DNA of 64,000 nt, taken from Solirubrobacterales bacterium (lineage in GTDB: Bacteria > Actinomycetota > Thermoleophilia > Solirubrobacterales > 70-9). A program made the position numbers and the translations under genes. The stretch is taken from contig JAGQUV010000004.1 of NCBI GenBank assembly GCA_020438295.1, positions 1-64,000 of the forward strand, written 5' to 3'. Positions 1 through 64,000 of the stretch are shown piece after piece. Below the pieces are notes generated by a model that searched no databases, was not told the origin of the DNA, and was given only the letters and a program-made list of their open reading frames with translations. Each line of letters begins with the position of its first letter. The first letter of the stretch is position 1.

Positions 1-106
1 CGGCGAGGCTGGGAGCGACAACGGCGATAGCCAACATTCCAAGCCCGAACAACCAGAGTCCCAACCAGAGATCCGGGCGCCTCACCCTCGCGCCACGAAC
101 TTGCAT
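1..106 (-). CDS. N-terminus of a membrane or exported protein (partial, runs off window)
   Basis: Read leftwards, an open frame from an ATG at 106 gives about 35 residues and continues past the window edge. It begins with a basic stretch and then a hydrophobic segment rich in Leu, Trp, Gly, Ala and Val, like a signal anchor or first membrane helix. A GTG at 85 is an alternative start in the same frame, and neither start has a strong ribosome binding site. It lies in the same direction as kbl, 71 bases downstream of it. The fragment is too short to name a family. Confidence 0.4.
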   Translation of the reverse strand, partial: MQVRGARVRRPDLWLGLWLFGLGMLAIAVVAPSLA

Positions 107-177
107 ACCAACGGTCTACCACTAGGTCAGAGGGCTGTCAACACCGGTTCGGCGCGACCCCGTCGAAAATCGCGCGA

Positions 178-1425
178 TCAGCCGTGGCGCGCGATCGCCG
201 TGCCGAGGGCCGCCACGGCGCGCTCCAGGTGCTCGGGCTCCAGCGCCGCCGACATCTGGGCCCGGACCCGGGCCGTTCCTTCCGGGACGACCGGGTACCC
301 GAACCCGGTGACGAAGACCCCGGCCTCGAGCATCTCGGCCGAGATCGCGATGGCGGCGGCGGTCTCGCCGACGATCACGGGCACGATCGCGCTCTCTCCC
401 GCGACCGGAGCTATGCCGGCCTCCTCGAGCCGGGCCCGGAACTCGGCCGTATTGGAGCGGAGCCGGCCGATCAGCCCCGGGTCGTCCCTGAGTTCGCGGA
501 GCGCCTGCCGGGCGCCGGCTGCGACGGTGGGCGGGAGCCCGTTCGAGAAGAGTTGCGGGCGGGAACGCTGCTCGAGAACCGAGCAGAGCGCCCGGCTCCC
601 GGCGATGAACCCGCCGGCGGCCCCACCGAGAGCTTTACCCAGGGTCCCGGTGACGATGTCGACCTGTCCGTGGAGCCCGAAGTGCTCGGCCGTGCCCCGG
701 CCGGTCTCGCCCATCACGCCGAGCCCGTGCGAATCGTCGACGATCAACACCGCCTCGTGTCGCCGGGCAAGCTCGACCAGCTCGGGCAGCCGGGCGAGAT
801 CCCCCTCCATGCTGAAGACCCCGTCGGTGACCACCAGCTTTCTGGACACCTCTCCCGCGCCGGCCAGCGCCTGCTCGAGCCCAGCCATGTCGGAGTGGGG
901 GAAGACGGTCTTGGCGCCCGGCCGGGCCAGCCGCATCGCGTCGATGATCGACGCGTGGTTCAGTTCGTCCGAAAAGACGTGGGTCCGCTCGTCACAGAGG
1001 GCATCGAGGACGGCATGGTTGGCGTTCCAGCAGGAAACGTAGGTGAGCGCAGAATCGGTCCCCAGGAAAGCGGCCAGGTCGGCCTCCAGCGCGAGGTGGG
1101 GCTCGAACAGCCCGCAGATGAAGCGGACCGAGGCGGTCCCGGCACCGTACCTGCGCAGTGCCTCGATCCCGGCTTCGACCACGGCGGGGTGGTTGGCCAG
1201 ACCGAGGTAGTCGTTCGAGGAGAGCACGACCACTTCGCCGTGCCCCTTCAACCTCACCTCGGGGCCCTGGGGGGACTCGAGCACCCGGAACGCCTTGAGC
1301 GTGCCGGCGGTACGCATCCGGTCGAGCTCGGCCTGCAGCTCTCGGTCCAGCCTCACGGCGCCGTTCGATCCGGACCCGCCCGCCGACCGGGCCTCCCGGG
1401 TCCCTGCCTCCCCGGAGACATTCAC
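178..1425 (-). CDS. kbl: Glycine C-acetyltransferase / 2-amino-3-ketobutyrate CoA ligase-like alpha-oxoamine synthase
   Basis: This PLP enzyme of the alpha-oxoamine synthase family (415 aa) probably cleaves 2-amino-3-ketobutyrate with CoA to glycine and acetyl-CoA, or runs the reverse condensation. The SSNDYLGLANHP motif near residue 70, SVRFICG near 99 and the DDSHGLG cofactor aspartate loop near 230 are visible. The PLP lysine is K264 in GTLGKALGG. The SVRFICG motif favours Kbl over BioF. The GTG start overlaps the TGA of the upstream aminotransferase by four bases (GTGA), so the two genes are translationally coupled. No tdh (threonine dehydrogenase) is present, so the exact substrate is inferred. 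The N-terminus is roughly 20 residues longer than usual. Confidence 0.8.
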   Translation of the reverse strand: MNVSGEAGTREARSAGGSGSNGAVRLDRELQAELDRMRTAGTLKAFRVLESPQGPEVRLKGHGEVVVLSSNDYLGLANHPAVVEAGIEALRRYGAGTASVRFICGLFEPHLALEADLAAFLGTDSALTYVSCWNANHAVLDALCDERTHVFSDELNHASIIDAMRLARPGAKTVFPHSDMAGLEQALAGAGEVSRKLVVTDGVFSMEGDLARLPELVELARRHEAVLIVDDSHGLGVMGETGRGTAEHFGLHGQVDIVTGTLGKALGGAAGGFIAGSRALCSVLEQRSRPQLFSNGLPPTVAAGARQALRELRDDPGLIGRLRSNTAEFRARLEEAGIAPVAGESAIVPVIVGETAAAIAISAEMLEAGVFVTGFGYPVVPEGTARVRAQMSAALEPEHLERAVAALGTAIARHG

Positions 1426-2834
1426 CTCCCGAGCTCCCGGACCGAGTCGTCCACGGCCCGCTCGATACGGCCGAGCGCCGCCCCGTACCGGTCCGGCGGC
1501 ATGGTCAGCGACGGCTGGATGTTGAGCGAGGTCGAGCTCGAGTCGGTCAGGATCCCCAGCTCGACCGCTCTGCGGCCGACCGCATGCTGCAGTTCCGGAT
1601 CACGCTCACGAGTCTCGCGGTCGCGAACGAATTCGAGCGCCTGGAACCCACCGACCGCCCGGGCCTCGCCGACCTGCTCGAAACGGTCCGCGATCCTGCC
1701 GAGCCTCTCCCTCCCGACCCGTTCGAGCTCCCGCACGTTGGCCAGCACCGGCTCGCGCTCGTAGGCCTCGATCGTGGCCAGCGAGGCGGCGCAGGCCCAG
1801 GGCAGCCAGGACCAGGTCGAACCGGTCGGAACGTCGTCGAAGCTGCCCAACACCCGCTCGCTGCCCATCAGCGCGGCGATCGGGGCGACCCCGCCCCCCA
1901 TCGCCTTGCCGAGGCACATCAGGTCGGGCTCGACCCCCCAGCGCTCGACCGCGAACATGTACCCGGAACGGCCGAAACCGGTCTTCACCTCGTCGGCCGC
2001 CAGCAGCCAGTCGTACTCGCGGCAGAGCCCGGTCAGAGCCTTCCAGAACTCGTCCGAGGGCGCCACGCAGCCGCCCGATCCGAGGATCGGCTCGATCACG
2101 ACGCCGGCCACCTCGGCCGGGTCGATCGCGTGGAAGAGCAGGTGGTCCCTGATGTAGTCGACGGTCGGGTCGCCGCTGCCCCCGGGGCGCGGCGGTCCGA
2201 ACGGGGAGCGGTACGGGTTCGGGTACGGCACGTGGGCGAATCCCGCCGACAGGGGCCGGATCCCGCGGCTGATCTCATGCTCCTCCGCACCCAGCGCGGC
2301 GGTCAGCGAGGTCTCCCCGTGATAGCCGCCGAGGAATCCGATGATGATCGGCCTGCCCGTGGCCCGGCGCATCATCTTGACCGCGGTCTCGACCACCTCG
2401 GTCCCGTTCAGGCCGAGGTCGACCCGGGTCAGCGAGGCCGGGGTGATCTCGATCAGCTTCTCGGCCAGCGGCAGCATGAACCCGCTGGCCGCGCCGTGGC
2501 TGTCCTCGTTGCCGATCCGCTCCATCGCCGCGGTGAGCGGCTCGATCAGGTCCGCGCGGGCGGCGCCGAGTGGCACCGAGGCGGACGACGAGACGAGGTC
2601 GACGAAGGTGTTTCCGTCGATGTCGTTGACCAGGTACTCCGATTTCGACTCGATGACGAACGGAACGAGATGCTCCGAGGTGCCGGGGTAGACGACCTTG
2701 CGCAGGCGCTCGAGCTCGATGGTGCTCCGGGGCCCGGGCAGATGACCCGGGACAGCCGGCAAGCCGTCGGCATCGAGGCCGGCGCGTGTGACCTCGTCGA
2801 GTTGGCCCCCCTCGTTGCCGAATGAGCCGTTCAT
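1422..2834 (-). CDS. Class III PLP-dependent aminotransferase
   Basis: This is a 470-aa fold-type I, class III (ornithine/GABA type) aminotransferase. The PLP-contacting motif AADEVKTGFGRSG lies near residue 290, and the Schiff-base lysine sits in CLGKAMGGGVAP about 30 residues later. The ATG at 2834 is chosen because it has GGAG nine bases upstream; longer in-frame readings lack a binding site and would run through the strong hairpin at 2924-2957. It is coupled to kbl by a GTGA overlap, which suggests joint amino-acid catabolism. The true amino donor cannot be read from sequence. Confidence 0.85.
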   Translation of the reverse strand: MNGSFGNEGGQLDEVTRAGLDADGLPAVPGHLPGPRSTIELERLRKVVYPGTSEHLVPFVIESKSEYLVNDIDGNTFVDLVSSSASVPLGAARADLIEPLTAAMERIGNEDSHGAASGFMLPLAEKLIEITPASLTRVDLGLNGTEVVETAVKMMRRATGRPIIIGFLGGYHGETSLTAALGAEEHEISRGIRPLSAGFAHVPYPNPYRSPFGPPRPGGSGDPTVDYIRDHLLFHAIDPAEVAGVVIEPILGSGGCVAPSDEFWKALTGLCREYDWLLAADEVKTGFGRSGYMFAVERWGVEPDLMCLGKAMGGGVAPIAALMGSERVLGSFDDVPTGSTWSWLPWACAASLATIEAYEREPVLANVRELERVGRERLGRIADRFEQVGEARAVGGFQALEFVRDRETRERDPELQHAVGRRAVELGILTDSSSTSLNIQPSLTMPPDRYGAALGRIERAVDDSVRELGR

Positions 2835-2923
2835 CAGGTCTCCGTGCTCTCCTTTCGCTGGTCGTACCGTTCGGTGCAGTCTATGTCGATCGCCCCGGGT
2901 CGCCGGAGCCAACAGGCGAACGC

Positions 2924-2957
2924 GAGAGGGGCCCGGCGACAACGCCGGGCCCCTCTC
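2924..2957 (-). terminator. Strong hairpin downstream of the alkaline phosphatase gene
   Basis: A perfect 15-bp GC-rich stem with a four-base ACAA loop begins 20 bases past the phosphatase stop codon. There is no long U-tract on the minus-strand side, so it may act as a processing or pausing structure. Its position before the aminotransferase start marks a transcript boundary. Confidence 0.65.
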
Positions 2958-2977
2958 CTGCGTCCTCACGGCTGCGG

Positions 2978-4309
2978 CTACGGTCCGGCCGTCAGGGCCT
3001 CGTTGGCCACGTCGAAGACGTGGGTGTTCTGGTGTACACCGGTCATCTTCTCGGCCAGCGGACCGACCGCGGTCACCGGCACCATGCCACCGGTGTGTTC
3101 GGGAGTCGTCCAGTCGGCCTTGAACCGCCGGTTGGTGCCCTTGATCTTGACCGGGCCGCTCCTCTTAGGAACCTCACCGTTCGGCCCGGCGTTGTTGCGC
3201 GCCTTGTTGGACCAGTACGGGATCGGGTCGTCACCGTCGGAGTTGGTGTTCGTCTCACCTTTGGCGTCCTCGATCGTCATGCCGCCGGTTTCATGGTCGG
3301 CGGTCACGATCAGCAGCACGTTCGGGTTGACCTTCCGGTACTCCTGGATCGCGTTGACCACCTGATTGACGGTCCTGCCCGACTGGAGCACGTTCTTCAG
3401 ATCGTGCTCGTGGCCGGCCGAATCGAGGTCGTCGCTCTCGATCGCCATGAAGAACCCGTTCGGGTTCTGCCCGAGGATCTCAAGCGCCTTGGTGACCAGA
3501 TCCTTCACCGGGACGTAGTGGGGATCCTTCTTGTACTTGTATCCCTTCTCTTCGACCCAGCGCCGCTTGGCCGAATCCTGAACGATCGCCAGCGCCTGTG
3601 GGCCGGTCAGGCCGGACACGGTGTCCCTGTCATACGCGTACTGGTAGCCCTGGCCCTGGGCCTGCTCGACGAGGTTCTCCTTGCCTTCGCCGACGTCCTC
3701 ACCGGGGATCTTGTCCGGGATCATGCCCTCTTCGCCCTTCGGGTACCAGTACTTCTCGGTACCGCCCATCAGGACATCGACCTTGTTGTTGTGGATCATC
3801 TTCTTGGCGATCGCGATCTTCCAGTCGCGGTTCTCGACCGGCCCGCCGAACGCAGCCAGGGTCGCGTTGGTGATGTCGTGGTCGTTGACCAGGGCGGTCG
3901 ACTTGCCCTGCGCGTTGGCGATGTCGATCAGGGTCGGGACCCGCTTCAGGTCCGGGCCGAGACCGGTGTAGCCGTTGATCGTCTTCTTGCCGATTGCCCA
4001 TGCGGTCGCGCCCGCAGCCGAATCGGTGACCGCGACCGGCCCGGCCGGAATCGTGTCCAGCAGTCCGGCGTAGGGCAAGGCGTCCATCGGCTGTCGCTTG
4101 TCGAGTCCGTACTGCGCGTACTGGATGGCGGTCCTCTGCTGCGCCCCCATACCGTCGCCGCTCAGGATGATCACGCTGGTTTCCGGCGTCGGCGCCGCAG
4201 CCTGCGACGAACCGCCCTTGGTGACCACTGCCGCGAGAACAAGTACTCCGGCCAGTGCGGCCAAAGCGAATACGAACCTGAACCTCCTCAGGTGCTGAAT
4301 CGCAACCAT
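2978..4309 (-). CDS. phoA: Secreted alkaline phosphatase
   Basis: This metal-dependent phosphomonoesterase of the PhoA family (443 aa) releases phosphate from organic esters outside the membrane. A hydrophobic segment at residues 10-29 after Arg-rich flanks acts as signal peptide or anchor. The metal-binding D52 is in GDGMG, the nucleophile S97 in TDSAAGATAWA, ADHETGG is in the C-terminal half, and the late histidine is in TPEHTGG. The ATG at 4309 is preferred over 4336 because GAGAGGGG precedes it at good spacing. A 17-bp palindrome at 4343-4359 upstream may be an operator. Phosphate regulation is likely for the family, but no clear Pho box was identified. Confidence 0.88.
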   Translation of the reverse strand: MVAIQHLRRFRFVFALAALAGVLVLAAVVTKGGSSQAAAPTPETSVIILSGDGMGAQQRTAIQYAQYGLDKRQPMDALPYAGLLDTIPAGPVAVTDSAAGATAWAIGKKTINGYTGLGPDLKRVPTLIDIANAQGKSTALVNDHDITNATLAAFGGPVENRDWKIAIAKKMIHNNKVDVLMGGTEKYWYPKGEEGMIPDKIPGEDVGEGKENLVEQAQGQGYQYAYDRDTVSGLTGPQALAIVQDSAKRRWVEEKGYKYKKDPHYVPVKDLVTKALEILGQNPNGFFMAIESDDLDSAGHEHDLKNVLQSGRTVNQVVNAIQEYRKVNPNVLLIVTADHETGGMTIEDAKGETNTNSDGDDPIPYWSNKARNNAGPNGEVPKRSGPVKIKGTNRRFKADWTTPEHTGGMVPVTAVGPLAEKMTGVHQNTHVFDVANEALTAGP

Positions 4310-4342
4310 TGTCCTACCCCTCTCTGAATCCCTCATTTGGAA

Positions 4343-4359
4343 GAATTGTTCAACAATTC
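4343..4359. promoter_or_regulatory. Perfect palindrome upstream of alkaline phosphatase (candidate operator)
   Basis: GAATTGTT and AACAATTC flank a single central C, giving an 8-bp perfect inverted repeat. It is AT-rich in a 70% GC window and lies 34 bases upstream of the phosphatase ATG. A dimeric repressor site is the simplest reading. Confidence 0.45.
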
Positions 4360-4485
4360 GATCATCCTAAGAGCCACTTGTTCCAATGTCAAGCCGTTGC
4401 CTGACGTTTGGTGTCCGAACCTGGCCCGTCCGCGAAATCTGCGTTGGCCCACTCCGACCGCGGGCAGGTGCGACAATCGACTGCC

Positions 4486-5172
4486 ATGAAGGCGACGCGT
4501 ATCTCCGAGACCGCGCTCCAGCTGACCAGGTTCGGATTCGTCAACGCGTTTCTGGTCAGCGAGGACGACGGGTTCACCCTGATTGACACGATGATCAACG
4601 GCTCGGCGAACGAACTGATTTCAGCGGCCGAATCCGCCGGTGCGCCGATCAGGCGGATCGTCATCACCCACGCCCACAGCGACCACTTCGGTTCCCTGTC
4701 CTCGCTGGCCGGCGAGCTGGCCGAGGTTGAGCTGATCGCCTCGGCCCGCGACGCCCGGCTGATGCGGGGCGACAGGACGATGGAGCCGGACGAGCCCGAG
4801 GGGCGAACGCTGGGATTTCGCGGCGATATCGGAGTCGGGTTCGACCGGGTGGTCGGCCATGGCGACCGGATCGAGTCTCTCGAAGTGATCGGTGCCCAGG
4901 GTCACTCGCCGGGCCAGATCGCTCTGCTCGACACCCGCGACCGCGGCCTGATCGCCGCCGACGCGTACACCAACCTCGGCGGATTGGCCACCACCGCCGG
5001 GCCTTACTGGAGGTTTCCCCTCCCCGGTTTCGTAACCTGGCACCAGCCAACCGCACTCGAGAGCGCAAACAGGCTCCGCGACCTCGAACCGGCCTGGCTG
5101 GCCGTCGGCCACGGAATGCCGATCGACGACCCGGTCCCCGATATGGACCGGGCCATCGCCAGAAGCTCCTGA
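4486..5172 (+). CDS. MBL-fold metallo-hydrolase
   Basis: This 228-aa protein belongs to the metallo-beta-lactamase superfamily. The dinuclear zinc motif THAHSDHFG supplies H62, H64, D66 and H67. A GHSPGQ motif near 143, the metal aspartate in LIAADAYTN near 168 and a late VGHGMP histidine complete the site. The ATG at 4486 starts the usual beta-strand of the fold; upstream in-frame starts give non-family sequence. It is divergent from the phosphatase and stands alone. The substrate is unknown; glyoxalase-II-like or general hydrolase activity is typical. Confidence 0.85.
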   Translation: MKATRISETALQLTRFGFVNAFLVSEDDGFTLIDTMINGSANELISAAESAGAPIRRIVITHAHSDHFGSLSSLAGELAEVELIASARDARLMRGDRTMEPDEPEGRTLGFRGDIGVGFDRVVGHGDRIESLEVIGAQGHSPGQIALLDTRDRGLIAADAYTNLGGLATTAGPYWRFPLPGFVTWHQPTALESANRLRDLEPAWLAVGHGMPIDDPVPDMDRAIARSS

Positions 5173-5245
5173 ACGGCGACACGGGCCTGCGGCCGCCGGC
5201 CGGCGCGAGGCTCGGCCGCGGTCGGACTGCTTTGGGACTGCCGGC

Positions 5246-5461
5246 CTAGTCGTCGTCGGGGGAGCCGAGCATGTGGGCGATACCCCTGAGGACGGGGACC
5301 GACACAAGCCCGATCAGGACCAGGGCGAGAACGGTGGCCGCGGTCGGCGAGATCAGCTCGGCGACCACGCCGACCGCGATCGCGGCCACCAGGACCACGA
5401 CCAGCCAGCGGAATGCGGACCCCTCGGACTTGAGCGGGTTGCCCAGCGAAGGGAGCTTCAT
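5246..5461 (-). CDS. Small two-helix membrane protein
   Basis: A 71-residue protein with two hydrophobic segments (about residues 19-35 and 41-58) separated by a short polar turn, and a GSPDDD acidic tail. No family is recognised. It lies downstream of the cytochrome oxidase genes in the same direction, separated from ctaE by the inserted lipoprotein segment, and may once have directly followed ctaE. No clear ribosome binding site precedes the ATG. Confidence 0.6.
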   Translation of the reverse strand: MKLPSLGNPLKSEGSAFRWLVVVLVAAIAVGVVAELISPTAATVLALVLIGLVSVPVLRGIAHMLGSPDDD

Positions 5462-5486
5462 TCAGCCCAGTGTGCGACCGGCACGG

Positions 5487-5526
5487 TCGGATGACGTAGA
5501 CCGGGCTGGACACGATGGCCCACATG
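5487..5526 (-). pseudogene. Remnant copy of the ctaE 3' end
   Basis: These 40 bases match the last 40 bases of ctaE (6061-6100) at 34 positions. Read leftwards they still encode MWAIVSSPVYVI, which parallels the subunit III C-terminus MWIIVFSAVYII, but the ctaE stop codon has become CGA. Nothing else of subunit III is present here. It is best read as a duplicated or left-over gene end; see the finding on the segment between the two copies. Confidence 0.6.
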
Positions 5527-5573
5527 CGTTGCATCTGTCGGAGAGGCAGTCACGGATCCATTCTAGGCTCCGT

Positions 5574-6038
5574 CTACGGGCCCTTGCAGGCCTCGCCCGA
5601 TACGGCTTCGCAGGCGGCGTCCTCGATTGCGAACTTCGAGTCCACCCATCGATTTCTCTCCTCCTGCGTCATCTTCCGCGCCGACGCATTGAGGCCCCTC
5701 CGCGGGCGGGCATCTTCCGCGATGTAATAACCGTCGCCGACGTTGTAGTACATGACGAAAGTGGGATCACCTAGATCGAACCGCTCCAGGTCGTCGGCCG
5801 GATCCGGTCCGAAGGAGATCCAGAAGAACGATGGTAGTCCGTTTGGCGCCCTCAAGGACCCCTTGACTACGCCGGGCTGATCGAGGTCAACGAACTTGAC
5901 CTTCAAGGCCGGGTCGAGGGCAGCTACGTTCCGCTTGAACTGCTCCGCATTGTCATCGCTCGAATCCCCGCAGGCGACGACGCCGAGTCCACTCAGCCCG
6001 CAGATCAGAGCAACTGCGATGAACCTCGAGCCGGCCAT
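5574..6038 (-). CDS. Small lipoprotein of unknown function, atypical base composition
   Basis: A 154-residue protein begins with a lipoprotein signal peptide: a short basic start, a hydrophobic core, then the lipobox GVVAC with C23. The mature part is polar, begins with an acidic Ser-Asp stretch, and has no recognised domain. Codon third positions are clearly less GC-rich than in neighbouring genes, which suggests acquisition. There is no good ribosome binding site before the ATG. The gene lies between the two imperfect copies of the ctaE 3' end. Confidence 0.65.
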   Translation of the reverse strand: MAGSRFIAVALICGLSGLGVVACGDSSDDNAEQFKRNVAALDPALKVKFVDLDQPGVVKGSLRAPNGLPSFFWISFGPDPADDLERFDLGDPTFVMYYNVGDGYYIAEDARPRRGLNASARKMTQEERNRWVDSKFAIEDAACEAVSGEACKGP

Positions 6039-6060
6039 CCTGAACAGGAGAGCGTTCGGG

Positions 6061-6100
6061 TCAGATGATGTAGACCGCGCTGAACACGATGATCCACATG
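6061..6100. repeat. Imperfect direct repeat, copy 2 (authentic ctaE 3' end)
   Basis: This 40-base segment pairs with 5487-5526 (34 of 40 identical, same orientation). The two copies bracket the lipoprotein gene. Confidence 0.7.
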
Positions 6101-6687
6101 ATGTCGACGAAGTGCCAGTAGATGCCCGGCACCTCGACGCCGAGGTGGTCCTTCTGGTCGGGCCCGAAATGCCCGCGATACGCCCTGATGTTGGCGAAGG
6201 TCAGCAGCAACAGGCCTACGAAGACGTGAGCGCCGTGCAGGCCGGTGAGGCTGAAGAAGATCGAGCCGAACGCCCCGTCCCGGGGGGTGAAGCCGATGTG
6301 GATGTACTCGTTGATCTGGATGAACAGGAACGTCGCGCCGAGCAGCCAGGTCATGGTCAGGCCCAGCTTCAGGCCGCGGTGGTTGTTGTGCTTGATCGCC
6401 TCCAGCGCGTAGTGCACCGTGAAGCTGGACGAGACCAGGATCGCCGTGTTGATGCCGGCGATCAGTACCGGGAGCTCGACCCCGGCCGGCGGCCAGGGGC
6501 CGTCGTTCGCCACGACCCGGATGAAGAAGTAGGCCGCGAAGAAGGCTCCGAACAGCATCACCTCGGAGAGGATGAAAAGCAGGATGCCCAGCACCGTGCG
6601 GTCGATCCGGGCGCTCTGGTGCGCCTCCGGAGGTCCGTGGTGCTCTTCGGCGTGGCCGTGGCCGACCGCGATGCTTGCGCTCTCCAT
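6061..6687 (-). CDS. ctaE: Cytochrome c oxidase subunit III
   Basis: A 208-aa polytopic membrane protein, usual length for bacterial CoxC/CtaE. It is the third core subunit of the aa3-type terminal oxidase and stabilises proton uptake in subunit I. Five hydrophobic helices are visible, with SEVMLFGAFFAAYF in the first, the TGLHGAHV motif near 145 and WHFVDIMWI at the C-terminus. The ATG at 6687 has GGGAG at good spacing and follows the TAG of the Usp-like gene by four bases; longer in-frame starts would overlap that gene deeply. It is the last gene of the ctaC-ctaD-usp-ctaE operon. Confidence 0.93.
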   Translation of the reverse strand: MESASIAVGHGHAEEHHGPPEAHQSARIDRTVLGILLFILSEVMLFGAFFAAYFFIRVVANDGPWPPAGVELPVLIAGINTAILVSSSFTVHYALEAIKHNNHRGLKLGLTMTWLLGATFLFIQINEYIHIGFTPRDGAFGSIFFSLTGLHGAHVFVGLLLLTFANIRAYRGHFGPDQKDHLGVEVPGIYWHFVDIMWIIVFSAVYII

Positions 6688-6691
6688 CCGC

Positions 6692-7705
6692 CTACTCCCC
6701 GTCGCTTCCCACCATAGAACCGCCCGCATCACCGTCGGAGCCGGGATCTCCGGTCGCGTCAACGGCATCTCCTCCCGGTGCTTCGGTTCCGCCGCTGCCC
6801 GTGGTGGGAGCGCCGGCTTCGGCGCCGGGCCCTGCTTCACCGGCTCCGTCCACCGGCTCGCCCGCGGCGACCGCGGCGGCGACCGCCTTGGCCGGACGAC
6901 CGCACTCGTGGTGGGACACCGGCTTGTTGGTGTACTCGCGGACCTTGCCGATCAGGTCTTCCTGGAGCCAGCGCGATTCCTCGCCGGGCAGGGTGGAAAT
7001 CAGGATGTCGTCGACCCGGTAGTGCTCGATCGCCGCCTTGACCGCCGAGAACGGATCCGGACTCATCGGCTGGCCGGTCGCGTCGATCCCGGCCCGGTAC
7101 AGCGCGGCCATCAGCCCGGCCAGGTTGCGGGCGACGGTGCTCGTGGAAACACCTTCGGCCGCCGGGGCGATGATCGTGAAGCGGTGCGGTCGGTCGCTCG
7201 AGCGGTCGAGCAGGCGCTGCTGGAGGTCGGGCTGGGAAAGGGTCTGGTTGGAAACGACCAGGGTATGGGTCAGGTCCTGGCGGAGCGAGTCGTCCTCGAT
7301 CCGCACCGGGATGTGGGTGATCGTGGTCTCCGGCTCGAACTTGATCTTCGCCCATTCGACCAGGTCCTTCCTGGTCAGGCCGAACCGGCTGTCGTAGAGG
7401 CAGGACAGCAGGACTTCACTCGGACGGTGGCTGCGTATCGCGTCGCCCAGGGCCAGGTCCGTGTCCGGGTCCAGCACCTCGCCGACCGCCTCGATCCCGA
7501 ACTCGTCCAGGACAGCCAGGGTGACCTCGACCCGCACCCTGGCCGCCTCCCGCGCCTCTTCGGGCGCAAACAGCTGGCCGACCGACGGCTGGTTCTGGGG
7601 GGCGACCACCACCACGTAGGAGGCCTTTTCAGCCCTTTCGAGGGTCGCCTCCAGCAGCAGCCGGCCGCCGGCCACCTCGTTCATGAAAAGGACGAGTGGC
7701 TTCAC
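6692..7705 (-). CDS. Double Usp-like (HUP fold) protein within the cytochrome oxidase operon
   Basis: A 337-aa protein has two consecutive alpha/beta units that resemble universal stress protein domains, about residues 1-125 and 150-265. Each begins with a hydrophobic beta strand (PLVLFMNEV; RFTIIAPAA) and ends near a strand with a TLPGEESRW- or SCLYDSR-like loop. The last 70 residues are a Gly/Asp/Glu/Ala-rich disordered tail. The GTG start overlaps the ctaD stop as GTGA, and the stop sits four bases from the ctaE start, so it is co-translated with oxidase subunits. A role in regulating or assembling the oxidase is inference from position only. Confidence 0.72.
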   Translation of the reverse strand: MKPLVLFMNEVAGGRLLLEATLERAEKASYVVVVAPQNQPSVGQLFAPEEAREAARVRVEVTLAVLDEFGIEAVGEVLDPDTDLALGDAIRSHRPSEVLLSCLYDSRFGLTRKDLVEWAKIKFEPETTITHIPVRIEDDSLRQDLTHTLVVSNQTLSQPDLQQRLLDRSSDRPHRFTIIAPAAEGVSTSTVARNLAGLMAALYRAGIDATGQPMSPDPFSAVKAAIEHYRVDDILISTLPGEESRWLQEDLIGKVREYTNKPVSHHECGRPAKAVAAAVAAGEPVDGAGEAGPGAEAGAPTTGSGGTEAPGGDAVDATGDPGSDGDAGGSMVGSDGE

Positions 7706-9615
7706 GATGGAGAGGTCACGGTCGTTGGCTCGGGTTCCGGCACCTCTTCGGGCACGATCTCGCCGCCCATGATCGCGTGGCGGGCACCGGGCGTGCCGTA
7801 CTCATACGGGCCGCCCACCACCCGTGGAATCTCGTCGAAGTTGAACACCGGGGGCGGTGATGAGACCTGCCACTCGATCGAGTGGGCACGCCAGGGGTTG
7901 TCGCCCGCCTTGGGACCGAACCGCCAGCTGACGATCATGTTGTAGAGGAAGACCAGCTGGACCGCGCCGAGGATGAATGCCGACACGGAGATCAGCAGGT
8001 TCCAGTCCCCGTAGACGCTCGCGTAGTCGGCCACCCGCCGCGGCATGCCGTCCATGCCGATCCAATGCATCGGGAGGAAGGTGAACCAGGTGCCGACCAG
8101 GGTGCCCCAGAAGTGGATCCGGCCGAGGCGCTCGTCATACATGCGCCCGGTCATCTTCGGGAACCAGTGATAGATCCCGGCGAAGATCGTGAACACCGAT
8201 CCGCCGAACAGCACGAAGTGGAGGTGGGCGACGATGAAATAGGTGTCCGAGACGTGGATGTCGAGCGGAACCATGCCCAGCATGACGCCGCTGATGCCGC
8301 CTACCACGAAGGTGACGAGGAAGGCCAGCGAGAACAGCATCGCGGTCGAGTAGAGGTGGATCTTCCCGTAGAACAGCGTGCCCAGCCAGGAGAAGATCTT
8401 GATCCCGGTCGGCACCGCGATCAGCATCGTGGTGATCATCATCGGCACCCTCAGCCAGCTGAACATGCCCGCTACGAACATGTGGTGTGCCCAGACCGAG
8501 TAGCTGAGCACCACGATCCCGATCAGCGCGAGCGCCATCAACCGGTATCCGAATACCGGTTTTCGGGCGTGGGTCGAGATAATCTCCGAGATGATCCCGA
8601 AGCCGGGCAGCATCATGATGTAGACCGCCGGGTGCGAGTAGAACCAGAAGATGTGCTGGTAGCTGATCACGTCGCCGCCCTCGAGGAACTGGAAGAAGTT
8701 CATCCCCAGCGCGCGGTCGAAGAAGACCATGAACTGGGCGCCGGCGACGAACGGCGTGGCCCCGACCACCAGCAGCGAGGTCGAGAGGTTGGCCCAGACC
8801 AGTAGCGGCATGCGCCAGGGGTTCATTCCCGGCGCACGCATGGTGATGATCGTGACCAGGAAGTTGAGCGCCGTGGCGATCGACGATGCCCCGGCGAACT
8901 GCACGCCGATATTGAAGAACGACTGGCCCAGTGGTGCCCCGGTCGACAGTGGCGCATAGCCGGTCCAGCCGGCGTCGAACGAGCCGCCCGGAGCGAGGAA
9001 GCTGGCCAGGAAGATTATTCCGGCGATCGGCAGTAGCCAGAAGCTGAGCGCGTTCAGCCTCGGGAAAGCCATGTCCGGAGCACCGATCATCAGCGGCAGT
9101 ACGTAGTTGGCCAACCCGGCGAAGATCGGGATGATGAACAGGAAGATCATCACCACCGCGTGGGTCGAGAACAGTCCGTTGTAGGTATTCGCGGCGACGA
9201 TCTGCTCGCCCGGCTGTGCCAGCTCGGCCCGGATCAGCAGCGCCAGCAGCCCCCCGATCAGGAAGAAGAACATGGTGGTCACCACGTACTGGATGCCGAT
9301 CACCTTGTGGTCGGTGTTGAACTTGAAGTAGTCCTGCCAGCGGAACGCGCCGTGGCCCGAGTGGTCGTCGGGGATGGTCGGTTTGCCGGCCGCCCAGCGG
9401 AACCAGTAGTCGAACGCCCCGAACCCGAACAGGAACCCGAACGGAGCGGTGATCAGCGGCACGATCACATGCGGGTATCCGGTCTGTTCGGTCTGGAACA
9501 GGTCGAGTCCGGAGATCGCCCGCAGGGCTATGACCAGGCCGAACCCGAACGCCGCGCCGAGCACGAAGCCGATCGCGCCGCGATACCACCCGGGCTGTCT
9601 GATTGCCATCGCCAT
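7702..9615 (-). CDS. ctaD: Cytochrome c oxidase subunit I, A2 type
   Basis: A 637-aa heme-copper oxidase catalytic subunit, which reduces oxygen at the heme a3-CuB centre in the membrane. The low-spin heme histidine is in LFSTHAVVM, the CuB histidine and cross-linked tyrosine in YSHPAVY, the CuB pair in WAHHMF, and the heme histidines in AHLHFVLFG. The proton-channel glutamate of HPEVY is replaced by Ala, and a preceding Tyr-Ser marks the A2 subclass. Two extra hydrophobic helices precede the canonical first helix. The ATG at 9615 is chosen over the TTG at 9618 because GAGG lies seven bases upstream. Confidence 0.95.
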   Translation of the reverse strand: MAMAIRQPGWYRGAIGFVLGAAFGFGLVIALRAISGLDLFQTEQTGYPHVIVPLITAPFGFLFGFGAFDYWFRWAAGKPTIPDDHSGHGAFRWQDYFKFNTDHKVIGIQYVVTTMFFFLIGGLLALLIRAELAQPGEQIVAANTYNGLFSTHAVVMIFLFIIPIFAGLANYVLPLMIGAPDMAFPRLNALSFWLLPIAGIIFLASFLAPGGSFDAGWTGYAPLSTGAPLGQSFFNIGVQFAGASSIATALNFLVTIITMRAPGMNPWRMPLLVWANLSTSLLVVGATPFVAGAQFMVFFDRALGMNFFQFLEGGDVISYQHIFWFYSHPAVYIMMLPGFGIISEIISTHARKPVFGYRLMALALIGIVVLSYSVWAHHMFVAGMFSWLRVPMMITTMLIAVPTGIKIFSWLGTLFYGKIHLYSTAMLFSLAFLVTFVVGGISGVMLGMVPLDIHVSDTYFIVAHLHFVLFGGSVFTIFAGIYHWFPKMTGRMYDERLGRIHFWGTLVGTWFTFLPMHWIGMDGMPRRVADYASVYGDWNLLISVSAFILGAVQLVFLYNMIVSWRFGPKAGDNPWRAHSIEWQVSSPPPVFNFDEIPRVVGGPYEYGTPGARHAIMGGEIVPEEVPEPEPTTVTSPS

Positions 9616-9651
9616 CAATGAACCTCACTTTCTACCGGATCGGCCGGGTGG

Positions 9652-10467
9652 TCAGGTTTCATCGACCCCGCTGCCTTCAATGCCGCCTTCCTTTTCCTGC
9701 AACTGCTGCTCGATCTCGAGCGCCTGGTCGGCGGTGAGCAGCAGTCCGCCGGGGACCTCCTGCTCGAGGCCGGCCACCCATTTGTCGTAGTCGGCCTGCG
9801 GCTCGACCACAACCTTGGCCCGCATCGTCGCGTGCCCCGCGCCGCAGAGCTCGGTGCAGATCAGCTGATAGGTCCCTACCTTGTCCGGGGTCACGAGCGC
9901 GTCGGTGGTGATCCCGGGCACGTTGTCCTTCTTGATCCGCCATTCCGGAACCCAGAACGAGTGGATCACGTCCTGGGCATGGAGCTTGAAGTCGATCTGG
10001 CGGTCGACCGGTACGTGCAGCTCGCCTTCCGACCATTTGTTGCCGCTCTCCGGATAGCCGAAGGTCCAGGCGAACTGCTGCGAGTAGACATTGACCGTGA
10101 TCCGGTCGGCGTCCTTGCTCTCGATGTCGTCGAGCACGGCCCAGCTGTATCCGGCCAGGGCGACCACGATGATGACCGGGATGACCGTCCAGATCACCTC
10201 GAGCCTGGTGTTCCCGTGGATCGGCAGGCCGTCGCTTTCGTCGCCCGGCTTGACCCTCCACTTGATCAGGGCGTACCCGAGCGCCACGCAACAGATCGCG
10301 AAGATGAACGACGAAACCACGATGGTCACGTCCAGCAGGAGATCGATCGGGCCGGCCGCGGAGGCGGCGGCGCCGCCGAACCAGTCGAACTGCAACAGGA
10401 CCACCGACTGCACCGCGCCGAAGGCCAGCGAGGCCAGGGTCAGTTTCAGGATCGGGAGACGAGTCAT
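9652..10467 (-). CDS. ctaC: Cytochrome c oxidase subunit II
   Basis: A 271-aa subunit carries the CuA centre that accepts electrons from cytochrome c. A hydrophobic N-terminal segment is followed by two membrane helices (about 45-68 and 90-108) and a cupredoxin domain. CuA ligands are visible as H169 (VIHSFW), C204, C208, H212 and M215 (CTELCGAGHATM). The domain ends near 225, and a Glu/Gln-rich tail follows with no cytochrome c fusion (no CxxCH). It is the first gene of the oxidase operon, 36 bases before ctaD. Confidence 0.95.
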   Translation of the reverse strand: MTRLPILKLTLASLAFGAVQSVVLLQFDWFGGAAASAAGPIDLLLDVTIVVSSFIFAICCVALGYALIKWRVKPGDESDGLPIHGNTRLEVIWTVIPVIIVVALAGYSWAVLDDIESKDADRITVNVYSQQFAWTFGYPESGNKWSEGELHVPVDRQIDFKLHAQDVIHSFWVPEWRIKKDNVPGITTDALVTPDKVGTYQLICTELCGAGHATMRAKVVVEPQADYDKWVAGLEQEVPGGLLLTADQALEIEQQLQEKEGGIEGSGVDET

Positions 10468-10519
10468 CGGACGCCACGGATTGTATTGAAGCGGCGGTCG
10501 GATGCCGCCCTGCCCATGG

Positions 10520-12094
10520 TCACGCCTTGACGATCGGGTGGATCTCTCCTTCTGATGCGGAAATCACGTCTCTGGCCACGCCCTGCCAGCTCCAATTCCT
10601 ATCGGCCGCGTCGGCGATTTCCCGGCCGATCGCGGCCCGCCGGGCCGGATCCACGGCCAGCCATCCGTTGACCCGTCCGGCCAGCCTCTCCACCACGCCC
10701 GGGCCCAACTCGAAATCGATCGAGCCGGTCACGGCCGGAACCTCTTCCGCCAGGACGGCGGTCACCTCGGCCAGTCCCGAGTGAGCGGCGCAGACCGGCA
10801 GCACGCCGGCCGCGGCCGCCTCGGCCGCCACCATGCCGAAAGCCTCCGGGAAAGTGCTCGGTACGACCATCGCGTCGGCGGCCGGCACCACCGCGGCCAC
10901 CTCATCGTGCTCGAGCCGCCCGGCGAACGCGATCGAGCCGGCCGCCGCCCGCGACTGCGCGGCGTAGCCGGCCGGCGGGTCGGCCAGAAAATCGGCCAGG
11001 TAGCGCAGCCTCCCGGCCTCGCCGCCCTCGAGACCCCGGCCCCGGTCGGCGATCCGGCGGGCCGCATCGATGTCACCGTCGCCGAGCGCGGCGACCAGTG
11101 CCCGCAGCCCCTGTTCGAAGGCCCCGAAGCCGCCCAGCAGGAGCCGGGCGCCGGGGTTCTCCGCACACACGATCGGCCAGGCCGCGATCAGCAGGTCGAC
11201 CCCCTTTGAGACGATCAGCTTGCCGATGAAGACCACCCGGGGACCTGCGGCGGCCGCGAACCGGTCAAGCGCGTTGACTGCCTCCCCCGCGTCCCGTCCG
11301 AAGGTGGCGCCGGCCGGCCCGGCCGCGATCTCGCCGGCCAGGGTGGCGATCGCCCCTGCCCTCGATTCCCGGTCCAGCGGTGAGAAGCGGTCGGTGTCGA
11401 CGCCGGGGGGGCCGAGCCCGGTCCTGGGCTCGAGACCGAGCCCGGGCACCGCCTCCCAGAGGCTGGTCGCGGTGTGGAGGGAGCCGACCAGGATGGAGGC
11501 GGCCGGCTCCAGCCCCTCGCGCACCCAGGGGATGAACCGGGGATGGGGCTTGATCGTGTATTCGAGGTCGGAGCCGTGGTTCTTCACGGCATAGGGACGA
11601 ACCCCGGCCCGGGCGAATACGACCGGGCCCATGATCAGGTGGTTGGCCAGGGCCGCATCCGGCGGCCCGGCCCTGGCGGTGACCTCCTGCACGGCCCGGA
11701 CGTTGACCTCGATGTAGCGCTCGATCTCCAGGTCGCTCAGCTTGGGGAAGGCGCGGGCCACGAAACCCTCATACGGATCCTCGACGTAGACCGGGAGCAG
11801 CTCGCCGATCGGCGGGAGATAGACCGTGACCGAACCGCCCGGTCCATCCGTCCGGGGTCCCGACCGGTCCGCTGCGGCGGAGCCCGGCCCACGGCGTCCC
11901 GGGGCGTGCACCTCGAGTCCCCGTGTCCCCCACTCGCCGACCGCGTCCACCCAGTCCAGCCGCCCGGCTTCGCGGTCCTGGCAGAGCAGGTGGACCTCGT
12001 GACCGAGTCCGGCCAGCGCGCGGGCGAGGTTGGCGTTGTAGATGTTGCTGCCGGTTCCCCGCAGGAGGTAGCCGTGAAAGATCAGAATCCTCAT
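10520..12094 (-). CDS. Glycosyltransferase, GT4 type
   Basis: A 524-aa GT-B fold glycosyltransferase. The N-terminal domain begins with MRILIFHGYLLRGTGSN, where a glycine-rich acceptor-side loop is visible. The C-terminal domain begins near FIGKLIVSKGVDLL and has the nucleotide-sugar glutamate motif PEAFGMVAAEA. Two insertions, near residues 62-88 and 340-385, make it longer than the usual 380-430 residues. It is divergent from the small zinc-ribbon gene, with starts only 20 bases apart. The sugar and acceptor are unknown; cell-surface glycan or glycolipid synthesis is likely. Confidence 0.82.
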   Translation of the reverse strand: MRILIFHGYLLRGTGSNIYNANLARALAGLGHEVHLLCQDREAGRLDWVDAVGEWGTRGLEVHAPGRRGPGSAAADRSGPRTDGPGGSVTVYLPPIGELLPVYVEDPYEGFVARAFPKLSDLEIERYIEVNVRAVQEVTARAGPPDAALANHLIMGPVVFARAGVRPYAVKNHGSDLEYTIKPHPRFIPWVREGLEPAASILVGSLHTATSLWEAVPGLGLEPRTGLGPPGVDTDRFSPLDRESRAGAIATLAGEIAAGPAGATFGRDAGEAVNALDRFAAAAGPRVVFIGKLIVSKGVDLLIAAWPIVCAENPGARLLLGGFGAFEQGLRALVAALGDGDIDAARRIADRGRGLEGGEAGRLRYLADFLADPPAGYAAQSRAAAGSIAFAGRLEHDEVAAVVPAADAMVVPSTFPEAFGMVAAEAAAAGVLPVCAAHSGLAEVTAVLAEEVPAVTGSIDFELGPGVVERLAGRVNGWLAVDPARRAAIGREIADAADRNWSWQGVARDVISASEGEIHPIVKA

Positions 12095-12114
12095 TTCCGG
12101 GTATTCTGCCGCTG

Positions 12115-12372
12115 ATGAGCGACCAGCAGATCTACCGACTCCGGGCGCCCGTGTCTGGGCGCGAAGCCATCGCCCCGGTCCAGGCCGGCGTGGTCTACCG
12201 CGACGGCGAGACCGGCGAGGAACTCGAGCCGGTCGCCGAAGTACTTCCCCTTTCGCCGTCGGAGTCGAAGCTGCCCCGCACCCCGGTCAATCTCAGGGTC
12301 TGCCGCCGTTGCGAGCAACTGACCGGACGGGATCTGGCTACCTGCGAGTTCTGCGGCCTCCCGGCCGGCTGA
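12115..12372 (+). CDS. Small zinc-ribbon protein
   Basis: An 85-residue protein ends in CRRCEQLTGRDLATCEFCG, two CxxC knuckles ten residues apart, a treble-clef or ribbon that should bind zinc. The N-terminal half is beta-rich with an acidic EELEPVAEV stretch and no recognised domain. The ATG at 12115 lies in the 20-base gap between divergent genes; the longer frame upstream is only an antisense reading of the glycosyltransferase. The stop codon lies inside the first of two 19-bp tandem repeats. Confidence 0.65.
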   Translation: MSDQQIYRLRAPVSGREAIAPVQAGVVYRDGETGEELEPVAEVLPLSPSESKLPRTPVNLRVCRRCEQLTGRDLATCEFCGLPAG

Positions 12373-12403
12373 GCCCGGCCCGGTCGGCTGAGCCCGGCCC
12401 GGT
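12366..12403. repeat. Two tandem 19-bp repeats across a stop codon
   Basis: The unit CGGCTGAGCCCGGCCCGGT occurs twice in a row, followed by five bases of a third copy. The first copy includes the TGA stop of the zinc-ribbon gene. The tract separates two convergent genes and may be simple slippage. Confidence 0.7.
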
Positions 12404-12406
12404 CGG

Positions 12407-13273
12407 CTACTTGGAGATGACCGTGGCCGTGTAGAGCAGCACGTTGCTGCCGTAGTAGCAGCCGTAGCGCTTGACCGAATCCACCTTCTGCTGCGGACGG
12501 GTCTTCTTGAGTGCGGTGTTTGGCTCGCCCGTGTCGGGGTCGGTGCCGAGGGTGCATTTCCCGTTGGCCCGGCTGGCACGCCAGGTGTAATCCTCTTCGG
12601 CCCGGTCGCAGGCGACCGGGTCATTGACCCCGCCGGCCGGGCTGATGCTGCAGGAGTACGGCTTCCAGACCGCCGGCGCCCAGGTCGGGATCGTCAGGGC
12701 CACGATCTGGTCCTTGATCACGTTGAGCGGCTTGTTCAACGTGAAATTGACCGTCCTGCCGAAATAGGGATTGAGGATCTGGGTCGGGCTCTGACGAACC
12801 ATCTTGTACTGGGGAGGGCCCTTTTCCTTCTTCTTGACCCGCTTCAGCACCGCGATCCGGGCCGAGGCGGGGGTGCCGAACAGGTCGTTGAAGAACGGCA
12901 GCTGGGCCGAGTAGCTGTTCGCTCCTTTGCGGATGTCCTTCTTCGTCGGCTTGGCCAGCGAGATCGACCAGGAGACGACCTTGCCCTCGCGCGGGACCAC
13001 GAAGCCCCGCTTGCGTTGCGAGCCCTTCCGATAGACCTGATAGCCGGTGACCTTGCCCTCGGCCAGACAGTCCCGCGAGAAGTTGGTCCCGCAGTTGGGG
13101 GTGAGCTCGCTGTTCGCCTTGCCGAGCACGACCCGTTTCGACGACTTGGCAGCGACCGAATCGGCTGTCGAAAGCGAAAAGGCGACGATCACGGCAGCTC
13201 CGAACGCGATCATGCCGGCGACGACCGCGGCGAGCGGAGAACGTTTGGAAAGTGTTAGCTGACGATTAGACAT
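12407..13273 (-). CDS. Secreted protein of unknown function
   Basis: A 288-aa exported protein with an N-terminal signal peptide (basic start, hydrophobic residues about 16-36, then DSVAAKS). The mature part is rich in Lys, Pro and aromatic residues and contains six cysteines spaced to form disulfides, with paired Cys near 60-68 and again in the C-terminal third. It looks beta-rich and is not recognised. The ATG at 13273 is used; a GTG five codons upstream is possible. It follows infA but is separated from it by a hairpin. Confidence 0.7.
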   Translation of the reverse strand: MSNRQLTLSKRSPLAAVVAGMIAFGAAVIVAFSLSTADSVAAKSSKRVVLGKANSELTPNCGTNFSRDCLAEGKVTGYQVYRKGSQRKRGFVVPREGKVVSWSISLAKPTKKDIRKGANSYSAQLPFFNDLFGTPASARIAVLKRVKKKEKGPPQYKMVRQSPTQILNPYFGRTVNFTLNKPLNVIKDQIVALTIPTWAPAVWKPYSCSISPAGGVNDPVACDRAEEDYTWRASRANGKCTLGTDPDTGEPNTALKKTRPQQKVDSVKRYGCYYGSNVLLYTATVISK

Positions 13274-13290
13274 CACATTCAAGAACACCC

Positions 13291-13314
13291 CGGTCCGCCG
13301 TTGGTTGCGGACCG
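13291..13314 (-). terminator. Hairpin after infA
   Basis: An 8-bp perfect stem CGGTCCGC / GCGGACCG with an eight-base loop starts 11 bases past the infA stop. A short partly T-rich stretch (GTTCTT) follows on the minus strand. Confidence 0.55.
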
Positions 13315-13324
13315 CAGGGCCGGC

Positions 13325-13543
13325 CTACTTGTAGCGGTAGGTGATCCGGCCGCGGGTCAGGTCGTAGGGCGAGAGCTCGATCTTGACCCGGTCCCCGGGC
13401 AGGATCCGGATGTAATGGCGGCGCATCTTTCCCGATATGTGGCCGAGCACCTCATGATCGTTGTCGAGCTTGACCCGGAACATCGTATTCGGGAGGGCCT
13501 CGGTGATCTCACCCTCCATCTCGATCTTTTCTTCTTTGCCCAT
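13325..13543 (-). CDS. infA: Translation initiation factor IF-1
   Basis: A 72-residue OB-fold protein that occupies the ribosomal A site during initiation. It starts [13 protein letters not shown] and keeps the signature ALPNTMFRV, the HISGKMR loop and the [11 protein letters not shown] end. Length and motifs are canonical. It lies 20 bases downstream of cca rather than beside rpmJ/rpsM in a ribosomal protein cluster, and a hairpin follows it. Confidence 0.96.
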
Positions 13544-13563
13544 GCGGCGACGGAGGCTACAAC

Positions 13564-14997
13564 CTAGGAGGCATCGAGGAAGCGCCGGCCGAAGTCCACA
13601 GCTTCGCTTGCAGAACTGATTTCGCCGGTGTAACGGGCCTCGGCCAGCGCCTCGACCACCCTGCCCAGCTCCGGACCGGGCTCGATCCCGAGCTCGGCGG
13701 CCAACCGGTCGCCGCGCAGGAACGGCTCGGGCGGACCGTCCCGCCGCCAGTCGAGCCCGTGCCCGACCATGTCCCGTGCCAGTTCGAGGTGGCTCTCCAC
13801 CATCTGGCGGCTGGCGATCGAGGCCGAGCCCCGCGCCGCCAGCCGGTCGGCCACGGTCAGCAGGGTGACGTCCACGGTTACCGGATCGGTGTGCTTCAGA
13901 TAGGCGTAGACCTGGCGACGGTTCAGCGGCTGCTCGGGAACCATGAAGCCGAGCACCAGATGGTGCCGGGTGATCTCGGCCACGTAGCCGGCCAGCCGGT
14001 TGCTGGCCTTGAGCCGGCCGAAGATCTCCTTCACCTGCTCGGCCCCGTCGCGATCGTGCCCGCGAAAACTGATGATTCCGTCCCGTTCGGTCCTGGTCAA
14101 CGGCTTGGCGCAATCGTGAAGCAGCGCCGCCATGCGGAGCCCGGTCGAGCGCGTGACCCCGTCGGCCAGCGGTTCGTTGAGCATCTCCCGGACCTCCGGC
14201 GACCGTGCCCCGGTGAACCGTTCCAGGTCGGACTCGATCAGCAGCACCCCGTCGAGCACCTCCAGCGTGTGGCCGTACACGTCGAGGTGGTGGTTCGGGC
14301 CCTGAACCACTCCGTGCAGGGCGGTCAACTCCGGCAGGACCGCGTCCAGTACCCCGAGCGCGTCGAGCGTCTCGATCCCGGCTACCGGATGCGGTGCGGC
14401 AGCCAGCAGGCAGAACTCGGCCAGGATGCGCTCGCCGGCCGGCTCGGCGGCCCGGCCCGCGGCGGCCCGCGCCAGTCCGGCCGTTTCGCCGTCGACTGTC
14501 CAGTCGAACTGGGCGACCAGCCTGCCCACCCGCATCAGGCGGAGCGGATCGTCGGCGAAGCTACCGGGCGCGACTGCCCGGACGACGCCCGATTCGATGT
14601 CGGCCAGCCCGTTGGTCGGGTCGATCCCGGCCCCCGTCGCCAGGTCGACCGCGATCGCGCCCACGGTGAAGTCCCGCCGCCGGAGGTCATCCTCGATGCC
14701 CGGCCCGCGCAGCGCAGTCAGGTCGACCTGCCACTCGCCGCCACGGTCCCGGACCCGCCAGGTCGCGAACTCGGCCGATAGCTCGAACGCGTTGCCACCG
14801 AGTCCGGCGGCGACCGCCCGGGCCGCATCTTCCGGCGATCCCGCGATGGCCAGATCGAGATCCCTGACCTCCCGGCCCAGAGCCGCGTCACGAACCGCCC
14901 CGCCGACCAGCCAGGCCGGCTCCCCCGCGATCGCGACCCGGGCCCGGCCGACCAGGTCCTCGGCGATCGCCCGGGATGCGACCTCGGCCAGCCTCAA
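13564..14997 (-). CDS. cca: tRNA nucleotidyltransferase / poly(A) polymerase family protein with HD domain
   Basis: A 477-aa class II nucleotidyltransferase that adds CCA to tRNA 3' ends, or possibly acts as poly(A) polymerase. The N-terminal LVGGAVRD motif is followed by the catalytic pair in RDLDLAI. The [11 protein letters not shown] motif has Gly where Asn is usual, and [13 protein letters not shown] is motif D. A C-terminal HD domain is marked by LLHDCAKP near 287. Class II enzymes cannot be split confidently into CCA-adding and poly(A) types by eye. The TTG start overlaps the alr stop as TTGA. Confidence 0.85.
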
Positions 14998-16160
14998 GCG
15001 GTCTCCCCCGGCACCGGCGCGGTCGGAACCTCGGCCGTCCCGGGATCTCCGGTCCCCTGCCTCGGGACCCTTGGGGAGATGCCGCAGGTGACCTCGTAGT
15101 TGATCGTCTCGAGCGTCCGGGCGACTTCCTCGGCGGTGATCCGGCCGTCTCGCTGGGTGCCGATCAGGGTCACGTCGTCGCCGACCGCGACCTCCGGGTC
15201 GAGGCCGATCTCGACCGCCAGGTTGTCCATCGAGATGGTCCCGGCCACCGGGTACCGCCGCCCCGAGATCAGCACCTCACCCCGGTTGGACAGGGCGCGG
15301 CGCACACCGTCTCCGTAGCCGACCGGAATCGTCGCGATCGAAGTGGGCCGATCCGCTTTCCAGGTGCGACCGTAGCCGACGCTCATGCCGGGCTCGAGCC
15401 GCTTGACCGAGGCCACGTAGGAGTGGAGCGAGAGGACCGGAACCAGGTCGTGCTCCAGCGGGTCGACGCCGAACGGATCCATCCCGTACACCGCGACCCC
15501 GGGTCGGACCAGGTCGAAATGGGTCTCCGGGTCGGCGATCAGGGCGGCCGAGTTGGCCGCGTGGAGCATCACCCGGGGATGCTCCTGCCTGATCCGGGAG
15601 CCGAGCTCGCGCAGGCGGTCCCGCTGAATGTCCCGGAACCCGGGATCCGGCTCATCGGCCGTCGCGAAATGGGTCCAGACCGCCTCCAGGCTCAGGCTCC
15701 GGCTTGCCGCGATCGACCGGGCCATCTCGATCACCGCCTCCGGATCGGAACAGCCGAGCCTGCCCATGCCGGTGTCGTACTTGAGGTGGACCCCCACGGT
15801 CAGCCCGGTCGCTGCGGCCCGGTCGGCCAGCGCCTCGATGAACCCCGGTTCCCAGACCGCGATATCGGTTCCGGTGCCGACCGCCAGCTCGACCTCGCCC
15901 GGGGCCAGCGCCCCCAGCACGAGCAAGGGGATGTCGGGCACCAGGGCCCTGATCCGAACCGCCTCGCGCGCCGTGGCTACCGCGATGCGATCCGCACCCG
16001 AGGCGGCCACGACCGGCGCGCAGTGGGCGGCACCGTGGCCGTACCCGTCGGCCTTGAGCACCGGGCAGAGCTCGACCCCGGGTCCGAGCCGCGCCCGCAG
16101 GTTGGCGCAGTTGTGCCGAAGCGCGCCGAGATCGATGCGGGCCTCGGCCCGTTCGTACAT
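14994..16160 (-). CDS. alr: Alanine racemase
   Basis: A 388-aa fold-type III PLP enzyme that makes D-alanine for peptidoglycan. K36 in PVLKADGYGHG forms the Schiff base, and the catalytic tyrosine from the partner subunit is in SVGYGRTW. The C-terminal beta domain contains the GTISMDNL motif. It starts with ATG, overlaps the CBS gene stop (TGATG), and couples to cca through TTGA. It belongs with nnr, acpS, glmS and glmM in the leftward wall-synthesis block. Confidence 0.94.
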   Translation of the reverse strand: MYERAEARIDLGALRHNCANLRARLGPGVELCPVLKADGYGHGAAHCAPVVAASGADRIAVATAREAVRIRALVPDIPLLVLGALAPGEVELAVGTGTDIAVWEPGFIEALADRAAATGLTVGVHLKYDTGMGRLGCSDPEAVIEMARSIAASRSLSLEAVWTHFATADEPDPGFRDIQRDRLRELGSRIRQEHPRVMLHAANSAALIADPETHFDLVRPGVAVYGMDPFGVDPLEHDLVPVLSLHSYVASVKRLEPGMSVGYGRTWKADRPTSIATIPVGYGDGVRRALSNRGEVLISGRRYPVAGTISMDNLAVEIGLDPEVAVGDDVTLIGTQRDGRITAEEVARTLETINYEVTCGISPRVPRQGTGDPGTAEVPTAPVPGETA

Positions 16161-16621
16161 CAGCTGCCGGTCAGCGCGGCCAGCACGTCGACCCTGGTGA
16201 CGACGCCTACCAGCCGGCCCTCGTGGTCGACCACCGGAAGCCGGTTGTGATGCCTCTCGGAGATCAGCCGGGCCGCATGCTCGGCCGGTTCGTCGGGACC
16301 GACGGTCACCGGATCGGCGGTCATCATGTCGGAGGCCCGGTCGGCGAACGCCTTCTTCGCCCGCTCCTCGAAATGCTTGGTCGACTCGAGGAAGACGATC
16401 CCGCCCATGATGTTCACGTAGTGCGGCAGGTGGAAGTCCGATTCCTCGTCGGATATGACCAGGTCCGACTCGGTGATGATCCCGACCACCTTCCTGACCT
16501 CGTCGACCACCGGCACCCCCGGCAGGTCGTGGGTCTGCATGACTTCGATCACGGTGCGGACCTGGTCGTCGGGAGATACCGCAACGGGTTCGCGATCCAT
16601 GATGTCGGCAACGGTGGGCAC
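16160..16621 (-). CDS. CBS-domain pair protein
   Basis: A 153-aa protein made of two CBS motifs that form one Bateman module. The first begins near residue 6 (IMDREPVAVSPDD) and the second near 97 (MMTADPVTVGPDE). Each ends in the typical strand-helix with a T-x-S/D-L/V-D phosphate loop (ITESDLV; VTRVDVL). Such modules bind adenine nucleotides. The start is GTG. It sits between nnr and alr with overlap into alr, but its target is unknown. Confidence 0.85.
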   Translation of the reverse strand: MPTVADIMDREPVAVSPDDQVRTVIEVMQTHDLPGVPVVDEVRKVVGIITESDLVISDEESDFHLPHYVNIMGGIVFLESTKHFEERAKKAFADRASDMMTADPVTVGPDEPAEHAARLISERHHNRLPVVDHEGRLVGVVTRVDVLAALTGS

Positions 16622-16638
16622 GGTCAGGCGATTATCCC

Positions 16639-18201
16639 CTATCCACGGTCATCCGGTGGCGCGATGCTCATCGCCCGGGGCAGCGAGGCGATCACGTCGG
16701 TCGCGACCACCCCTTCCGCGGACCCGATCCCGGAGGCCGCCAGCCGACCGGCCCTGGCGTGGCATATGACCGCGGCCGCAGCCGCCTCGAACGGCTCGAG
16801 ACCCCGGCCGAGGAACGCACCGCAGACCCCGGCCAGGACGTCGCCGGTACCGGCGGTGGCCAGCGAGGGCGCCGGCAGGGCGTTGACCGCGACCCGGTCG
16901 CCGTCGCTGACGATCGTGTCGTCGCCCTTCAGCACCACGATCGCACCGCACTCCCGGGCCAGCTTCAGCGCCGCGTCGAGCCGGTGAGCCTCCACCTCTG
17001 CAGCTTCGATGCCGAGCAAACGTCCCATCTCGCCGGCATGCGGCGTCAGCACGGTCGGAGCGCGGCGCGAAGCGACCGGCTCGAGATCGGCGCCGAGCGA
17101 GCCGAGACCGTCGGCATCGACGACCAGCGGGGCCTCCAGCCGGGGGACCAGCGACCGGACCAGCTCGGCCACCCCGTCGGCCCGCCCGATCCCGGATCCC
17201 AGGACCACCGACGCGGCATTTGCGGCGTGCTCGAGAATGGCCGGTTCGGCCCACGGCCCGAGATGCCCGCGGATGCCGCCCGGACCGTCCGGCTCGCTCA
17301 GGCCGAGTGACATCACCTCGGTCAGCTTCTGCTCGAACACCGGCTCGAGCCCGGCCGGCACGGCTACCGTGGCGTAGCCGGCACCGCTCCTGATCGCCCC
17401 CTCGGCGGCCAGGCAGACCGCCCCGGTCAGACCCGGCGAGCCGCCGACCACAGTCACCCGGCCGGAGCTGAACTTGGTCGAGGCCGCACCCCGGGCGGGC
17501 AGCAGATCCAGGACGGCCGGACGAATCACCCCGGCGGCCTCGCCCGCCGGCGCGTCCGGCGGGATGCCGATCGCGGCGGTCCGGACCCGTCCCGTCAGCC
17601 GCTTTCCGGGTGCGATCAGGTGCCCGACCTTCAGCCCGTGGAAGGTTACGGTCCGGTCACCGGATACGGCCAGGCCGGCTTCGCCCGTGGTCGCGTTCAC
17701 GCCGGAAGGCACGTCGCAACAGACCACCGGCGCGCCGCAGGCGTTGATCGCCTCGATCGCCGCGTCGACCGGGGCCTCCGGTGTACCGGAAAAGCCGGTA
17801 CCCAGCACCGCGTCGATGACCGCCCCCGAACCGCTCAGTGAGTCGCTGGCGAGGCTGCCGGCACCACTCCCCGCCCCGGTCACCACACCGGCCGGAAGCC
17901 GCTTGAAGTTTTCGGTCGAGTCCGGGCTGAGCTGATCGGCCGGCCAGAGCAGCACCACCTCGACCTGGTGACCCGAGCCGATCAGATGCCGGGCGGCGAC
18001 CAGGCCGTCTCCACCGTTGTTGCCCTTGCCGCAAACCACGCGGACCGGGTCCGGACCGGCGATCGAGGCCGTCTCGTCGGCCAGGGCCCGGCCGGCGTTT
18101 TCCATCAGTTCGAGCGAGGGCACACCGTCCCGTTCGATCGCCCAGCGGTCGGCCCGGCCCATTCCGGCCGCGTCGTAGACGGGATCCAGCCAGGGCTCCA
18201 A
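16639..18201 (-). CDS. nnr: Bifunctional NAD(P)H-hydrate epimerase / ADP-dependent NAD(P)H-hydrate dehydratase
   Basis: A 520-aa fusion enzyme that repairs hydrated NAD(P)H. The N-terminal epimerase domain (about 1-215) has GKGNNGGDGLVAARHL and DAVLGTGFSG. The C-terminal ribokinase-like dehydratase has LTPHAGEMGRLLG and the catalytic TAGTGDVLAG. The TTG at 18201, one base after the acpS stop and 11 bases from GAGG, gives a natural start; a longer GTG start at 18243 would read through acpS. It is coupled to acpS as in other actinobacteria. Confidence 0.92.
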   Translation of the reverse strand: MEPWLDPVYDAAGMGRADRWAIERDGVPSLELMENAGRALADETASIAGPDPVRVVCGKGNNGGDGLVAARHLIGSGHQVEVVLLWPADQLSPDSTENFKRLPAGVVTGAGSGAGSLASDSLSGSGAVIDAVLGTGFSGTPEAPVDAAIEAINACGAPVVCCDVPSGVNATTGEAGLAVSGDRTVTFHGLKVGHLIAPGKRLTGRVRTAAIGIPPDAPAGEAAGVIRPAVLDLLPARGAASTKFSSGRVTVVGGSPGLTGAVCLAAEGAIRSGAGYATVAVPAGLEPVFEQKLTEVMSLGLSEPDGPGGIRGHLGPWAEPAILEHAANAASVVLGSGIGRADGVAELVRSLVPRLEAPLVVDADGLGSLGADLEPVASRRAPTVLTPHAGEMGRLLGIEAAEVEAHRLDAALKLARECGAIVVLKGDDTIVSDGDRVAVNALPAPSLATAGTGDVLAGVCGAFLGRGLEPFEAAAAAVICHARAGRLAASGIGSAEGVVATDVIASLPRAMSIAPPDDRG

Positions 18202-18202
18202 G

Positions 18203-18568
18203 TCAGACGACCTCGGCGACGGCGACCGCGGCCGCCGTTTCACGGTTGTGCGTCAGGCTGACCCTGACCGAAAGCCCCTGCTCGGCGGCGGCGGCTGCCA
18301 CGTCCCGGTGGAACCGGAACTCCGGGGGGGTCCCGGCGACCACCTCGATGTCGCTCAGGCGCACGCCGGGCGACAGGCGCATCGCCTTCACCGCGGCCTC
18401 CTTGGCGGCGAACCTGGCGGCCAGGTGCCGCCCGGGCCGGCCTTTGGCGGTCGAATATTCGACCTCGGCTTCGGTGAACAGCCGCTCTACAAGGCGCGGG
18501 TGCCGCTCCAGTGCCCGCTCGACCCGGGCGATCTCGATCAGGTCGACGCCGACCCCGACGGTGGCCAA
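18203..18568 (-). CDS. acpS: Holo-[acyl-carrier-protein] synthase
   Basis: A 121-aa phosphopantetheinyl transferase that loads ACP for fatty-acid synthesis. The magnesium-binding GVDLIEIARVE at residue 7 and the second motif FAAKEAAVKAM near 53 are both intact, as is the late SLTHNRETA. The start is TTG with GGAGAG about ten bases upstream. The downstream nnr start follows the stop after one base. Confidence 0.93.
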   Translation of the reverse strand: MATVGVGVDLIEIARVERALERHPRLVERLFTEAEVEYSTAKGRPGRHLAARFAAKEAAVKAMRLSPGVRLSDIEVVAGTPPEFRFHRDVAAAAAEQGLSVRVSLTHNRETAAAVAVAEVV

Positions 18569-18603
18569 GCGATCAGCTCTCCGGTCGATCGGACGACACC
18601 GGC

Positions 18604-20304
18604 TCAGTTCCCGAGTCCGAGGTTGAGCTCGAAAGTGCCGTCGCCGTCACCACCACCGGCACCCACGTACTCGAACTTGTCCATCACGTCGGCCGCCTCT
18701 TTCGCCTCCGGCTGCCCGTCCGCCGCGTCCCTGATCAGCTTGCCGATGCCGGGGGGATCGACGAAAAGGTCGATCTGTTCTCCCGACAGTGAACCGACCG
18801 CCGCCTGGTAGGCATCGGATCCCGCCAGCGTCGCTCCGCCGCCGCCCAGAGCCTGCCGGGCCTGCCTCGTCCCGATTGCGATCACGAAGCGGTCGCCCTT
18901 TATCGCCACCACCACCGGCCGTCCGGGCAGCTCCGGCGTCCGCGCGCTGAAGCCGGTCACGTTGCCGCCGAGCGGACGTACCTGGGCGTCTCCGGACTGC
19001 CCGATCAGGCTCGAAATCAGGGCCAGCGAGTTCTCCAGCGGCTTCAGGTCGGATGAGGTGACGACCAGGGCGCCGCCGAGCGAATCGACCGATTGGCCGC
19101 TCACGAACATGCCGGCCGTCTCCAGCGAATCGATCAGGGCATTCAGGTCAACCCCGCTACCGGAGAATTCGTCGATCATCCCCTGCAGCTCGCCGGGCTT
19201 GACCAGGCCCTCGATGCCCTGCTCGTCCACCGCGTCGATCACTTTCCTCAGGTTGGTTCCGACGTCGGCCGAACCGGTCGCGAACACGGCGTCGGCCGGG
19301 AACGTCTCGATCAGCGGACCGGGATCCCCGTTCACGAACTCGTCGCCGGCATTCGACACTCCCTTGATCGAGATCTCGTCGTCACCGGGCACCAGGCTCA
19401 TCAGTACACCCGTGTTCTCGGGATCCACGCCCAGGGCTTCGTAGAGCGAGTCCATGCCGGATCCGCCCTGGTCGCCGGAATCGCCTCCGGACCCGGAATC
19501 ATCGGTCGTTCCCGAATCGGCGACGGCCGCGGTCACCGGCGCGCTGGTCGCGAACAGGTTGGCCACGCTGCCGTCGGCGGCCTTGTCGGCCACGTCCGAG
19601 AAGGCCTCGGTATCGGCCAGCGAGTCACCGTCGTGAGCATCGATCATCGCCTCGAAGCGAGCCACCGAACTGGCCGCGATCAGCTGGTCGTCACTCACCC
19701 CGAGGACGCTGTCCCCATCGCCGCCGACCGTGTATTCGACGCCCTCGTACTCGCCCTGGGTCGGATCGCCGCTCTGACCGGCGGCGCTCTTCTCGATGAA
19801 GCTGCGGGTGGCGTCGGGATCGGTCGTCTCGACGACCACGCTCACCTGTTCGGCCGAATCATTCGTTCCGCTGCCGGAGACGTCAAGCGAACCGGAGGCG
19901 GGGACCGACGCCGGAACCACCGAGAACGCGTCTTCGGCCGAGTAGTTGCTGAGGTCGGCTGCTACGGCCAGCGCTGCCGACTCGCCCAGCCAGGGCTCGA
20001 CGTCGGTCTTGAAGTCGACCTCCGAGTCGTCGGAGCTCTCGGCCAGCGCCCTGTCCAGCGAATCCGACAGCGACTCACCGGTGAGCTTGGTCGCGATCCG
20101 GTCGACCCTGTCGGCCACGTCGCCCTCGGGCCTGATTACCGCCTCGATATAGACGACCGAATCGGCCGGCATCCATTCGGCCGGCCCCGAAACCGCCGAC
20201 TCCCCGCCGCCGTCGCCGCCGCAACCCGAGATCGCGGCCGGGCAGAGCAGCAACGCGGCAACCGCAATGGACAGGGCCTTCGGACGCAACCGGGGATCGA
20301 ACAT
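18604..20304 (-). CDS. DUF3352-type lipoprotein
   Basis: A 566-aa exported lipoprotein. The signal peptide covers residues 1-28 and ends in a lipobox (AAISGC) followed by a Gly/Asp-rich linker. The body contains repeated alpha/beta units typical of DUF3352, such as ADSVVYIEAVIRPEG at the start and VVVAIKGDRFVIAIG near 500. A Ser/Gly/Asp low-complexity insert lies near 260-290. The ATG at 20304 gives the signal peptide; longer readings do not. Its function is unknown. It lies between glmS and acpS. Confidence 0.8.
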   Translation of the reverse strand: MFDPRLRPKALSIAVAALLLCPAAISGCGGDGGGESAVSGPAEWMPADSVVYIEAVIRPEGDVADRVDRIATKLTGESLSDSLDRALAESSDDSEVDFKTDVEPWLGESAALAVAADLSNYSAEDAFSVVPASVPASGSLDVSGSGTNDSAEQVSVVVETTDPDATRSFIEKSAAGQSGDPTQGEYEGVEYTVGGDGDSVLGVSDDQLIAASSVARFEAMIDAHDGDSLADTEAFSDVADKAADGSVANLFATSAPVTAAVADSGTTDDSGSGGDSGDQGGSGMDSLYEALGVDPENTGVLMSLVPGDDEISIKGVSNAGDEFVNGDPGPLIETFPADAVFATGSADVGTNLRKVIDAVDEQGIEGLVKPGELQGMIDEFSGSGVDLNALIDSLETAGMFVSGQSVDSLGGALVVTSSDLKPLENSLALISSLIGQSGDAQVRPLGGNVTGFSARTPELPGRPVVVAIKGDRFVIAIGTRQARQALGGGGATLAGSDAYQAAVGSLSGEQIDLFVDPPGIGKLIRDAADGQPEAKEAADVMDKFEYVGAGGGDGDGTFELNLGLGN

Positions 20305-20342
20305 TTGGCGGCATCGTAGCGAGTCACCCGATGCCCGGGCGG

Positions 20343-22202
20343 CTATTCGACGGTGACCGTCTTGGCCAGATTGCGCGGCTGATCGACGTTGAGTCCGTTC
20401 AGCCTGGCGACGTGGTAGGCCAGCAGCTGGAGCGGAAGGATCGCCAGCAACGGCTGGAGCACCCAATCCGTCCGGGGAACCAGGATCGTCTCCTCGGCCA
20501 CCTTCTCAACCCGGCTGTCGCCTTCGGTCGCCACCGCGATCGTGTCGGCGCCACGGGCCCGGACCTCCTCGATGTTCGACAGGACCTTGTCGAGGATCGG
20601 GCTGTCGGTGGCCACGCAGACAACAGGGGTCGACTCGTCCAGCAGGGCGATCGGGCCGTGCTTCATCTCTCCCGCGGCGTAGGCGTCGGTCGGGATGTAC
20701 GACACCTCCTTCAACTTGAGTGCCCCCTCGAGGCAGATCGGCAGGCCGATGTGGCGGCCGAGATAGAGGAAGAACTTCTGGTCCTTGTGGCGTTCGGCGA
20801 CGGTCAGGACCCGGGCCGACTCGGCATCGATCGTCCGCTCCATCTTGTCCGGGATCTGCCTCAATTCGGTGACCAGATCGACGATCTCGTCGTGGGGAAG
20901 GGTCTGGCGGAGCTCGGCCAGCCTGAGCGCGAACAGGTACATCGCGGCCACCTGGGCGACGAAGGTCTTGGTCGCGGCGACCCCGATCTCCAGGCCGGCC
21001 CTGGTGTAGAGCACCGCATCACTGTCGCGGGTTGCCTGACTGCCCATGATGTTGGTCACCGCGAGCACCGTGGCCCCGGCCTCGCGGGCGAGCCGCATCG
21101 CGGCCAGGGTGTCGGCGGTCTCGCCCGACTGGGTTATCCCGATAACCAGGTCGCCGGGCCCGATCACCGGGTCGCGGTAGCGGTATTCGGAAGCGATGTC
21201 CATCTCGACCGGGACGCGGGCCCAGCGCTCGATCGCATACCGGCCGACCAGGCCGGCGTGGTACGAGGTCCCGCAGGCGACGATGACCACCCGCTTGACC
21301 CCGGCGAGGAACTCGTCGGACAGGTTGACGTCGGACAGGTCGACTCCGTCGGAATGCGGCAGACGATCGAGGATCGTTTCGGCAATCGCCTCGGGCTGCT
21401 CGTGGATCTCCTTCATCATGAAGGTGTCGTAGCCGCCCTTCTCGGCCGCCTCCTCGTCCCAGGTGACCTTTTCCGGCTCGCGTGACACCGGATCCCCGCC
21501 CGATGTCTCGACCGTGACCGAATCGGCGGTCACGGTCACGATCTCGTCGTTCTCGATCGACATGACCTGCCGGGTCTCGGCCATGAAGGCCGGGATCGCC
21601 GAGGCGATGAAGTTCTCGGAATCGCCAACGCCGACCACCAGCGGGCACTCTTTGCGGGCCCCGACCAGGACGCCGGGAGCTTCGGAATGCATGGCCACGA
21701 ACGAGAAGTGGCCCCGCATCAGGTGGAAGGCCGCCCGTGCGGCGGCGGTCAGGTCGCCGTGGTACTCCCGGGCGATCAGGTGGGCCAGGACTTCGGCGTC
21801 GGTCTCGGAGCTGAACTCGCTGCCGGCGGCCTCGAGCTCGTCACGCAGGTCGGCATGGTTCTCGATGATCCCGTTCAGCACGATCTGGACCTTTCCGCTG
21901 CCATCCGAGTGGGGATGGGCGTTGGCCTCGGTCACCCTTCCGTGGGTGGCCCACCTGGTGTGGGCGACGCCGGTGAAGTTGCCGGCCTCATCGGGGGCCT
22001 CGGCCAGCCCCGACAGCTCGGTTTCTTCGAGTGCGTTGCGGAGCTTGGCCAGGTTGCCGACCGCCCTGACCTTCTCCACCCCTCCGGGGACCAGCATCGC
22101 GACCCCGGCCGAGTCGTAGCCGCGGTACTCGAGCTTCTCGAGGCCCTCGACCAGGATCTCCTCGCAGGGGCGAGTGCCTACGTATCCGATGATTCCGCAC
22201 AT
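20343..22202 (-). CDS. glmS: Glucosamine-fructose-6-phosphate aminotransferase (isomerizing)
   Basis: A 619-aa enzyme that makes glucosamine-6-phosphate from fructose-6-phosphate and glutamine, the first step to UDP-GlcNAc. The N-terminal glutaminase starts MCGIIGYVG with catalytic C2 after Met removal, and keeps HTRWATHG near 80. Two SIS domains follow (ACGTSYHAG and GITQSGETADT), and the C-terminus ends NLAKTVTVE. It lies 48 bases after glmM, so two successive steps of the same pathway are adjacent. No glmS ribozyme was seen. Confidence 0.96.
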   Translation of the reverse strand: MCGIIGYVGTRPCEEILVEGLEKLEYRGYDSAGVAMLVPGGVEKVRAVGNLAKLRNALEETELSGLAEAPDEAGNFTGVAHTRWATHGRVTEANAHPHSDGSGKVQIVLNGIIENHADLRDELEAAGSEFSSETDAEVLAHLIAREYHGDLTAAARAAFHLMRGHFSFVAMHSEAPGVLVGARKECPLVVGVGDSENFIASAIPAFMAETRQVMSIENDEIVTVTADSVTVETSGGDPVSREPEKVTWDEEAAEKGGYDTFMMKEIHEQPEAIAETILDRLPHSDGVDLSDVNLSDEFLAGVKRVVIVACGTSYHAGLVGRYAIERWARVPVEMDIASEYRYRDPVIGPGDLVIGITQSGETADTLAAMRLAREAGATVLAVTNIMGSQATRDSDAVLYTRAGLEIGVAATKTFVAQVAAMYLFALRLAELRQTLPHDEIVDLVTELRQIPDKMERTIDAESARVLTVAERHKDQKFFLYLGRHIGLPICLEGALKLKEVSYIPTDAYAAGEMKHGPIALLDESTPVVCVATDSPILDKVLSNIEEVRARGADTIAVATEGDSRVEKVAEETILVPRTDWVLQPLLAILPLQLLAYHVARLNGLNVDQPRNLAKTVTVE

Positions 22203-22250
22203 GAGCTGGCCGTAAGGCTACGCGGTCGGCGGGGATCGAACCGGGACGGG

Positions 22251-23570
22251 TCAGCCGAGTTCGGCCCGGACCAGGTCGGCCAGCTCGGCACAGACCCGCT
22301 CCGCTTCTTCGGCGGTCGGCGCCTCGACCATGACCCGGACCAGCGGCTCGGTGCCGGACGGGCGCAGCAGCACCCTCCCCTTGCCGGCCAGCGCCCGCTC
22401 CGCCCGCTCTACCGCTTCGTGGACCACCGTGGCGCGCTCGATCGCCCCGCGGTCGGCCACAGTAACGTTGACCAGGGTCTGCGGAAGCTTCTCCATCACG
22501 CTTACCTCGGCCAGTTCCCGCCCCCCGAGCGAGCCCAGCAGCATCAGCGCTGCCGCGATGCCGTCCCCGGTCGGCGCGTAGTCGGTCGAGATGATGTGGC
22601 CGGACTGCTCGCCGCCGAGTTCCCACCCCTTCTCCCGCAGAGCTTCCAGCACGTAGCGGTCCCCGACCTTGGTCACCTCGACCTCCACCCCGGCCTCCTG
22701 CATCGCCAGGTGGAAGCCGTAGTTGCTCATCACGGTAACCGCGATCCCGCCGTTCAGACGGCCGGCCGCGTGGCGCTCACCGGCGATCACGGCGATCATC
22801 TCGTCGCCGTCGTAGATCCGGCCCGATCCGTCCACCGCGAGGACCCGGTCGCCGTCGCCGTCGAACGCGAAGCCGAGCGTCGCCTCCGAGCCGGCCACGT
22901 GTTCGGCCAGCATCCCGGTCGAGGTCGATCCGCAGTCGCGGTTTATGTTGCGCCCGTCGGGTTCGGCGGCGAGCAGTTCCACCTCGGCGCCCAGCCGGGT
23001 GAAGATCTCCCCGGCCACCCTGTATGTCGCACCGTTGGCGCAATCGAGCGCGATCCTCTGGCCGGAAAGGTCGATCCGGAAGGCCGACCGGAGGGCCCGC
23101 AGGTAGTCCTGCTCGGCCGAGCGCAGCTCGGCGATCCGGCCCGGCTTCCCGGCCGGTGGGGGCGCCTCGTGGATCAGCCGCTCGATTCCGGCCTCGGTGC
23201 TGTCGTCGAGCTTGCCGCTGCCCCCGGCGAACAACTTGATCCCGTTGTCCTGGTACGGGTTGTGCGAAGCCGAGACGACCGCGGCGAGGTCAAAGCCGTA
23301 CCGGCGCGAAAGCAGCGCGGCGGCCGGGGTCGGCAGCACTCCGGCCAGGTGCACGTCGCCGCCGGCTTCGGCTATGCCGGCTGCCAGCGCCGACTCGAGC
23401 ATCGGTCCCGATTCCCGCGTGTCGCGGACGATCAGGACCTGTGGCCGCTCGACCTCCAGGGCCGCGGTACCGGCACGGCCGACCGCCAGGGCGAGCTCGG
23501 CGTCGAGCAACTCGCCGACCCGGCCGCGGACCCCGTCCGTGCCAAACAGTCTGCGGTCCGGGATAGACAG
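22251..23570 (-). CDS. glmM: Phosphoglucosamine mutase, probable CTG start
   Basis: A 439-aa phosphohexomutase that converts glucosamine-6-phosphate to glucosamine-1-phosphate. The active-site serine S102 is in SASHNPYQDNG and the metal loop is DGDGDR. The family N-terminus RLFGTDGVRG lies upstream of the first ATG, GTG or TTG in frame (TTG at 23510), so initiation must use another codon. A CTG at 23570, five bases after the rpsI stop, gives SIPDRRLFGTDGVRG with natural length. No strong ribosome binding site is visible, which fits coupling to rpsI. Confidence 0.88.
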   Translation of the reverse strand: MSIPDRRLFGTDGVRGRVGELLDAELALAVGRAGTAALEVERPQVLIVRDTRESGPMLESALAAGIAEAGGDVHLAGVLPTPAAALLSRRYGFDLAAVVSASHNPYQDNGIKLFAGGSGKLDDSTEAGIERLIHEAPPPAGKPGRIAELRSAEQDYLRALRSAFRIDLSGQRIALDCANGATYRVAGEIFTRLGAEVELLAAEPDGRNINRDCGSTSTGMLAEHVAGSEATLGFAFDGDGDRVLAVDGSGRIYDGDEMIAVIAGERHAAGRLNGGIAVTVMSNYGFHLAMQEAGVEVEVTKVGDRYVLEALREKGWELGGEQSGHIISTDYAPTGDGIAAALMLLGSLGGRELAEVSVMEKLPQTLVNVTVADRGAIERATVVHEAVERAERALAGKGRVLLRPSGTEPLVRVMVEAPTAEEAERVCAELADLVRAELG

Positions 23571-23574
23571 GGCT

Positions 23575-24399
23575 CTAGCGCTTGGAGAACTGGGGCCGTT
23601 TGCGGGCCTTCTTCAGGCCGGCCTTGCGCCGCTCCTTGGCCCTCGCATCGCGGGTCAGGAAGCCGCGGCGCTTGAGTTCGGAACGCAGCTCGGGATCGAC
23701 CTCGGTCAGGGCCCGGGCGATGCCGTGCCTGACCGCACCGGCCTGGCCGCTGATACCGCCACCGTGGACCCGGATCCGGAGATCGACGTTCGATTCGTAG
23801 CCGGTGGCCACCAGCGGTGAGCTGACGATGGTGCGATGCCGGGGGCGCGGGAAGTATTCGTCGATCTCCCGGTCGTTGACCGTGATCTTTCCTTCGCCGG
23901 CCAGCACGATCACCCTGGCGACCGACCGCTTGCGTTTTCCGGTCGCGGTGAACCTGGCGTCCTTGGCGATCCTGGCAGGAGCCGGCCGGGGCGGTTCGGC
24001 ATCTTCGTCGCCCTGTTCGGCGTCGGCCGCCTCGCGCTCGGCGCGCTCCTCCTCTTCCGCCTCCAGACGCGCCCTCTGCTCGGTGCTGAGCTCGGCCTCC
24101 GGCTCTACCGAGATCGGCTCCAGGTCCGCACCGGGCGGTAGGTCGGACCCGCCGGTTTCCGGCACTTCGGACTCGGAGATCTCGACCTCCGCATCCTCGC
24201 CGGCGGAAACCTCTACTTCGACGTCCTGGTCGGCGGAGACCTCTACTTCGACGTCCTGGTCGGCGGAGATTTCCACCTCCACCGCTTCTCCGGCCGGGAC
24301 TTCGACCTCGACCTCTTCCGCGACCGCCTCGGGGTCGGCCGCCGGAGCCTCTTCGTCGCGCTCGGTTTCTGCGTTCTGGTCGAGTTCTTCGTCGCTCAC
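23575..24399 (-). CDS. rpsI: 30S ribosomal protein S9 with long acidic N-terminal extension
   Basis: A 274-aa protein in which residues about 145-274 are a normal S9: [16 protein letters not shown], then [19 protein letters not shown] and the C-terminal [12 protein letters not shown] that reaches the tRNA anticodon. The first 140 residues are very acidic, dominated by Glu, Asp, Val and Ala, and contain near-identical repeats of a [10 protein letters not shown] unit. S9 is normally about 130-170 aa, so the extension is unusual. The ATG overlaps the rplM stop as ATGA. Confidence 0.95.
24209..24268. repeat. Two identical 30-bp tandem repeats inside rpsI
   Basis: The 30-base unit is repeated exactly, and encodes ten residues of the acidic S9 extension in frame. 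Flanking units are diverged versions of the same repeat, which points to growth by duplication. Confidence 0.85.
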
Positions 24400-24830
24400 T
24401 TCTCGATCTCCATCGGCTCGGGCTGCTGGGCCTGGTGGGGGTGGTCCGGTCCGGCGTACACCTTGAGTTTGAGCAGCTGCTGGCGCGAGAGCCGGTTGCG
24501 GGGCAGCATGCCCCTGACCGCCTTGCGGATCACTTCCTCGGGCTGGCGCTCCAGCATCTCGCCCAGGGTGCGCGAACGGATGCCGCCGGGATAACCGCTG
24601 TGGCGCCAGTAGGTCTTGGAGTTCAGCTTGTCCCCGGTCACCCGGACCTTTTCGGCGTTAACCACGACCACGAAGTCGCCGGTGTCGATGTGGGGCGTGT
24701 AATCGGGCTTTCGCTTGCCACGCAGGACATCGGCCAGCTGGGTCGCCATGCGACCGAGGGTCTGCCCTTCGGCGTCGACGACGTACCAGTCTCTCTGGCG
24801 ATTGGCGGGGGTGGCTACGAATGTCTTCAT
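24396..24830 (-). CDS. rplM: 50S ribosomal protein L13
   Basis: A 144-aa primary rRNA-binding protein of the large subunit. It starts [20 protein letters not shown] and retains [22 protein letters not shown], the GYPGGIR loop and [14 protein letters not shown]. The ATG at 24830 is the family start; longer in-frame readings go into the intergenic region. It couples to rpsI via ATGA. Its promoter must lie in the 24831-24960 region, which is divergent to the riboswitch-controlled gene. Confidence 0.96.
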
Positions 24831-24934
24831 GGGAAACGGGCGCGGGCAGCCGGACGCTGCGGGCGCGGCCTGCGCATGATAGGGAACCGGCCGGGCCAGC
24901 GCCTTTCGGGGCCCGGTCCGGTGCTCCGCCCAGG

Positions 24935-24964
24935 TCAACACCTGGCCGGCCGACCCCCTATACT
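24935..24964 (+). promoter_or_regulatory. Candidate promoter for the riboswitch/M23 transcript
   Basis: A TATACT -10 element at 24959-24964 is preceded at 18 bases by TCAACA (24935-24940), a moderate -35. Transcription would start near 24971, just before the riboswitch. Confidence 0.5.
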
Positions 24965-24978
24965 GCCGCAGTCGATAC

Positions 24979-25113
24979 GCCTAACCCGGGCCGGGACAAC
25001 GGACGGGGCGGAGGAACCAACGGGGAAAATTTTCCCCAAGGGGCGAATCGGAGGCAGTCACTGCTCCGTAGCGCGACTCTTTCAGCGCGAGCCCGCCAGC
25101 TAACTCCGCAGGC
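24979..25113 (+). promoter_or_regulatory. Cyclic di-AMP riboswitch (ydaO/yuaA type)
   Basis: The leader contains the conserved blocks of the ydaO/yuaA RNA in order: GGAGGAACC at 25010-25018, AAGGGGCGAATC at 25038-25049, and CCCGCCAGCTAACTCCGCAG at 25092-25111. Between them lie the expected hairpins, including a perfect 16-base palindrome (25022-25037) and a GGAGGCAG/CTGCTCC stem. The closing GCCT (24979) and AGGC (25110) ends can pair as P1. The element ends 16 bases before the TTG start of a cell-wall endopeptidase, a well-known target of this class in actinobacteria. No terminator separates them, so control of ribosome access is plausible. Confidence 0.9.
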
Positions 25114-25129
25114 AGCAGAGAAAGAGCAC

Positions 25130-26320
25130 TTGATCGCCAGCCATGCAAAAACAGTCTTCGCCGTCGCCCTGACGGCGTTTCTCACCGCCTCGGTGCCGGC
25201 GTTCGCGGCGACCACGGCCGGGGGCGGACTGCAGGTTCCCGGCGTCCCCGAGATCAAGAACGTGGTCTGTCTCTCAGGCTGCACCAAGGTCCGGGCGACC
25301 ACTCCCGGCGGCACGATCCAGCTCACCGGCACCGAGATGGACTCGACCAGGCTGGTCAGGTTCGCCGGCAAGACGGGCGCGGTCAAGGTCAAGCCCGACC
25401 TGACCAGTTCGACCAGGGTCGAGGCCACCGTCCCACCGCAGGCGGTCACCGGCAGGGTCCGCGTGGCCACGGTCAGCGGCACGTTCTCGGCCCCGTCGCC
25501 CCAGACCCTCTACGTCGGCCCGGCCGGAAAGGTCACGACCGGCAAGCTCAGCGTGACCGACGCCGCGATCAGCGCGTCCAGGACCTTTCAGTTCGGGGTC
25601 AGGAAACCGACCCTCCGCTACGTGATCTCCGGGGCCCGGCCCTCGTTCGACCTGCGGATCGACGTCGCCAGCAAGTCGGGTGAGGTCGTGCGCAGCCTGT
25701 TTCGCCGGGACGTGGAGTCGGGCTCATCCCAGACGGTGACCTGGAACGGCAAGACCACCGACAAGAAGCCGGCCCCCAATGGCGCCTACAGCTACGTGAT
25801 CCGGGGCGCCGATGGAACTCCCGCTTCGATCTCGGCCCGGATCAGCAGGATCCGCAAGCGGGCCGCCCGGTCGAAAAAGGTCGCCGACCCGTTCAGCTTC
25901 AAGATCTTCGGCTACTCGTTCCCGCTCAGGGGCCCCCACTCCTATGGAGACGGGATCGGCGCCGGCCGCGGTCACCAGGGGGTGGACCTGCTCGCCGACT
26001 GTGGCACGCCGATTGTCGCTGCGCGCGGGGGCACGGTCTACTACAACGACTACCAGGCCGGTGGTGCGGGCAACTACCTGGTGATCAACCTGCGCGGAGC
26101 CGGCAAGCGGAGCCAGGTCTACATGCACATGCCGGTCAGGTCCCGGTTCAAGGTCGGCCAGAAGGTCAAGACCGGACAGCGGATCGGATCGGTCGGCACC
26201 ACGGGACGCAGCACCGCCTGCCACCTTCACTTCGAACAGTGGACCGGGCCCGGCTGGTACCAGGGCGGAACCTTCATGGATCCGCTCGGCGCGCTCAAGC
26301 GCTGGGACCGCTACAGCTGA
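25130..26320 (+). CDS. Secreted M23 peptidoglycan endopeptidase under riboswitch control
   Basis: A 396-aa exported zinc endopeptidase of the LytM/M23 family, expected to cut peptide cross-links in the wall. A signal peptide (residues 1-26, ending VPAFAA) is followed by an IPT/TIG-like Ig domain with a Cys pair (CLSGC), a FlgD-like Ig domain (about 145-220, SSQTVTWNGK, PNGAYSYVI) and the M23 domain. Zinc ligands are visible in GHQGVDLLADCG and HLHFEQW. The TTG at 25130 gives the signal peptide immediately and has a purine-rich AGAGAAAGAG upstream; longer readings would translate the riboswitch. Confidence 0.9.
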   Translation: MIASHAKTVFAVALTAFLTASVPAFAATTAGGGLQVPGVPEIKNVVCLSGCTKVRATTPGGTIQLTGTEMDSTRLVRFAGKTGAVKVKPDLTSSTRVEATVPPQAVTGRVRVATVSGTFSAPSPQTLYVGPAGKVTTGKLSVTDAAISASRTFQFGVRKPTLRYVISGARPSFDLRIDVASKSGEVVRSLFRRDVESGSSQTVTWNGKTTDKKPAPNGAYSYVIRGADGTPASISARISRIRKRAARSKKVADPFSFKIFGYSFPLRGPHSYGDGIGAGRGHQGVDLLADCGTPIVAARGGTVYYNDYQAGGAGNYLVINLRGAGKRSQVYMHMPVRSRFKVGQKVKTGQRIGSVGTTGRSTACHLHFEQWTGPGWYQGGTFMDPLGALKRWDRYS

Positions 26321-26389
26321 CCCGGCGATCGTAGTTGAGCCGGAGCCGGACCGGGCCGGTTCCGACCCGGGAGACTATGATCGCGGACC

Positions 26390-27769
26390 ATGCGCGTCGG
26401 CGAGCTCGGCTTCTGGCACCGTTCGACCGGGGGACCGCCCCGGCCCCGGCCGCCGCTCGACGAATCGATCCGGGCCGACGTAGCGATCGTCGGCGCCGGG
26501 TTCACCGGTCTCTGGACCGCCTACTACCTGAAGCGGGCCGACCCGTCGCTGAACGTGGTGATCCTGGAAAGCGAGTTCGCCGGTTACGGCGCTTCCGGCA
26601 GGAACGGTGGCTGGGTAATGGGCTTCTGCGAGGGTTCGCCGAAGCGGTACGCCAAACGCGGAGGCAGGGCCGGGGTGTTCGCGCTCCAGCAGGAACTGAT
26701 CGGCACGGTCGACGAAATCGGCGCGGTAGTCGAACGCGAACACATCGAGGCCGACTTTCACAAGGGGGGTGGGCTGTCGGTCGCGGTGAACCCCGCCCAG
26801 GAAGGGAGGCTCCGGTCGAGGGTAGAGCGGGCCCGCCGGGAGTGGGGTCTCGGGGAAGCCGACCTCTACCTGCTCGATCGCCGGGAACTGGAGACCCGGA
26901 TCCGGGTTGCCGGGGGCCGGTGCGCCTCCTACACACCGCACATGGCCAGGGTCAACCCCGGAAAACTGGTAAACGGTCTCGCCGATCTGGTGGAGAGCCT
27001 GGGGGTGTCCATCCATGAGTCCACCCGGGTCGGAGAGATCCGGCCGCACGAGGCGATCGCCGAGCGGGGCACGGTGAGCGCCGAATGGGTGGTCAGGGCG
27101 ACCGAGGGCTACACCGCGAGCCTGCGCGGTCAGGGTCGGGAACTGGTGGCGCTGAACAGCTCGATGATCGTGACCGAGCCGCTCACCGAGGCCGCCTGGG
27201 AAGAGATCGGCTGGAACGGCTACGAAACGGTCGGCGACAACGCCAACGTCTACATCTACTCACAGCGCACCGCCGACGGCCGGATCGCGATCGGCGGCCG
27301 CGGCGTTCCGTACCGGTTCGGCTCGCAGCCCGACTTCGGCGCCAAAACCGCCGACGTGACCGTGAAGTCGCTCAAGGCAAAACTGGATTCGCTGTTCCCG
27401 GCGGCCACCCGGGCCGGGGTCGACCATGCCTGGTCCGGAGTGCTGGGGGTACCGCGCGACTGGTGCGTCAGCGTGGACGCCGACCCCGCGACCGGGCTGG
27501 CCCGCGCCGGGGGATACACCGGCCAGGGGGTGGCCGCCGCCAACCTGGCCGCAAGGATCCTGCGTGACCTGCTGCTCGGGCGGAAGACGGAGCTGACCGG
27601 GCTCCCCTGGGTCGGGCACCGTCCTCCCCGGTGGGAAGTGGAACCGCTCCGTTTTGCCGCGATCCACTCGATCCACGCGCTGTACGGCCAGGCCGACAGG
27701 ATCGAGGCCCACACCGGCAGGCCGTCGCTGCTGGCCCGGACCGTCGATTCAGTCTCCGGCCGCCACTAG
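26390..27769 (+). CDS. FAD-dependent amine/amino-acid oxidase (DAO family)
   Basis: A 459-aa flavoprotein of the D-amino-acid oxidase/glycine oxidase superfamily, close in layout to gamma-glutamylputrescine oxidase. The dinucleotide-binding motif VAIVGAGFTGLWTAYYL starts at residue 31, followed by the ESEFAGYGASGRNGGWV flavin loop typical of PuuB-like enzymes. The C-terminal flavin motif is GGYTGQGVAAANLAARIL. A C-terminal extension beyond residue 405 is rich in Arg and Trp. It stands alone between the M23 gene and convergent guaA. The amine substrate is unknown. Confidence 0.85.
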   Translation: MRVGELGFWHRSTGGPPRPRPPLDESIRADVAIVGAGFTGLWTAYYLKRADPSLNVVILESEFAGYGASGRNGGWVMGFCEGSPKRYAKRGGRAGVFALQQELIGTVDEIGAVVEREHIEADFHKGGGLSVAVNPAQEGRLRSRVERARREWGLGEADLYLLDRRELETRIRVAGGRCASYTPHMARVNPGKLVNGLADLVESLGVSIHESTRVGEIRPHEAIAERGTVSAEWVVRATEGYTASLRGQGRELVALNSSMIVTEPLTEAAWEEIGWNGYETVGDNANVYIYSQRTADGRIAIGGRGVPYRFGSQPDFGAKTADVTVKSLKAKLDSLFPAATRAGVDHAWSGVLGVPRDWCVSVDADPATGLARAGGYTGQGVAAANLAARILRDLLLGRKTELTGLPWVGHRPPRWEVEPLRFAAIHSIHALYGQADRIEAHTGRPSLLARTVDSVSGRH

Positions 27770-27799
27770 TAACCCGGGCCGGGCCGGTTCTGGGCCGGC

Positions 27800-29347
27800 C
27801 TACTCCCACTCGATCGTCGATGGCGGCTTCGAAGAGATGTCGAGCGCGACCCGGTTGACCCCGGACACCTCGTTGATGATCCGGTTCGAGACCTTCTCCA
27901 GCAGGTCATACGGCAGCCGGGCCCAGTCGGCGGTCATCGCGTCTTCGGAGGTGACCGCCCTGATCACGATCGGGTAGGCATAGGTGCGGCCGTCCCCCTG
28001 GACCCCGACCGAGCGGATCGCCGGCAGAACGCAGAACGACTGCCAGAGCGAACGGTAGAGGTTGCCGGCCCTGATCTCCTCCTGGAGGATGTGGTCGGCG
28101 GCACGCAGGATGTCGAGCCGCTCGCGGTTGACCTCGCCACCGACGATCCGGATCCCGAGCCCAGGGCCCGGGAACGGCTGGCGCCAGACCATGCGGTCGG
28201 GTAGGCCCAGCTCGGTGCCTACCGCGCGCACCTCGTCCTTGAACAGCATCCGTAAGGGCTCGACCAGCTCGAAATCGAGGTCCTCGGGCAGCCCGCCGAC
28301 GTTGTGGTGAGACTTGATCGTGGCGGCGTGGTCGCTGCCGCCGGACTCGATCACGTCCGAGTAGAGCGTGCCCTGGACCAGGTAGTCGACGTCGGTGAGC
28401 TTGGTCGCCTCCTCCTCGAAGACCCGGATGAATTCCTCGCCGATGATCTTGCGTTTGGTCTCGGGTTCGGTCACTCCGGCCAGGCGCTCCAGAAACCGCT
28501 GCTCGGCGTCGACGTGGACCAGCGGGATGCCGAACTGGCCGAACGCCTCGACCACCTGCTCGGCCTCGTTCGAACGCATCAACCCGTGATCGACGAATAC
28601 GCAGGTCAGGTTCTCGCCGATCGCCTCGTGCACTAGCTTTGCCGCGACCGACGAATCGACTCCACCCGACAGACCGCAGATCACCTTGCCGTCGCCGACT
28701 TGGTCCCTGATCGCCTCGACCTGCTCGGCGACGACCGAAGCAGGGTTCCACTGCTGCTCACAACCGGCGACCTCACGCAGGAACCGGTTGAGCACCTCGG
28801 TGCCGTACGGGGTGTGGACGACCTCCGGGTGGAACTGGATGCCGTAGAGGCCCTGCTCCGACGATTCCAGGGCGGCCACCGGCGAGCCGGGTGAGGCCGC
28901 GATCGGGCTGAAGCCCGGAGGGGCCTCGGTGACCGAATCGCGATGGCTCATCCAGCAATGCTGTTCGGTCGGCAGGCCTCCGAGCAACATTCCGCCGTCA
29001 CCGATCACGGTCAGGTCGGTCCTCCCGAACTCCCCCGATTCGGCCGCCTCGACCTTCCCGCCGAGCGCTTTCGCCATGGCCTGCATGCCGTAGCAGATCC
29101 CCAGGACGGGGACCCCCAGTTCGATCAGCTGCTCCGGGAAGGCCGGGGCCCCGGGGTCGTGGACCGAGGCCGGGCCGCCGGAAAGGACCAGGGCCTTCGG
29201 GCTACGCCGGACAATCGTCTCGATCGGGGCCGTGGCCGGGAGGAGCTCGGCAAAAACGCCGCATTCACGGATGCGGCGGGCGATCAGCTGGGAGTACTGA
29301 CCCCCGAAATCGAGGACCAGGACCTCTTCGATTGTGGCGACCGACAT
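27800..29347 (-). CDS. guaA: GMP synthase (glutamine-hydrolysing)
   Basis: A 515-aa enzyme that converts XMP to GMP with ATP and glutamine. The N-terminal class I amidotransferase has [15 protein letters not shown], the nucleophile in GICYGMQ and the catalytic His in [11 protein letters not shown]. The ATP-pyrophosphatase loop is [14 protein letters not shown], and the C-terminal dimerisation domain ends [13 protein letters not shown]. Its ATG overlaps the guaB3 stop (TGATG), so the two guanine-nucleotide genes are coupled. Confidence 0.97.
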
Positions 29348-30552
29348 CAGTCGTCGGCCACCCCGACTCCCGCAGATACGGCCGCCCGGCCATTCGACCC
29401 CATTCCCACCGACTGCTCGTTCTGAAGCTTCTTGCCCTCGCTCATCAGGGCCGGGGCGACCATCACCTCGGCCCGCTGGAACGAGCGGATGTCCTCGTAG
29501 CCGCAGGTGGCCATCGAGGTCTTCAACGCGCCCATCAGGTTGAAGGTGCCGTCGTTCTCATGCGCCGGACCGAGCAGGATCTCTTCCATCGTGCCGTCCT
29601 GAACGGTCGCAACCCGGGTCCCCCGCGGCAGCGACGAATGGAAGGTCGCCATGCCCCAGTGGTATCCGCGACCCGGTGCCTCCTTGGCCCGGGCCAGCGG
29701 CGAGCCGATCATCACCGCGTCGGCTCCGCAGGCGATCGCCTTCGAGATGTCGCCGCCGGTGCGCATGCCGCCGTCGCCGATCACGTTCACGTACTCGCCG
29801 GTCTCCAGCATGTGCTGCGAGCGCGCCGCGGCCACGTCGGCGATCGCGGTCGCCTGCGGGACGCCGATGCCGAGTACGCCGCGGGTCGTGCAGGCGGCTC
29901 CCGGGCCGACCCCGACCAGCACGCCGACCGCGCCGGTCCGCATCAGGTGCAGCCCGGTCGAGTACGAGGCGCAGCCACCGACCACGGTCGGCACCGGCAC
30001 CTCGGCGATGAACTCCTTCAGGTTGAGCGGTTCGACCGTGGTCGAAACGTGCTCGGCCGAGATCACGGTGCCCTGGATCACCAGGATGTCGAGTCCGGCC
30101 TCTACCGCCACTTCGTACTGCTCGCGAACTTTCTGCGGCGTGAGCGAGCCGCAGACCACCGCTCCTTCGGACTTGATCTCGGCCACCCGCTGGGCGATCA
30201 GCTCCGGCTTGACCGGGGTCTCGTAGATCTCCTGCATCAGCTTGGTCGCTACCTCGCGCGGCGATTTCGAGATCTTCTCGAGCTGGGCTTCGGCATCCTC
30301 GAAGCGGGTCCAGATGCCCTCGAGGTTGAGAACGCCGAGGCCGCCGAGCCGGTGCGCCAGGACGGCCGTCTCCGGACTGACCACGCCGTCCATGGCGGCC
30401 GCCAGCAGCGGAAGGTCGAAGCGGTACGGACCCAGCGTCCAGCTGATGTCGATGTCGTCGGGATCCCGGGTACGACGAGACGGCACGATCGCTACATCAT
30501 CGAACCCGTAAGCGCGTCGGCCCTTCTTGCCTCGGCCGATCTCAATTTCCAA
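29347..30552 (-). CDS. guaB3: GuaB3-family IMP dehydrogenase-related protein
   Basis: A 401-aa TIM-barrel protein of the IMPDH/GMP reductase superfamily without the CBS pair of ordinary GuaB. The catalytic cysteine loop is [13 protein letters not shown], the phosphate-binding [26 protein letters not shown] is present (seen as two neighbouring motifs), and the flap has [14 protein letters not shown]. These match the actinobacterial GuaB3 group. The TTG start is supported by GGAGG six bases upstream. It is the first gene of the guaB3-guaA pair. Whether it oxidises IMP or acts otherwise cannot be told from sequence. Confidence 0.9.
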
Positions 30553-30616
30553 TTAGGTCCTCCAGGGCTGCGGTTGAAAGGGGCAGGCTACTCACGCCGT
30601 CGGACGATTCTAGTAG

Positions 30617-30635
30617 GGCTGCGCCTTCGGCAGCC
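30617..30635 (-). terminator. Weak hairpin after the PfkB-family kinase gene
   Basis: GGCTGC and GCAGCC form a 6-bp stem round a seven-base loop, starting 10 bases after the kinase stop. No clear U-tract follows. It lies between the kinase and guaB3. Confidence 0.35.
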
Positions 30636-30644
30636 TGCCCGGAC

Positions 30645-31601
30645 TCAGACCCCGGCCGGGGTCTCGACGCGGCGCACTTCGACGCTGTCGAGCAGGCTTT
30701 CCGCCCGTGCGCGATCCAGCCGGCCGGCGCCGAGATGCTGGGTCGACTCGGCCCCGCACGCCACCGCGTAGGCCAGGCAGCGCTCCGGGCTGAGCCCGTC
30801 GAACAGCGCCGCCGTGTAACCGGCGACGAACGCGTCGCCGGACCCCACCGTCGAGATCGGCTCGAGAGGATCGATCGTCACTTCCAGCATCCGCTGCTCG
30901 ACGCCCTCGCCGACTATCGCGACGCAACCGTCGGGCAGGGTGATGGCCGCCTCCGCGGGGCCCAGTGCTACCAGCTCCCTGAGAACCGAGAACAGTTCCT
31001 CGCGCGACTCGAACTCGTGCCCGACCAGCTCCTCGGCCTCCGACTTGTTGGGCGTGATCATCTGCGGTCCGGCACGCATGCCGGCCGACATCGGCTCTCC
31101 TTCGGAGTCGAGCAGCACCGGTATCCCGCGGCTGCGCATGGTCGCCACCAGCTGCGCGTAGAACTCGTTCTCCACCCCGGGCGGCAGGCTCCCGGCCAGC
31201 ACACAGAGCCTGGCTCCCCCGGCCAGGTATTCGATCCGCTCGATGAACCGCTCGACCTCCTCGGGGTAGACGGTCGGCCCGCGCTCGTTGATCTCGGTCT
31301 GCTCGCCCGATGTCGGATCGATCACCGCCAGGTTGTTCCGGGTCTCGCCGGAGATCCGGATGAAGTCGGTCAACAGCGACTCCTCCGAGAGCTGGTCCAG
31401 CACCCGTTCCCCGGTCGGGCCGCCGACCAGCCCGGTAGCGATCACCGGCCGGCCGAGCAACCCGAGGGCCCTCGCCACGTTGATCCCCTTGCCGCCCGGC
31501 ACGGTGCGGCTCTCGACCGAGCGGTGGCGGTATCCCCGGTTGAAATTGGGTACCGCGACGGTCCGGTCGATCGCTGCGTTCAGCGTGACCGAAATGATCA
31601 T
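30645..31601 (-). CDS. 1-phosphofructokinase-family hexose kinase
   Basis: A 318-aa PfkB/ribokinase-fold sugar kinase. It starts MIISVTLNAAIDRTV and has the PGGKGINVARALGLLG N-terminal signature, typical of FruK/LacC. The catalytic motif near residue 245 is STVGSGDAFVAGYTAAL. No PTS or fru regulator gene is nearby, so 1-phosphofructokinase, 6-phosphofructokinase or tagatose-6-phosphate kinase activity remain possible. The ATG overlaps the dacC stop as ATGA. Confidence 0.85.
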   Translation of the reverse strand: MIISVTLNAAIDRTVAVPNFNRGYRHRSVESRTVPGGKGINVARALGLLGRPVIATGLVGGPTGERVLDQLSEESLLTDFIRISGETRNNLAVIDPTSGEQTEINERGPTVYPEEVERFIERIEYLAGGARLCVLAGSLPPGVENEFYAQLVATMRSRGIPVLLDSEGEPMSAGMRAGPQMITPNKSEAEELVGHEFESREELFSVLRELVALGPAEAAITLPDGCVAIVGEGVEQRMLEVTIDPLEPISTVGSGDAFVAGYTAALFDGLSPERCLAYAVACGAESTQHLGAGRLDRARAESLLDSVEVRRVETPAGV

Positions 31602-32878
31602 CCCTGTCTCCGTGGCAAGCGCTCCAACCTCTTCTGCATCTCCTTCGACTGGTGACGTCTGAGCACCAGGTACAGCCCGATTATTACCGACAGCAGCACC
31701 GCGAGCGAGGCCAGGGCGACCGGCAGCCGGCTCCGGGCCTTTTCCAGCAGGGTCGGCTCGGCGACCCGACGCGCCGCCACCAGCCGTACGACCGCGATCC
31801 GTTCACCGTCCAGCGTGGTCACCGCCCGGCCGACCGGGGCCCCCTTGCGGATCGGCCCCGTCACCTGATCCGGGACCAGGAACCGGGTGACCAGCCTCTC
31901 CCCCTTCCGGACCCCGATCCGGACCGGCCGTCGCGAGACCAGGCCGAGATCGTCGTCGCTGTACCTGACCGGAACCCGGGCCACCTTGGTACCCGGGCGG
32001 ATCGGAACCCGTTTGGTGTATAGCGAGAACCCGTAGTCGAGCAGCCGGACCGACTCACCGTCGCGCGCTGCCTCGCTGGCGGTCCCCATCACCGCCCCGA
32101 TCAGCTCGGTCGCCTTCCGGCGCCCGTCGGAAGCCAGCACGTAACCGGCTCCGAACGTATGGCCCGTCTTGATCCCTTTCGCCCACTCGTTGTCGAGCAC
32201 GAAGTCGTTGGTCGACTCGATCTCGACCGGCGGGCTGTAACTGTTCAGTTTCGCCGACCTCGCCGATGCGATCGGCCGGAACCGGGGGATCTGCATCAGG
32301 GCCCGGCCCAGCTTGGTCAGGTCGTGTGCGCTCGAATACTGGGCCGCCCCGTCGAGCCCGACCGGGTCCCGGTAGTGCGTGTCCTTCAGACCGAGCCGGC
32401 GGGCGGTGCGATTCATCTTGTTCACGAATGAATCGACCGAGCCCGAGTCGGCGACGGCCAGGGTAACGGCGGCGTCGTTGCCGCTCAACAGGATCAACCC
32501 GTACAGCAGGTCCCGGACCGAGACCTTCTGGCCGGCCTCGAGACCCATCAGCGACTCACCCGGGATCGGCTGGTACGGAGCGGCCTTGACCATCATCCGC
32601 GGCGGCAGGTCGCGGATCGCGAGGTACGCGGTCATCATCTTCGTCGTGCTGGCCATCGGCAGGCGCCGCTTCTGCGCCCGACCGGCGAGCGTCTCACCGG
32701 TCCGCGCGTCGATCAGCGCCCAGGCCCTGGCCTCAAGCTTCGGCGGCGCCGCGGCCGCGGCCGGGACCGCGGAGAGGCCGCAGCAACAGAGCGCGAGCAG
32801 GGCAGAGACGAGCCCCAGAGACCAGATCCGGGCCCGCCTCGACCGGCCGTCGGCGAATCCGGGCGCCGCCGGGGTCAA
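31598..32878 (-). CDS. dacC: D-alanyl-D-alanine carboxypeptidase (PBP5-like, S11)
   Basis: A 426-aa penicillin-binding protein that trims the terminal D-Ala of peptidoglycan pentapeptides. A signal peptide (about 18-44) is followed by the S11 domain with S77 and K80 in STTK, S132 in SGN and the KTG triad in GIKTGHTF. A beta-rich C-terminal domain and a final membrane helix (about 388-408) with a basic tail anchor it outside the membrane. The TTG start overlaps the LysM stop as TTGA. Confidence 0.92.
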   Translation of the reverse strand: MTPAAPGFADGRSRRARIWSLGLVSALLALCCCGLSAVPAAAAAPPKLEARAWALIDARTGETLAGRAQKRRLPMASTTKMMTAYLAIRDLPPRMMVKAAPYQPIPGESLMGLEAGQKVSVRDLLYGLILLSGNDAAVTLAVADSGSVDSFVNKMNRTARRLGLKDTHYRDPVGLDGAAQYSSAHDLTKLGRALMQIPRFRPIASARSAKLNSYSPPVEIESTNDFVLDNEWAKGIKTGHTFGAGYVLASDGRRKATELIGAVMGTASEAARDGESVRLLDYGFSLYTKRVPIRPGTKVARVPVRYSDDDLGLVSRRPVRIGVRKGERLVTRFLVPDQVTGPIRKGAPVGRAVTTLDGERIAVVRLVAARRVAEPTLLEKARSRLPVALASLAVLLSVIIGLYLVLRRHQSKEMQKRLERLPRRQG

Positions 32879-33198
32879 CGAAGCTTCAGCTCTTGACCGG
32901 CCTGAAGGGCCTGAGGGTCGATGCTGGGGTTGAGCCGCACGATCTGTTCGATCGGCACCCCGGTCTTCTCCGAGATCCCGGTCAGTGTGTCGCCGGCCTT
33001 GACTTCATAGCTCTTCTGGCGGTTGCGGGTCGCCTTGTTGCTCTTCTTCTGTTTCGCCTTTGCCGACTGGGTGGTCCCCGAGTCGGAGCCGTCTCCGCCA
33101 TCGGAAACCGACCCGGCCAGCACGATGACCGCGACCACGGCCGCCGCCAGCGCTAGCACGGCGGCTATTCGGGATATGGTCGATCGTTTCCGGTTCAT
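32875..33198 (-). CDS. Membrane-anchored LysM protein
   Basis: A 107-aa protein has a basic start, one transmembrane segment (about 11-31), a Gly/Asp/Ser and Lys-rich linker, and a C-terminal LysM domain (YEVKAGDTLTGISEKTGV, ending LQAGQELKLR). LysM binds N-acetylglucosamine in the wall. The ATG at 33198 has AGAGG at good spacing; a TTG two codons upstream is possible. It is coupled by TTGA to the carboxypeptidase, so both probably act on nascent peptidoglycan. Confidence 0.87.
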   Translation of the reverse strand: MNRKRSTISRIAAVLALAAAVVAVIVLAGSVSDGGDGSDSGTTQSAKAKQKKSNKATRNRQKSYEVKAGDTLTGISEKTGVPIEQIVRLNPSIDPQALQAGQELKLR

Positions 33199-33281
33199 CC
33201 TCAACCTCTACCTCTGGCGGCCGGGCAATGGTACAGAGCGGGCCGACCGACGCCGTCCCGGCAACGACCCCCGGGCCGCTG

Positions 33282-34166
33282 TCATCCCGATACGTCCCAG
33301 ACTGCCCGACGGAGTTCGTCGGCCGCGGCCGCCGGATCGGCCGCGCCGACGATCGAGCGCGAGGCGGCGATGATCGCGGCCGCCCGCCCCGGACCGAAAG
33401 CCGGCCCGAGCTCCTCCGGCCTGCCGCCCTGGGCCCCGACCCCCGGTACCAGGAAAACCGAGTCGGGCATCAGCGAACGCAGCCGCTCGATGTGACCCGG
33501 AGCCGTGGCCCCGACCACGGCTCCGGCCCCGCTCAGGCCCGACTCCGTTCCGGCCAGCTCTGGTCCGAAGCCGGCGACCATGCGGGCAAGCTGTTCGTGC
33601 AACGGTCGATCGCCGGCCGACAGGTCCTGGACGTCCGCGGCGCCCGGATTGCTGGTACGGACCAGGAAGAAGACGCCCGCGCCGGCCTGCTCGGCGGCCG
33701 ACACCAACGGCTCCATCGCATCTTCGCCGAGCAGGGGGTTGGCCGTGAACGCATCGGCCCCTAGCCCGGGAACTTCCCCCCACGGTGTACCGGTGCGGCC
33801 GACCATCGCCTGGCCGTACGCCGTGGCGGACACGGGTACGTCTCCGCGTTTGCCGTCGGCGATGACCAGTAGCCCGGCGTCCCGGGCCACCTCGCAGACC
33901 TCCTCCAGCGCCCGCCAGCCCGGCCACCCCAGGCGCTCGAAGCAGGCCAGCTGCGGCTTGACCGCGATGCAGAATGCCCCGGCTCGCTCGATCAGGATCC
34001 GGCAGTGGGCGGAGACGGCCGCCGCCGCCTGCTCGGCGGTCGTACCGGTGTAGTCGCCGGACGCCGCTTCCCGGCTCAGATCGGCGGGGTCCGGGTCGAG
34101 CCCGAGGCAGATCTGGCTGCGGCGCTCTTCAACGAGCGCCGCAGCTCGATCGATGAAACGACTCAG
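33282..34166 (-). CDS. pyrF: Orotidine-5'-phosphate decarboxylase (type 2), probable CTG start
   Basis: A 294-aa enzyme for the last step of UMP synthesis. ICLGLDPDP at residue 19 is the type 2 N-terminal motif, VKPQLACFE near 75 supplies the substrate lysine region, and the catalytic lysine is in VIADGKRGD near 106. LVPGVGAQGG closes the barrel. The first ATG, GTG or TTG in frame is GTG at 33890, which would remove the first 92 residues including the substrate motifs. A CTG at 34166 overlaps the hup stop (CTGA) at the expected family start (LSRFIDRAAALVEER). Confidence 0.9.
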   Translation of the reverse strand: MSRFIDRAAALVEERRSQICLGLDPDPADLSREAASGDYTGTTAEQAAAAVSAHCRILIERAGAFCIAVKPQLACFERLGWPGWRALEEVCEVARDAGLLVIADGKRGDVPVSATAYGQAMVGRTGTPWGEVPGLGADAFTANPLLGEDAMEPLVSAAEQAGAGVFFLVRTSNPGAADVQDLSAGDRPLHEQLARMVAGFGPELAGTESGLSGAGAVVGATAPGHIERLRSLMPDSVFLVPGVGAQGGRPEELGPAFGPGRAAAIIAASRSIVGAADPAAAADELRRAVWDVSG

Positions 34167-34441
34167 CCCTTGACCGCCTTCTTCAGCGCCGATCCGGCCG
34201 AGAAACGCGGGACCTTGCCGCCGGCGATGGTGATCCTCTCACCGGTTCGGGGGTTCACGCCCTGACGAGCACTCCGCTCGGCCACATGGAACTTGCCGAA
34301 GCCGGTGAAGTTCACCTCGCCTCCGCCAACCAGGGTGTCGGTGATCGCATCGAGGACCGCGTCAACCGCTTCGGCGGCGGCCTTCTTGCTCTCGATCCGA
34401 TCGTCTCCGGCAACCTTCTCTAGGAACTCAGCTTTGGTCAC
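34163..34441 (-). CDS. hup: HU-family DNA-binding protein
   Basis: A 92-aa histone-like protein that bends and compacts DNA. It starts MTKAEFLEKVA and has the dimer core GEVNFTGFGKFHV and the DNA-binding arm ARQGVNPRTGE, ending KKAVKG. It lacks the long Lys/Ala tail of mycobacterial HU. The start is GTG with GAGGAGG upstream. It is coupled to pyrF through CTGA, an uncommon partnership. Confidence 0.94.
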   Translation of the reverse strand: MTKAEFLEKVAGDDRIESKKAAAEAVDAVLDAITDTLVGGGEVNFTGFGKFHVAERSARQGVNPRTGERITIAGGKVPRFSAGSALKKAVKG

Positions 34442-34562
34442 GTCAGTAGTCCTCCTCGGTGATTAGGGAATGGCGGTAACGTAACACCGCATTCGGATGC
34501 CGTTTCTGCCACTTCGAGCAAGTTCCCGCAAAGAGCGGAGTGCGTAAGTCCGCGAACCCGGC

Positions 34563-34766
34563 TCAGCTGCGCTCGATCAGTGAATCGGCCGCCGCGTTGA
34601 TCGCCTCGGCCGCACTGCCGTCCATCGGCAGATCGACCCCTTCTCCGCTCTGGTACTGGATTCGGATGTAGGACCTGCGGAGGTGCCGGCGGCGGCGGCG
34701 GTACGCCGAAGCCTCGTTGGTGTACGCGCCGACCTTGTCCAGGAGCACCCGGTGCGGCTTAAGCAT
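34563..34766 (-). CDS. Small basic protein of unknown function
   Basis: A 67-residue protein has an Arg-rich centre (RRRRRHLRRSY) after a predicted helix and an Ala-rich amphipathic helix at the C-terminus. No family is recognised. The ATG overlaps the stop of the upstream gene by eight bases (GATGCTTAA), so it is probably translated with it. The basic patch may bind nucleic acid or acidic partners; this is inference. Confidence 0.55.
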   Translation of the reverse strand: MLKPHRVLLDKVGAYTNEASAYRRRRRHLRRSYIRIQYQSGEGVDLPMDGSAAEAINAAADSLIERS

Positions 34767-35145
34767 CGGGGGCCTCCGCGGCCAGGTCGCGCAGCGACAT
34801 CCGCATGTCGAAGCCGGTCAGCGAGGCGAGGACGAACCGCCCGGTCACCGCCACCAGGGCCAGGCCGCCCTCCCGGACCACGAACACCTCGGCTTTGTCG
34901 GTAGCGATGTGGGCACTGTCGACCTCCCGGTCGCCGGCCGCATCGACCGCGCCGAGCAGAGCGACCGCGTCACCCGCCCAGCCGGGGTCCTCGGACCGGA
35001 CCGCCAGAGCGGTGCCGCCCGCCTCGATGATCGCGGCCCCCCGCAATTCCGGTTCGAGCTCGGCCAGCTCGTCCAGCACGCGGACCGCCGGTTCGGGCCG
35101 GTCGGACCCGCCCGCCGGCCCGGTCTTGTTGCTTTCATCCGCCAC
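34759..35145 (-). CDS. Roadblock/LC7-like small protein
   Basis: A 128-aa protein with a GTG start. After a polar N-terminus it shows the pattern of a Roadblock/LC7 fold: helix (VRVLDELAEL), strand (AAIIEAGGTALAV), long helix (DAVALLGAVDAAG), then three strands (VDSAHIATDKAEVFVV, LALVAVTGRFVLA) and a final helix. Such proteins often act with small GTPases, but none is nearby. It is followed with overlap by a small basic protein and is divergent from a 50-residue membrane protein. Confidence 0.6.
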   Translation of the reverse strand: MADESNKTGPAGGSDRPEPAVRVLDELAELEPELRGAAIIEAGGTALAVRSEDPGWAGDAVALLGAVDAAGDREVDSAHIATDKAEVFVVREGGLALVAVTGRFVLASLTGFDMRMSLRDLAAEAPDA

Positions 35146-35165
35146 GGTGTAGCAACATACCGACC

Positions 35166-35318
35166 ATGCCGATCGAGAGAGCCTCCTGGATCGCCGTGGT
35201 GGTCGTCTGCGCGCTAGCGGCGCTGGGCACGTTCATTGCCGGGTATGCCGGCTACGGCCTGACCATCGTCGCGGTCGGCCTGGCCGCTTCGGTCAACCTC
35301 TGGCCGCACTCGACCTAA
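35166..35318 (+). CDS. 50-residue membrane protein
   Basis: An ATG at 35166 opens a 50-codon frame ending TAA at 35318. The product is almost entirely hydrophobic after MPIERASW, with two short helices separated by a GYAGYG turn, and ends NLWPHST. Codon third positions are mostly G or C, as in real genes here. The start lies 20 bases from the divergent Roadblock-like gene. No family is recognised. Confidence 0.55.
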   Translation: MPIERASWIAVVVVCALAALGTFIAGYAGYGLTIVAVGLAASVNLWPHST

Positions 35319-35382
35319 ACCGCGCACGGCGCGCCGTCCCGGCCGACCCCGCCGTGCACCGGGCCAATCCGCAAACGGACCG

Positions 35383-36297
35383 TCAGCCGGCCCGGAACGG
35401 GTCGGGGCTGTCGGCCGGGTCGCGCAGCGAGGTTTCGGGCTCGACGTGTATCAGGACCTCGGCCGCCGGCAGTGCGCCGGCGATCGCGTCCCGCATCCCG
35501 TGGGCCACCTCGTGGGCCCGCTCCAGGCTGGTCCCCTCCGAGAACTGGACGTGAAGGTCGACGTGGCGGAGGTGGCCCGAGCGGCGGGCCCTCAGCTTGT
35601 GGTACCCGGCGACTTCTCCGGTGCGCGAGGCGGCGATCGCGCCCTCGATCAGATCCATCTCATCCGGTGGCAGCGCTTCATCGACCAACACTCCCGACGA
35701 GCGCCGGATGATGTTGATCCCGGCCCCGACGATCACCACCGCGACCAGGATCGCGGTGATCGAGTCGAGCGCGACGACCCCGGTCAGTTCCACGATCAGC
35801 AGCCCGACCAGGACCGCGCCGGACGTGGCCGCATCGGTGCGAAGGTGCGCCGCGTCGCCTTCGAGGGCTAGCGACTCCTCTTCCCGAGCCTTGCGATAGA
35901 GGATGGCCGAGACGACCAGGTTGGCGACCGTCGAGAACCCCATCACCGCGATGCCGACCCAGAGCAGCTCGACCTCTGCCCCGGTCACCAGCCGGCGCGT
36001 GGCCTCGAAGATGATGATCCCGGCCCCGACCAGGATCAGGATGCCCTCGATCGTGGCGGCCAGGCTCTCGACCTTCTCGTGGCCATAGGGATGGTCGACG
36101 TCGGCCGGCTCGACCGACTTGCGTACCGAGACATAGGCGATCACCGAAGCGATCAGGTCGATCCCGGAGTGGATCGCCTCGGTGATGATCGCGATCGAGC
36201 CGGTGATCGCCCCGGCCGCCAGTTTTATTGCGATCAACAGCGAGTTGGAGGCGATCGAGAGCGCGGCTGCGCCCGATTTCGTCGCCGGCTGCTTCAT
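35383..36297 (-). CDS. Cation diffusion facilitator family transporter
   Basis: A 304-aa CDF metal-proton antiporter, likely for Zn, Co, Fe or Mn efflux. Six membrane helices fill residues about 10-205. The metal-binding motifs are EAIHSGIDL in helix 2 and GDAAHLRTDAATS in helix 5. The cytoplasmic C-terminal domain (HLRHVDLHVQFSEG; VLIHVEPE) is the dimeric metal-sensing fold. The ATG at 36297 overlaps the rdgB stop as ATGA. Metal specificity is not certain. Confidence 0.9.
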   Translation of the reverse strand: MKQPATKSGAAALSIASNSLLIAIKLAAGAITGSIAIITEAIHSGIDLIASVIAYVSVRKSVEPADVDHPYGHEKVESLAATIEGILILVGAGIIIFEATRRLVTGAEVELLWVGIAVMGFSTVANLVVSAILYRKAREEESLALEGDAAHLRTDAATSGAVLVGLLIVELTGVVALDSITAILVAVVIVGAGINIIRRSSGVLVDEALPPDEMDLIEGAIAASRTGEVAGYHKLRARRSGHLRHVDLHVQFSEGTSLERAHEVAHGMRDAIAGALPAAEVLIHVEPETSLRDPADSPDPFRAG

Positions 36298-36869
36298 CGC
36301 CCGAGGTACTCGGCCAGCTCCCGGGCCACCCGGCCGCGATGGCTCAACGAGTGCTTCTCGTCCGGATCGATCTCGGCCATGGTCCGGTTGTCGTCGGGGC
36401 CGGTGTCGTCGGGAACGAATGCCGGGTCGTAGCCGAAGCCGCCCGACCCCCTCGGTTCCGGTATCAGGTGGCCGGTGCATTCCCCCTCGAACAGGTGCTC
36501 TTCCCCCGCTTCATCGATCAAGGCCAGCGCGCAAACGTACCTCGCCCCGGTTCCCTGCCCAGTGGCGGCCACCTCCTGGAGGACCTTCGCCAGATTCTCA
36601 CCGTCGGTCGCTGCCTCGCCCGCGTACCGGGCCGACCTCACCCCCGGGCGCCCGCCCAGCACCTCGACCTCGATCCCGGAGTCGTCGGCCACCACGACCT
36701 CGCCGGTCGCTTCCCGCGCGGCCCGGGCCTTGATCAATGCGTTCTCGGCGAAGGTCTCGCCATGTTCCACCGGTGACTGGACCCGGTCGGGCAACGGCTG
36801 CAGATCGAGGCCGGGCAGCAGCTCGGCGAACTCCCTGAGCTTGTGGGAATTGCGGCTGGCCAGGATCAA
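36294..36869 (-). CDS. rdgB: XTP/dITP diphosphatase (HAM1/RdgB)
   Basis: A 191-aa house-cleaning pyrophosphatase for deaminated purine nucleotides. The start motif SRNSHKLREF binds the triphosphate, VVADDSGIEVEVLGGRPGVRSARYAG carries the catalytic acids (seen around residue 60), GFGYDPAFVP is intact and the end has SHRGRVARELAEYL. The TTG start overlaps the rph stop as TTGA. The rph-rdgB pair is common in actinobacteria. Confidence 0.94.
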   Translation of the reverse strand: MILASRNSHKLREFAELLPGLDLQPLPDRVQSPVEHGETFAENALIKARAAREATGEVVVADDSGIEVEVLGGRPGVRSARYAGEAATDGENLAKVLQEVAATGQGTGARYVCALALIDEAGEEHLFEGECTGHLIPEPRGSGGFGYDPAFVPDDTGPDDNRTMAEIDPDEKHSLSHRGRVARELAEYLGR

Positions 36870-37600
36870 CAGGCCGTCGCCGTTTCCTGGGCCTGCCGGA
36901 GTTCGTCAATCCCGGCCTCGGCCAGGCCGAGCAGCTCGTCGAGCGAAGCCCGCGACAGCGGCGTCTGTTCGGCCGTCGCCTGCACCTCGACCAGACCGCC
37001 ATCACCGGTCATGACCACGTTGGCGTCTACCTCGGCGGCCGAATCCTCCGCGTAGTCGAGGTCGCAAAGGGCCCGTCCCGCGACCATTCCGACGCTCACC
37101 GCCGCGACCGAAGTGGTCAGCGGCAGGCCCTCGATCTCGCCCCGCTCCACCAGGTCGGCCAGGGCCAGGTGGAGCGCCACGTAGCCACCGGTGATCGAGG
37201 CACATCGGGTCCCGCCGTCGGCCTCCAGTACGTCGCAGTCGACATAGACGCTGCGTTCTCCGAGCGCCCCGAAGTCGACGCCGACCCGCAGCGACCTGCC
37301 GATCAGGCGCTGGATCTCGACTCCGCGACCGTCCTGCCGGCCCCGGCTGATGTCACGGGACTTCCGGTCGCCGGTGGACGCGGGCAGCATCGCGTATTCG
37401 GCGGTCACCCACCCCCTGCCGCGACCCTCCATCCACTTCGGAACCCGGTCCGACACCGATGCCGTGCAGATCACCCGCGTCCCGCCGATCGAGATCAACG
37501 CCGAGCCGTCGGCGCTGCCGACGAAACCGGGCTCGATGGTTACCGGCCGGAGCTCGGCCGGGGTGCGGTCATAGCTGCGTACGACGGTGGATCCTGACAT
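36866..37600 (-). CDS. rph: Ribonuclease PH
   Basis: A 244-aa phosphorolytic exoribonuclease that trims tRNA 3' ends. It keeps RPVTIEPGFVGSADGSALI, the VTAEYAMLPAST motif, RDISRGRQDGRGVEIQRLIGRSLR (as consecutive motifs around 85-110) and the phosphate/metal motif VDCDVLEADGGTR. The ATG at 37600 has GGGAG ten bases upstream and starts the family sequence MSGSTVVRSYDR. It heads an operon with rdgB and the CDF transporter. Confidence 0.95.
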   Translation of the reverse strand: MSGSTVVRSYDRTPAELRPVTIEPGFVGSADGSALISIGGTRVICTASVSDRVPKWMEGRGRGWVTAEYAMLPASTGDRKSRDISRGRQDGRGVEIQRLIGRSLRVGVDFGALGERSVYVDCDVLEADGGTRCASITGGYVALHLALADLVERGEIEGLPLTTSVAAVSVGMVAGRALCDLDYAEDSAAEVDANVVMTGDGGLVEVQATAEQTPLSRASLDELLGLAEAGIDELRQAQETATAC

Positions 37601-37763
37601 TGGCCACAGTCTCCCAGAGTGGGTCGCCTCCTTCCGCTCAGGGCCCGTGCCCGGTCCCGGGCCGGCGGTCACTCCGTGGGGCCGGCGGTCGCTCCGCTGC
37701 CGGGCCGACCCGGTTCCGGCACCGCAGGACCGGACCGGCGGCAAGACGGTATGGCAGCCGGTA

Positions 37764-37792
37764 AGGGAGGAGCGGGCCGGAGCCCGCTCCTC
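37764..37792 (-). terminator. Hairpin after the Flp-like pilin gene
   Basis: A 9-bp perfect GC stem (GGAGCGGGC / GCCCGCTCC) with a CGGA loop, extended by A-T, G-C and G-T pairs, lies 10 bases beyond the pilin stop. It separates the pilin from rph. Confidence 0.6.
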
Positions 37793-37799
37793 TTCCCGG

Positions 37800-38048
37800 T
37801 CAGCGGAACGCGACCTTGTCGACCGCCGACTGGATCTTGTCGACGATCAGCTCGGCCAGCTCCGTCCCCTGCTTCCCGGAAAAGCCCTTCATCGCAGCGA
37901 CCATGCCTACCATCAGCAGGGAAACCAGGAGGATCAGGCCGACGTACTCGACCGTCCCCTGTCCACCCTGCGAGCCGAGCACTCTGCGCGCCGACCGTGC
38001 ACCGGCATGGGTTGCCGCGTGCGCGTAGCCCATCGCTTTGTAAACCAT
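37800..38048 (-). CDS. Flp-like (type IVb) prepilin
   Basis: An 82-aa protein has a basic leader ending SQGG, then QGTVEYVGLILLVSLL: glycine before the cut site and Glu at +5 and Tyr at +6, the signature of Flp/TadE-class prepilins, followed by a hydrophobic helix. The C-terminal 30 residues are a charged helix. The ATG at 38048 has AGGAGG four bases upstream. No tad assembly or peptidase gene is nearby. It could also be a pseudopilin-like membrane peptide. Confidence 0.72.
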   Translation of the reverse strand: MVYKAMGYAHAATHAGARSARRVLGSQGGQGTVEYVGLILLVSLLMVGMVAAMKGFSGKQGTELAELIVDKIQSAVDKVAFR

Positions 38049-38228
38049 CACTCCTCCTCACTGTTTGAGATCCGATGTCCGGGATCCTCCGATCGGGGCC
38101 CGGACAGGACAAGGCGATTGCGTGACGGATCCCGGTCATCCGGGTAACGGACCGCGCAACATCCCGAAGCCGCAGCCGTACGGCCCGGCAATCGAGGCGA
38201 TGCCCGCCGCGGCGGATAACCTCACCCG

Positions 38229-39179
38229 ATGCGAGTCCTGGTGGTCATGAACTTCGGCCCCGACCCGGCCACCCCCCAGCGCGGGCGCTGGGTGGTCGAC
38301 CAGGTCGAAGCCCTGAAGCACGGCGGACTCGAAGTCGAACTGTTCACCTTCCAGCCCGGCCGGAACAACTACCTTCCGGCGATCCGGGCGATCCGGCGGC
38401 GTCTTCGATCGACCGAATACGACCTGGTCCACGCCCACTACGGCCTGGCCGGCTGGTGCGCGCTGCTGGCCGGAGCAAGTCCGCTGATCGTCACCTTCCA
38501 CGGAACCGACGTTCGCCACCGGATCGTCGGCCCGCTTTCGCGCCGGCTTTCGCGGCACATAGCGCTCACCGCCGGCGCGTCGCGGGCGCTGTTCACGAGC
38601 GAGGCCGGCCGGCCGGGCCTGCCCCTCGAGCCCGGCCACAACGCCGTCCTGCCCTGCGGCGCCGACCTCTCGCGCTTCGGCCCGCTCGACCGGGGCGAGG
38701 CGAGGAGGCGACTGGGCCTCGACCCCGGGTCACCCTGTCTCTTCTTCCCGGCCGATCCCGGACGACCGGAGAAGAGATTCGACCGGGCCGGCGAGGTCGC
38801 CGACCGGACCGGGGCCACCCTGCTCACCGGCGGGGGGATCGACCCGGGCGAGATGTCGCTCTGGATCAATGCCGCCAACGCGGTGCTGGTCACCTCCGAC
38901 TACGAGGGTTTCGGCCTGGCCTGCCTCGAATCGCTGGCCTGCGACGTGCCGGTCATCTCGACCCCGGTCGGCATCGCGCCGCACGTGCTGGGTGGTCTCC
39001 GCAATTCGCTGTGCGCCGATTTCGATCCCCTGGAGTGGTCCGATTTCGCCGCCGGGCTGCTGGCCGATGACAACCCGCGGACCCCCGGCAGAGCCCGGGC
39101 CGAGAGGCTCTCGGCCCGCCGGATGGCCGACCGGGTGGCGCTCGCCTACGGTGAAATGCTCGACCGCGCAGAAGGGTGA
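38229..39179 (+). CDS. Glycosyltransferase, GT4 type
   Basis: A 316-aa GT-B glycosyltransferase. The N-terminal domain starts MRVLVVMNFGPDP and has YDLVHAHYGLAGW and VTFHGTDVRHR. The C-terminal domain shows the donor motif YEGFGLACLESLACDVPVIST. It is shorter than most GT4 enzymes because the middle linker is compact. Acceptor and sugar are unknown. It lies 41 bases upstream of the novel coiled-coil gene in the same direction and may share its transcript. Confidence 0.82.
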   Translation: MRVLVVMNFGPDPATPQRGRWVVDQVEALKHGGLEVELFTFQPGRNNYLPAIRAIRRRLRSTEYDLVHAHYGLAGWCALLAGASPLIVTFHGTDVRHRIVGPLSRRLSRHIALTAGASRALFTSEAGRPGLPLEPGHNAVLPCGADLSRFGPLDRGEARRRLGLDPGSPCLFFPADPGRPEKRFDRAGEVADRTGATLLTGGGIDPGEMSLWINAANAVLVTSDYEGFGLACLESLACDVPVISTPVGIAPHVLGGLRNSLCADFDPLEWSDFAAGLLADDNPRTPGRARAERLSARRMADRVALAYGEMLDRAEG

Positions 39180-39220
39180 ACCTTGTCAACTGCCGAGTTC
39201 GGTAATGATGGGGACTGCAG

Positions 39221-40648
39221 ATGAGGAAGGGTGCCCTTAAGAAGAGGAAGAGGCAGCTCGAAGAGCTCCTCCTCGACCGTCGCGAGGCGCTCGGGGAGCT
39301 GGTCCTCGGGATGTACGTCCAGAACTCCTGGGATGACGACCTGCTCGCCCGCGGGTCGGCCGAAGTGGCAGAGGTGGACAACGAGCTGAGCCAATTGACG
39401 GCCGAGGCCCCGGCCAAGCAGGCGGCGGCCGCACCGGCACCCGTCGAACCGGAAACGGCCGAACACACCGGTGAACACGAGTTCCCCGAAACAGGCGAGC
39501 ACACCGGCGAGCACGATTACCCGGCGACCGGAGAGCACACCGCGGAACAGGACTTGGCGACCGGGGAGTACACCGGGGAGCACGACCTCCCCACCGGTGA
39601 CCACCTGGCCGGAGGCACCGGGTCCCAGGACGAACGGGATACCCCGGGGGAACCGGTAAAGCCACCGGTGAAGGCTGAGGCGGCCGGAGCGGCCCCGCCC
39701 CCAGCGGCGACCGCCGCCCCCACGCCATCGGCGACCGCCCCCACGCCATCCGCGACCTCCGCACCGCCGGCAACCGCTCCCGGCACCGGGGCTGAGCCTC
39801 CCGTCGCGGCCTCGACCGGCCCGGCCGTTCCCGCGACCGCGAAGCCACAGGAGGGGGCCGCGAAACCACAGGAGGCGACGGACGCCACACCGGACAACCG
39901 GCTCGACCGGACGGCGAAAGACGTGGAAGAGCGGGAACGCCGGGCCCGCACCGCCGCGGAGGCCGCGAGGGCTTCGCTGGCGGCCGACTCGCAGACCGAA
40001 CTGACCGCGATCATCGGCGAGGTCGAGTCGGAGCGAAAGCAGCTCGACCAGGCCCTGGCCACGGCGGCCGCAAGCATCACCGCCTCGGAAAAGCGGGCGA
40101 CCGAAGCCGAGGAGAGTGCGAAGAAGCGGATCGGCGAAGCGGAGGAGGCCTCGAAGAAGAAGATCGCCGAAGCCGAAGCCCGCATGGCAAGCGAGGCGGC
40201 CGCGAACCGCGAGGCCGCTACCGAATGGGTCCGGAGCCAGTCGGCCGAAATCGAAGCCGACGCAGCCCTGGCCGCGGAAATCGCCGCCGGCGAGGCGGGC
40301 GAGCAGGGCGCACCGCCACCGCCGCCTCCACCGGGCGCGGCCGCGGCCGTCGACTCGCCCGAGGCGAACCGGAAGATCACCGCCCTTCAGGCCGAACTCG
40401 CGGCCGAGAAGGCGGCGAAGGCCGAGGCCCTGGCCAACGCCGAAGCCCGGCTCAAGTCGATCGAGGACAGCGCCAGGGAGGCCGAAGAAAGAGTCGCGAA
40501 AGCCGAACAGGCGGCGAAGGCCGAAACGCCGGCCCACTCGGAGGCCGAGACCAGGGAGGCCGCGGTCGACTGGCTCAGGGGCCAGATCGCCGCACTCCGG
40601 CAGGAGATCCACAAGGGCGCGGCGGCCGGCCAGGAGGACGGTTCCTGA
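39221..40648 (+). CDS. Novel coiled-coil protein with TGEH repeats
   Basis: A 475-aa protein, not recognised. Residues 1-60 form a basic then acidic helical module (LEELLLDRREALGELVLGMY, then SWDDDLLARGSAEVAEVDNEL). Residues 79-128 are a 12-residue repeat of the type TGEHTGEHDYPA. Residues 150-225 are Ala/Pro/Thr-rich linker. Residues 228-345 and 380-465 are Ala/Glu/Lys coiled coils, each ending in a similar motif (AATEWVRSQ; AAVDWLRGQ), separated by a polyproline run. No signal peptide is seen, so it is probably cytoplasmic. Its stop overlaps the next start (TGATG). Confidence 0.75.
   Translation: MRKGALKKRKRQLEELLLDRREALGELVLGMYVQNSWDDDLLARGSAEVAEVDNELSQLTAEAPAKQAAAAPAPVEPETAEHTGEHEFPETGEHTGEHDYPATGEHTAEQDLATGEYTGEHDLPTGDHLAGGTGSQDERDTPGEPVKPPVKAEAAGAAPPPAATAAPTPSATAPTPSATSAPPATAPGTGAEPPVAASTGPAVPATAKPQEGAAKPQEATDATPDNRLDRTAKDVEERERRARTAAEAARASLAADSQTELTAIIGEVESERKQLDQALATAAASITASEKRATEAEESAKKRIGEAEEASKKKIAEAEARMASEAAANREAATEWVRSQSAEIEADAALAAEIAAGEAGEQGAPPPPPPPGAAAAVDSPEANRKITALQAELAAEKAAKAEALANAEARLKSIEDSAREAEERVAKAEQAAKAETPAHSEAETREAAVDWLRGQIAALRQEIHKGAAAGQEDGS
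39455..39604. repeat. Degenerate 36-bp coding repeats (TGEH units)
   Basis: About four units of 12 residues, based on TGEHTGEHD(Y/L)P(A), with both His and Glu conserved. The DNA units have diverged, so the repeat has probably been kept at protein level. Confidence 0.65.
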
Positions 40649-40947
40649 TGGGTATCTTCGGGCGCGGCGGATCGGGCGGACGCGAACGCCGGGCGATGCG
40701 AAAGCACCTGGAGGAGCTCGACGACCTCAGGCGCAAGAACCTCGGTGAGCTCGGCCGCATGACTGTCGAGATGTCCAGGGAAGGGAGCTTCGACCGCCGC
40801 CTGCTGTCCGAAAAGGCCGGTGAGGTCGCCTCGATAGACCGCGAAGCGGATCTGGTCGCCAGGGGTATCGAAGAAGGCCTGTCTCTGGAGGAGCTGGAAG
40901 ATCTGGCCCGCCGGGAAGACGGATCCTCCTCAGCCGCCGCCGAGTAG
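40648..40947 (+). CDS. Small helical protein sharing a module with its upstream neighbour
   Basis: A 99-aa protein begins MGIFGRGGSGGRERRAMRK and continues as helices. Its centre (LEELDDLRRKNLGELGRMTVEM, then SFDRRLLSEKAGEVASIDREAD) aligns with residues 13-57 of the preceding 475-aa protein: RR-x2-LGEL, then a [WF]D-x2-LL, then A/G-EVA-x-[VI]D. The C-terminus is acidic and ends SSSAAAE. The ATG overlaps the previous stop (TGATG), and its TAG overlaps the nadB GTG by one base. No family is recognised. Confidence 0.75.
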   Translation: MGIFGRGGSGGRERRAMRKHLEELDDLRRKNLGELGRMTVEMSREGSFDRRLLSEKAGEVASIDREADLVARGIEEGLSLEELEDLARREDGSSSAAAE

Positions 40948-42407
40948 TGAACCACCCCAGCGCAGAGCCCCCCGAGGGGCGGTTCGATCTGACCATCGTC
41001 GGAGCCGGCGCGGCCGGGCTCTGGGCGGCGCTATGCGCGGCCGAGGCCGGCGGCTCGGTCTGCCTCGTCTCCCGCAAACCGCTCGCCGAAAGTGCCAGCT
41101 TTCACGCCCAGGGCGGCCTGGCCGCGGCGCTCGAACCGTCCGACAGCCCCGAGATCCACGCCGCCGACACGATCGCGGCCGGCCGCAGGCTCTGCCGCAA
41201 GCAGGCGGTCGATGTGCTGACCACGGAAGCGCCGGGCATCGTCCGGGACCTGATCGAGCGGGGGGTGGACTTCGACCGGGAGCCGGACGGCGAGCTTTCA
41301 CTGGCGCTCGAGGGTGGGCATACCAGGCGCCGGATAATCCACTCCGGAGGCAGCAGGACGGGTCGGGAGCTGACCGGCGCGCTGGCCCGGATGGTCGCCG
41401 GCCAGGAGGGGATCGAAGTCCTGGAAGAGACGTCGGCCACCGCGCTATGGAGCGACGGGGACAGCTGCCACGGGTTGGTCACCGACCGCGGGACGATCGC
41501 CAGCCGGGCGACCCTGCTGGCCAGTGGCGGCGCCGCCGCCCTCTGGCGCCGGACCTCCAACCCCTGGGGAGCGATCGGAGCGGGCCCGGTGATGGCCGGC
41601 GCCGCCGGGGCCGAGCTGGCCGACCTCGAGTTCTGCCAGTTTCACCCAACCTGCGTTTCCGCTCCCGGAACGCGGGTGGACGGAGCGCTGGTCACCGAAG
41701 CGGTCCGCGGTGAAGGAGCCACGCTGCTCGACGATTCGGGCCGGCGCTTCACCGACGAACTCGCCCCGCGCGACGAGGTCACCGCCGCGATCCTGGCCCG
41801 GATCGATCAGCAGGACGGGCGTGAGATCAGACTCGACCTGGGAGCGGTTCCCCGGGACAAGTTCCCCAGCGTGTTCGCGATGCTCGAGTCGGCCGGGTTC
41901 GACCCCCGGAAGGAACCGGTGCCGGTATCACCGGGGGCCCACTACATGATGGGCGGCATCGCGGTGGACCTCGACGGGCGCACCAGCCTGGCCGGGCTCT
42001 ACGCGGCCGGCGAGTGCGCCTGCACCGGAATCCACGGAGCCAACCGCCTGGCCTCGAATTCGCTCACCGAGTGCTTCGTGTTCGGGCGCCGTGCCGCGCT
42101 GGCCGGGCTCGAGGAGAAGCGATCCGCGCCGGTCGCGATACCCGACTGGCGCTTTGAGCCACCGACCGTCGAGACCCGGGAAGCCGTCTGGAAGCTGGCC
42201 GGTCCAGTGCGGACCGGGTCCGAGCTCCGGCGGCTGACCGAAGACCCGTACCCGCTCGCCGCGGCGATCGGCAAGAGCGCGCTGGCCCGGGAAGAGTCGC
42301 GGGGCGGTCACCGCCGGACCGACTATCGCGAGACTTCTGCCGCACTCGACCACCATCACCTGATCGTCCTCCCCGACGGCACGATCGAGTCCCGTCGGTG
42401 GGAGTAG
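40947..42407 (+). CDS. nadB: L-aspartate oxidase
   Basis: A 486-aa flavoprotein that oxidises L-aspartate to iminoaspartate, the first step of NAD synthesis. The FAD motif DLTIVGAGAAGLWAALCAAE, the SFHAQGGLAAAL loop, EFCQFHPT, the catalytic arginine region DELAPRDEV and GLYAAGECACTGIHGANRLASNS are intact (seen as separate motifs). The C-terminal helical domain is shorter than in E. coli NadB (540 aa). The GTG start follows the preceding TAG with one base shared. Unlike most clusters, nadA and nadC are not beside it. Confidence 0.9.
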   Translation: MNHPSAEPPEGRFDLTIVGAGAAGLWAALCAAEAGGSVCLVSRKPLAESASFHAQGGLAAALEPSDSPEIHAADTIAAGRRLCRKQAVDVLTTEAPGIVRDLIERGVDFDREPDGELSLALEGGHTRRRIIHSGGSRTGRELTGALARMVAGQEGIEVLEETSATALWSDGDSCHGLVTDRGTIASRATLLASGGAAALWRRTSNPWGAIGAGPVMAGAAGAELADLEFCQFHPTCVSAPGTRVDGALVTEAVRGEGATLLDDSGRRFTDELAPRDEVTAAILARIDQQDGREIRLDLGAVPRDKFPSVFAMLESAGFDPRKEPVPVSPGAHYMMGGIAVDLDGRTSLAGLYAAGECACTGIHGANRLASNSLTECFVFGRRAALAGLEEKRSAPVAIPDWRFEPPTVETREAVWKLAGPVRTGSELRRLTEDPYPLAAAIGKSALAREESRGGHRRTDYRETSAALDHHHLIVLPDGTIESRRWE

Positions 42408-42427
42408 GCGGGACGGGGCGCCGAGCG

Positions 42428-43933
42428 GTGAACTACGCCGACCCGATCGAGATCAGGATCGCGGCCGGTGCCGTCGCCTCGATCTGCGAGGAGATGGGCG
42501 CGGTCCTGATCCGCTCCGCCCACTCGGCGAACATCAAGGAGCGACGCGACTGCTCGGCGGCCGTATTCGACCGTGACGGGGTCATGGTCATGCAGGCCGA
42601 GCACATCCCGGTTCACCTCGGATCGATGCCGGCATCGGTCAGAGCGGTGATCGGCCATCGCCACCGCCCCGGCGTCTCCTGGTTTCTGAACGACCCCTAC
42701 TCGGGAGGAACCCACCTCCCCGACATCACCGTGGTCACGCCCGCCTTCGACGACGCCGGCGAACTGGTCGGGTTCGCGGCGAACCGGGCCCACCATGCAG
42801 ACGTCGGCGGCCGAATCCCTGGGTCGATGCCGGCCGACTCGACCGATCTGAGCGAGGAGGGAGTGGTGATCCCGCCCCGGGTCCTCGACGAGGACGCGAT
42901 CGGCGAGGTGACCGCGGAGATGCGCCAGCCCGATCAGCGCCGAGCCGATCTGCGGGCCCAGCTTGCGGCGAACCGGGCCGGCACGAAACGACTGGCCGAA
43001 CTCGCCCGGAAACGCGGTCCCGGGGGCCTCGGGAGCGCGATGGCCGCCGTGATCGACTATGCCGAGCGGCGGACCCGGGCCTGCATCGAGGGGATCGAGG
43101 ACGGGGAGTACGCGGCACGCGATTTCCTCGAGGGACCCGACGCCGACATCGAGCTGAGGCTGACCGCCAGGGTCGAGGGATCGCGGATCGAATTCGATTT
43201 CAGCGGCTCGGCCGACCAGGTGGCCGGCAACCTGAACTGCCCGCTGGCGGTGACCGAATCGGCCTGCTACTTCGCGATCCGCGTTCTGACCGATCCCGAC
43301 ATCCCGGCCAGCGCCGGGGCCTACCGGCCGGTCACGGTGACCGCGCCGGGCGGCACTGTCCTGAACGCCGGGCCGCCGGCCGCGGTGGTGGCCGGCAACG
43401 TCGAGACCTCGTCCCGGGTGGCCGACCTCTGTCTCAAGGCGTTCGGCCTGGCCCTCGGCCAGGGCACGATGAACAACCTGACCCTGGGCAACGACCGGTT
43501 CACCTACTACGAGACCCTGGGCGGCGGCCAGGCCGCGGGCCCCGGTGACGACGGTCCGGACGGCGTTCACGTGGCGATGTCGAACACGCTGAACACCCCG
43601 ATCGAGGCGCTCGAGATCGAGTTCCCGCTGCGCGCGGTCGAATACTCGATCCGGCGCGGCAGCGGCGGCAGCGGCCGGCAGCGCGGTGGCGACGGCCTGA
43701 ACCGGGAGGTCGAGGCGCTCGAGACGATGGAATACGCCCTGCTGACCGAGCGGCGGCGGCTGGCCCCGGACGGCGCCGGCGGCGGCGCACCGGGCGCGAG
43801 GGGCCGCAACCTGCTGACCCGGGCCGGCGAATCGTCGCCGGTCGAGCTCGAGCCGAAGTCGACCGGCGAGCTCGGGCGAGGCGACCGGCTGCGGATCGAG
43901 ACCCCGGGCGGAGGCGGATATGGCCGCCCCTGA
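42428..43933 (+). CDS. Hydantoinase B / oxoprolinase beta-subunit family protein
   Basis: A 501-aa subunit of an ATP-dependent hydantoinase, 5-oxoprolinase or acetone carboxylase-type enzyme. Motifs include SAHSANIKERRDCSAAVFD near residue 40, HLGSMPASV, the metal-site region FLNDPYSGGTHLPDITVV and the C-terminal TPGGGGYG (from IETPGGGGYGRP). The GTG at 42428 starts the family sequence; a GTG at 42398 would lie inside nadB. It overlaps the hydantoinase A gene by 14 bases. The substrate is unknown. This B-A order is one of two usual arrangements. Confidence 0.87.
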   Translation: MNYADPIEIRIAAGAVASICEEMGAVLIRSAHSANIKERRDCSAAVFDRDGVMVMQAEHIPVHLGSMPASVRAVIGHRHRPGVSWFLNDPYSGGTHLPDITVVTPAFDDAGELVGFAANRAHHADVGGRIPGSMPADSTDLSEEGVVIPPRVLDEDAIGEVTAEMRQPDQRRADLRAQLAANRAGTKRLAELARKRGPGGLGSAMAAVIDYAERRTRACIEGIEDGEYAARDFLEGPDADIELRLTARVEGSRIEFDFSGSADQVAGNLNCPLAVTESACYFAIRVLTDPDIPASAGAYRPVTVTAPGGTVLNAGPPAAVVAGNVETSSRVADLCLKAFGLALGQGTMNNLTLGNDRFTYYETLGGGQAAGPGDDGPDGVHVAMSNTLNTPIEALEIEFPLRAVEYSIRRGSGGSGRQRGGDGLNREVEALETMEYALLTERRRLAPDGAGGGAPGARGRNLLTRAGESSPVELEPKSTGELGRGDRLRIETPGGGGYGRP

Positions 43934-45812
43934 CCGCGGAGGAAGGGCCGCGATCCTCGGGGTCGACGTCGGCGGGACCTTCACCGATGCCGTGCTGATC
44001 GTCGACGGTGACGTGTTCGCGGGCAAGGCCCCGACCACACCCGCGGACCAGTCGCTGGGGGCGATCGCGGCCACCGAGGTCGTGCTGGACCGGGCCGGGA
44101 TCGGGCCCGGGCAGGTGACCGACTTCGCCCACGGCATGACCGTGGCCACCAATGCCCTGCTTGAGGCCAAGGGCGCCCGGACCGCCCTGATCGCGACTCG
44201 CGGGTTCGCCGACCTGGTCGAGATCGGCCGCCAGAACCGGGCCGAGCTCTACCGGCTCCAGGCACGCCGTCCGGCCCCGCTCGTACCGCCGGAGCTGAGG
44301 ATTGAAGCCGACGAACGAACCGGGCCGGAAGGCCCCGAGAGGCCGCTGGCCGAGGGCGAAGCGGAAAAGCTGGCCGGCCGCGTGGCCGAGCTCGGAGTCG
44401 AGTCGGTCGCGGTCTGCCTGCTGCACGCCGACCGCTACCCCGGACACGAGCAGGCAATCGGCGAAGCCCTCCGCGATCGGTTCGGTGACCAGCTCCATGT
44501 CTCGCTTTCGCACGAGGTGGTGGGAACCTTCCGCGAGTACGAACGCGCGGCGACGACCGAGGTCGACGCCTCGCTCTCTCCCCTGCTCGGCCGCTATCTG
44601 AGCCGCCTGGAAGGCCGGTGCGAACAACTCGGCCTGCCGTCCCCGCTGATCATGCAGTCGAGCGGGGGTCTGACCGAGCTCGAGACCGCCCGCAACCATG
44701 CCGCGCTGTCTGTGCTCTCGGGGCCGGCCGGCGGAGCGGCCGCATCGGCCCTGGTCGCTGCTCAGGCCGGCGAACCGGACCTGCTCTGCTTTGACATGGG
44801 AGGGACTTCCTGCGACGTGTGCGTGGTGAGCGGCGGGACGGTGGCCGAAACGGGATCGAAGACGATCGGCGGAAGGCCGCTGGCGCTCCCGATGGTCGAC
44901 ATCGACACGGTCGGAGCCGGAGGCGGCTCGATCGCCTGGCGGGACAGCGGTGGCGCGCTCAGGGTCGGCCCCGGTTCGGCCGGGGCGCTACCGGGGCCGG
45001 CCTGCTACGGCCAGGGCGGGACCGAACCGACCGTCACCGACGCCAACCTGGTCCTGGGCCGGCTCGACCCGGAAGCCGGCCTGGCCGGTGGAGTCGGACT
45101 CGACTCCGACCTGGCCCTGGACGCGGTGTCCCGGCTGGCGCGAGATCTCGGCGTCGAGCCGCTCGAGTGTGCCGAGGGGATCCTGGGCGTGGCCGTGTCG
45201 GAGATGGTCAGGGCACTGCGGGTGATGACCGTCGAACGCGGCCTCGATCCCCGCGACTTCGCCCTGCTGGCCTTCGGCGGGGCGGGGCCGCTGCACGCGG
45301 CGGCGGTGGCCGACCAGCTCGACATCGACCGCATCCTGATCCCGCGGACCGGCGGCGTGTTCAGCGCCCTCGGCCTGGCCGCCGCCGACCGGCGCAGCGA
45401 CCGGGTCCGGACCGTGCTGCTGGACGAGGCCGAGCTGAGCGAGACCGTGCTCGCCGAACTGATCGGCGACGCGGATGAAGTCGCCTGGGACCTTCGCTAC
45501 CGGGGACAGTCGTTCGAACTCACGGTGGCCGACCGGACCGGCGATCCGGCCGTGCTGCGGGAGAGGTTCGAGGCCGCCCACCTCGAACGTTACGGCTACG
45601 TCGATCCGGAGGCGCCGATCGAGCTGGTCACCGTGCGCCGCAGATCGCTTGAGGCCGGCCCCGAGATCCGGCTCGAAACGGGAACTTTCGACGACCGGAG
45701 CGGCCCGGCGGTCATCGATCTGGAGCAGGCGACCGTGTTCGTACCCCCGGGCTGGACCGTCACCGCCGGCCCCGCCGGACTGCTCCGGCTCCAGCGCCGA
45801 TCGTCCGCGTGA
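43920..45812 (+). CDS. Hydantoinase A / oxoprolinase alpha-subunit family protein
   Basis: A 630-aa ATPase-like subunit of the actin/hexokinase fold. ILGVDVGGTFTDAVLI at residue 12 is the phosphate loop, THGTTVATNA is represented by AHGMTVATNALLE, FDMGGTSCDVCVV is the second phosphate motif, and VGAGGGSIAW follows. LLAFGGAGPLHA and the C-terminal EL-x-TVRRRS are conserved. It partners with the B subunit just upstream. Together they probably open a cyclic amide with ATP (5-oxoproline, N-methylhydantoin or similar). Confidence 0.88.
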   Translation: MAAPDRGGRAAILGVDVGGTFTDAVLIVDGDVFAGKAPTTPADQSLGAIAATEVVLDRAGIGPGQVTDFAHGMTVATNALLEAKGARTALIATRGFADLVEIGRQNRAELYRLQARRPAPLVPPELRIEADERTGPEGPERPLAEGEAEKLAGRVAELGVESVAVCLLHADRYPGHEQAIGEALRDRFGDQLHVSLSHEVVGTFREYERAATTEVDASLSPLLGRYLSRLEGRCEQLGLPSPLIMQSSGGLTELETARNHAALSVLSGPAGGAAASALVAAQAGEPDLLCFDMGGTSCDVCVVSGGTVAETGSKTIGGRPLALPMVDIDTVGAGGGSIAWRDSGGALRVGPGSAGALPGPACYGQGGTEPTVTDANLVLGRLDPEAGLAGGVGLDSDLALDAVSRLARDLGVEPLECAEGILGVAVSEMVRALRVMTVERGLDPRDFALLAFGGAGPLHAAAVADQLDIDRILIPRTGGVFSALGLAAADRRSDRVRTVLLDEAELSETVLAELIGDADEVAWDLRYRGQSFELTVADRTGDPAVLRERFEAAHLERYGYVDPEAPIELVTVRRRSLEAGPEIRLETGTFDDRSGPAVIDLEQATVFVPPGWTVTAGPAGLLRLQRRSSA

Positions 45813-45827
45813 CGATCCACACAATGC

Positions 45828-45856
45828 TTGATTCTTTCGTAACCATTCTGTAAAGT
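45828..45856 (+). promoter_or_regulatory. Housekeeping-type promoter for the DUF1802 gene
   Basis: TTGATT at 45828-45833 and TAAAGT at 45851-45856 are separated by exactly 17 bases, in an AT-rich island. The predicted 5' leader of about 85 bases contains a GTCGGGC/GCCCGAC stem (45855-45861 with 45888-45894) around a GGGGCCCC core. Confidence 0.65.
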
Positions 45857-45949
45857 CGGGCGTCCTTGCGGGGCCCCGGGGCCGAGTGCCCGACTGAACA
45901 CGTCCCCCGCACGTGTCCGTGGCAACCTCTACCCCCGACTGAGATCCCT

Positions 45950-46582
45950 ATGCCAATTGCGTTCAAGGAATGGGCCGTGACCGTACGAGCCCTGGCCGAA
46001 GGCGAACAGCTGCTTACCCTGCGTAAGGGCGGAATTCGCGAAGAAAACAAGCACTTCGAGCTGGAGCATGACCGCTTCTTCCTCTACCCCACGTTCGACC
46101 ACCAGCGCAACGACCTGGTGCGTCCCTCCCACCACCCCGAACTCGACCGCGCGCTCGAAGAAGGCGTCTGGCCGGACGAAGAGCCGCCGGCCCGCGCCCT
46201 GCTGCAGGACGGCGGCATCCCCCAGCCCGATCGCGTCCGGATCAGGGCCTGGGCGGAAGTGGCAGAGCACATCACGATCGACAACCCGAAGGTCGTGGAC
46301 GGGCTCTCCCCCTACTACATATGGACCACCGACTACGCGGCCAAGCGACTCAACTGGAAGCCGCGGCACCCGCTGCATTTGGTGCTGCTGCGGGTCCACC
46401 GCATCCCGAGGCCGGTCACGGTGAGGGTCCGCGAGGAATACCAGGGCTGCCGGTCCTGGGCCGAGATCGACCGTGACCTCCCGTTCGAAGGCACCCCGGT
46501 GATGGCCGACGAGGAGTTCGAACGGGCGAGCGCCGAGATTCGCGCGGTATGCGACGGAAGCCGCGAGCCGGCCTTCGCCTGA
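45950..46582 (+). CDS. DUF1802 family protein
   Basis: A 210-aa protein starting MPIAFKEWAVTVRALAEGEQ, with the family motifs LTLRKGGIRE and FFLYPTFDHQRNDLVRP. A second half (LHLVLLRVHRIPRPVTV; YQGCRSWAEIDRDL) is beta-rich. These match DUF1802, whose function is unknown. The ATG at 45950 begins the conserved region; upstream in-frame sequence lies in the leader. It has its own promoter and a structured leader. Confidence 0.82.
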   Translation: MPIAFKEWAVTVRALAEGEQLLTLRKGGIREENKHFELEHDRFFLYPTFDHQRNDLVRPSHHPELDRALEEGVWPDEEPPARALLQDGGIPQPDRVRIRAWAEVAEHITIDNPKVVDGLSPYYIWTTDYAAKRLNWKPRHPLHLVLLRVHRIPRPVTVRVREEYQGCRSWAEIDRDLPFEGTPVMADEEFERASAEIRAVCDGSREPAFA

Positions 46583-46705
46583 TCCACCGCCCGAGCGAAA
46601 CTGACTGACCCCCGGGCCGGGCGCTGCCCGGCCCCGGTGCTGCATCGGGCCCGATCGGGCCGGCCCCGGCCGACCGGGCCGCTGAGTAGGCTCCGGCCGC
46701 GCCGC

Positions 46706-47482
46706 ATGACCTGGATCGAAACGACATCGCTCACCTTCAGTGCCCGGCACGAGGAGGACGACCGCAGCTACGCCGAGGAGCTGATTGACCGGCTCGAGGA
46801 TTTGAGCCTGCGGCTGGAAGAGCGCTTCGAGATCGTGCCCAGCGGAGTCACGGTGATCATCCACCCTTCGCCGGCCTGGCTGACCATGGCCCATCCGTTC
46901 CTGCCGGCGGTCCGCTGGTCGGCGGCACCGGCCGGGCGGAGGTACCTGGCCGGATGGCCGATGGCCACCGAGGTTCACGTTCTCGGCGAGTCGGCGATGG
47001 TCCGGCGCGCCGCGGGTGAAGCCTCGCTGGAGGCCCTTCGCGGTACCGCCGAGCGGCTGTACACGCAGATCGTGGTCGCCGTCAACAACGGCGCCATACC
47101 TCCCCCCTGGACCCCCGGCCGCTTCCTGCGTTACCTGAACTGGGCCTGGCTGGTCGAGGGCGCCGGCCAGCACTTCGCCCGCCAGGTCGACCTCTACCGG
47201 GCGGCGGTCATCCGGCGGTTGCGCGAAGGCTCACGGCCCGCCTTCCCGCCCGGCCGGCGTGACGCGATCCTGCTGGGCGGCACGATCTTCGACCTGCTCG
47301 AGGACTACCGCGGCGGCGGGGCCTGCGAACTGCTGGTCGCCCGGTTGAGAAAAGACGGGCCGGAAGCCAACCTCGAAGCCGCGTTCGATCTCCCGATGCG
47401 CGATATCGAGCCGCTCTGGCGCCAGTACCTGCGCGACCTGGTCCGGCCCGACACCGGGCCGGTCGCTACCCCCCGGGACTGA
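46706..47482 (+). CDS. Degenerate peptidase-MA (gluzincin)-like protein
   Basis: A 258-aa protein not matching a catalytic family. Its layout resembles peptidase MA-like proteins: an N-terminal strand-helix region (FEIVPSGVTVIIHPSP), the WLVEGAGQHFA segment where active relatives have WLSEGLAEYF, and a C-terminal helical part (GGTIFDLLEDYRGGG, then DLPMRDIEPLWRQYL). The expected HExxH helix is absent; YTQIVVAVNNG is found there instead. It is probably a non-catalytic relative. The ATG at 46706 is chosen as the first ATG outside the GC-rich spacer. Confidence 0.65.
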   Translation: MTWIETTSLTFSARHEEDDRSYAEELIDRLEDLSLRLEERFEIVPSGVTVIIHPSPAWLTMAHPFLPAVRWSAAPAGRRYLAGWPMATEVHVLGESAMVRRAAGEASLEALRGTAERLYTQIVVAVNNGAIPPPWTPGRFLRYLNWAWLVEGAGQHFARQVDLYRAAVIRRLREGSRPAFPPGRRDAILLGGTIFDLLEDYRGGGACELLVARLRKDGPEANLEAAFDLPMRDIEPLWRQYLRDLVRPDTGPVATPRD

Positions 47483-48632
47483 TTTTCGGCAGCCTCAGCC
47501 GGTGAACCGTCTTCACGGTCACCCCGGACCGGTCGGTCAGCCTGACCTGCAGCCGGGTCTTGCCCGGCCTGACCTTCGGGCCGACCTTGAACCTGACTCG
47601 CTTGGTGCCCGGGTTAATCTGGTCCAGCCGCTTGCCGGCGATCTTTTTGCCGCTCCTGACCAGCCGGGCGTCGAACCCGATCCGCTCCGCCGTCTCGATC
47701 CGGGCCTGGACGGTTCGCGCCCGCCGGCCCTGGCGCTTCACCTTCGGGTCGAGCGGCTTCGCAGCCACGTTGCTCGCGGCCAATGGCTGCTCCCCGGGCG
47801 ACAGCTCATACATGCCCCACGGCGGATTGGCGTTGACCACACGGCCTGGGGCGCAGGTGGCCAGGAAGCTCGCGAACCTCGTGGTCGGATGCTGCCCGAT
47901 CATGCGGAACGTCCCGGTCGGGACCACGTCCCAGACGATCCCACCGTCCGCTGACGAAGCCGTTTCCGAGCGATCGGGTATCACGTGCTCGTTGAAGTAG
48001 ATCGGTCCGGGGACGGCCGGGGCGGCGAACGCGGTGGCCCCGGCGACCCCGTGAGGCGTGCGGTCCCAGAAGGTCTGATAGTCGACCCCGCGGACGTTGC
48101 GGGCCGACGAGGTGGTCACGACTACGCACTGGTCCGGCCGGCTCAACGGATCCGCCGGATCGGACGGAACCCCGAGGATCGCCTTCAACCCGATGTACTC
48201 GGCATCGGTCGGGGTCTGGAAGTTGGCGTTCTCGATGTCGTCGCCGCGGGGATGGAACGTCTGCAGGTCGATCTCGTTGTAGTGGTTCGACATCGGGTTG
48301 CCGCCCGGCTCGATATCGCCGGCAACCAGATAGGGCGTCACGTTGGCGTCGTCGGGCACTTCGAGTTCGTAGTCACCGACCGAATCGGAAACGGCCCGGA
48401 GCCCCGGGTACTCGCGCACCTTGATGACCGCACCCGGGATCGGCGTGTCCATGTGGTTGAACCGGTAGACCTTGCCGCTGATCCGGACTTCGTTCCCGGC
48501 TGCCCGCGATTCGGAGGGCAGCGCAACCATCGCCAGCGCAACTAACGCCCCGAGCGCAAGCAGGACCAGGGCCGCCGCCCCGATGCCTCCTGCCGGCTGA
48601 TCCCCGACCTTCAACCCGTTCCCTGATCTCAT
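47466..48632 (-). CDS. Exported Ig-like protein, paralogue of the 57.7-kb protein
   Basis: A 388-aa protein with a signal peptide or anchor (about residues 17-43, ending SRAAG). Residues 47-95 look like a carboxypeptidase-regulatory-like Ig domain (ISGKVYRFNHMDTPIPGAVIKV, seen as strand pairs). The middle has DRTPHGVAGATA, PIYFNEHVIP and ADGGIVWDVVPTGTFRM, then ASFLATCAPGRVVNANPPWG. The C-terminal 100 residues are an Arg/Lys-rich beta domain. The middle part is clearly homologous to the gene at 57670-58413. Function is unknown. Confidence 0.75.
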   Translation of the reverse strand: MRSGNGLKVGDQPAGGIGAAALVLLALGALVALAMVALPSESRAAGNEVRISGKVYRFNHMDTPIPGAVIKVREYPGLRAVSDSVGDYELEVPDDANVTPYLVAGDIEPGGNPMSNHYNEIDLQTFHPRGDDIENANFQTPTDAEYIGLKAILGVPSDPADPLSRPDQCVVVTTSSARNVRGVDYQTFWDRTPHGVAGATAFAAPAVPGPIYFNEHVIPDRSETASSADGGIVWDVVPTGTFRMIGQHPTTRFASFLATCAPGRVVNANPPWGMYELSPGEQPLAASNVAAKPLDPKVKRQGRRARTVQARIETAERIGFDARLVRSGKKIAGKRLDQINPGTKRVRFKVGPKVRPGKTRLQVRLTDRSGVTVKTVHRLRLPKISPGG

Positions 48633-48664
48633 GCCGGGAAGTTAGCAACCCCGGCCACGCCGGC

Positions 48665-49411
48665 TCAGTGCGAGAGGACCAGGCCGAGGAACTCCTTGGT
48701 CCGCTTCTCCTGGGGATTGCCCAGGACCTGGTCGGGGTCACCCTGCTCGACCACCACCCCGCCGTCCATGAAGATCACCCGGTCTCCGACCTCGCGGGCG
48801 AAGCCCATCTCATGGGTCACGCAGGCCATCGTCATCCCGCTCTCGGCCAGGTTCCGCATCACGTCTAGCACGCCCTTGACCAGCTCGGGGTCGAGCGCAC
48901 TGGTCACCTCGTCGAACAGCATGACCTCCGGGTCCATCGCCAGCGCCCTGGCGATCGCGACCCGCTGCTGCTGCCCACCGGACATCCGGTCGGGGTACTC
49001 GTCGATCTTGTCCGCCAGCCCGACCTCGCTCAGCAGTTCGATCGAGCGCGCGTCGCAGTCCTTCTTCTTGCGGTTCCGGACCTTGTCCTGGGCGATCGTC
49101 ACGTTGCCCTTTGCCGACATGTGCGGGAAAAGGTTGAACTGCTGGAAGACCATGCCGACCTCGCGCCTCAACACGTCGAGGTCTTTCGGCTTTCCACCAC
49201 CGTAGATCTCGTTGCCGTGGAGCTCTATCCTGCCGGCGTCGGGCAGCTCGAGCATGTTGAGACAGCGCAGCAGTGTGCTCTTGCCGGAGCCGCTGGGCCC
49301 GATCACGCAGACCACCTCGCCCTTGTTCAGCTCGAAATCGATGCCGGCAAGCACGTGGAGATCGCCGTAGCTCTTCTTCAGGTCGCTCACCTTGAGGATC
49401 GTTTCGGTCAC
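48665..49411 (-). CDS. Polar amino-acid ABC transporter ATP-binding protein
   Basis: A 248-aa ATPase of the GlnQ/HisP family. Walker A is GPSGSGKST near residue 38, the signature is [15 protein letters not shown], Walker B is [12 protein letters not shown], and the H-loop is [10 protein letters not shown]. It energises uptake through the permease encoded just upstream, which it overlaps as GTGA. The start is GTG. Confidence 0.94.
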
Positions 49412-50148
49412 GGGATGCCTCTCTCAAACTTCGATTCCTGTCTCTTGATCAGCCAGTCCGTAAGCCTGGCCAGCGGGATCGTGAAGACCAGGAACATGAT
49501 CGCACCGAGGGTCAGCGCGGACGGGTTGAAGGTCTCCGAGTAGACATCCTGGCCGACCTGCACCACCTCGACGAAGCCGAGCACGCTAACCAGCGAAGTG
49601 TCTTTCATCAGCGCGATGAAATCGTTGAGCAGCGGCGGGATCACCTTGCGCACCGCCTGGGGGACGATCACGTATCGCATCGCCTGGCCGTGGCTCATGC
49701 CGAGCGACCGGGCCGCCTCCATCTGCCCTCTGGGTACGGCCTCGATGCCGGCCCGGTAGACCTCGGCCATGTAGGCGCCGTAGGTCAGGGTCAGCGCCAT
49801 CACCCCGTACCAGAAGGGATCGGGGTATCCCAGCCAGTTGGGAATGCCGATCTCCTTGGGGATCGCGTCCTGGGAGGCCAGCGTGCCGAGGCCCCCGGCG
49901 ATCAGCAGCAGGGTGAGCAGCATCGGGATCCCGCGCAGCGCATCGATGTAGGCGATCGCCAGGATCCGGATCGGCGACAGCAGCCTGCCGGGGAGCTGGC
50001 GGAGCACCGAGAGGATCAGCCCCCAGATCAGGGCCAGAACGCCACCGAAGACCGACAGCCTGATCGTCCACCAGAAACCGTTGAGGACGTCACCGAAGTA
50101 GTCCCCCATGATGCCGAAGTCGAAATAGGTGTTGAAGAACTGCTCCAC
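49408..50148 (-). CDS. Polar amino-acid ABC transporter permease
   Basis: A 246-aa inner-membrane permease of the HisMQ type. About five hydrophobic helices are visible, with the family start [19 protein letters not shown] and the coupling loop [22 protein letters not shown]. The GTG start has GAGAGG eight bases upstream. It is separated from the binding-protein gene by a strong hairpin and coupled to the ATPase gene by GTGA. Confidence 0.94.
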
Positions 50149-50233
50149 CGCTCAATCCTCTCCTGACCACCGGCGGCACCGTAGGGCCCGGCCCCGCGTC
50201 GCCCCGCACCGGGACCAACGGGCACATCGCGAA

Positions 50234-50265
50234 AGAGTAGAGGCGCCTTCCGGCGCCTCTACTCT
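50234..50265 (-). terminator. Strong hairpin between binding protein and permease genes
   Basis: A 14-bp perfect stem with a TTCC loop lies 12 bases after the binding-protein stop, followed by TTTC on the minus strand. Partial termination here would make the binding protein more abundant than the membrane parts. Confidence 0.75.
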
Positions 50266-50276
50266 CCCGTTGCTTC

Positions 50277-51134
50277 CTAGCTTGACTCCTCGTCCGGCGC
50301 AGCTGAGCCGGTCTTCTTGAGCACGCTCTCGGGCGCGTCGATCTTGAACCACTTCTGGTAGATGTCGTTCAGCGCGCCGTCGTCCTTCATGTCGTCGAGA
50401 GCGCCGTTGACCGCTTCCAGGATCGCCGGCGTGTTCTGGGCGAAAGCGAGCCCGTAGAGCTCACCGGTCGGGATCGTGGTGGCCAGCTCGAACCCGGACT
50501 GGCCCTTGTCGATCGCGTCCTGGGCGACCGGCTGGTCGATGATCGTCGCATCCACCTGACCGGCCTGGAGCGCCGAGATCGCGGCCGGGCCGTTGGGCAG
50601 GCCACGGACGCTGGCCGCGTTGGTCTCGTCGTTGGCGTATGCCTCACCGGTGGTGCCGTCCTGGGCGCCGACCGTCTTGCCGTCGAGGTCCTCGACGGTC
50701 TTGATGTCGGACCCGGTCGGAACCAGCAGGGCCTGCTCGGCCTCGTAGTAGGGGCTCGAGAAGCTCACCGTCTTCTCACGTTCGGGGGTGATCGTCGAGG
50801 CCGAGGCGACCACGTCGAACTTGCCCTGGGCGACGTCGGTGAAGATCGTGTCGAACGAGGTGTCCTGGATGTCGACGTCGAGCTCGAGCCGATTGGCGAT
50901 CTCGTTGATCATGTCGATGTCGAATCCATCGTAGGCCGGCGGCTTGCCGAACTCGAACGGCGGAAACGGGATGTCGGAACCGACGGTCAGCGTGCCATCC
51001 GTGATCAGCTCCGACGAGATGTCATCCGAACTGCCCGAGCTGCTGTCGTCGTCACCGCCACAGCCGACTGCGAACGCCATCGCCGCGACCAGCATCAAAG
51101 CCGCCATCAGCGTCAGCAAACGAGACTTCTTCAT
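50277..51134 (-). CDS. Amino-acid ABC transporter substrate-binding lipoprotein
   Basis: A 285-aa periplasmic-binding-protein-fold lipoprotein of family 3. The signal peptide ends in the lipobox FAVGC, followed by an acidic Asp/Ser linker. The mature start GTLTVGSDIPFPPFEF, the FDVVASASTITPEREKTV stretch and GKTVGAQDGTTGE are typical. The ATG at 51134 has GGAGGG upstream; longer readings lack a signal peptide at the start. It is divergent from cysM, so cystine is a possible ligand, but this is inference. Confidence 0.92.
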   Translation of the reverse strand: MKKSRLLTLMAALMLVAAMAFAVGCGGDDDSSSGSSDDISSELITDGTLTVGSDIPFPPFEFGKPPAYDGFDIDMINEIANRLELDVDIQDTSFDTIFTDVAQGKFDVVASASTITPEREKTVSFSSPYYEAEQALLVPTGSDIKTVEDLDGKTVGAQDGTTGEAYANDETNAASVRGLPNGPAAISALQAGQVDATIIDQPVAQDAIDKGQSGFELATTIPTGELYGLAFAQNTPAILEAVNGALDDMKDDGALNDIYQKWFKIDAPESVLKKTGSAAPDEESS

Positions 51135-51273
51135 AACCTCAAACCCTCCGAACCAGATTGTTGTCGAGAAGCACAGCTGCGGCGAGTATCGCACGAATTC
51201 CCGCTGCATCGCGAGCCGAACCGGCGAGCGACTACACTTTATGAAGTAGGCTTCGGCCCTAGGCACCTGATCG

Positions 51274-52242
51274 ATGAGCCCCTATTACGACCTCCTGAAC
51301 AAGCCCTGCGGGGGAACTTTCACCGACATCGTCGCTTCGATCGGCCATACGCCGCTGGTCGAGATGTCGACCCTGTCGCCGAACCCCGAGGTCAAGATCT
51401 TCGCCAAGCTCGAGTCGGCCAACCCCACCGGGTCGGTGAAGGACCGGATCGCCAGGAGCATGATCGAAGCGGCGGAGCAGTCCGGGGCGATCGGACCGGG
51501 CCAGACCATCCTCGAACCGACTTCCGGAAACACCGGGATTTCGCTGGCGATGATCTGCCGCCGGCGACGGTACCCGCTCAAGGTGGTGATGCCGGACAAC
51601 GTCACTTCAGAGCGAGTCAAACTGCTGCAGATGTACGGCGCCGACATCGTCTTCTCCGAGGGCGCGAAAGGGTCCAACGGCTCGGTCGAGCTCGCCCTCG
51701 AGATGGCCGCCGATCCGCAGTACTACATGCCCTACCAGTACGGAAACGAGGCCAACCCGCAGGCCCATTACGACGGCACCGCGGTCGAGATACTCGAGGA
51801 GATCGACTCGGTAGACGCGTTCGTAGCCGGCCTCGGGACCGGCGGCACGCTGATGGGGAACGGCCGCCGCTTCAAGGAGGCCGACCCCGACACGATGATC
51901 GTCGCAGCCGAGCCGATGCAGGGTGAACTCGTACAGGGGCTCCGCTCGCTCGACGACGGCTTCATCCCGCCGATCATCGACCTCTCCCTGCTCGACCGGA
52001 AGATCATGGTGTCCAACCGCGACGCGATCGTCTGGACCAAGCGACTGCTCGAGGACGAGGGCGTGTTCGCCGGGGTCTCGTCCGGCGCGGTGGCCGCGAT
52101 CGCGGCCCGGATCGCCGGCGAGATGGACAGCGGCAACGTGGTCTTCCTGATCCCCGACGGCGGCTGGAAGTACCTCTCGTCGGGGGTCTACACGAAGAGC
52201 CTCGACGAACTCGGCGACATCGACGCCACCAGCTGGTGGTAG
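51274..52242 (+). CDS. cysM: Cysteine synthase, CysM type
   Basis: A 322-aa fold-type II PLP enzyme. K56 in NPTGSVKDRIA forms the Schiff base, the substrate loop is EPTSGNTGISLAM, and the phosphate site is GLGTGGTLMGNG. It ends TSWW. The next gene, after four bases, is a JAMM peptidase of the Mec type, and cysO and a MoeZ-like activator lie 4 kb away. This is the gene set of the mycobacterial pathway, in which CysM transfers sulfur from CysO thiocarboxylate to phosphoserine. Use of CysO rather than free sulfide is inferred from that context. Confidence 0.9.
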   Translation: MSPYYDLLNKPCGGTFTDIVASIGHTPLVEMSTLSPNPEVKIFAKLESANPTGSVKDRIARSMIEAAEQSGAIGPGQTILEPTSGNTGISLAMICRRRRYPLKVVMPDNVTSERVKLLQMYGADIVFSEGAKGSNGSVELALEMAADPQYYMPYQYGNEANPQAHYDGTAVEILEEIDSVDAFVAGLGTGGTLMGNGRRFKEADPDTMIVAAEPMQGELVQGLRSLDDGFIPPIIDLSLLDRKIMVSNRDAIVWTKRLLEDEGVFAGVSSGAVAAIAARIAGEMDSGNVVFLIPDGGWKYLSSGVYTKSLDELGDIDATSWW

Positions 52243-52246
52243 GCCC

Positions 52247-52645
52247 GTGAAGATCGGCCAGACGCTGCTCAATCAGATGATCGAGCACGCCGAAGAGGAC
52301 GCGCCGAACGAGTGCTGCGGCCTGGTCAGCGGGAACGACGGCGAGGCCCGGGTGGTCTTCCGGGCGACCAACGCCGAGGCCAGCCCTTTCCGGTACAGCA
52401 TCGCCCCGTCGGAGCAGCTGGACCTGATGAACAAGATCGACGAGATGGGCGAGGAGGTGGTGGCGATCTACCATTCGCACACCCGCACCCCGGCCTACCC
52501 CTCCCAGACCGACATCAACCTGGCTTCCGGCTGGCCCGACGCGGTTTACCTGATCGTCTCGCTGGAGCGCCCCGGGGAGCCGGTGGTCAAGGGCTTTTCG
52601 ATCCGGGACGGAGCGGTCGAGGATGTCGTTCTTCAAACGGCCTGA
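52247..52645 (+). CDS. mec: Mec-type JAMM (M67) metallopeptidase
   Basis: A 132-aa zinc isopeptidase-like enzyme. The catalytic glutamate E22 is in PNECCGLVSG, and the zinc motif gives H76 and H78 in YHSHTRTPAYPS, with S86 and D89. In mycobacteria this enzyme releases cysteine from the CysO C-terminus. It follows cysM after four bases and overlaps the DUF2007 gene by 23 bases. It could also trim the extra residue from the CysO encoded at 56 kb. Confidence 0.92.
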   Translation: MKIGQTLLNQMIEHAEEDAPNECCGLVSGNDGEARVVFRATNAEASPFRYSIAPSEQLDLMNKIDEMGEEVVAIYHSHTRTPAYPSQTDINLASGWPDAVYLIVSLERPGEPVVKGFSIRDGAVEDVVLQTA

Positions 52646-52955
52646 AAACGAACCGGTGCAGGTGGCCTACGCCACCAACCAGGCCGAAGCCGAGATGATC
52701 CAGGGCATCCTGAGCGGCGAAGGGATCCCCAGCATGGTCCGTCGCAACCGCGGCTTCGACGTGCCCGACTTCCTGGCCGCCGGCCCCCGCGACGTCGTCG
52801 TGCCACCGAGCGCGGCGGAGCAGGCCCGCCGGATCCTCGAAAGCCTGGCCCCCGAACCGGCCGGCCCCGAGCCGGAAGGTGAGCCCCGATCGGGCCGGTT
52901 TGCCGACCCGGGGGAACCGACCGACCCCGGCGAAGCCCCCCACTTCCCAGGCTAG
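52623..52955 (+). CDS. DUF2007-type small protein
   Basis: A 110-aa protein starting MSFFKRPENEPVQVAYATNQAEAEMIQGIL, read as a beta-alpha unit, with a second unit RDVVVPPSAAEQARRIL. This two-part pattern matches the DUF2007 putative signal-transducing fold. The last 35 residues are Pro/Gly/Glu-rich and disordered. It overlaps mec by 23 bases and is therefore co-translated. A role in cysteine metabolism is suggested only by position. Confidence 0.78.
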   Translation: MSFFKRPENEPVQVAYATNQAEAEMIQGILSGEGIPSMVRRNRGFDVPDFLAAGPRDVVVPPSAAEQARRILESLAPEPAGPEPEGEPRSGRFADPGEPTDPGEAPHFPG

Positions 52956-53037
52956 GCACCGTGCGGCCGGCCGCCGGGCCGGACGATGTGACGATGCGGG
53001 GTTTCACCGCTGAAGCCGCCCCGGGTATGGTTCGGGC

Positions 53038-53811
53038 ATGGACCCGGAACGCAGCATCATCGACAACTTCCGCCTCGACGACAGGGTCGTGATCGTCACC
53101 GGTGCGTCGTCCGGCCTCGGCGTGGCTTTCGCCACCGGGCTGGCCGAGGCCGGCGCCGACATCGCGATCTGCGCCCGCCGGGTCGAGAAGCTGGAGCAGA
53201 CCCGCGAGGCGGTCGAAGCCCTGGGGCGGCGCTGCATCGCGGTGCCGGCCGACGTCGCCAAGCCCGAGGACTGCGATCACGTAGTTGCCGAGACGGTCGA
53301 ACGGCTGGGCAAGGTCGACGTGCTGATCAACAACGCCGGGATCGGGACGGCCGCACCGGCCACCCGCGAGGACCCGGACGACTTCCGGAAGGTCATCGAG
53401 ATCAACCTGAACGGCTCCTATTTCATGGCGCAGGCCTGCGGCCGCGTGATGGAGCCCGGCAGCAGCGTGGTCAACATCGGCAGCGTGCTCGGCTCGACCT
53501 CGGCCTTCCTGCCGCAGGCCGCCTACGCTTCGTCCAAGGCCGCGATCATCGGCCTGACCCGGGACCTCGCCCAGCAGTGGACCGGTCGCAAGGGGATCCG
53601 GGTCAACGCGCTGGCGCCCGGGTTCTTCGCGTCCGAGATGACCGACCAGTACCCGGACGGCTACCTGGACCAGATCATGCTCCGGGTTCCGGCCGGACGA
53701 AAGGGCGAGGCGCGCGAACTGGTCGCCGCCGCGCTGTTCCTGGCCAGCGACGCCGCTTCGTACGTGACCGGGATCGTGCTCCCGGTCGACGGCGGCACCC
53801 TGACCAGCTGA
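53038..53811 (+). CDS. Short-chain dehydrogenase/reductase
   Basis: A 257-aa classical SDR with a Rossmann fold. The cofactor motif is VTGASSGLGVA, NNAGIG follows, the catalytic serine is in NIGSVLGS, and tyrosine and lysine are in YASSKAA. CARRVEK after the second strand favours NADPH. It lies 31 bases upstream of an acyl-CoA ligase, so an acyl or alcohol substrate in lipid metabolism is likely. The exact reaction is unknown. Confidence 0.9.
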   Translation: MDPERSIIDNFRLDDRVVIVTGASSGLGVAFATGLAEAGADIAICARRVEKLEQTREAVEALGRRCIAVPADVAKPEDCDHVVAETVERLGKVDVLINNAGIGTAAPATREDPDDFRKVIEINLNGSYFMAQACGRVMEPGSSVVNIGSVLGSTSAFLPQAAYASSKAAIIGLTRDLAQQWTGRKGIRVNALAPGFFASEMTDQYPDGYLDQIMLRVPAGRKGEARELVAAALFLASDAASYVTGIVLPVDGGTLTS

Positions 53812-53842
53812 CACCAACGTCAACCAGCGGAGTGGAGAAGAG

Positions 53843-55333
53843 ATGAGCAATTTCGCAGAAGTACTTTCAGCCGCGGCGGCGGAGTCGCCCGACCGACCGG
53901 CCGTCAAGCTGGACGACACGGTCCTCAACTACGCCGCGCTCGACGGGGCGGCCGCGCTGGCCGCCGGGATGCTGCGCGCCCACGGTGTGGAGGCGGGCGA
54001 CCGGGTCGCCATCCAGCTGCCCAACGTTCCCTACTTCCCGGTCGTCTACTACGGCGCCCTGCGCCTGGGGGCGGTCGTGGTCCCGCTCAACCCGCTGCTC
54101 AAGGCCGGAGAGGTCGAGTACCACCTGACCGACTCGGGCGCCAAGGTGCTGGTCTCGTGGCACGGGTTCTCCGACGAAGCGACCGCCGGCAGCGAAGCGG
54201 CCGGGGTCGACCTGGTCGTCGTGGTCCCGGGCGAGTTCGAGGGCATCCTGGGCGGCAGCGAACCGGTCGCCGAGGTGGCCGACCGGGCCGACGACGACCC
54301 GGCGGTGATCATCTACACGTCGGGTACGACCGGGACCCCCAAGGGAGCGACCCTGACCCATTCCAACATCGCCACTTCGGCCCAGGTGGCGCTGGACCTG
54401 GTCGACGCCGGCCCGGACTCGGTGACCGTCGCGACCCTGCCGCTGTTCCACGTCTTCGGCATGAACTCGATCATGAACGTGTCGGTGGCCGCGCAGGGCC
54501 TGATGACCCTGGTCCCGCGCTTCGAGCCCGGCAAGGTGCTCGAGGTGATCGAGCGCGACGGGGCGACCGTGTTCGGCGGCGTGCCGACCATGTACACGGC
54601 GCTGCTCAACGACCCCGAGCGCGAGAACCGCGACGCGTCCAGCCTGGAGCTGTGCGTCAGCGGGGGCAGCGCGCTACCGGTCGAGATCCTGCGCGGATTC
54701 GACCAGGCGTTCGACTGCAAGGTGCTGGAGGGCTACGGGCTGTCGGAGACCAACGGGATGGGTACGTTCAACACCCCGGACCGGGAGCGCAAGCCGGGCT
54801 CGATCGGCACTCCGGTCGGCGACACCGAGATCCGGCTGGTCGACGACGACGACAACGAAGTACCGGACGGCGAGCCCGGGGAGATCGTGATGCGCGGCTC
54901 TCTGGTGATGAAGGGGTACTGGAACCGCGACGACGCCACCGAAGAGGTGATGAGGGGCGGCTGGTTCCACACCGGCGACATCGCCACGGCCGACGAGGAC
55001 GGCTACCTGTTCATCGTCGACCGCAAGAAGGACCTGATCATTCGCGGCGGCTACAACGTCTACCCCCGCGAGCTGGAGGAGGTCCTGTACGAGCACCCCG
55101 CGGTACGCGAGGCGGCGGTGGTCGGCGTGCCCGACGAATCGCTAGGTGAGGAGGTCGGCGCCGCGGTCGCGCTCAAGGAAGGCGCCGACGCCGACGAGGA
55201 CGAACTGCGCGCCTATATGAAGTCCAAGGTCGCCGCCTACAAGTACCCCCGCACGATCTGGTTCGTCGACGAGCTGCCAAAAGGCCCCACCGGCAAGATC
55301 CTCAAGCGCGAGGTCGAGCTGCCCGAGGACTGA
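53843..55333 (+). CDS. Acyl-CoA ligase (FadD-like, AMP-forming)
   Basis: A 496-aa adenylate-forming enzyme that activates a carboxylic acid to acyl-AMP and then acyl-CoA. The P-loop is IIYTSGTTGTPKGATLTH, the A5 motif GYGLSETNG, the A7 region WFHTGDIATADEDGYLFIVDRKKDLI (as separate motifs), and the catalytic lysine is in GPTGKILKREV. Length is usual for long- or medium-chain ligases. It has an RBS (GGAGTGGAGAAG) and probably shares a transcript with the SDR. Confidence 0.92.
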   Translation: MSNFAEVLSAAAAESPDRPAVKLDDTVLNYAALDGAAALAAGMLRAHGVEAGDRVAIQLPNVPYFPVVYYGALRLGAVVVPLNPLLKAGEVEYHLTDSGAKVLVSWHGFSDEATAGSEAAGVDLVVVVPGEFEGILGGSEPVAEVADRADDDPAVIIYTSGTTGTPKGATLTHSNIATSAQVALDLVDAGPDSVTVATLPLFHVFGMNSIMNVSVAAQGLMTLVPRFEPGKVLEVIERDGATVFGGVPTMYTALLNDPERENRDASSLELCVSGGSALPVEILRGFDQAFDCKVLEGYGLSETNGMGTFNTPDRERKPGSIGTPVGDTEIRLVDDDDNEVPDGEPGEIVMRGSLVMKGYWNRDDATEEVMRGGWFHTGDIATADEDGYLFIVDRKKDLIIRGGYNVYPRELEEVLYEHPAVREAAVVGVPDESLGEEVGAAVALKEGADADEDELRAYMKSKVAAYKYPRTIWFVDELPKGPTGKILKREVELPED

Positions 55334-55364
55334 CCGCCGGCGAGCGGAGCGGCCCCGGCCGCCG

Positions 55365-55883
55365 TTAGCCCGATCGGGCCACCCGCAGCCGGATCCGGAC
55401 CTTCCTGGTCTTGAACCCCCAAGACCTGAGCACCGCCCTGGTGAAGTACGTGCCAGGCCGAGCCGCCTTTCTCATCCTGAACGAAAGGAGACGAACCACT
55501 GCCAGAGTTCCGCCCATGGTCCCCAGCCGGTCGCAGCGATGCCCGCTCAGGCGGATCGCCTTTTGCCAAGAGCCCCGCCTGAGGCACAAGCTCACCTGAC
55601 GTGCCATGGGTGCACCGGAATGCGAGACCTCGAGCTCGCCCTTGGCGACCTGGTTCCGGTTTCTCAGCACCGGAACTCGTTGGGTCAGCTCGAGCCGCAG
55701 ATAGCCGGGCTCGAAGTCCTCGGGGGGCAGCGATCCCGCGGCGCGAGACGGAGAACCGGCCGCAGCTTCCCCACGGGCCACCGTGGTCCAACCGGTCTGA
55801 CCGAGCAGGACAACTACCAGCAGCGCGAAGAACAGCGACCCCGGAATCAGCGCTCCTTTTCCGATTCGCAATCCAGGCATCAT
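55365..55883 (-). CDS. Exported protein of unknown function
   Basis: A 172-aa protein with a hydrophobic export segment (about residues 13-30) and an Ala/Ser/Gly linker. The mature part (YLRLELTQRVPVLRN, KGELEVSHSG, then KVRIRLRVARSG) is beta-rich and basic, with two cysteines that could form a disulfide. It resembles a single Ig-like domain but no family is assigned. The ATG at 55883 has AGGAGAG eight bases upstream. It is convergent with the acyl-CoA ligase. Confidence 0.62.
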   Translation of the reverse strand: MMPGLRIGKGALIPGSLFFALLVVVLLGQTGWTTVARGEAAAGSPSRAAGSLPPEDFEPGYLRLELTQRVPVLRNRNQVAKGELEVSHSGAPMARQVSLCLRRGSWQKAIRLSGHRCDRLGTMGGTLAVVRLLSFRMRKAARPGTYFTRAVLRSWGFKTRKVRIRLRVARSG

Positions 55884-56006
55884 GCTCGCGGCTCTCCTTG
55901 GCGTGGCACCGGATCCGAATGGTCCGGACCGGCCCAGCATAGCCCGTCCCGCCTGCCCGGCACGGACCGGCCGCGTCTCAGCTCACGAACGGGTTCCGGT
56001 TCCGGG

Positions 56007-56282
56007 TCAGCGACCGCCGGCCATCGCCGGCAGGATCATCACCGTGTCGGAGCCGGAGACCCCGGTTTCGAGCCCGTCGAGCACGCGGACGTCTTCATCA
56101 TTGAGGTAGACGTTGACGAAGCGGTTCAGCCCGCCGTCCTCGGCGAAGAGCTGCTCTCCCGTCTCCGGGTACTCGCCCACCAGACCGCTCAGGACCTCGC
56201 CCACGGTCGTTCCGTCGACCTCCACCTCGGTCGCACCGGAAGTGTGTTGGCGGAGCACAGGGGGAACCTTGACGGTCGGCAT
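56007..56282 (-). CDS. cysO: CysO-like sulfur-carrier protein with C-terminal GGR
   Basis: A 91-aa ubiquitin-fold protein of the MoaD/ThiS group. It starts MPTVKVPPVLRQHTSG, has the RFVNVYLNDEDVR motif that marks CysO, and ends LPAMAGGR. Carriers are normally activated on a terminal Gly-Gly, so one extra Arg must be removed first or tolerated. It lies 30 bases downstream of the activating enzyme in the same direction. With cysM and mec it completes the protein-thiocarboxylate route to cysteine. Confidence 0.9.
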   Translation of the reverse strand: MPTVKVPPVLRQHTSGATEVEVDGTTVGEVLSGLVGEYPETGEQLFAEDGGLNRFVNVYLNDEDVRVLDGLETGVSGSDTVMILPAMAGGR

Positions 56283-56312
56283 GGCGTGATCCTAGCGGTT
56301 CGGCGGACCGGT

Positions 56313-57473
56313 TCAGGCGCCGCAGAAAGCCTGGTAGTCGGGGAACTGGCCCAGCTCCGACTCCGGCAGCTCGGCTGCATCCGGCCCGCAGATCGGGCAC
56401 TCGGGATCGCGCCGGACCTTCAGTTCGGTGAAGCGGGTGCCGAGCGCTTCGTAGAGCAACAGGCGCCCGACCAGCGGCTCGCCGATCCCGAGCACCAGTT
56501 TGATCACCTCGTTGGCCTGCAGCAACCCCATCACGCCGGCCATCACCCCGAGCACGCCGTTGGCCGAGCAGCTCGGTGCAAGTTCCGGCGGCGGCGGGGT
56601 CGGGTAGAGGCAGCGGTAGCAGGGACCCTCGAACGGCACGAAGGTTGAGATCTGGCCGTCGAACGAAAGGATCGAGGCCGAAACGACCGGCTTGTTCAAC
56701 CGGACCGACGCGTCGTTCAACAGGTAGCGCGTCGGGAAGTTGTCGGCACCGTCGACGATGATGTCGTATTCGGCGATCGTCTCGAGGATGTTGCCGGCAT
56801 CCAGCCGGAAGTTGTACTCGACCACCTCGACGTCCGGGTTGAGCGCCTCGATCGTCTTCCGGGCGGAGCCGGTCTTCGACTCTCCGACCCGCTCGGTGTT
56901 GTGGATCACCTGCCGCTGCAGGTTCGAGGAATCGACCACGTCATCGTCGACCAGGCCGATCCTGCCGATGCCGGCCGCGGCCAGGTAGAGCGCGGTCGGG
57001 GCACCGAGGCCTCCGGCGCCGAGCAGCAGCACCTTGGCGTCGAGCAGTTTAGCCTGGCCTTCCACGCCGACTTCGGGCAGCAGGGTGTGGCGCGAGTACC
57101 GGTCGCGCTGCTCCGGCGTCAGCGCCGCAGCAGCCACGACCGGCAACCCCTGCTCCTGCCATTCGATGATTCCACCGCCCACCGAGGCGACGTCTTCGTA
57201 GCCCATCTCGGCGAGCTGCTGCGCCGCTACCATCGAGCGTGCCCCGACCCGGCAGTAGACGATGGTCCGAGCCGAGCGGTCGGGCGCCTTCTCTGTGATC
57301 TGGTCGGCGATCGTGGCCGGCGGGACGAGGATGCCCCCCTCGAGGTGCGCCTCGGCGTACTCGTGCGGCTCGCGCGAATCGATCAGCACGACGTCGGAAT
57401 CCTGGATCTCTCCGAAGGCCTCCTGGGGCGTGATCTCCTGAACTGAAGCTGTTTTGGTCGCGTGCGCCGGCAT
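56313..57473 (-). CDS. Rhodanese-ThiF/MoeB fusion, sulfur-carrier activating enzyme
   Basis: A 386-aa fusion. Residues about 10-112 form a rhodanese domain with the persulfide cysteine C74 in VYCRVGARS. Residues 118-386 are an E1-like adenylyltransferase with LLGAGGLGAP, DDDVVDSSNLQRQ, the zinc pairs C285/C288 and C359/C362, and C302 in SCSANGVLG. It should adenylate CysO and then load sulfur. The domain order is reversed relative to mycobacterial MoeZ, where rhodanese is C-terminal. An AT-rich leader with a TATAGT box precedes it. Confidence 0.92.
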   Translation of the reverse strand: MPAHATKTASVQEITPQEAFGEIQDSDVVLIDSREPHEYAEAHLEGGILVPPATIADQITEKAPDRSARTIVYCRVGARSMVAAQQLAEMGYEDVASVGGGIIEWQEQGLPVVAAAALTPEQRDRYSRHTLLPEVGVEGQAKLLDAKVLLLGAGGLGAPTALYLAAAGIGRIGLVDDDVVDSSNLQRQVIHNTERVGESKTGSARKTIEALNPDVEVVEYNFRLDAGNILETIAEYDIIVDGADNFPTRYLLNDASVRLNKPVVSASILSFDGQISTFVPFEGPCYRCLYPTPPPPELAPSCSANGVLGVMAGVMGLLQANEVIKLVLGIGEPLVGRLLLYEALGTRFTELKVRRDPECPICGPDAAELPESELGQFPDYQAFCGA

Positions 57474-57518
57474 CTAGGTCAATCCCCTAAATCTCTATCA
57501 GGTTTCCAGTACTTCACA

Positions 57519-57524
57519 AACTAT
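57519..57524 (-). promoter_or_regulatory. Candidate -10 box upstream of the rhodanese-ThiF gene
   Basis: TATAGT on the minus strand lies 45 bases before the ATG in an AT-rich stretch. No good -35 was found at the usual distance, so the call is tentative. Confidence 0.35.
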
Positions 57525-57669
57525 AGCGGGTAAGCGGGTTCGGCGCCGAAAGTCCTCGTGGCGCCGTTCATCACGGTGAGGATTGCCGATACCGGCTAGA
57601 GTGCCGGCCACGCCGGACCGGGACCCCGAACGGGTTGCCGGCCGGAACGACCCCGAGACGGAGGACGTT

Positions 57670-58413
57670 GTGCCAGGCCCCAGCAACCAGGATCCCGACC
57701 AGCACGTTTCGATCAGCGGCAACGCCTATGCGTTCATTTTCGGCGGGAATACGGACCGGCTGGAGGGCGCCGAGATCGGGATCGCCGAGCTGCCGGAGAT
57801 CAAGGCGGTGGCCGGACCCAACGGCGCCTACCGGCTGCGGGTGCCCGACCGGACCCGGGTCACTCCATATGTCTCGATGCCCGGCTACCACCGGATCTAC
57901 CTGCAGACGTTCTTCACCTGCGGGCGGGACCTCGAGCGGGTCAACTTCCAGGTACCCGAGGAGGGCGTCTACAACGCGCTGGCCGAAATCGTCGGCGCCG
58001 AGCGGGACCCCGAGACGAACGAGCTGGTGGCCAGCGGGGTGGTCTCGACCTTCTTCAAGAAAGAGGGACGCGGCTTCGGTGAATTCGACGACTTCCACGA
58101 CTTCCGCCCGCACGGCATCGCCGATGCGCAGGCAACGCTGGTCGACCGGGACGGAAACTCGCCGGCCGAACCGGTCTACTTCAACGCCGACGTCATCCCC
58201 ACTCCCGGGCTGGACCGCTCGACCGGCGATGGCGGGGTGCTCTGGGTGAACCTGCCGGAAGGTGATTACACGGTCACCGGCAGCCACCCCGACCTGGGCT
58301 TCGCCAGCTTCCGGGCCAGCTGCCGGCCCGGCCGCCTGATCAACGCCAACCCGCCCTGGGGGCTGTTCGAGCTGGCCCCGGGCGAAGACGAACCCGCTTC
58401 GGTCGCGGCCTGA
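57670..58413 (+). CDS. Leaderless Ig-like protein, paralogue of the 48-kb exported protein
   Basis: A 247-aa protein starting at a GTG with GGAGG five bases upstream (GTG at 57601 and TTG at 57583 are in frame but lack this). It contains [74 protein letters not shown] and [20 protein letters not shown]. The last four align with the protein at 47466-48632. It has no signal peptide and lacks the basic C-terminal domain of its paralogue. Function is unknown. Confidence 0.75.
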
Positions 58414-58454
58414 GAGGCCGTCCCGGCAGGGCAGCTGCCCGACCGCGATGGGCG

Positions 58455-59324
58455 CTAGAGCGAGGGCCGCATCTGGCGCAGCCGCTTGACCCGCTCGTCG
58501 ATCGGGGGATGGGTCGAGAACAGGCCGGCCAGGCCTTTCGCCTTGAACGGCTTAACTATGTAGAGCGGCTCCGAGGCCTCGCTGACATGGCCTTTCATCG
58601 GGATCTCGTTGGCCCCCTGCTCCAGCCTCAGAAGCGCGCTGGCCAGCGACTCGGGGTTGCCGCAGATCGCCGCGCCGCCGGCGTCGGCCGCGAACTCACG
58701 CTGCCGGGAGACCGCCATCTGGATGATCGATGCGGCCAGCGGGGCCAGCAGCACCATCGCCAGCGAGCCGATCAGGCCGAGCGGCGAGTTGTTGTCGTTG
58801 CCGAACCAGAGCAGCATGTAGCCGATGTAGGTGATCGCGGCGCCGATCGTCGCGGCGACCGACTGGATCAGGATGTCGCGGTGCTTGATGTGGGCCAGCT
58901 CGTGGGCGATCACGCCGCGCAGCTCGTCGGTCGAAAGCAGCCGGGTGATGCCGTCGGTCACGGCCACCGCCGAATGGTTGTAGTTGCGGCCGGTGGCAAA
59001 CGCGTTGGGCTGGTCCTGGGGGATCACATATAGCCGTGGCATCGGGATCTCGGCCCGCTGGCAGAGCTCGCGCACCATCTGGAAGTACTGCGGGTTGTCC
59101 GACTCCTCCATCGGCTGGGCCCGGCTCATCTTCAATGCGATCCGGTCGCTGAAGAAGTAGGAGAAGAAGTTCATCGCCACCGCGAATCCGAGGAACATCA
59201 GGGTGGTGCTCGGATTGCCGCCGCTGACCAGATAGCCGATCGCGACCAGCAGCCCGGAAAGGGTGGCCAGGAGGATCGTGGTCCTCAGGGTCGCGCCGAA
59301 GGTGGACTGCCGGGTGGTGGTCAT
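58455..59324 (-). CDS. htpX: Zinc metalloprotease HtpX homologue (M48)
   Basis: A 289-aa membrane protease for quality control of membrane proteins. Two N-terminal helices (about 17-34 and 40-58) are followed by the M48 domain. H141, E142 and H145 in [10 protein letters not shown] bind zinc and catalyse, and the third ligand is in [10 protein letters not shown]. Two more hydrophobic helices lie between them. AAGGAG six bases before the ATG supports the start. It is divergent from the histidine-kinase operon. Confidence 0.94.
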
Positions 59325-59478
59325 TCGAACTCCTTGGAATTGGTGGTGCGGACGGTTGCCCGCGACTCGAAACCCAGATTCTGCAGCAATGCCGCGGCCA
59401 TGTCCATAGGGGCTGGCCCCCTGATCCGTTCCTGCGCCCCCTAACGCCGGCCGGGCCGATCAGGAAGACTGGGGAGCG

Positions 59479-60516
59479 ATGAAGCGACGCCCGATCTTCA
59501 CCGAGGTCCTGATCCTGAACGCGGCCATGGTCACCCTGGCCACGATCGGCGCCGCAACGGTGGCCGGCCTCGGCTGGGGAGACACCGAGGCGCTGGTCCT
59601 GCTGGCCGCCGTCGCGGTCGGCCTGACCTGCCTGCTCAACGTGGCTCTGCTGCGGCGCCGGTTCAACCCGCTGGAGAGCCTGATCGACGAAATGGAGAAG
59701 GTCGACCTCAGCACCCCGGGGGCAAACCTGCCTCCGGAGATCGACGGCAAGGCGGAAACCGAAGAGGTAGAGCGGCTCGAGCTTGCCTTCCTGCGGATGA
59801 TGCGCCGGCTCGAAGCCGAGCGCCGGCGCAGCTCGAGCGCCGCACTGGAGGCCCAGGAAGAAGAACGGGCCAGGGTCGCCCGCGACCTCCACGACCAGGT
59901 GAACCAGTCGTTGACCGGGGTCCTGCTCAGGCTGGAAGCGGCCAGGGCCACCGCCCCGCCCGAGCTCCGGGCAGAGATCGCCGAAACCAGGGAGCTGGCC
60001 CACCAGGCGATGGACGAGCTGCTGGCCGTGGCACGCCAGCTCCGGCCGACCGCGCTGGACGACCTCGGCCTGAAAGCGGCAATCGGCGGACAGATCGAGC
60101 AGCTCGGCCGGCGGGGAGTGGAGACCGCATTCAGCTGCGAGGGCGACCCGGGCGGGCTGGATCCCGAAACCCAGCTGGTGATCTACCGGGTCTCGCAGGA
60201 GGCACTCGGCAATGCGATCCGTCACAGCGGAGCCGGGCGGATCGAGGTGACGCTGAAGCGCGACGATGACCGGATGGTGCTGGAGGTCGGTGACGACGGA
60301 TCGGGGTTCACGTTCGCCGAATCGAACACCGGGCTCGGCCTCGGCGGAATGCGCGAGCGGGCGCTGCTCGCGGGCGGTGACCTCGACATCGAGTCCCGCC
60401 CCGGCCGCGGCACCACCGTGCGGCTGACCGTTCCGGCCCGGGCCGATCGGGACGAAGGGCCCGGCCCGACGGGGCCGGACCCGCAGAACGCCTTGTCCGA
60501 GGAGGCCGGGCGGTGA
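59479..60516 (+). CDS. Sensor histidine kinase (NarL/HisKA_3 type)
   Basis: A 345-aa kinase. Two N-terminal membrane helices (about 9-31 and 37-58) with a very short external loop are followed by a HAMP-like region (60-113) and a helix. The phospho-accepting H138 is in ARDLHDQVNQSLTG. The ATPase domain has QEALGNAIRHSGA (N box), DDGSGF (G1) and GLGLGGMRERA (G2). The tiny loop suggests sensing within the membrane or cytoplasm. Its stop overlaps the regulator GTG (GTGA). Confidence 0.92.
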   Translation: MKRRPIFTEVLILNAAMVTLATIGAATVAGLGWGDTEALVLLAAVAVGLTCLLNVALLRRRFNPLESLIDEMEKVDLSTPGANLPPEIDGKAETEEVERLELAFLRMMRRLEAERRRSSSAALEAQEEERARVARDLHDQVNQSLTGVLLRLEAARATAPPELRAEIAETRELAHQAMDELLAVARQLRPTALDDLGLKAAIGGQIEQLGRRGVETAFSCEGDPGGLDPETQLVIYRVSQEALGNAIRHSGAGRIEVTLKRDDDRMVLEVGDDGSGFTFAESNTGLGLGGMRERALLAGGDLDIESRPGRGTTVRLTVPARADRDEGPGPTGPDPQNALSEEAGR

Positions 60517-61142
60517 AGATCGTGATCGCCGACGACCATGGAATCGTCCGGTCCGGGATCCGGCTGCTGCTCGAACGCCAGGAAGACCTCGAAGTGGTCG
60601 CCGAAGCGGCCGACGGGATCGAGGCACGCGACCTGGTGGTCCGGGAACGCCCCGACCTGGCGATCCTGGACGTGAAGATGCCGGGTCTGACCGGCCTCCA
60701 GGTGACCCGGGAGGTCAAGCGGCAGGCCCCTGAGGTCGCGGTCCTGATCCTTTCGATGCACGACGACGAGCGCTACCTGTTCGAGGCCCTCAAGGCCGGC
60801 GCCTCCGGGTACGTGCTCAAGTCGCAGGCCGACTCGGACCTGCTGGCGGCGATCGAATCGGTCCGGCGCGGCGAGCCGTTCCTCAGCCCGGGCGCCCAGC
60901 GTGCGCTGATCCGCGATGTGCTGGAACGGGGCAGCCAGGACGACTCGGGCCTGACCCCGCGCGAGGAGGAAATAGTCAAGCTGGTGGCCGAGGCGAATAC
61001 GAGCCGCGAGATTGCCGAGATGCTCCACCTGTCCGAGAAGACGGTAGAGAACCACCGGGCCAGCGCGATGAAAAAGCTGGGAATGCGCGACCGGGTCGAG
61101 CTGGTCCGTTTCGCGATCCGCCAGGGACTGATCGAGCCGTGA
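60513..61142 (+). CDS. LuxR/NarL-type response regulator
   Basis: A 209-aa regulator. The receiver domain begins MKIVIADDHGIVRSG, with phospho-acceptor D53 in ILDVKMPG and the lysine in LKSQA. The C-terminal helix-turn-helix (about 146-205) has LTPREEEIVKLVAEANTSRE and SEKTVENHRASAMKKL, seen as the two recognition motifs. It partners the kinase just upstream and overlaps the GNAT gene (GTGA). Targets are unknown. Confidence 0.94.
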   Translation: MKIVIADDHGIVRSGIRLLLERQEDLEVVAEAADGIEARDLVVRERPDLAILDVKMPGLTGLQVTREVKRQAPEVAVLILSMHDDERYLFEALKAGASGYVLKSQADSDLLAAIESVRRGEPFLSPGAQRALIRDVLERGSQDDSGLTPREEEIVKLVAEANTSREIAEMLHLSEKTVENHRASAMKKLGMRDRVELVRFAIRQGLIEP

Positions 61143-61843
61143 CTCCGGCACCGGCCAACCACTCCCGAGACGCCGGCGAAAAGGGGCGGGATACGCAGGC
61201 CAGCGAAACGGTGGCGCTCCGTCCCGGTATCGAGTTCCTGGTCCGGCCGATCCAGCCGGCAGACAAGCACCTGATGGTCGCCGCATTCGAGCAACTGACA
61301 CCCGAAACAAGGTTCCAGCGGTTCTTCGCCCCGGTCCAGAGGCTGAGCGACAGCGACCTGGAGTATCTGACCGAGATCGATCACGTCAACCACGAAGCGC
61401 TGATCGCGGTCGACCCCGAAGACGGCTCGCTGATCGGCGTCGCCCGGTATGTCCGGACCCGCCCGAGCAACGAAGCGGAGGTCGCGATAATCGTGGTCGA
61501 CGCCTGGCAGGGCCAGGGGCTCGGCACCGTCCTCTTGAAGAGGCTGGCCCGGCGGGCCGCAGATCAGGGGATCGAGTACTTCCTCGCCCTCGTCCTGGTC
61601 GAGAACCGCTCGGCCCGGGACCTGTTCCAGGGACTGGTCCCCGGGATGACCGAAACCTCCCATTCGAGCGCCGGTCAGGTCGAGATCCGGATCGAGCTGC
61701 CACGACCCGGCGAGTTCGAGGGCTCGGCCCTCGCCCGGACCTTCAGGTCCTCGGCCGGAGGGACGCTCAGGGTCTCCCCGTGGCGGCGACTCAGACGCCG
61801 TCTGATGCGGAATCGGCGGCGGTCTCCGGGGAAACCTGACTAA
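61139..61843 (+). CDS. GNAT-family N-acetyltransferase
   Basis: A 234-aa protein with a GNAT domain at about 33-180. Motif A is AEVAIIVVDAWQGQGLGTVLLKRL, recognised by the QGQGLG acetyl-CoA loop, and ARDLFQGLVPGM is the last helix. N-terminal 30 residues and the last 50 (Arg-rich) are outside the domain. It is the third gene of the kinase-regulator operon, sharing GTGA with the regulator. Sequence around LTPETRFQRFF resembles protein-acetylating Pat-like domains. Confidence 0.85.
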   Translation: MTPAPANHSRDAGEKGRDTQASETVALRPGIEFLVRPIQPADKHLMVAAFEQLTPETRFQRFFAPVQRLSDSDLEYLTEIDHVNHEALIAVDPEDGSLIGVARYVRTRPSNEAEVAIIVVDAWQGQGLGTVLLKRLARRAADQGIEYFLALVLVENRSARDLFQGLVPGMTETSHSSAGQVEIRIELPRPGEFEGSALARTFRSSAGGTLRVSPWRRLRRRLMRNRRRSPGKPD

Positions 61844-61862
61844 TGCTCTAGGATTTGAATTC

Positions 61863-62333
61863 ATGCTGTTTTCGACCAAAGCCGAGTACGGGGTCCGCCT
61901 GATGGTGGAGCTGGGCCGACAGCCCGACTCGGGGCCGGTTTCGCTGAGCGCGGTCGCCGAGGCAGAGCGCCTGCCGCTCTCCTATCTGGAGCACCTTGTG
62001 GCGAAGCTGCGCCGGGCCGACCTGGTGAGTTCGACCCGCGGGGCGAGGGGCGGCTACAGCCTGGCCCGGCCGGCCGAGAAGATCACGATGCTCGAAGTGG
62101 TCGAGGCCCTGGAGGGACAGATCGCCCCGATGGAATGCTTCCATGAAACCCCGGCCGGCAAAGTCCTCTGCTCCCACGAGGCCGACAGCGACCGGGCCTG
62201 CGCGACCAAGCTGCTGTGGACCAGGGTTCAGGGCGGAGTCAACAAGGCCCTGGCCGGGACCACCCTGGCCGAGCTGGTCGAGTTTTCCGGTCCGATCGAA
62301 GAAAGCCGGCAGGCCGTCGGCAGTGCCGTCTGA
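61863..62333 (+). CDS. Rrf2-family (IscR/SufR-like) transcriptional regulator
   Basis: A 156-aa winged-helix regulator starting MLFSTKAEYGVRLMVEL. The recognition helix region is LPLSYLEHLVAKLRRA and the wing STRGARGGYSLARP. Three cysteines, C92, C103 and C113, in the C-terminal part match the cluster-binding pattern of IscR-type members. It lies 43 bases before sufC, so it probably represses the suf genes when Fe-S clusters are plentiful. An AT-rich element just upstream resembles one before the rhodanese-ThiF gene. Confidence 0.92.
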   Translation: MLFSTKAEYGVRLMVELGRQPDSGPVSLSAVAEAERLPLSYLEHLVAKLRRADLVSSTRGARGGYSLARPAEKITMLEVVEALEGQIAPMECFHETPAGKVLCSHEADSDRACATKLLWTRVQGGVNKALAGTTLAELVEFSGPIEESRQAVGSAV

Positions 62334-62376
62334 CCGGCGCCAGAATTCAACCGCGAGCAAGAACGGAGCCACTCCC

Positions 62377-63144
62377 TTGGCAGAGCTAGAGATCAGGAAC
62401 CTGCACGTAAGCGTCGACGACAAGGAGATCCTCCGCGGCCTCGACCTCTCCGTCGAAAAGGGTCAGATCCATGCCCTGATGGGTCCCAACGGATCCGGCA
62501 AGTCGACCCTGGCCAACGCGGTCATGGGTCACCCGGCACTGGAAGTAACCGAGGGCACGATCCATTTCAACGGCGAAGACATCACCGAAGCCGACCCGGA
62601 CGAGCGCTCCAGGGCCGGCATATTCATGGCCTTCCAGTACCCGGTGGCGATCCCCGGGGTCGCGGTCAGCAAGTACCTTCGCATGATCCTCAACGCCCAC
62701 CGCGAAGCCCAGGGCGAACCGCCGCTGAAGATCCGGGAGTTCGCCGCCCGCGCCCGCGAGGCGATGGAGCTGGCCGACATCCCCCAGGACTTCTCCAGCC
62801 GCTATCTCAACGACGGCTTTTCCGGTGGTGAGAAGAAGCGGATGGAACTGCTCCAGCTGGCGCTGCTCAGGCCCCAGATGGCGATCCTCGACGAAACCGA
62901 CTCCGGGCTCGACATCGACGCCCTGCGAACGGTCGCCGACGGCATCAACAAGTTCTCGGGGCCCGACATGGGCGCCCTGGTGATCACCCACTACCAGCGA
63001 CTCCTGCACATGGTCAAGCCGGATGCGGTCCACGTGATGTACGAGGGCCGGATCGTCAAAGAAGGCGGATTCGAGCTGGTCGACCAGCTCGAATCCGAAG
63101 GCTACGGCTGGATCAAGGAGGAGGTCGAGGCGGGGGCCGCATGA
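62377..63144 (+). CDS. sufC: Fe-S cluster assembly ATPase SufC
   Basis: A 255-aa ABC ATPase of the SUF system. Walker A is GPNGSGKSTLAN, signature FSGGEKKRMELLQ, Walker B AILDETDSGLD, and the H-loop is ALVITHYQRLL. It powers cluster assembly on SufBD. The TTG at 62377 gives the family start (AELEIRNLHVSV) and has CGGAG nine bases upstream; longer readings run into the regulator gene. It couples to sufS by ATGA. Confidence 0.95.
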   Translation: MAELEIRNLHVSVDDKEILRGLDLSVEKGQIHALMGPNGSGKSTLANAVMGHPALEVTEGTIHFNGEDITEADPDERSRAGIFMAFQYPVAIPGVAVSKYLRMILNAHREAQGEPPLKIREFAARAREAMELADIPQDFSSRYLNDGFSGGEKKRMELLQLALLRPQMAILDETDSGLDIDALRTVADGINKFSGPDMGALVITHYQRLLHMVKPDAVHVMYEGRIVKEGGFELVDQLESEGYGWIKEEVEAGAA

Positions 63145-64000
63145 GCTCCCCGGGCCCGACCCCGGCGGCCCCCCCGCAGTCGGTCGGGAGCAGGTCGCTC
63201 GAGTCGCTCCGGGCCGGATTCCCGATCCTCGGCCGCGAGGTCAGGGGCCGGCCGCTCGTCTACCTCGACAACGGCGCGACCGTCCAGAAGCCGGCCACGG
63301 TGATCGAGGCGGTGGACCGCTTCTACCGCGAGCACAACGCCAACGTCCACCGCGGAGTCCACACGCTCTCGGAGGAGGCGACCGCCCTTTACGAAGGGGC
63401 CCGACGTACTGTCGCCGACCACATTGGCGCCGACGGCCGCGAGGTCGTGTTCACCCACAACGCGACCGCGGCGCTCAATCTGGTGGCGAACTCCTGGGGC
63501 CGGGCGAACCTCGCCCCCGGCGACCGCATCCTGCTGACCGAGATGGAGCACCACTCCAACATCGTGCCGTGGTACCTGGTCGCCGAGCAGACCGGGGCCG
63601 AACTCGACTGGGTGGGGATCGACGATGACGGCCGGCTCGACCGCGATTCGCTGGAAGCGGGCCTGGCCCGGGAGCCGAAGCTGCTCGCCCTGGCCCACGT
63701 CTCCAACGTGCTCGGCACGATCAATCCGGTCGCCCGGATCGTGGCCGAGGCAAAGGCGGCCGGAACGGTGACCGTCGTGGATGGAGCCCAGGCCGCGCCG
63801 AAGATGCCGCTCGACATGGCCACGATCGGGGCCGACTTCTACGCATTCACCGGCCACAAGCTGTACGGGCCGACCGGAATCGGCGTGCTCTACGGTCGCC
63901 GCGACCTGCTGGAACAGATGGGCCCGTTCGAAGGCGGCGGCTCGATGATCAGCAAGGTGACCAAAGAACAGATCAAGTGGGCCGCGGTGCCGGCCAGGTT
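63141..64000 (+). CDS. sufS: Cysteine desulfurase SufS (partial, runs off window)
   Basis: The first 286 residues of a class V PLP desulfurase are present. After a Pro/Ser-rich start, YLDNGATVQKP, NANVHRGVHTLSEEAT, TEMEHHSNIVPW and AHVSNVLGT are typical of SufS/CsdA. H239 and the PLP lysine K240 are in FTGHKLYGPTG. The catalytic cysteine loop lies beyond the window. The ATG overlaps the sufC stop as ATGA. It supplies sulfur to the Suf scaffold. Confidence 0.95.
   Translation, partial: MSSPGPTPAAPPQSVGSRSLESLRAGFPILGREVRGRPLVYLDNGATVQKPATVIEAVDRFYREHNANVHRGVHTLSEEATALYEGARRTVADHIGADGREVVFTHNATAALNLVANSWGRANLAPGDRILLTEMEHHSNIVPWYLVAEQTGAELDWVGIDDDGRLDRDSLEAGLAREPKLLALAHVSNVLGTINPVARIVAEAKAAGTVTVVDGAQAAPKMPLDMATIGADFYAFTGHKLYGPTGIGVLYGRRDLLEQMGPFEGGGSMISKVTKEQIKWAAVPAR

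What the first reader, a model, noticed from the sequence alone, without database searches (positions are those of the whole stretch)
24959..25170. c-di-AMP riboswitch controlling an M23 wall endopeptidase
All three conserved ydaO/yuaA sequence blocks are present in order, with the expected hairpins, directly before a TTG-started secreted endopeptidase. Such riboswitches upstream of wall hydrolases are known in actinobacteria; the instance here is seen in sequence. P1 ends 16 bases before the start and no terminator intervenes, which suggests control of translation. The divergent rplM-rpsI operon lies beside it.
Basis: partly seen in the sequence, partly recalled or inferred. Interest (0 to 1): 0.7.

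Follow-up and report, generated by a model that had tools for sequence, protein, structure and literature searches.

The report
c-di-AMP switch on wall-enzyme gene
A known kind of RNA sensor for the bacterial messenger c-di-AMP sits directly in front of a cell-wall-cutting enzyme gene, and comparison with about 120 related copies suggests that it works by folding the ribosome's landing site into a knot so that the enzyme is not made when the messenger is plentiful.

Summary
Rfam RF00379 (c-di-AMP/ydaO aptamer) matches window 24968-25129(+) with 74.6 bits (cut-off 38, E 1.8e-15), full length, immediately before a TTG start at 25130. The gene encodes a secreted M23 endopeptidase with HxGxD and HxH motifs. 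The organism is a Solirubrobacterales (Thermoleophilia) MAG with four such aptamers and one diadenylate cyclase gene. All 61 genomes searched in its order have aptamers, mostly before wall-hydrolase genes. A -10 box (TATACT, 24959-24964) abuts the aptamer, so the leader is little more than the aptamer; no terminator was found. The aptamer's own pseudoknot (25077-25083 with 25120-25126) ends 3 nt before the start codon. Across 127 distinct relatives, loop and tail pair better than in any of 300 reshuffles. In 81% of scored loci the start codon lies within 14 nt of the pseudoknot (16% expected). Best-supported mechanism: a translational OFF switch in which ligand-stabilised docking buries the ribosome landing site. 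Ligand binding and switching are not tested here. The RNA class, the wall-hydrolase targets and the idea of this mechanism (C. glutamicum nlpC) are published, so this is a new member of a known kind. Side finds: AUC/AUU start codons in a sister target, and a 44-aa membrane microprotein.

The parts
24935..24964 (+). sigma-70-like promoter: TCAACA - 18 nt - TATACT (-10 at 24959-24964); predicted transcription start about 24971
   Evidence: 9 of 12 matches; 0.0 +/- 0.2 expected in shuffles of the 800-nt region; TATACT present in 16 of 16 orthologous leaders printed
24968..25129 (+). c-di-AMP (ydaO/yuaA) riboswitch aptamer, RF00379
   Evidence: 74.6 bits, E 1.8e-15, full length
24979..24981 (+). 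P1 5' strand (GCC), pairs with 25111-25113
   Evidence: structure line
25111..25113 (+). P1 3' strand (GGC), ends 16 nt before the start codon
   Evidence: structure line; sequence
25077..25083 (+). pseudoknot 5' strand CUCUUUC in the hairpin loop
   Evidence: same place as ACUCCUUCG in the crystallised ydaO RNA sequence (PMC5393176; aligned)
25120..25126 (+). pseudoknot 3' strand GAAAGAG, overlapping the ribosome-binding region, 3 nt before the start codon
25130..26320 (+). secreted M23 peptidoglycan endopeptidase (TTG start, signal-peptide-like N-terminus, FlgD-type Ig domain, M23 domain at residues 281-372)
25973..26230 (+). stretch spanning the M23 zinc/catalytic motifs HQGVD (residues 282-286) and HLH (365-367)
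24396..24830 (-). rplM (ribosomal protein L13), divergent neighbour
   Evidence: (translation [27 protein letters not shown]...), identified by recognition of the sequence
23575..24399 (-). rpsI (ribosomal protein S9 with long acidic N-terminal extension); rpsI lies on the opposite strand upstream of 27 of 29 related M23 loci

Best explanation
A c-di-AMP riboswitch that turns translation OFF. Transcription starts at the upstream edge of the aptamer, so nearly the whole 5' leader is aptamer. When c-di-AMP is high, two molecules bind the aptamer, close P1 and stabilise docking of the 3' tail (GAAAGAG, 25120-25126) onto the hairpin loop (CUCUUUC, 25077-25083). This pseudoknot occupies positions -10 to -4 before the TTG start, so the 30S subunit cannot load and the M23 wall endopeptidase is not made. 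When c-di-AMP falls, the tail is released and the enzyme is translated. Shown here: the aptamer, the promoter-like site at its edge, absence of a terminator, pseudoknot complementarity and covariation, start-codon proximity, wall-hydrolase targets, and a diadenylate cyclase gene. Inferred from the known class: ligand identity, the OFF direction, and ligand-dependence of the docking.
For: RF00379, 74.6 bits; promoter at the aptamer edge, no terminator; loop-tail pairing score 17.0 against 14.9 +/- 0.21 for tails exchanged among 127 distinct order-level aptamers, maximum of 300 shuffles 15.5; for the 51 loops not CUCUUUC, 15.9 against 12.6 +/- 0.32; M23 orthologs with GAAAGAG directly followed by ATG in L064 and L069, and with the pseudoknot running through the TTG in L070 and L071; 95 of 117 loci have the first in-frame start within 14 nt of the pseudoknot, null 16%; best anti-SD duplex overlaps the pseudoknot strand in 89 of 101; downstream proteins are mostly M23, PG-binding, DPBB, transglycosylase; DAC domain gene in the genome; PMC9960051: the C. 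glutamicum nlpC c-di-AMP riboswitch lowers translation, not transcript level, and its authors propose a CTCC:GGAG pseudoknot at the RBS; PMC10907184 places ydaO among riboswitches that dock the expression platform.
Against: No binding or expression data. Streptomyces rpfA, with the same aptamer class, is reported to act by transcription termination without a canonical terminator (PMC10117811 and PMC9960051). Single-strand folding of the leader does not show an unusually stable fold (z -0.02). In the M23 orthologs the Shine-Dalgarno match is weak and very close to the start, so the sequestered element may be the initiation region rather than a strong SD. Shuffle tests do not correct for relatedness of the sequences.
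Confidence: 0.78

Rival explanations
1. The same aptamer controls transcription: ligand-bound RNA causes premature termination, either factor-independent without a canonical hairpin (as reported for S. coelicolor rpfA) or Rho-dependent once translation is blocked.
For: Reported for Streptomyces rpfA. Blocking translation could expose the message to Rho in any bacterium.
Against: No terminator-like site between aptamer and gene. The start codon follows the aptamer at once, leaving no room for a separate expression platform. The C. glutamicum homologue does not change transcript levels with c-di-AMP.
Confidence: 0.15
2. The RNA is a degenerate, non-functional relic of the family.
For: One non-standard pair in P1 (C24978-A25114). 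Its score is lower than two of the other three copies in this genome.
Against: 74.6 bits, full length, core nearly identical to the crystallised RNA. Intact pseudoknot, and aptamer plus promoter conserved in orthologs down to about 40% protein identity.
Confidence: 0.03
3. The leader senses another ligand (a variant of the aptamer with changed specificity).
For: Ligand pockets cannot be tested by sequence alone, and variant riboswitches exist in other classes (general knowledge).
Against: The conserved core matches the consensus and the T. tengcongensis crystal RNA. Targets are the wall hydrolases typical of actinobacterial c-di-AMP riboswitches. A diadenylate cyclase gene is present.
Confidence: 0.03

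Closest known systems
c-di-AMP (ydaO/yuaA) riboswitch, Rfam RF00379, e.g. B. subtilis ydaO/kimA and the ydaO crystal structures 4QLM/4QLN
   Same: Full covariance-model match, same core blocks, same pseudoknot position
   Different: No terminator expression platform; the pseudoknot strand lies at the ribosome-binding region; the target is a wall hydrolase, not a K+ transporter
Corynebacterium glutamicum nlpC c-di-AMP riboswitch (PMC9960051)
   Same: Actinobacterial, wall-peptidase target, no terminator, OFF control of translation, proposed pseudoknot between an aptamer strand and the RBS
   Different: Other enzyme (M23 instead of NlpC/P60). Here the pseudoknot proposal gains comparative support, and the pseudoknot abuts or overlaps the start codon
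Streptomyces rpfA c-di-AMP riboswitch and six other S. coelicolor wall-hydrolase leaders (PMC10117811)
   Same: Same aptamer class before wall hydrolases
   Different: Reported to act by transcription termination.
preQ1-III / cobalamin (env8) docking riboswitches (PMC10907184)
   Same: Ligand promotes a long-range loop-tail helix that occludes the RBS
   Different: Unrelated aptamers and ligands

Membership tests
RF00379 c-di-AMP riboswitch | Covariance-model score above the gathering threshold | tested here: met
   74.6 bits against 38, E 1.8e-15
RF00379 c-di-AMP riboswitch | Conserved core blocks and P1 | tested here: met
   one non-standard outer P1 pair
RF00379 c-di-AMP riboswitch | Pseudoknot between hairpin loop and 3' tail | tested here: met
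   25077-25083 with 25120-25126, 7 Watson-Crick pairs; covariation across relatives
RF00379 c-di-AMP riboswitch | 5' leader of a gene of the c-di-AMP regulon (wall remodelling or ion/osmolyte transport) | tested here: met
   M23 endopeptidase
RF00379 c-di-AMP riboswitch | Organism encodes c-di-AMP synthesis | tested here: met
   DAC domain gene, E 1.2e-27
RF00379 c-di-AMP riboswitch | Binds c-di-AMP | not testable with these tools
   needs in-line probing or ITC
Transcription-terminating ydaO/kimA-type expression platform | Intrinsic terminator between aptamer and gene | tested here: not met
   none; start codon adjoins the aptamer
Translational docking/occlusion riboswitch | Ribosome-binding region lies in a helix formed with the aptamer | tested here: met
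   (by sequence complementarity and covariation)
Translational docking/occlusion riboswitch | The helix forms in a ligand-dependent way and lowers translation | not testable with these tools
   needs probing and reporter assays

The most novel reading that the evidence does not exclude
In Solirubrobacterales the c-di-AMP aptamer has become a one-piece translational switch used as a standard module. The aptamer is nearly the entire leader, its pseudoknot strand is the ribosome landing site and in some orthologs runs into the start codon, and it governs a multi-gene wall-remodelling regulon. That regulon includes NlpC/P60-like genes that start at AUC or AUU and an unknown 44-residue membrane protein.
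Probability: 0.6. Interest if true: 0.5.

Novelty: new member of a known kind. Interest (0 to 1): 0.36.

Why it matters
How actinobacterial c-di-AMP riboswitches act without a terminator is unsettled: transcription termination is reported in Streptomyces and translation control in Corynebacterium. The order-wide pattern found here, a covarying pseudoknot placed on the start codon, gives a specific and directly testable answer, supports the pseudoknot proposed for C. glutamicum nlpC, and defines a compact set of leaders suited to probing. It also links c-di-AMP to a large wall-hydrolase regulon in a poorly studied lineage.

Tried and rejected
Single-strand folding of the leader was uninformative (z -0.02) because the aptamer needs a pseudoknot and the DNA is GC-rich. 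A MAFFT alignment of 77 loop-to-tail segments (A1) did not put the tails in register because linker lengths differ, so pair counting on it was not used and an alignment-free exchange test was run instead. The first start-codon parser picked chance helices in a few loci; the search range was narrowed. Terminator control was considered and rejected for lack of any terminator. The primary papers on the aptamer structure and on rpfA were not held, so their content is cited through PMC5393176, PMC10117811, PMC9960051 and PMC10907184. The start codon of infC in this genome was looked at as a comparison for AUC/AUU starts but was ambiguous.

Full report
What is there. The only Rfam match in the window is RF00379, the c-di-AMP (ydaO/yuaA) aptamer, at 24968-25129 on the + strand: 74.6 bits against a gathering score of 38, E 1.8e-15, full length. 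The protein (396 aa) has a signal-peptide-like N-terminus, an FlgD-type Ig domain and a Peptidase_M23 domain (E 2.6e-22) with the zinc-site motifs HQGVD and HLH. A promoter-like site TCAACA-18-TATACT ends at 24964, which puts the transcript start near 24971, and no terminator-like site was found. rplM and rpsI are divergent on the other side.

Where it is. The genome is a 2.15-Mb MAG in 165 contigs. The closest named relatives of the M23 protein are Thermoleophilia/Solirubrobacterales MAGs (83% and 57% identity). The genome has four RF00379 copies: besides the window gene, one before another M23-type gene (cut by the contig end), one before an NlpC/P60-like gene, and one before a protein that reads like a PG-binding/RlpA-type (DPBB) enzyme (the two assignments other than NlpC/P60-like are by reading the sequence). 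It has one diadenylate cyclase gene. All 61 genomes sampled from the same order carry 2-11 copies, against 55 of 296 across the phylum. Of 104 downstream proteins scanned, 51 hit M23, 20 PG_binding_1, 16 DPBB (lytic transglycosylase), 8 PG_binding_3 and 4 transglycosylase-like (this set is enriched for M23 because one search was an M23 search). The order therefore uses the switch mainly for peptidoglycan-active secreted enzymes.

How it probably works. The hairpin loop before the last conserved block contains CUCUUUC (25077-25083), complementary over seven Watson-Crick pairs to the tail GAAAGAG (25120-25126). The crystallised ydaO RNA, whose sequence is given in PMC5393176, has ACUCCUUCG and CGAAGGAG at the same places. 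In relatives the two strands change together: CUUCUUC/GAAGAAG, CUCCUUU/GAAGGAG, CUCUUUUCG/CGAAAAGAG, UCACUCG/CGAGUGA, GCUUCUCU/AGAGGAGC and others. Exchanging tails among 127 distinct order-level aptamers lowers the mean pairing score from 17.0 to 14.9 (sd 0.21; best of 300 shuffles 15.5). For the 51 loops that are not CUCUUUC the drop is from 15.9 to 12.6 (sd 0.32). This control does not remove relatedness, but many different variants of the helix are seen.

The tail is also where translation begins. In 117 order-level loci with a homologous open frame, the first in-frame ATG/GTG/TTG lies within 14 nt of the pseudoknot in 95, against 16% expected from in-frame points further downstream; the best anti-SD duplex overlaps the pseudoknot strand in 89 of 101. 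Most of the exceptions are the AUC/AUU-started genes and the short-ORF microproteins described below. In orthologs of the window gene the contact is extreme: GAAAGAG directly followed by ATG (L064, L069), or a ten-pair helix that includes the TTG itself (L070, L071). In several other families of the phylum the start lies 50-270 nt away, and in a Streptomyces-like genus mostly 16-18 nt away with a separate SD between. Aptamer and M23 gene are found together in at least 27 of 29 related M23 loci, rpsI lies divergently upstream in 27 of 29, and TATACT precedes the aptamer in all 16 leaders printed. The whole unit therefore appears to be inherited as a block.

The simplest reading is that c-di-AMP binding stabilises docking of the tail onto the loop and so hides the initiation region: a translational OFF switch with no separate expression platform. 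The aptamer, complementarity, covariation, position and missing terminator are shown here. Ligand, direction and ligand-dependence are inferred from the class.

What is known. c-di-AMP riboswitches before actinobacterial wall genes are established. In C. glutamicum the nlpC riboswitch was shown to lower expression at the level of translation, and its authors proposed a CTCC:GGAG pseudoknot at the RBS (PMC9960051). For Streptomyces rpfA transcription termination is reported (PMC10117811). A review lists ydaO with riboswitches that dock an RBS-bearing expression platform (PMC10907184). The present case is therefore a new member of a known kind. What is added is comparative support for the pseudoknot mechanism, and an order in which the pseudoknot abuts or includes the start codon.

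Side observations. In the genus of the window, NlpC/P60-like genes under the same switch have AAGGAG followed six or seven nt later by AUC or AUU in frame. In most of them the UAA of the conserved CAGCUAAC block is the in-frame stop just upstream, and in sister copies UUG or AUG sits at or near the same position. Two copies (L164, L166) contain no ATG, GTG or TTG in the first 400 nt. Where one base is inserted between SD and AUC, the AUC stays in the gene's frame. This points to natural AUC/AUU initiation. Ten of 18 genomes of the genus (not this one) carry, right behind such an aptamer, a 44-aa single-pass membrane protein with no Pfam or NCBIfam match, followed in the examples read by a strong hairpin.

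Noticed in passing
L002:1644-1652 (own genome C143) and L145, L147, L148, L154, L159, L164, L166, L175, L189, L195, L198, L199, L203, L206, L209: Riboswitch-controlled NlpC/P60-like genes appear to start at AUC (AUU in L164 and L175), 6-7 nt after AAGGAG. Sister copies have UUG (L173, L180) or AUG (L192-L194) at or near the same place; L164 and L166 have no canonical start in the first 400 nt.
   Followed up: partly
L021, L023, L108, L125, L161 and L215-L224: A 44-aa single-pass membrane protein (MDLDRHVVRPMTEETG...AIALPLLVRVFGL) lies directly behind a c-di-AMP aptamer in 10 of 18 genomes of the genus; in the five read, a strong hairpin follows the stop codon. No Pfam or NCBIfam match.
   Followed up: partly
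L026 and L143: Two further short membrane ORFs (48 aa and 40 aa) directly behind c-di-AMP aptamers, unrelated in sequence and without Pfam match.
   Followed up: no
window 23575-24399 (-): rpsI carries a long acidic N-terminal extension with near-repeats ([29 protein letters not shown]...), unusual for ribosomal protein S9.
   Followed up: no
L049, L055 (other family of the phylum): c-di-AMP aptamer upstream of what reads like a TrkH-type K+ transporter (MRARVVVGVNSGVVLALGLALLCPLALSLLYGDGS...), unlike the wall-enzyme targets of the window's order.
   Followed up: no
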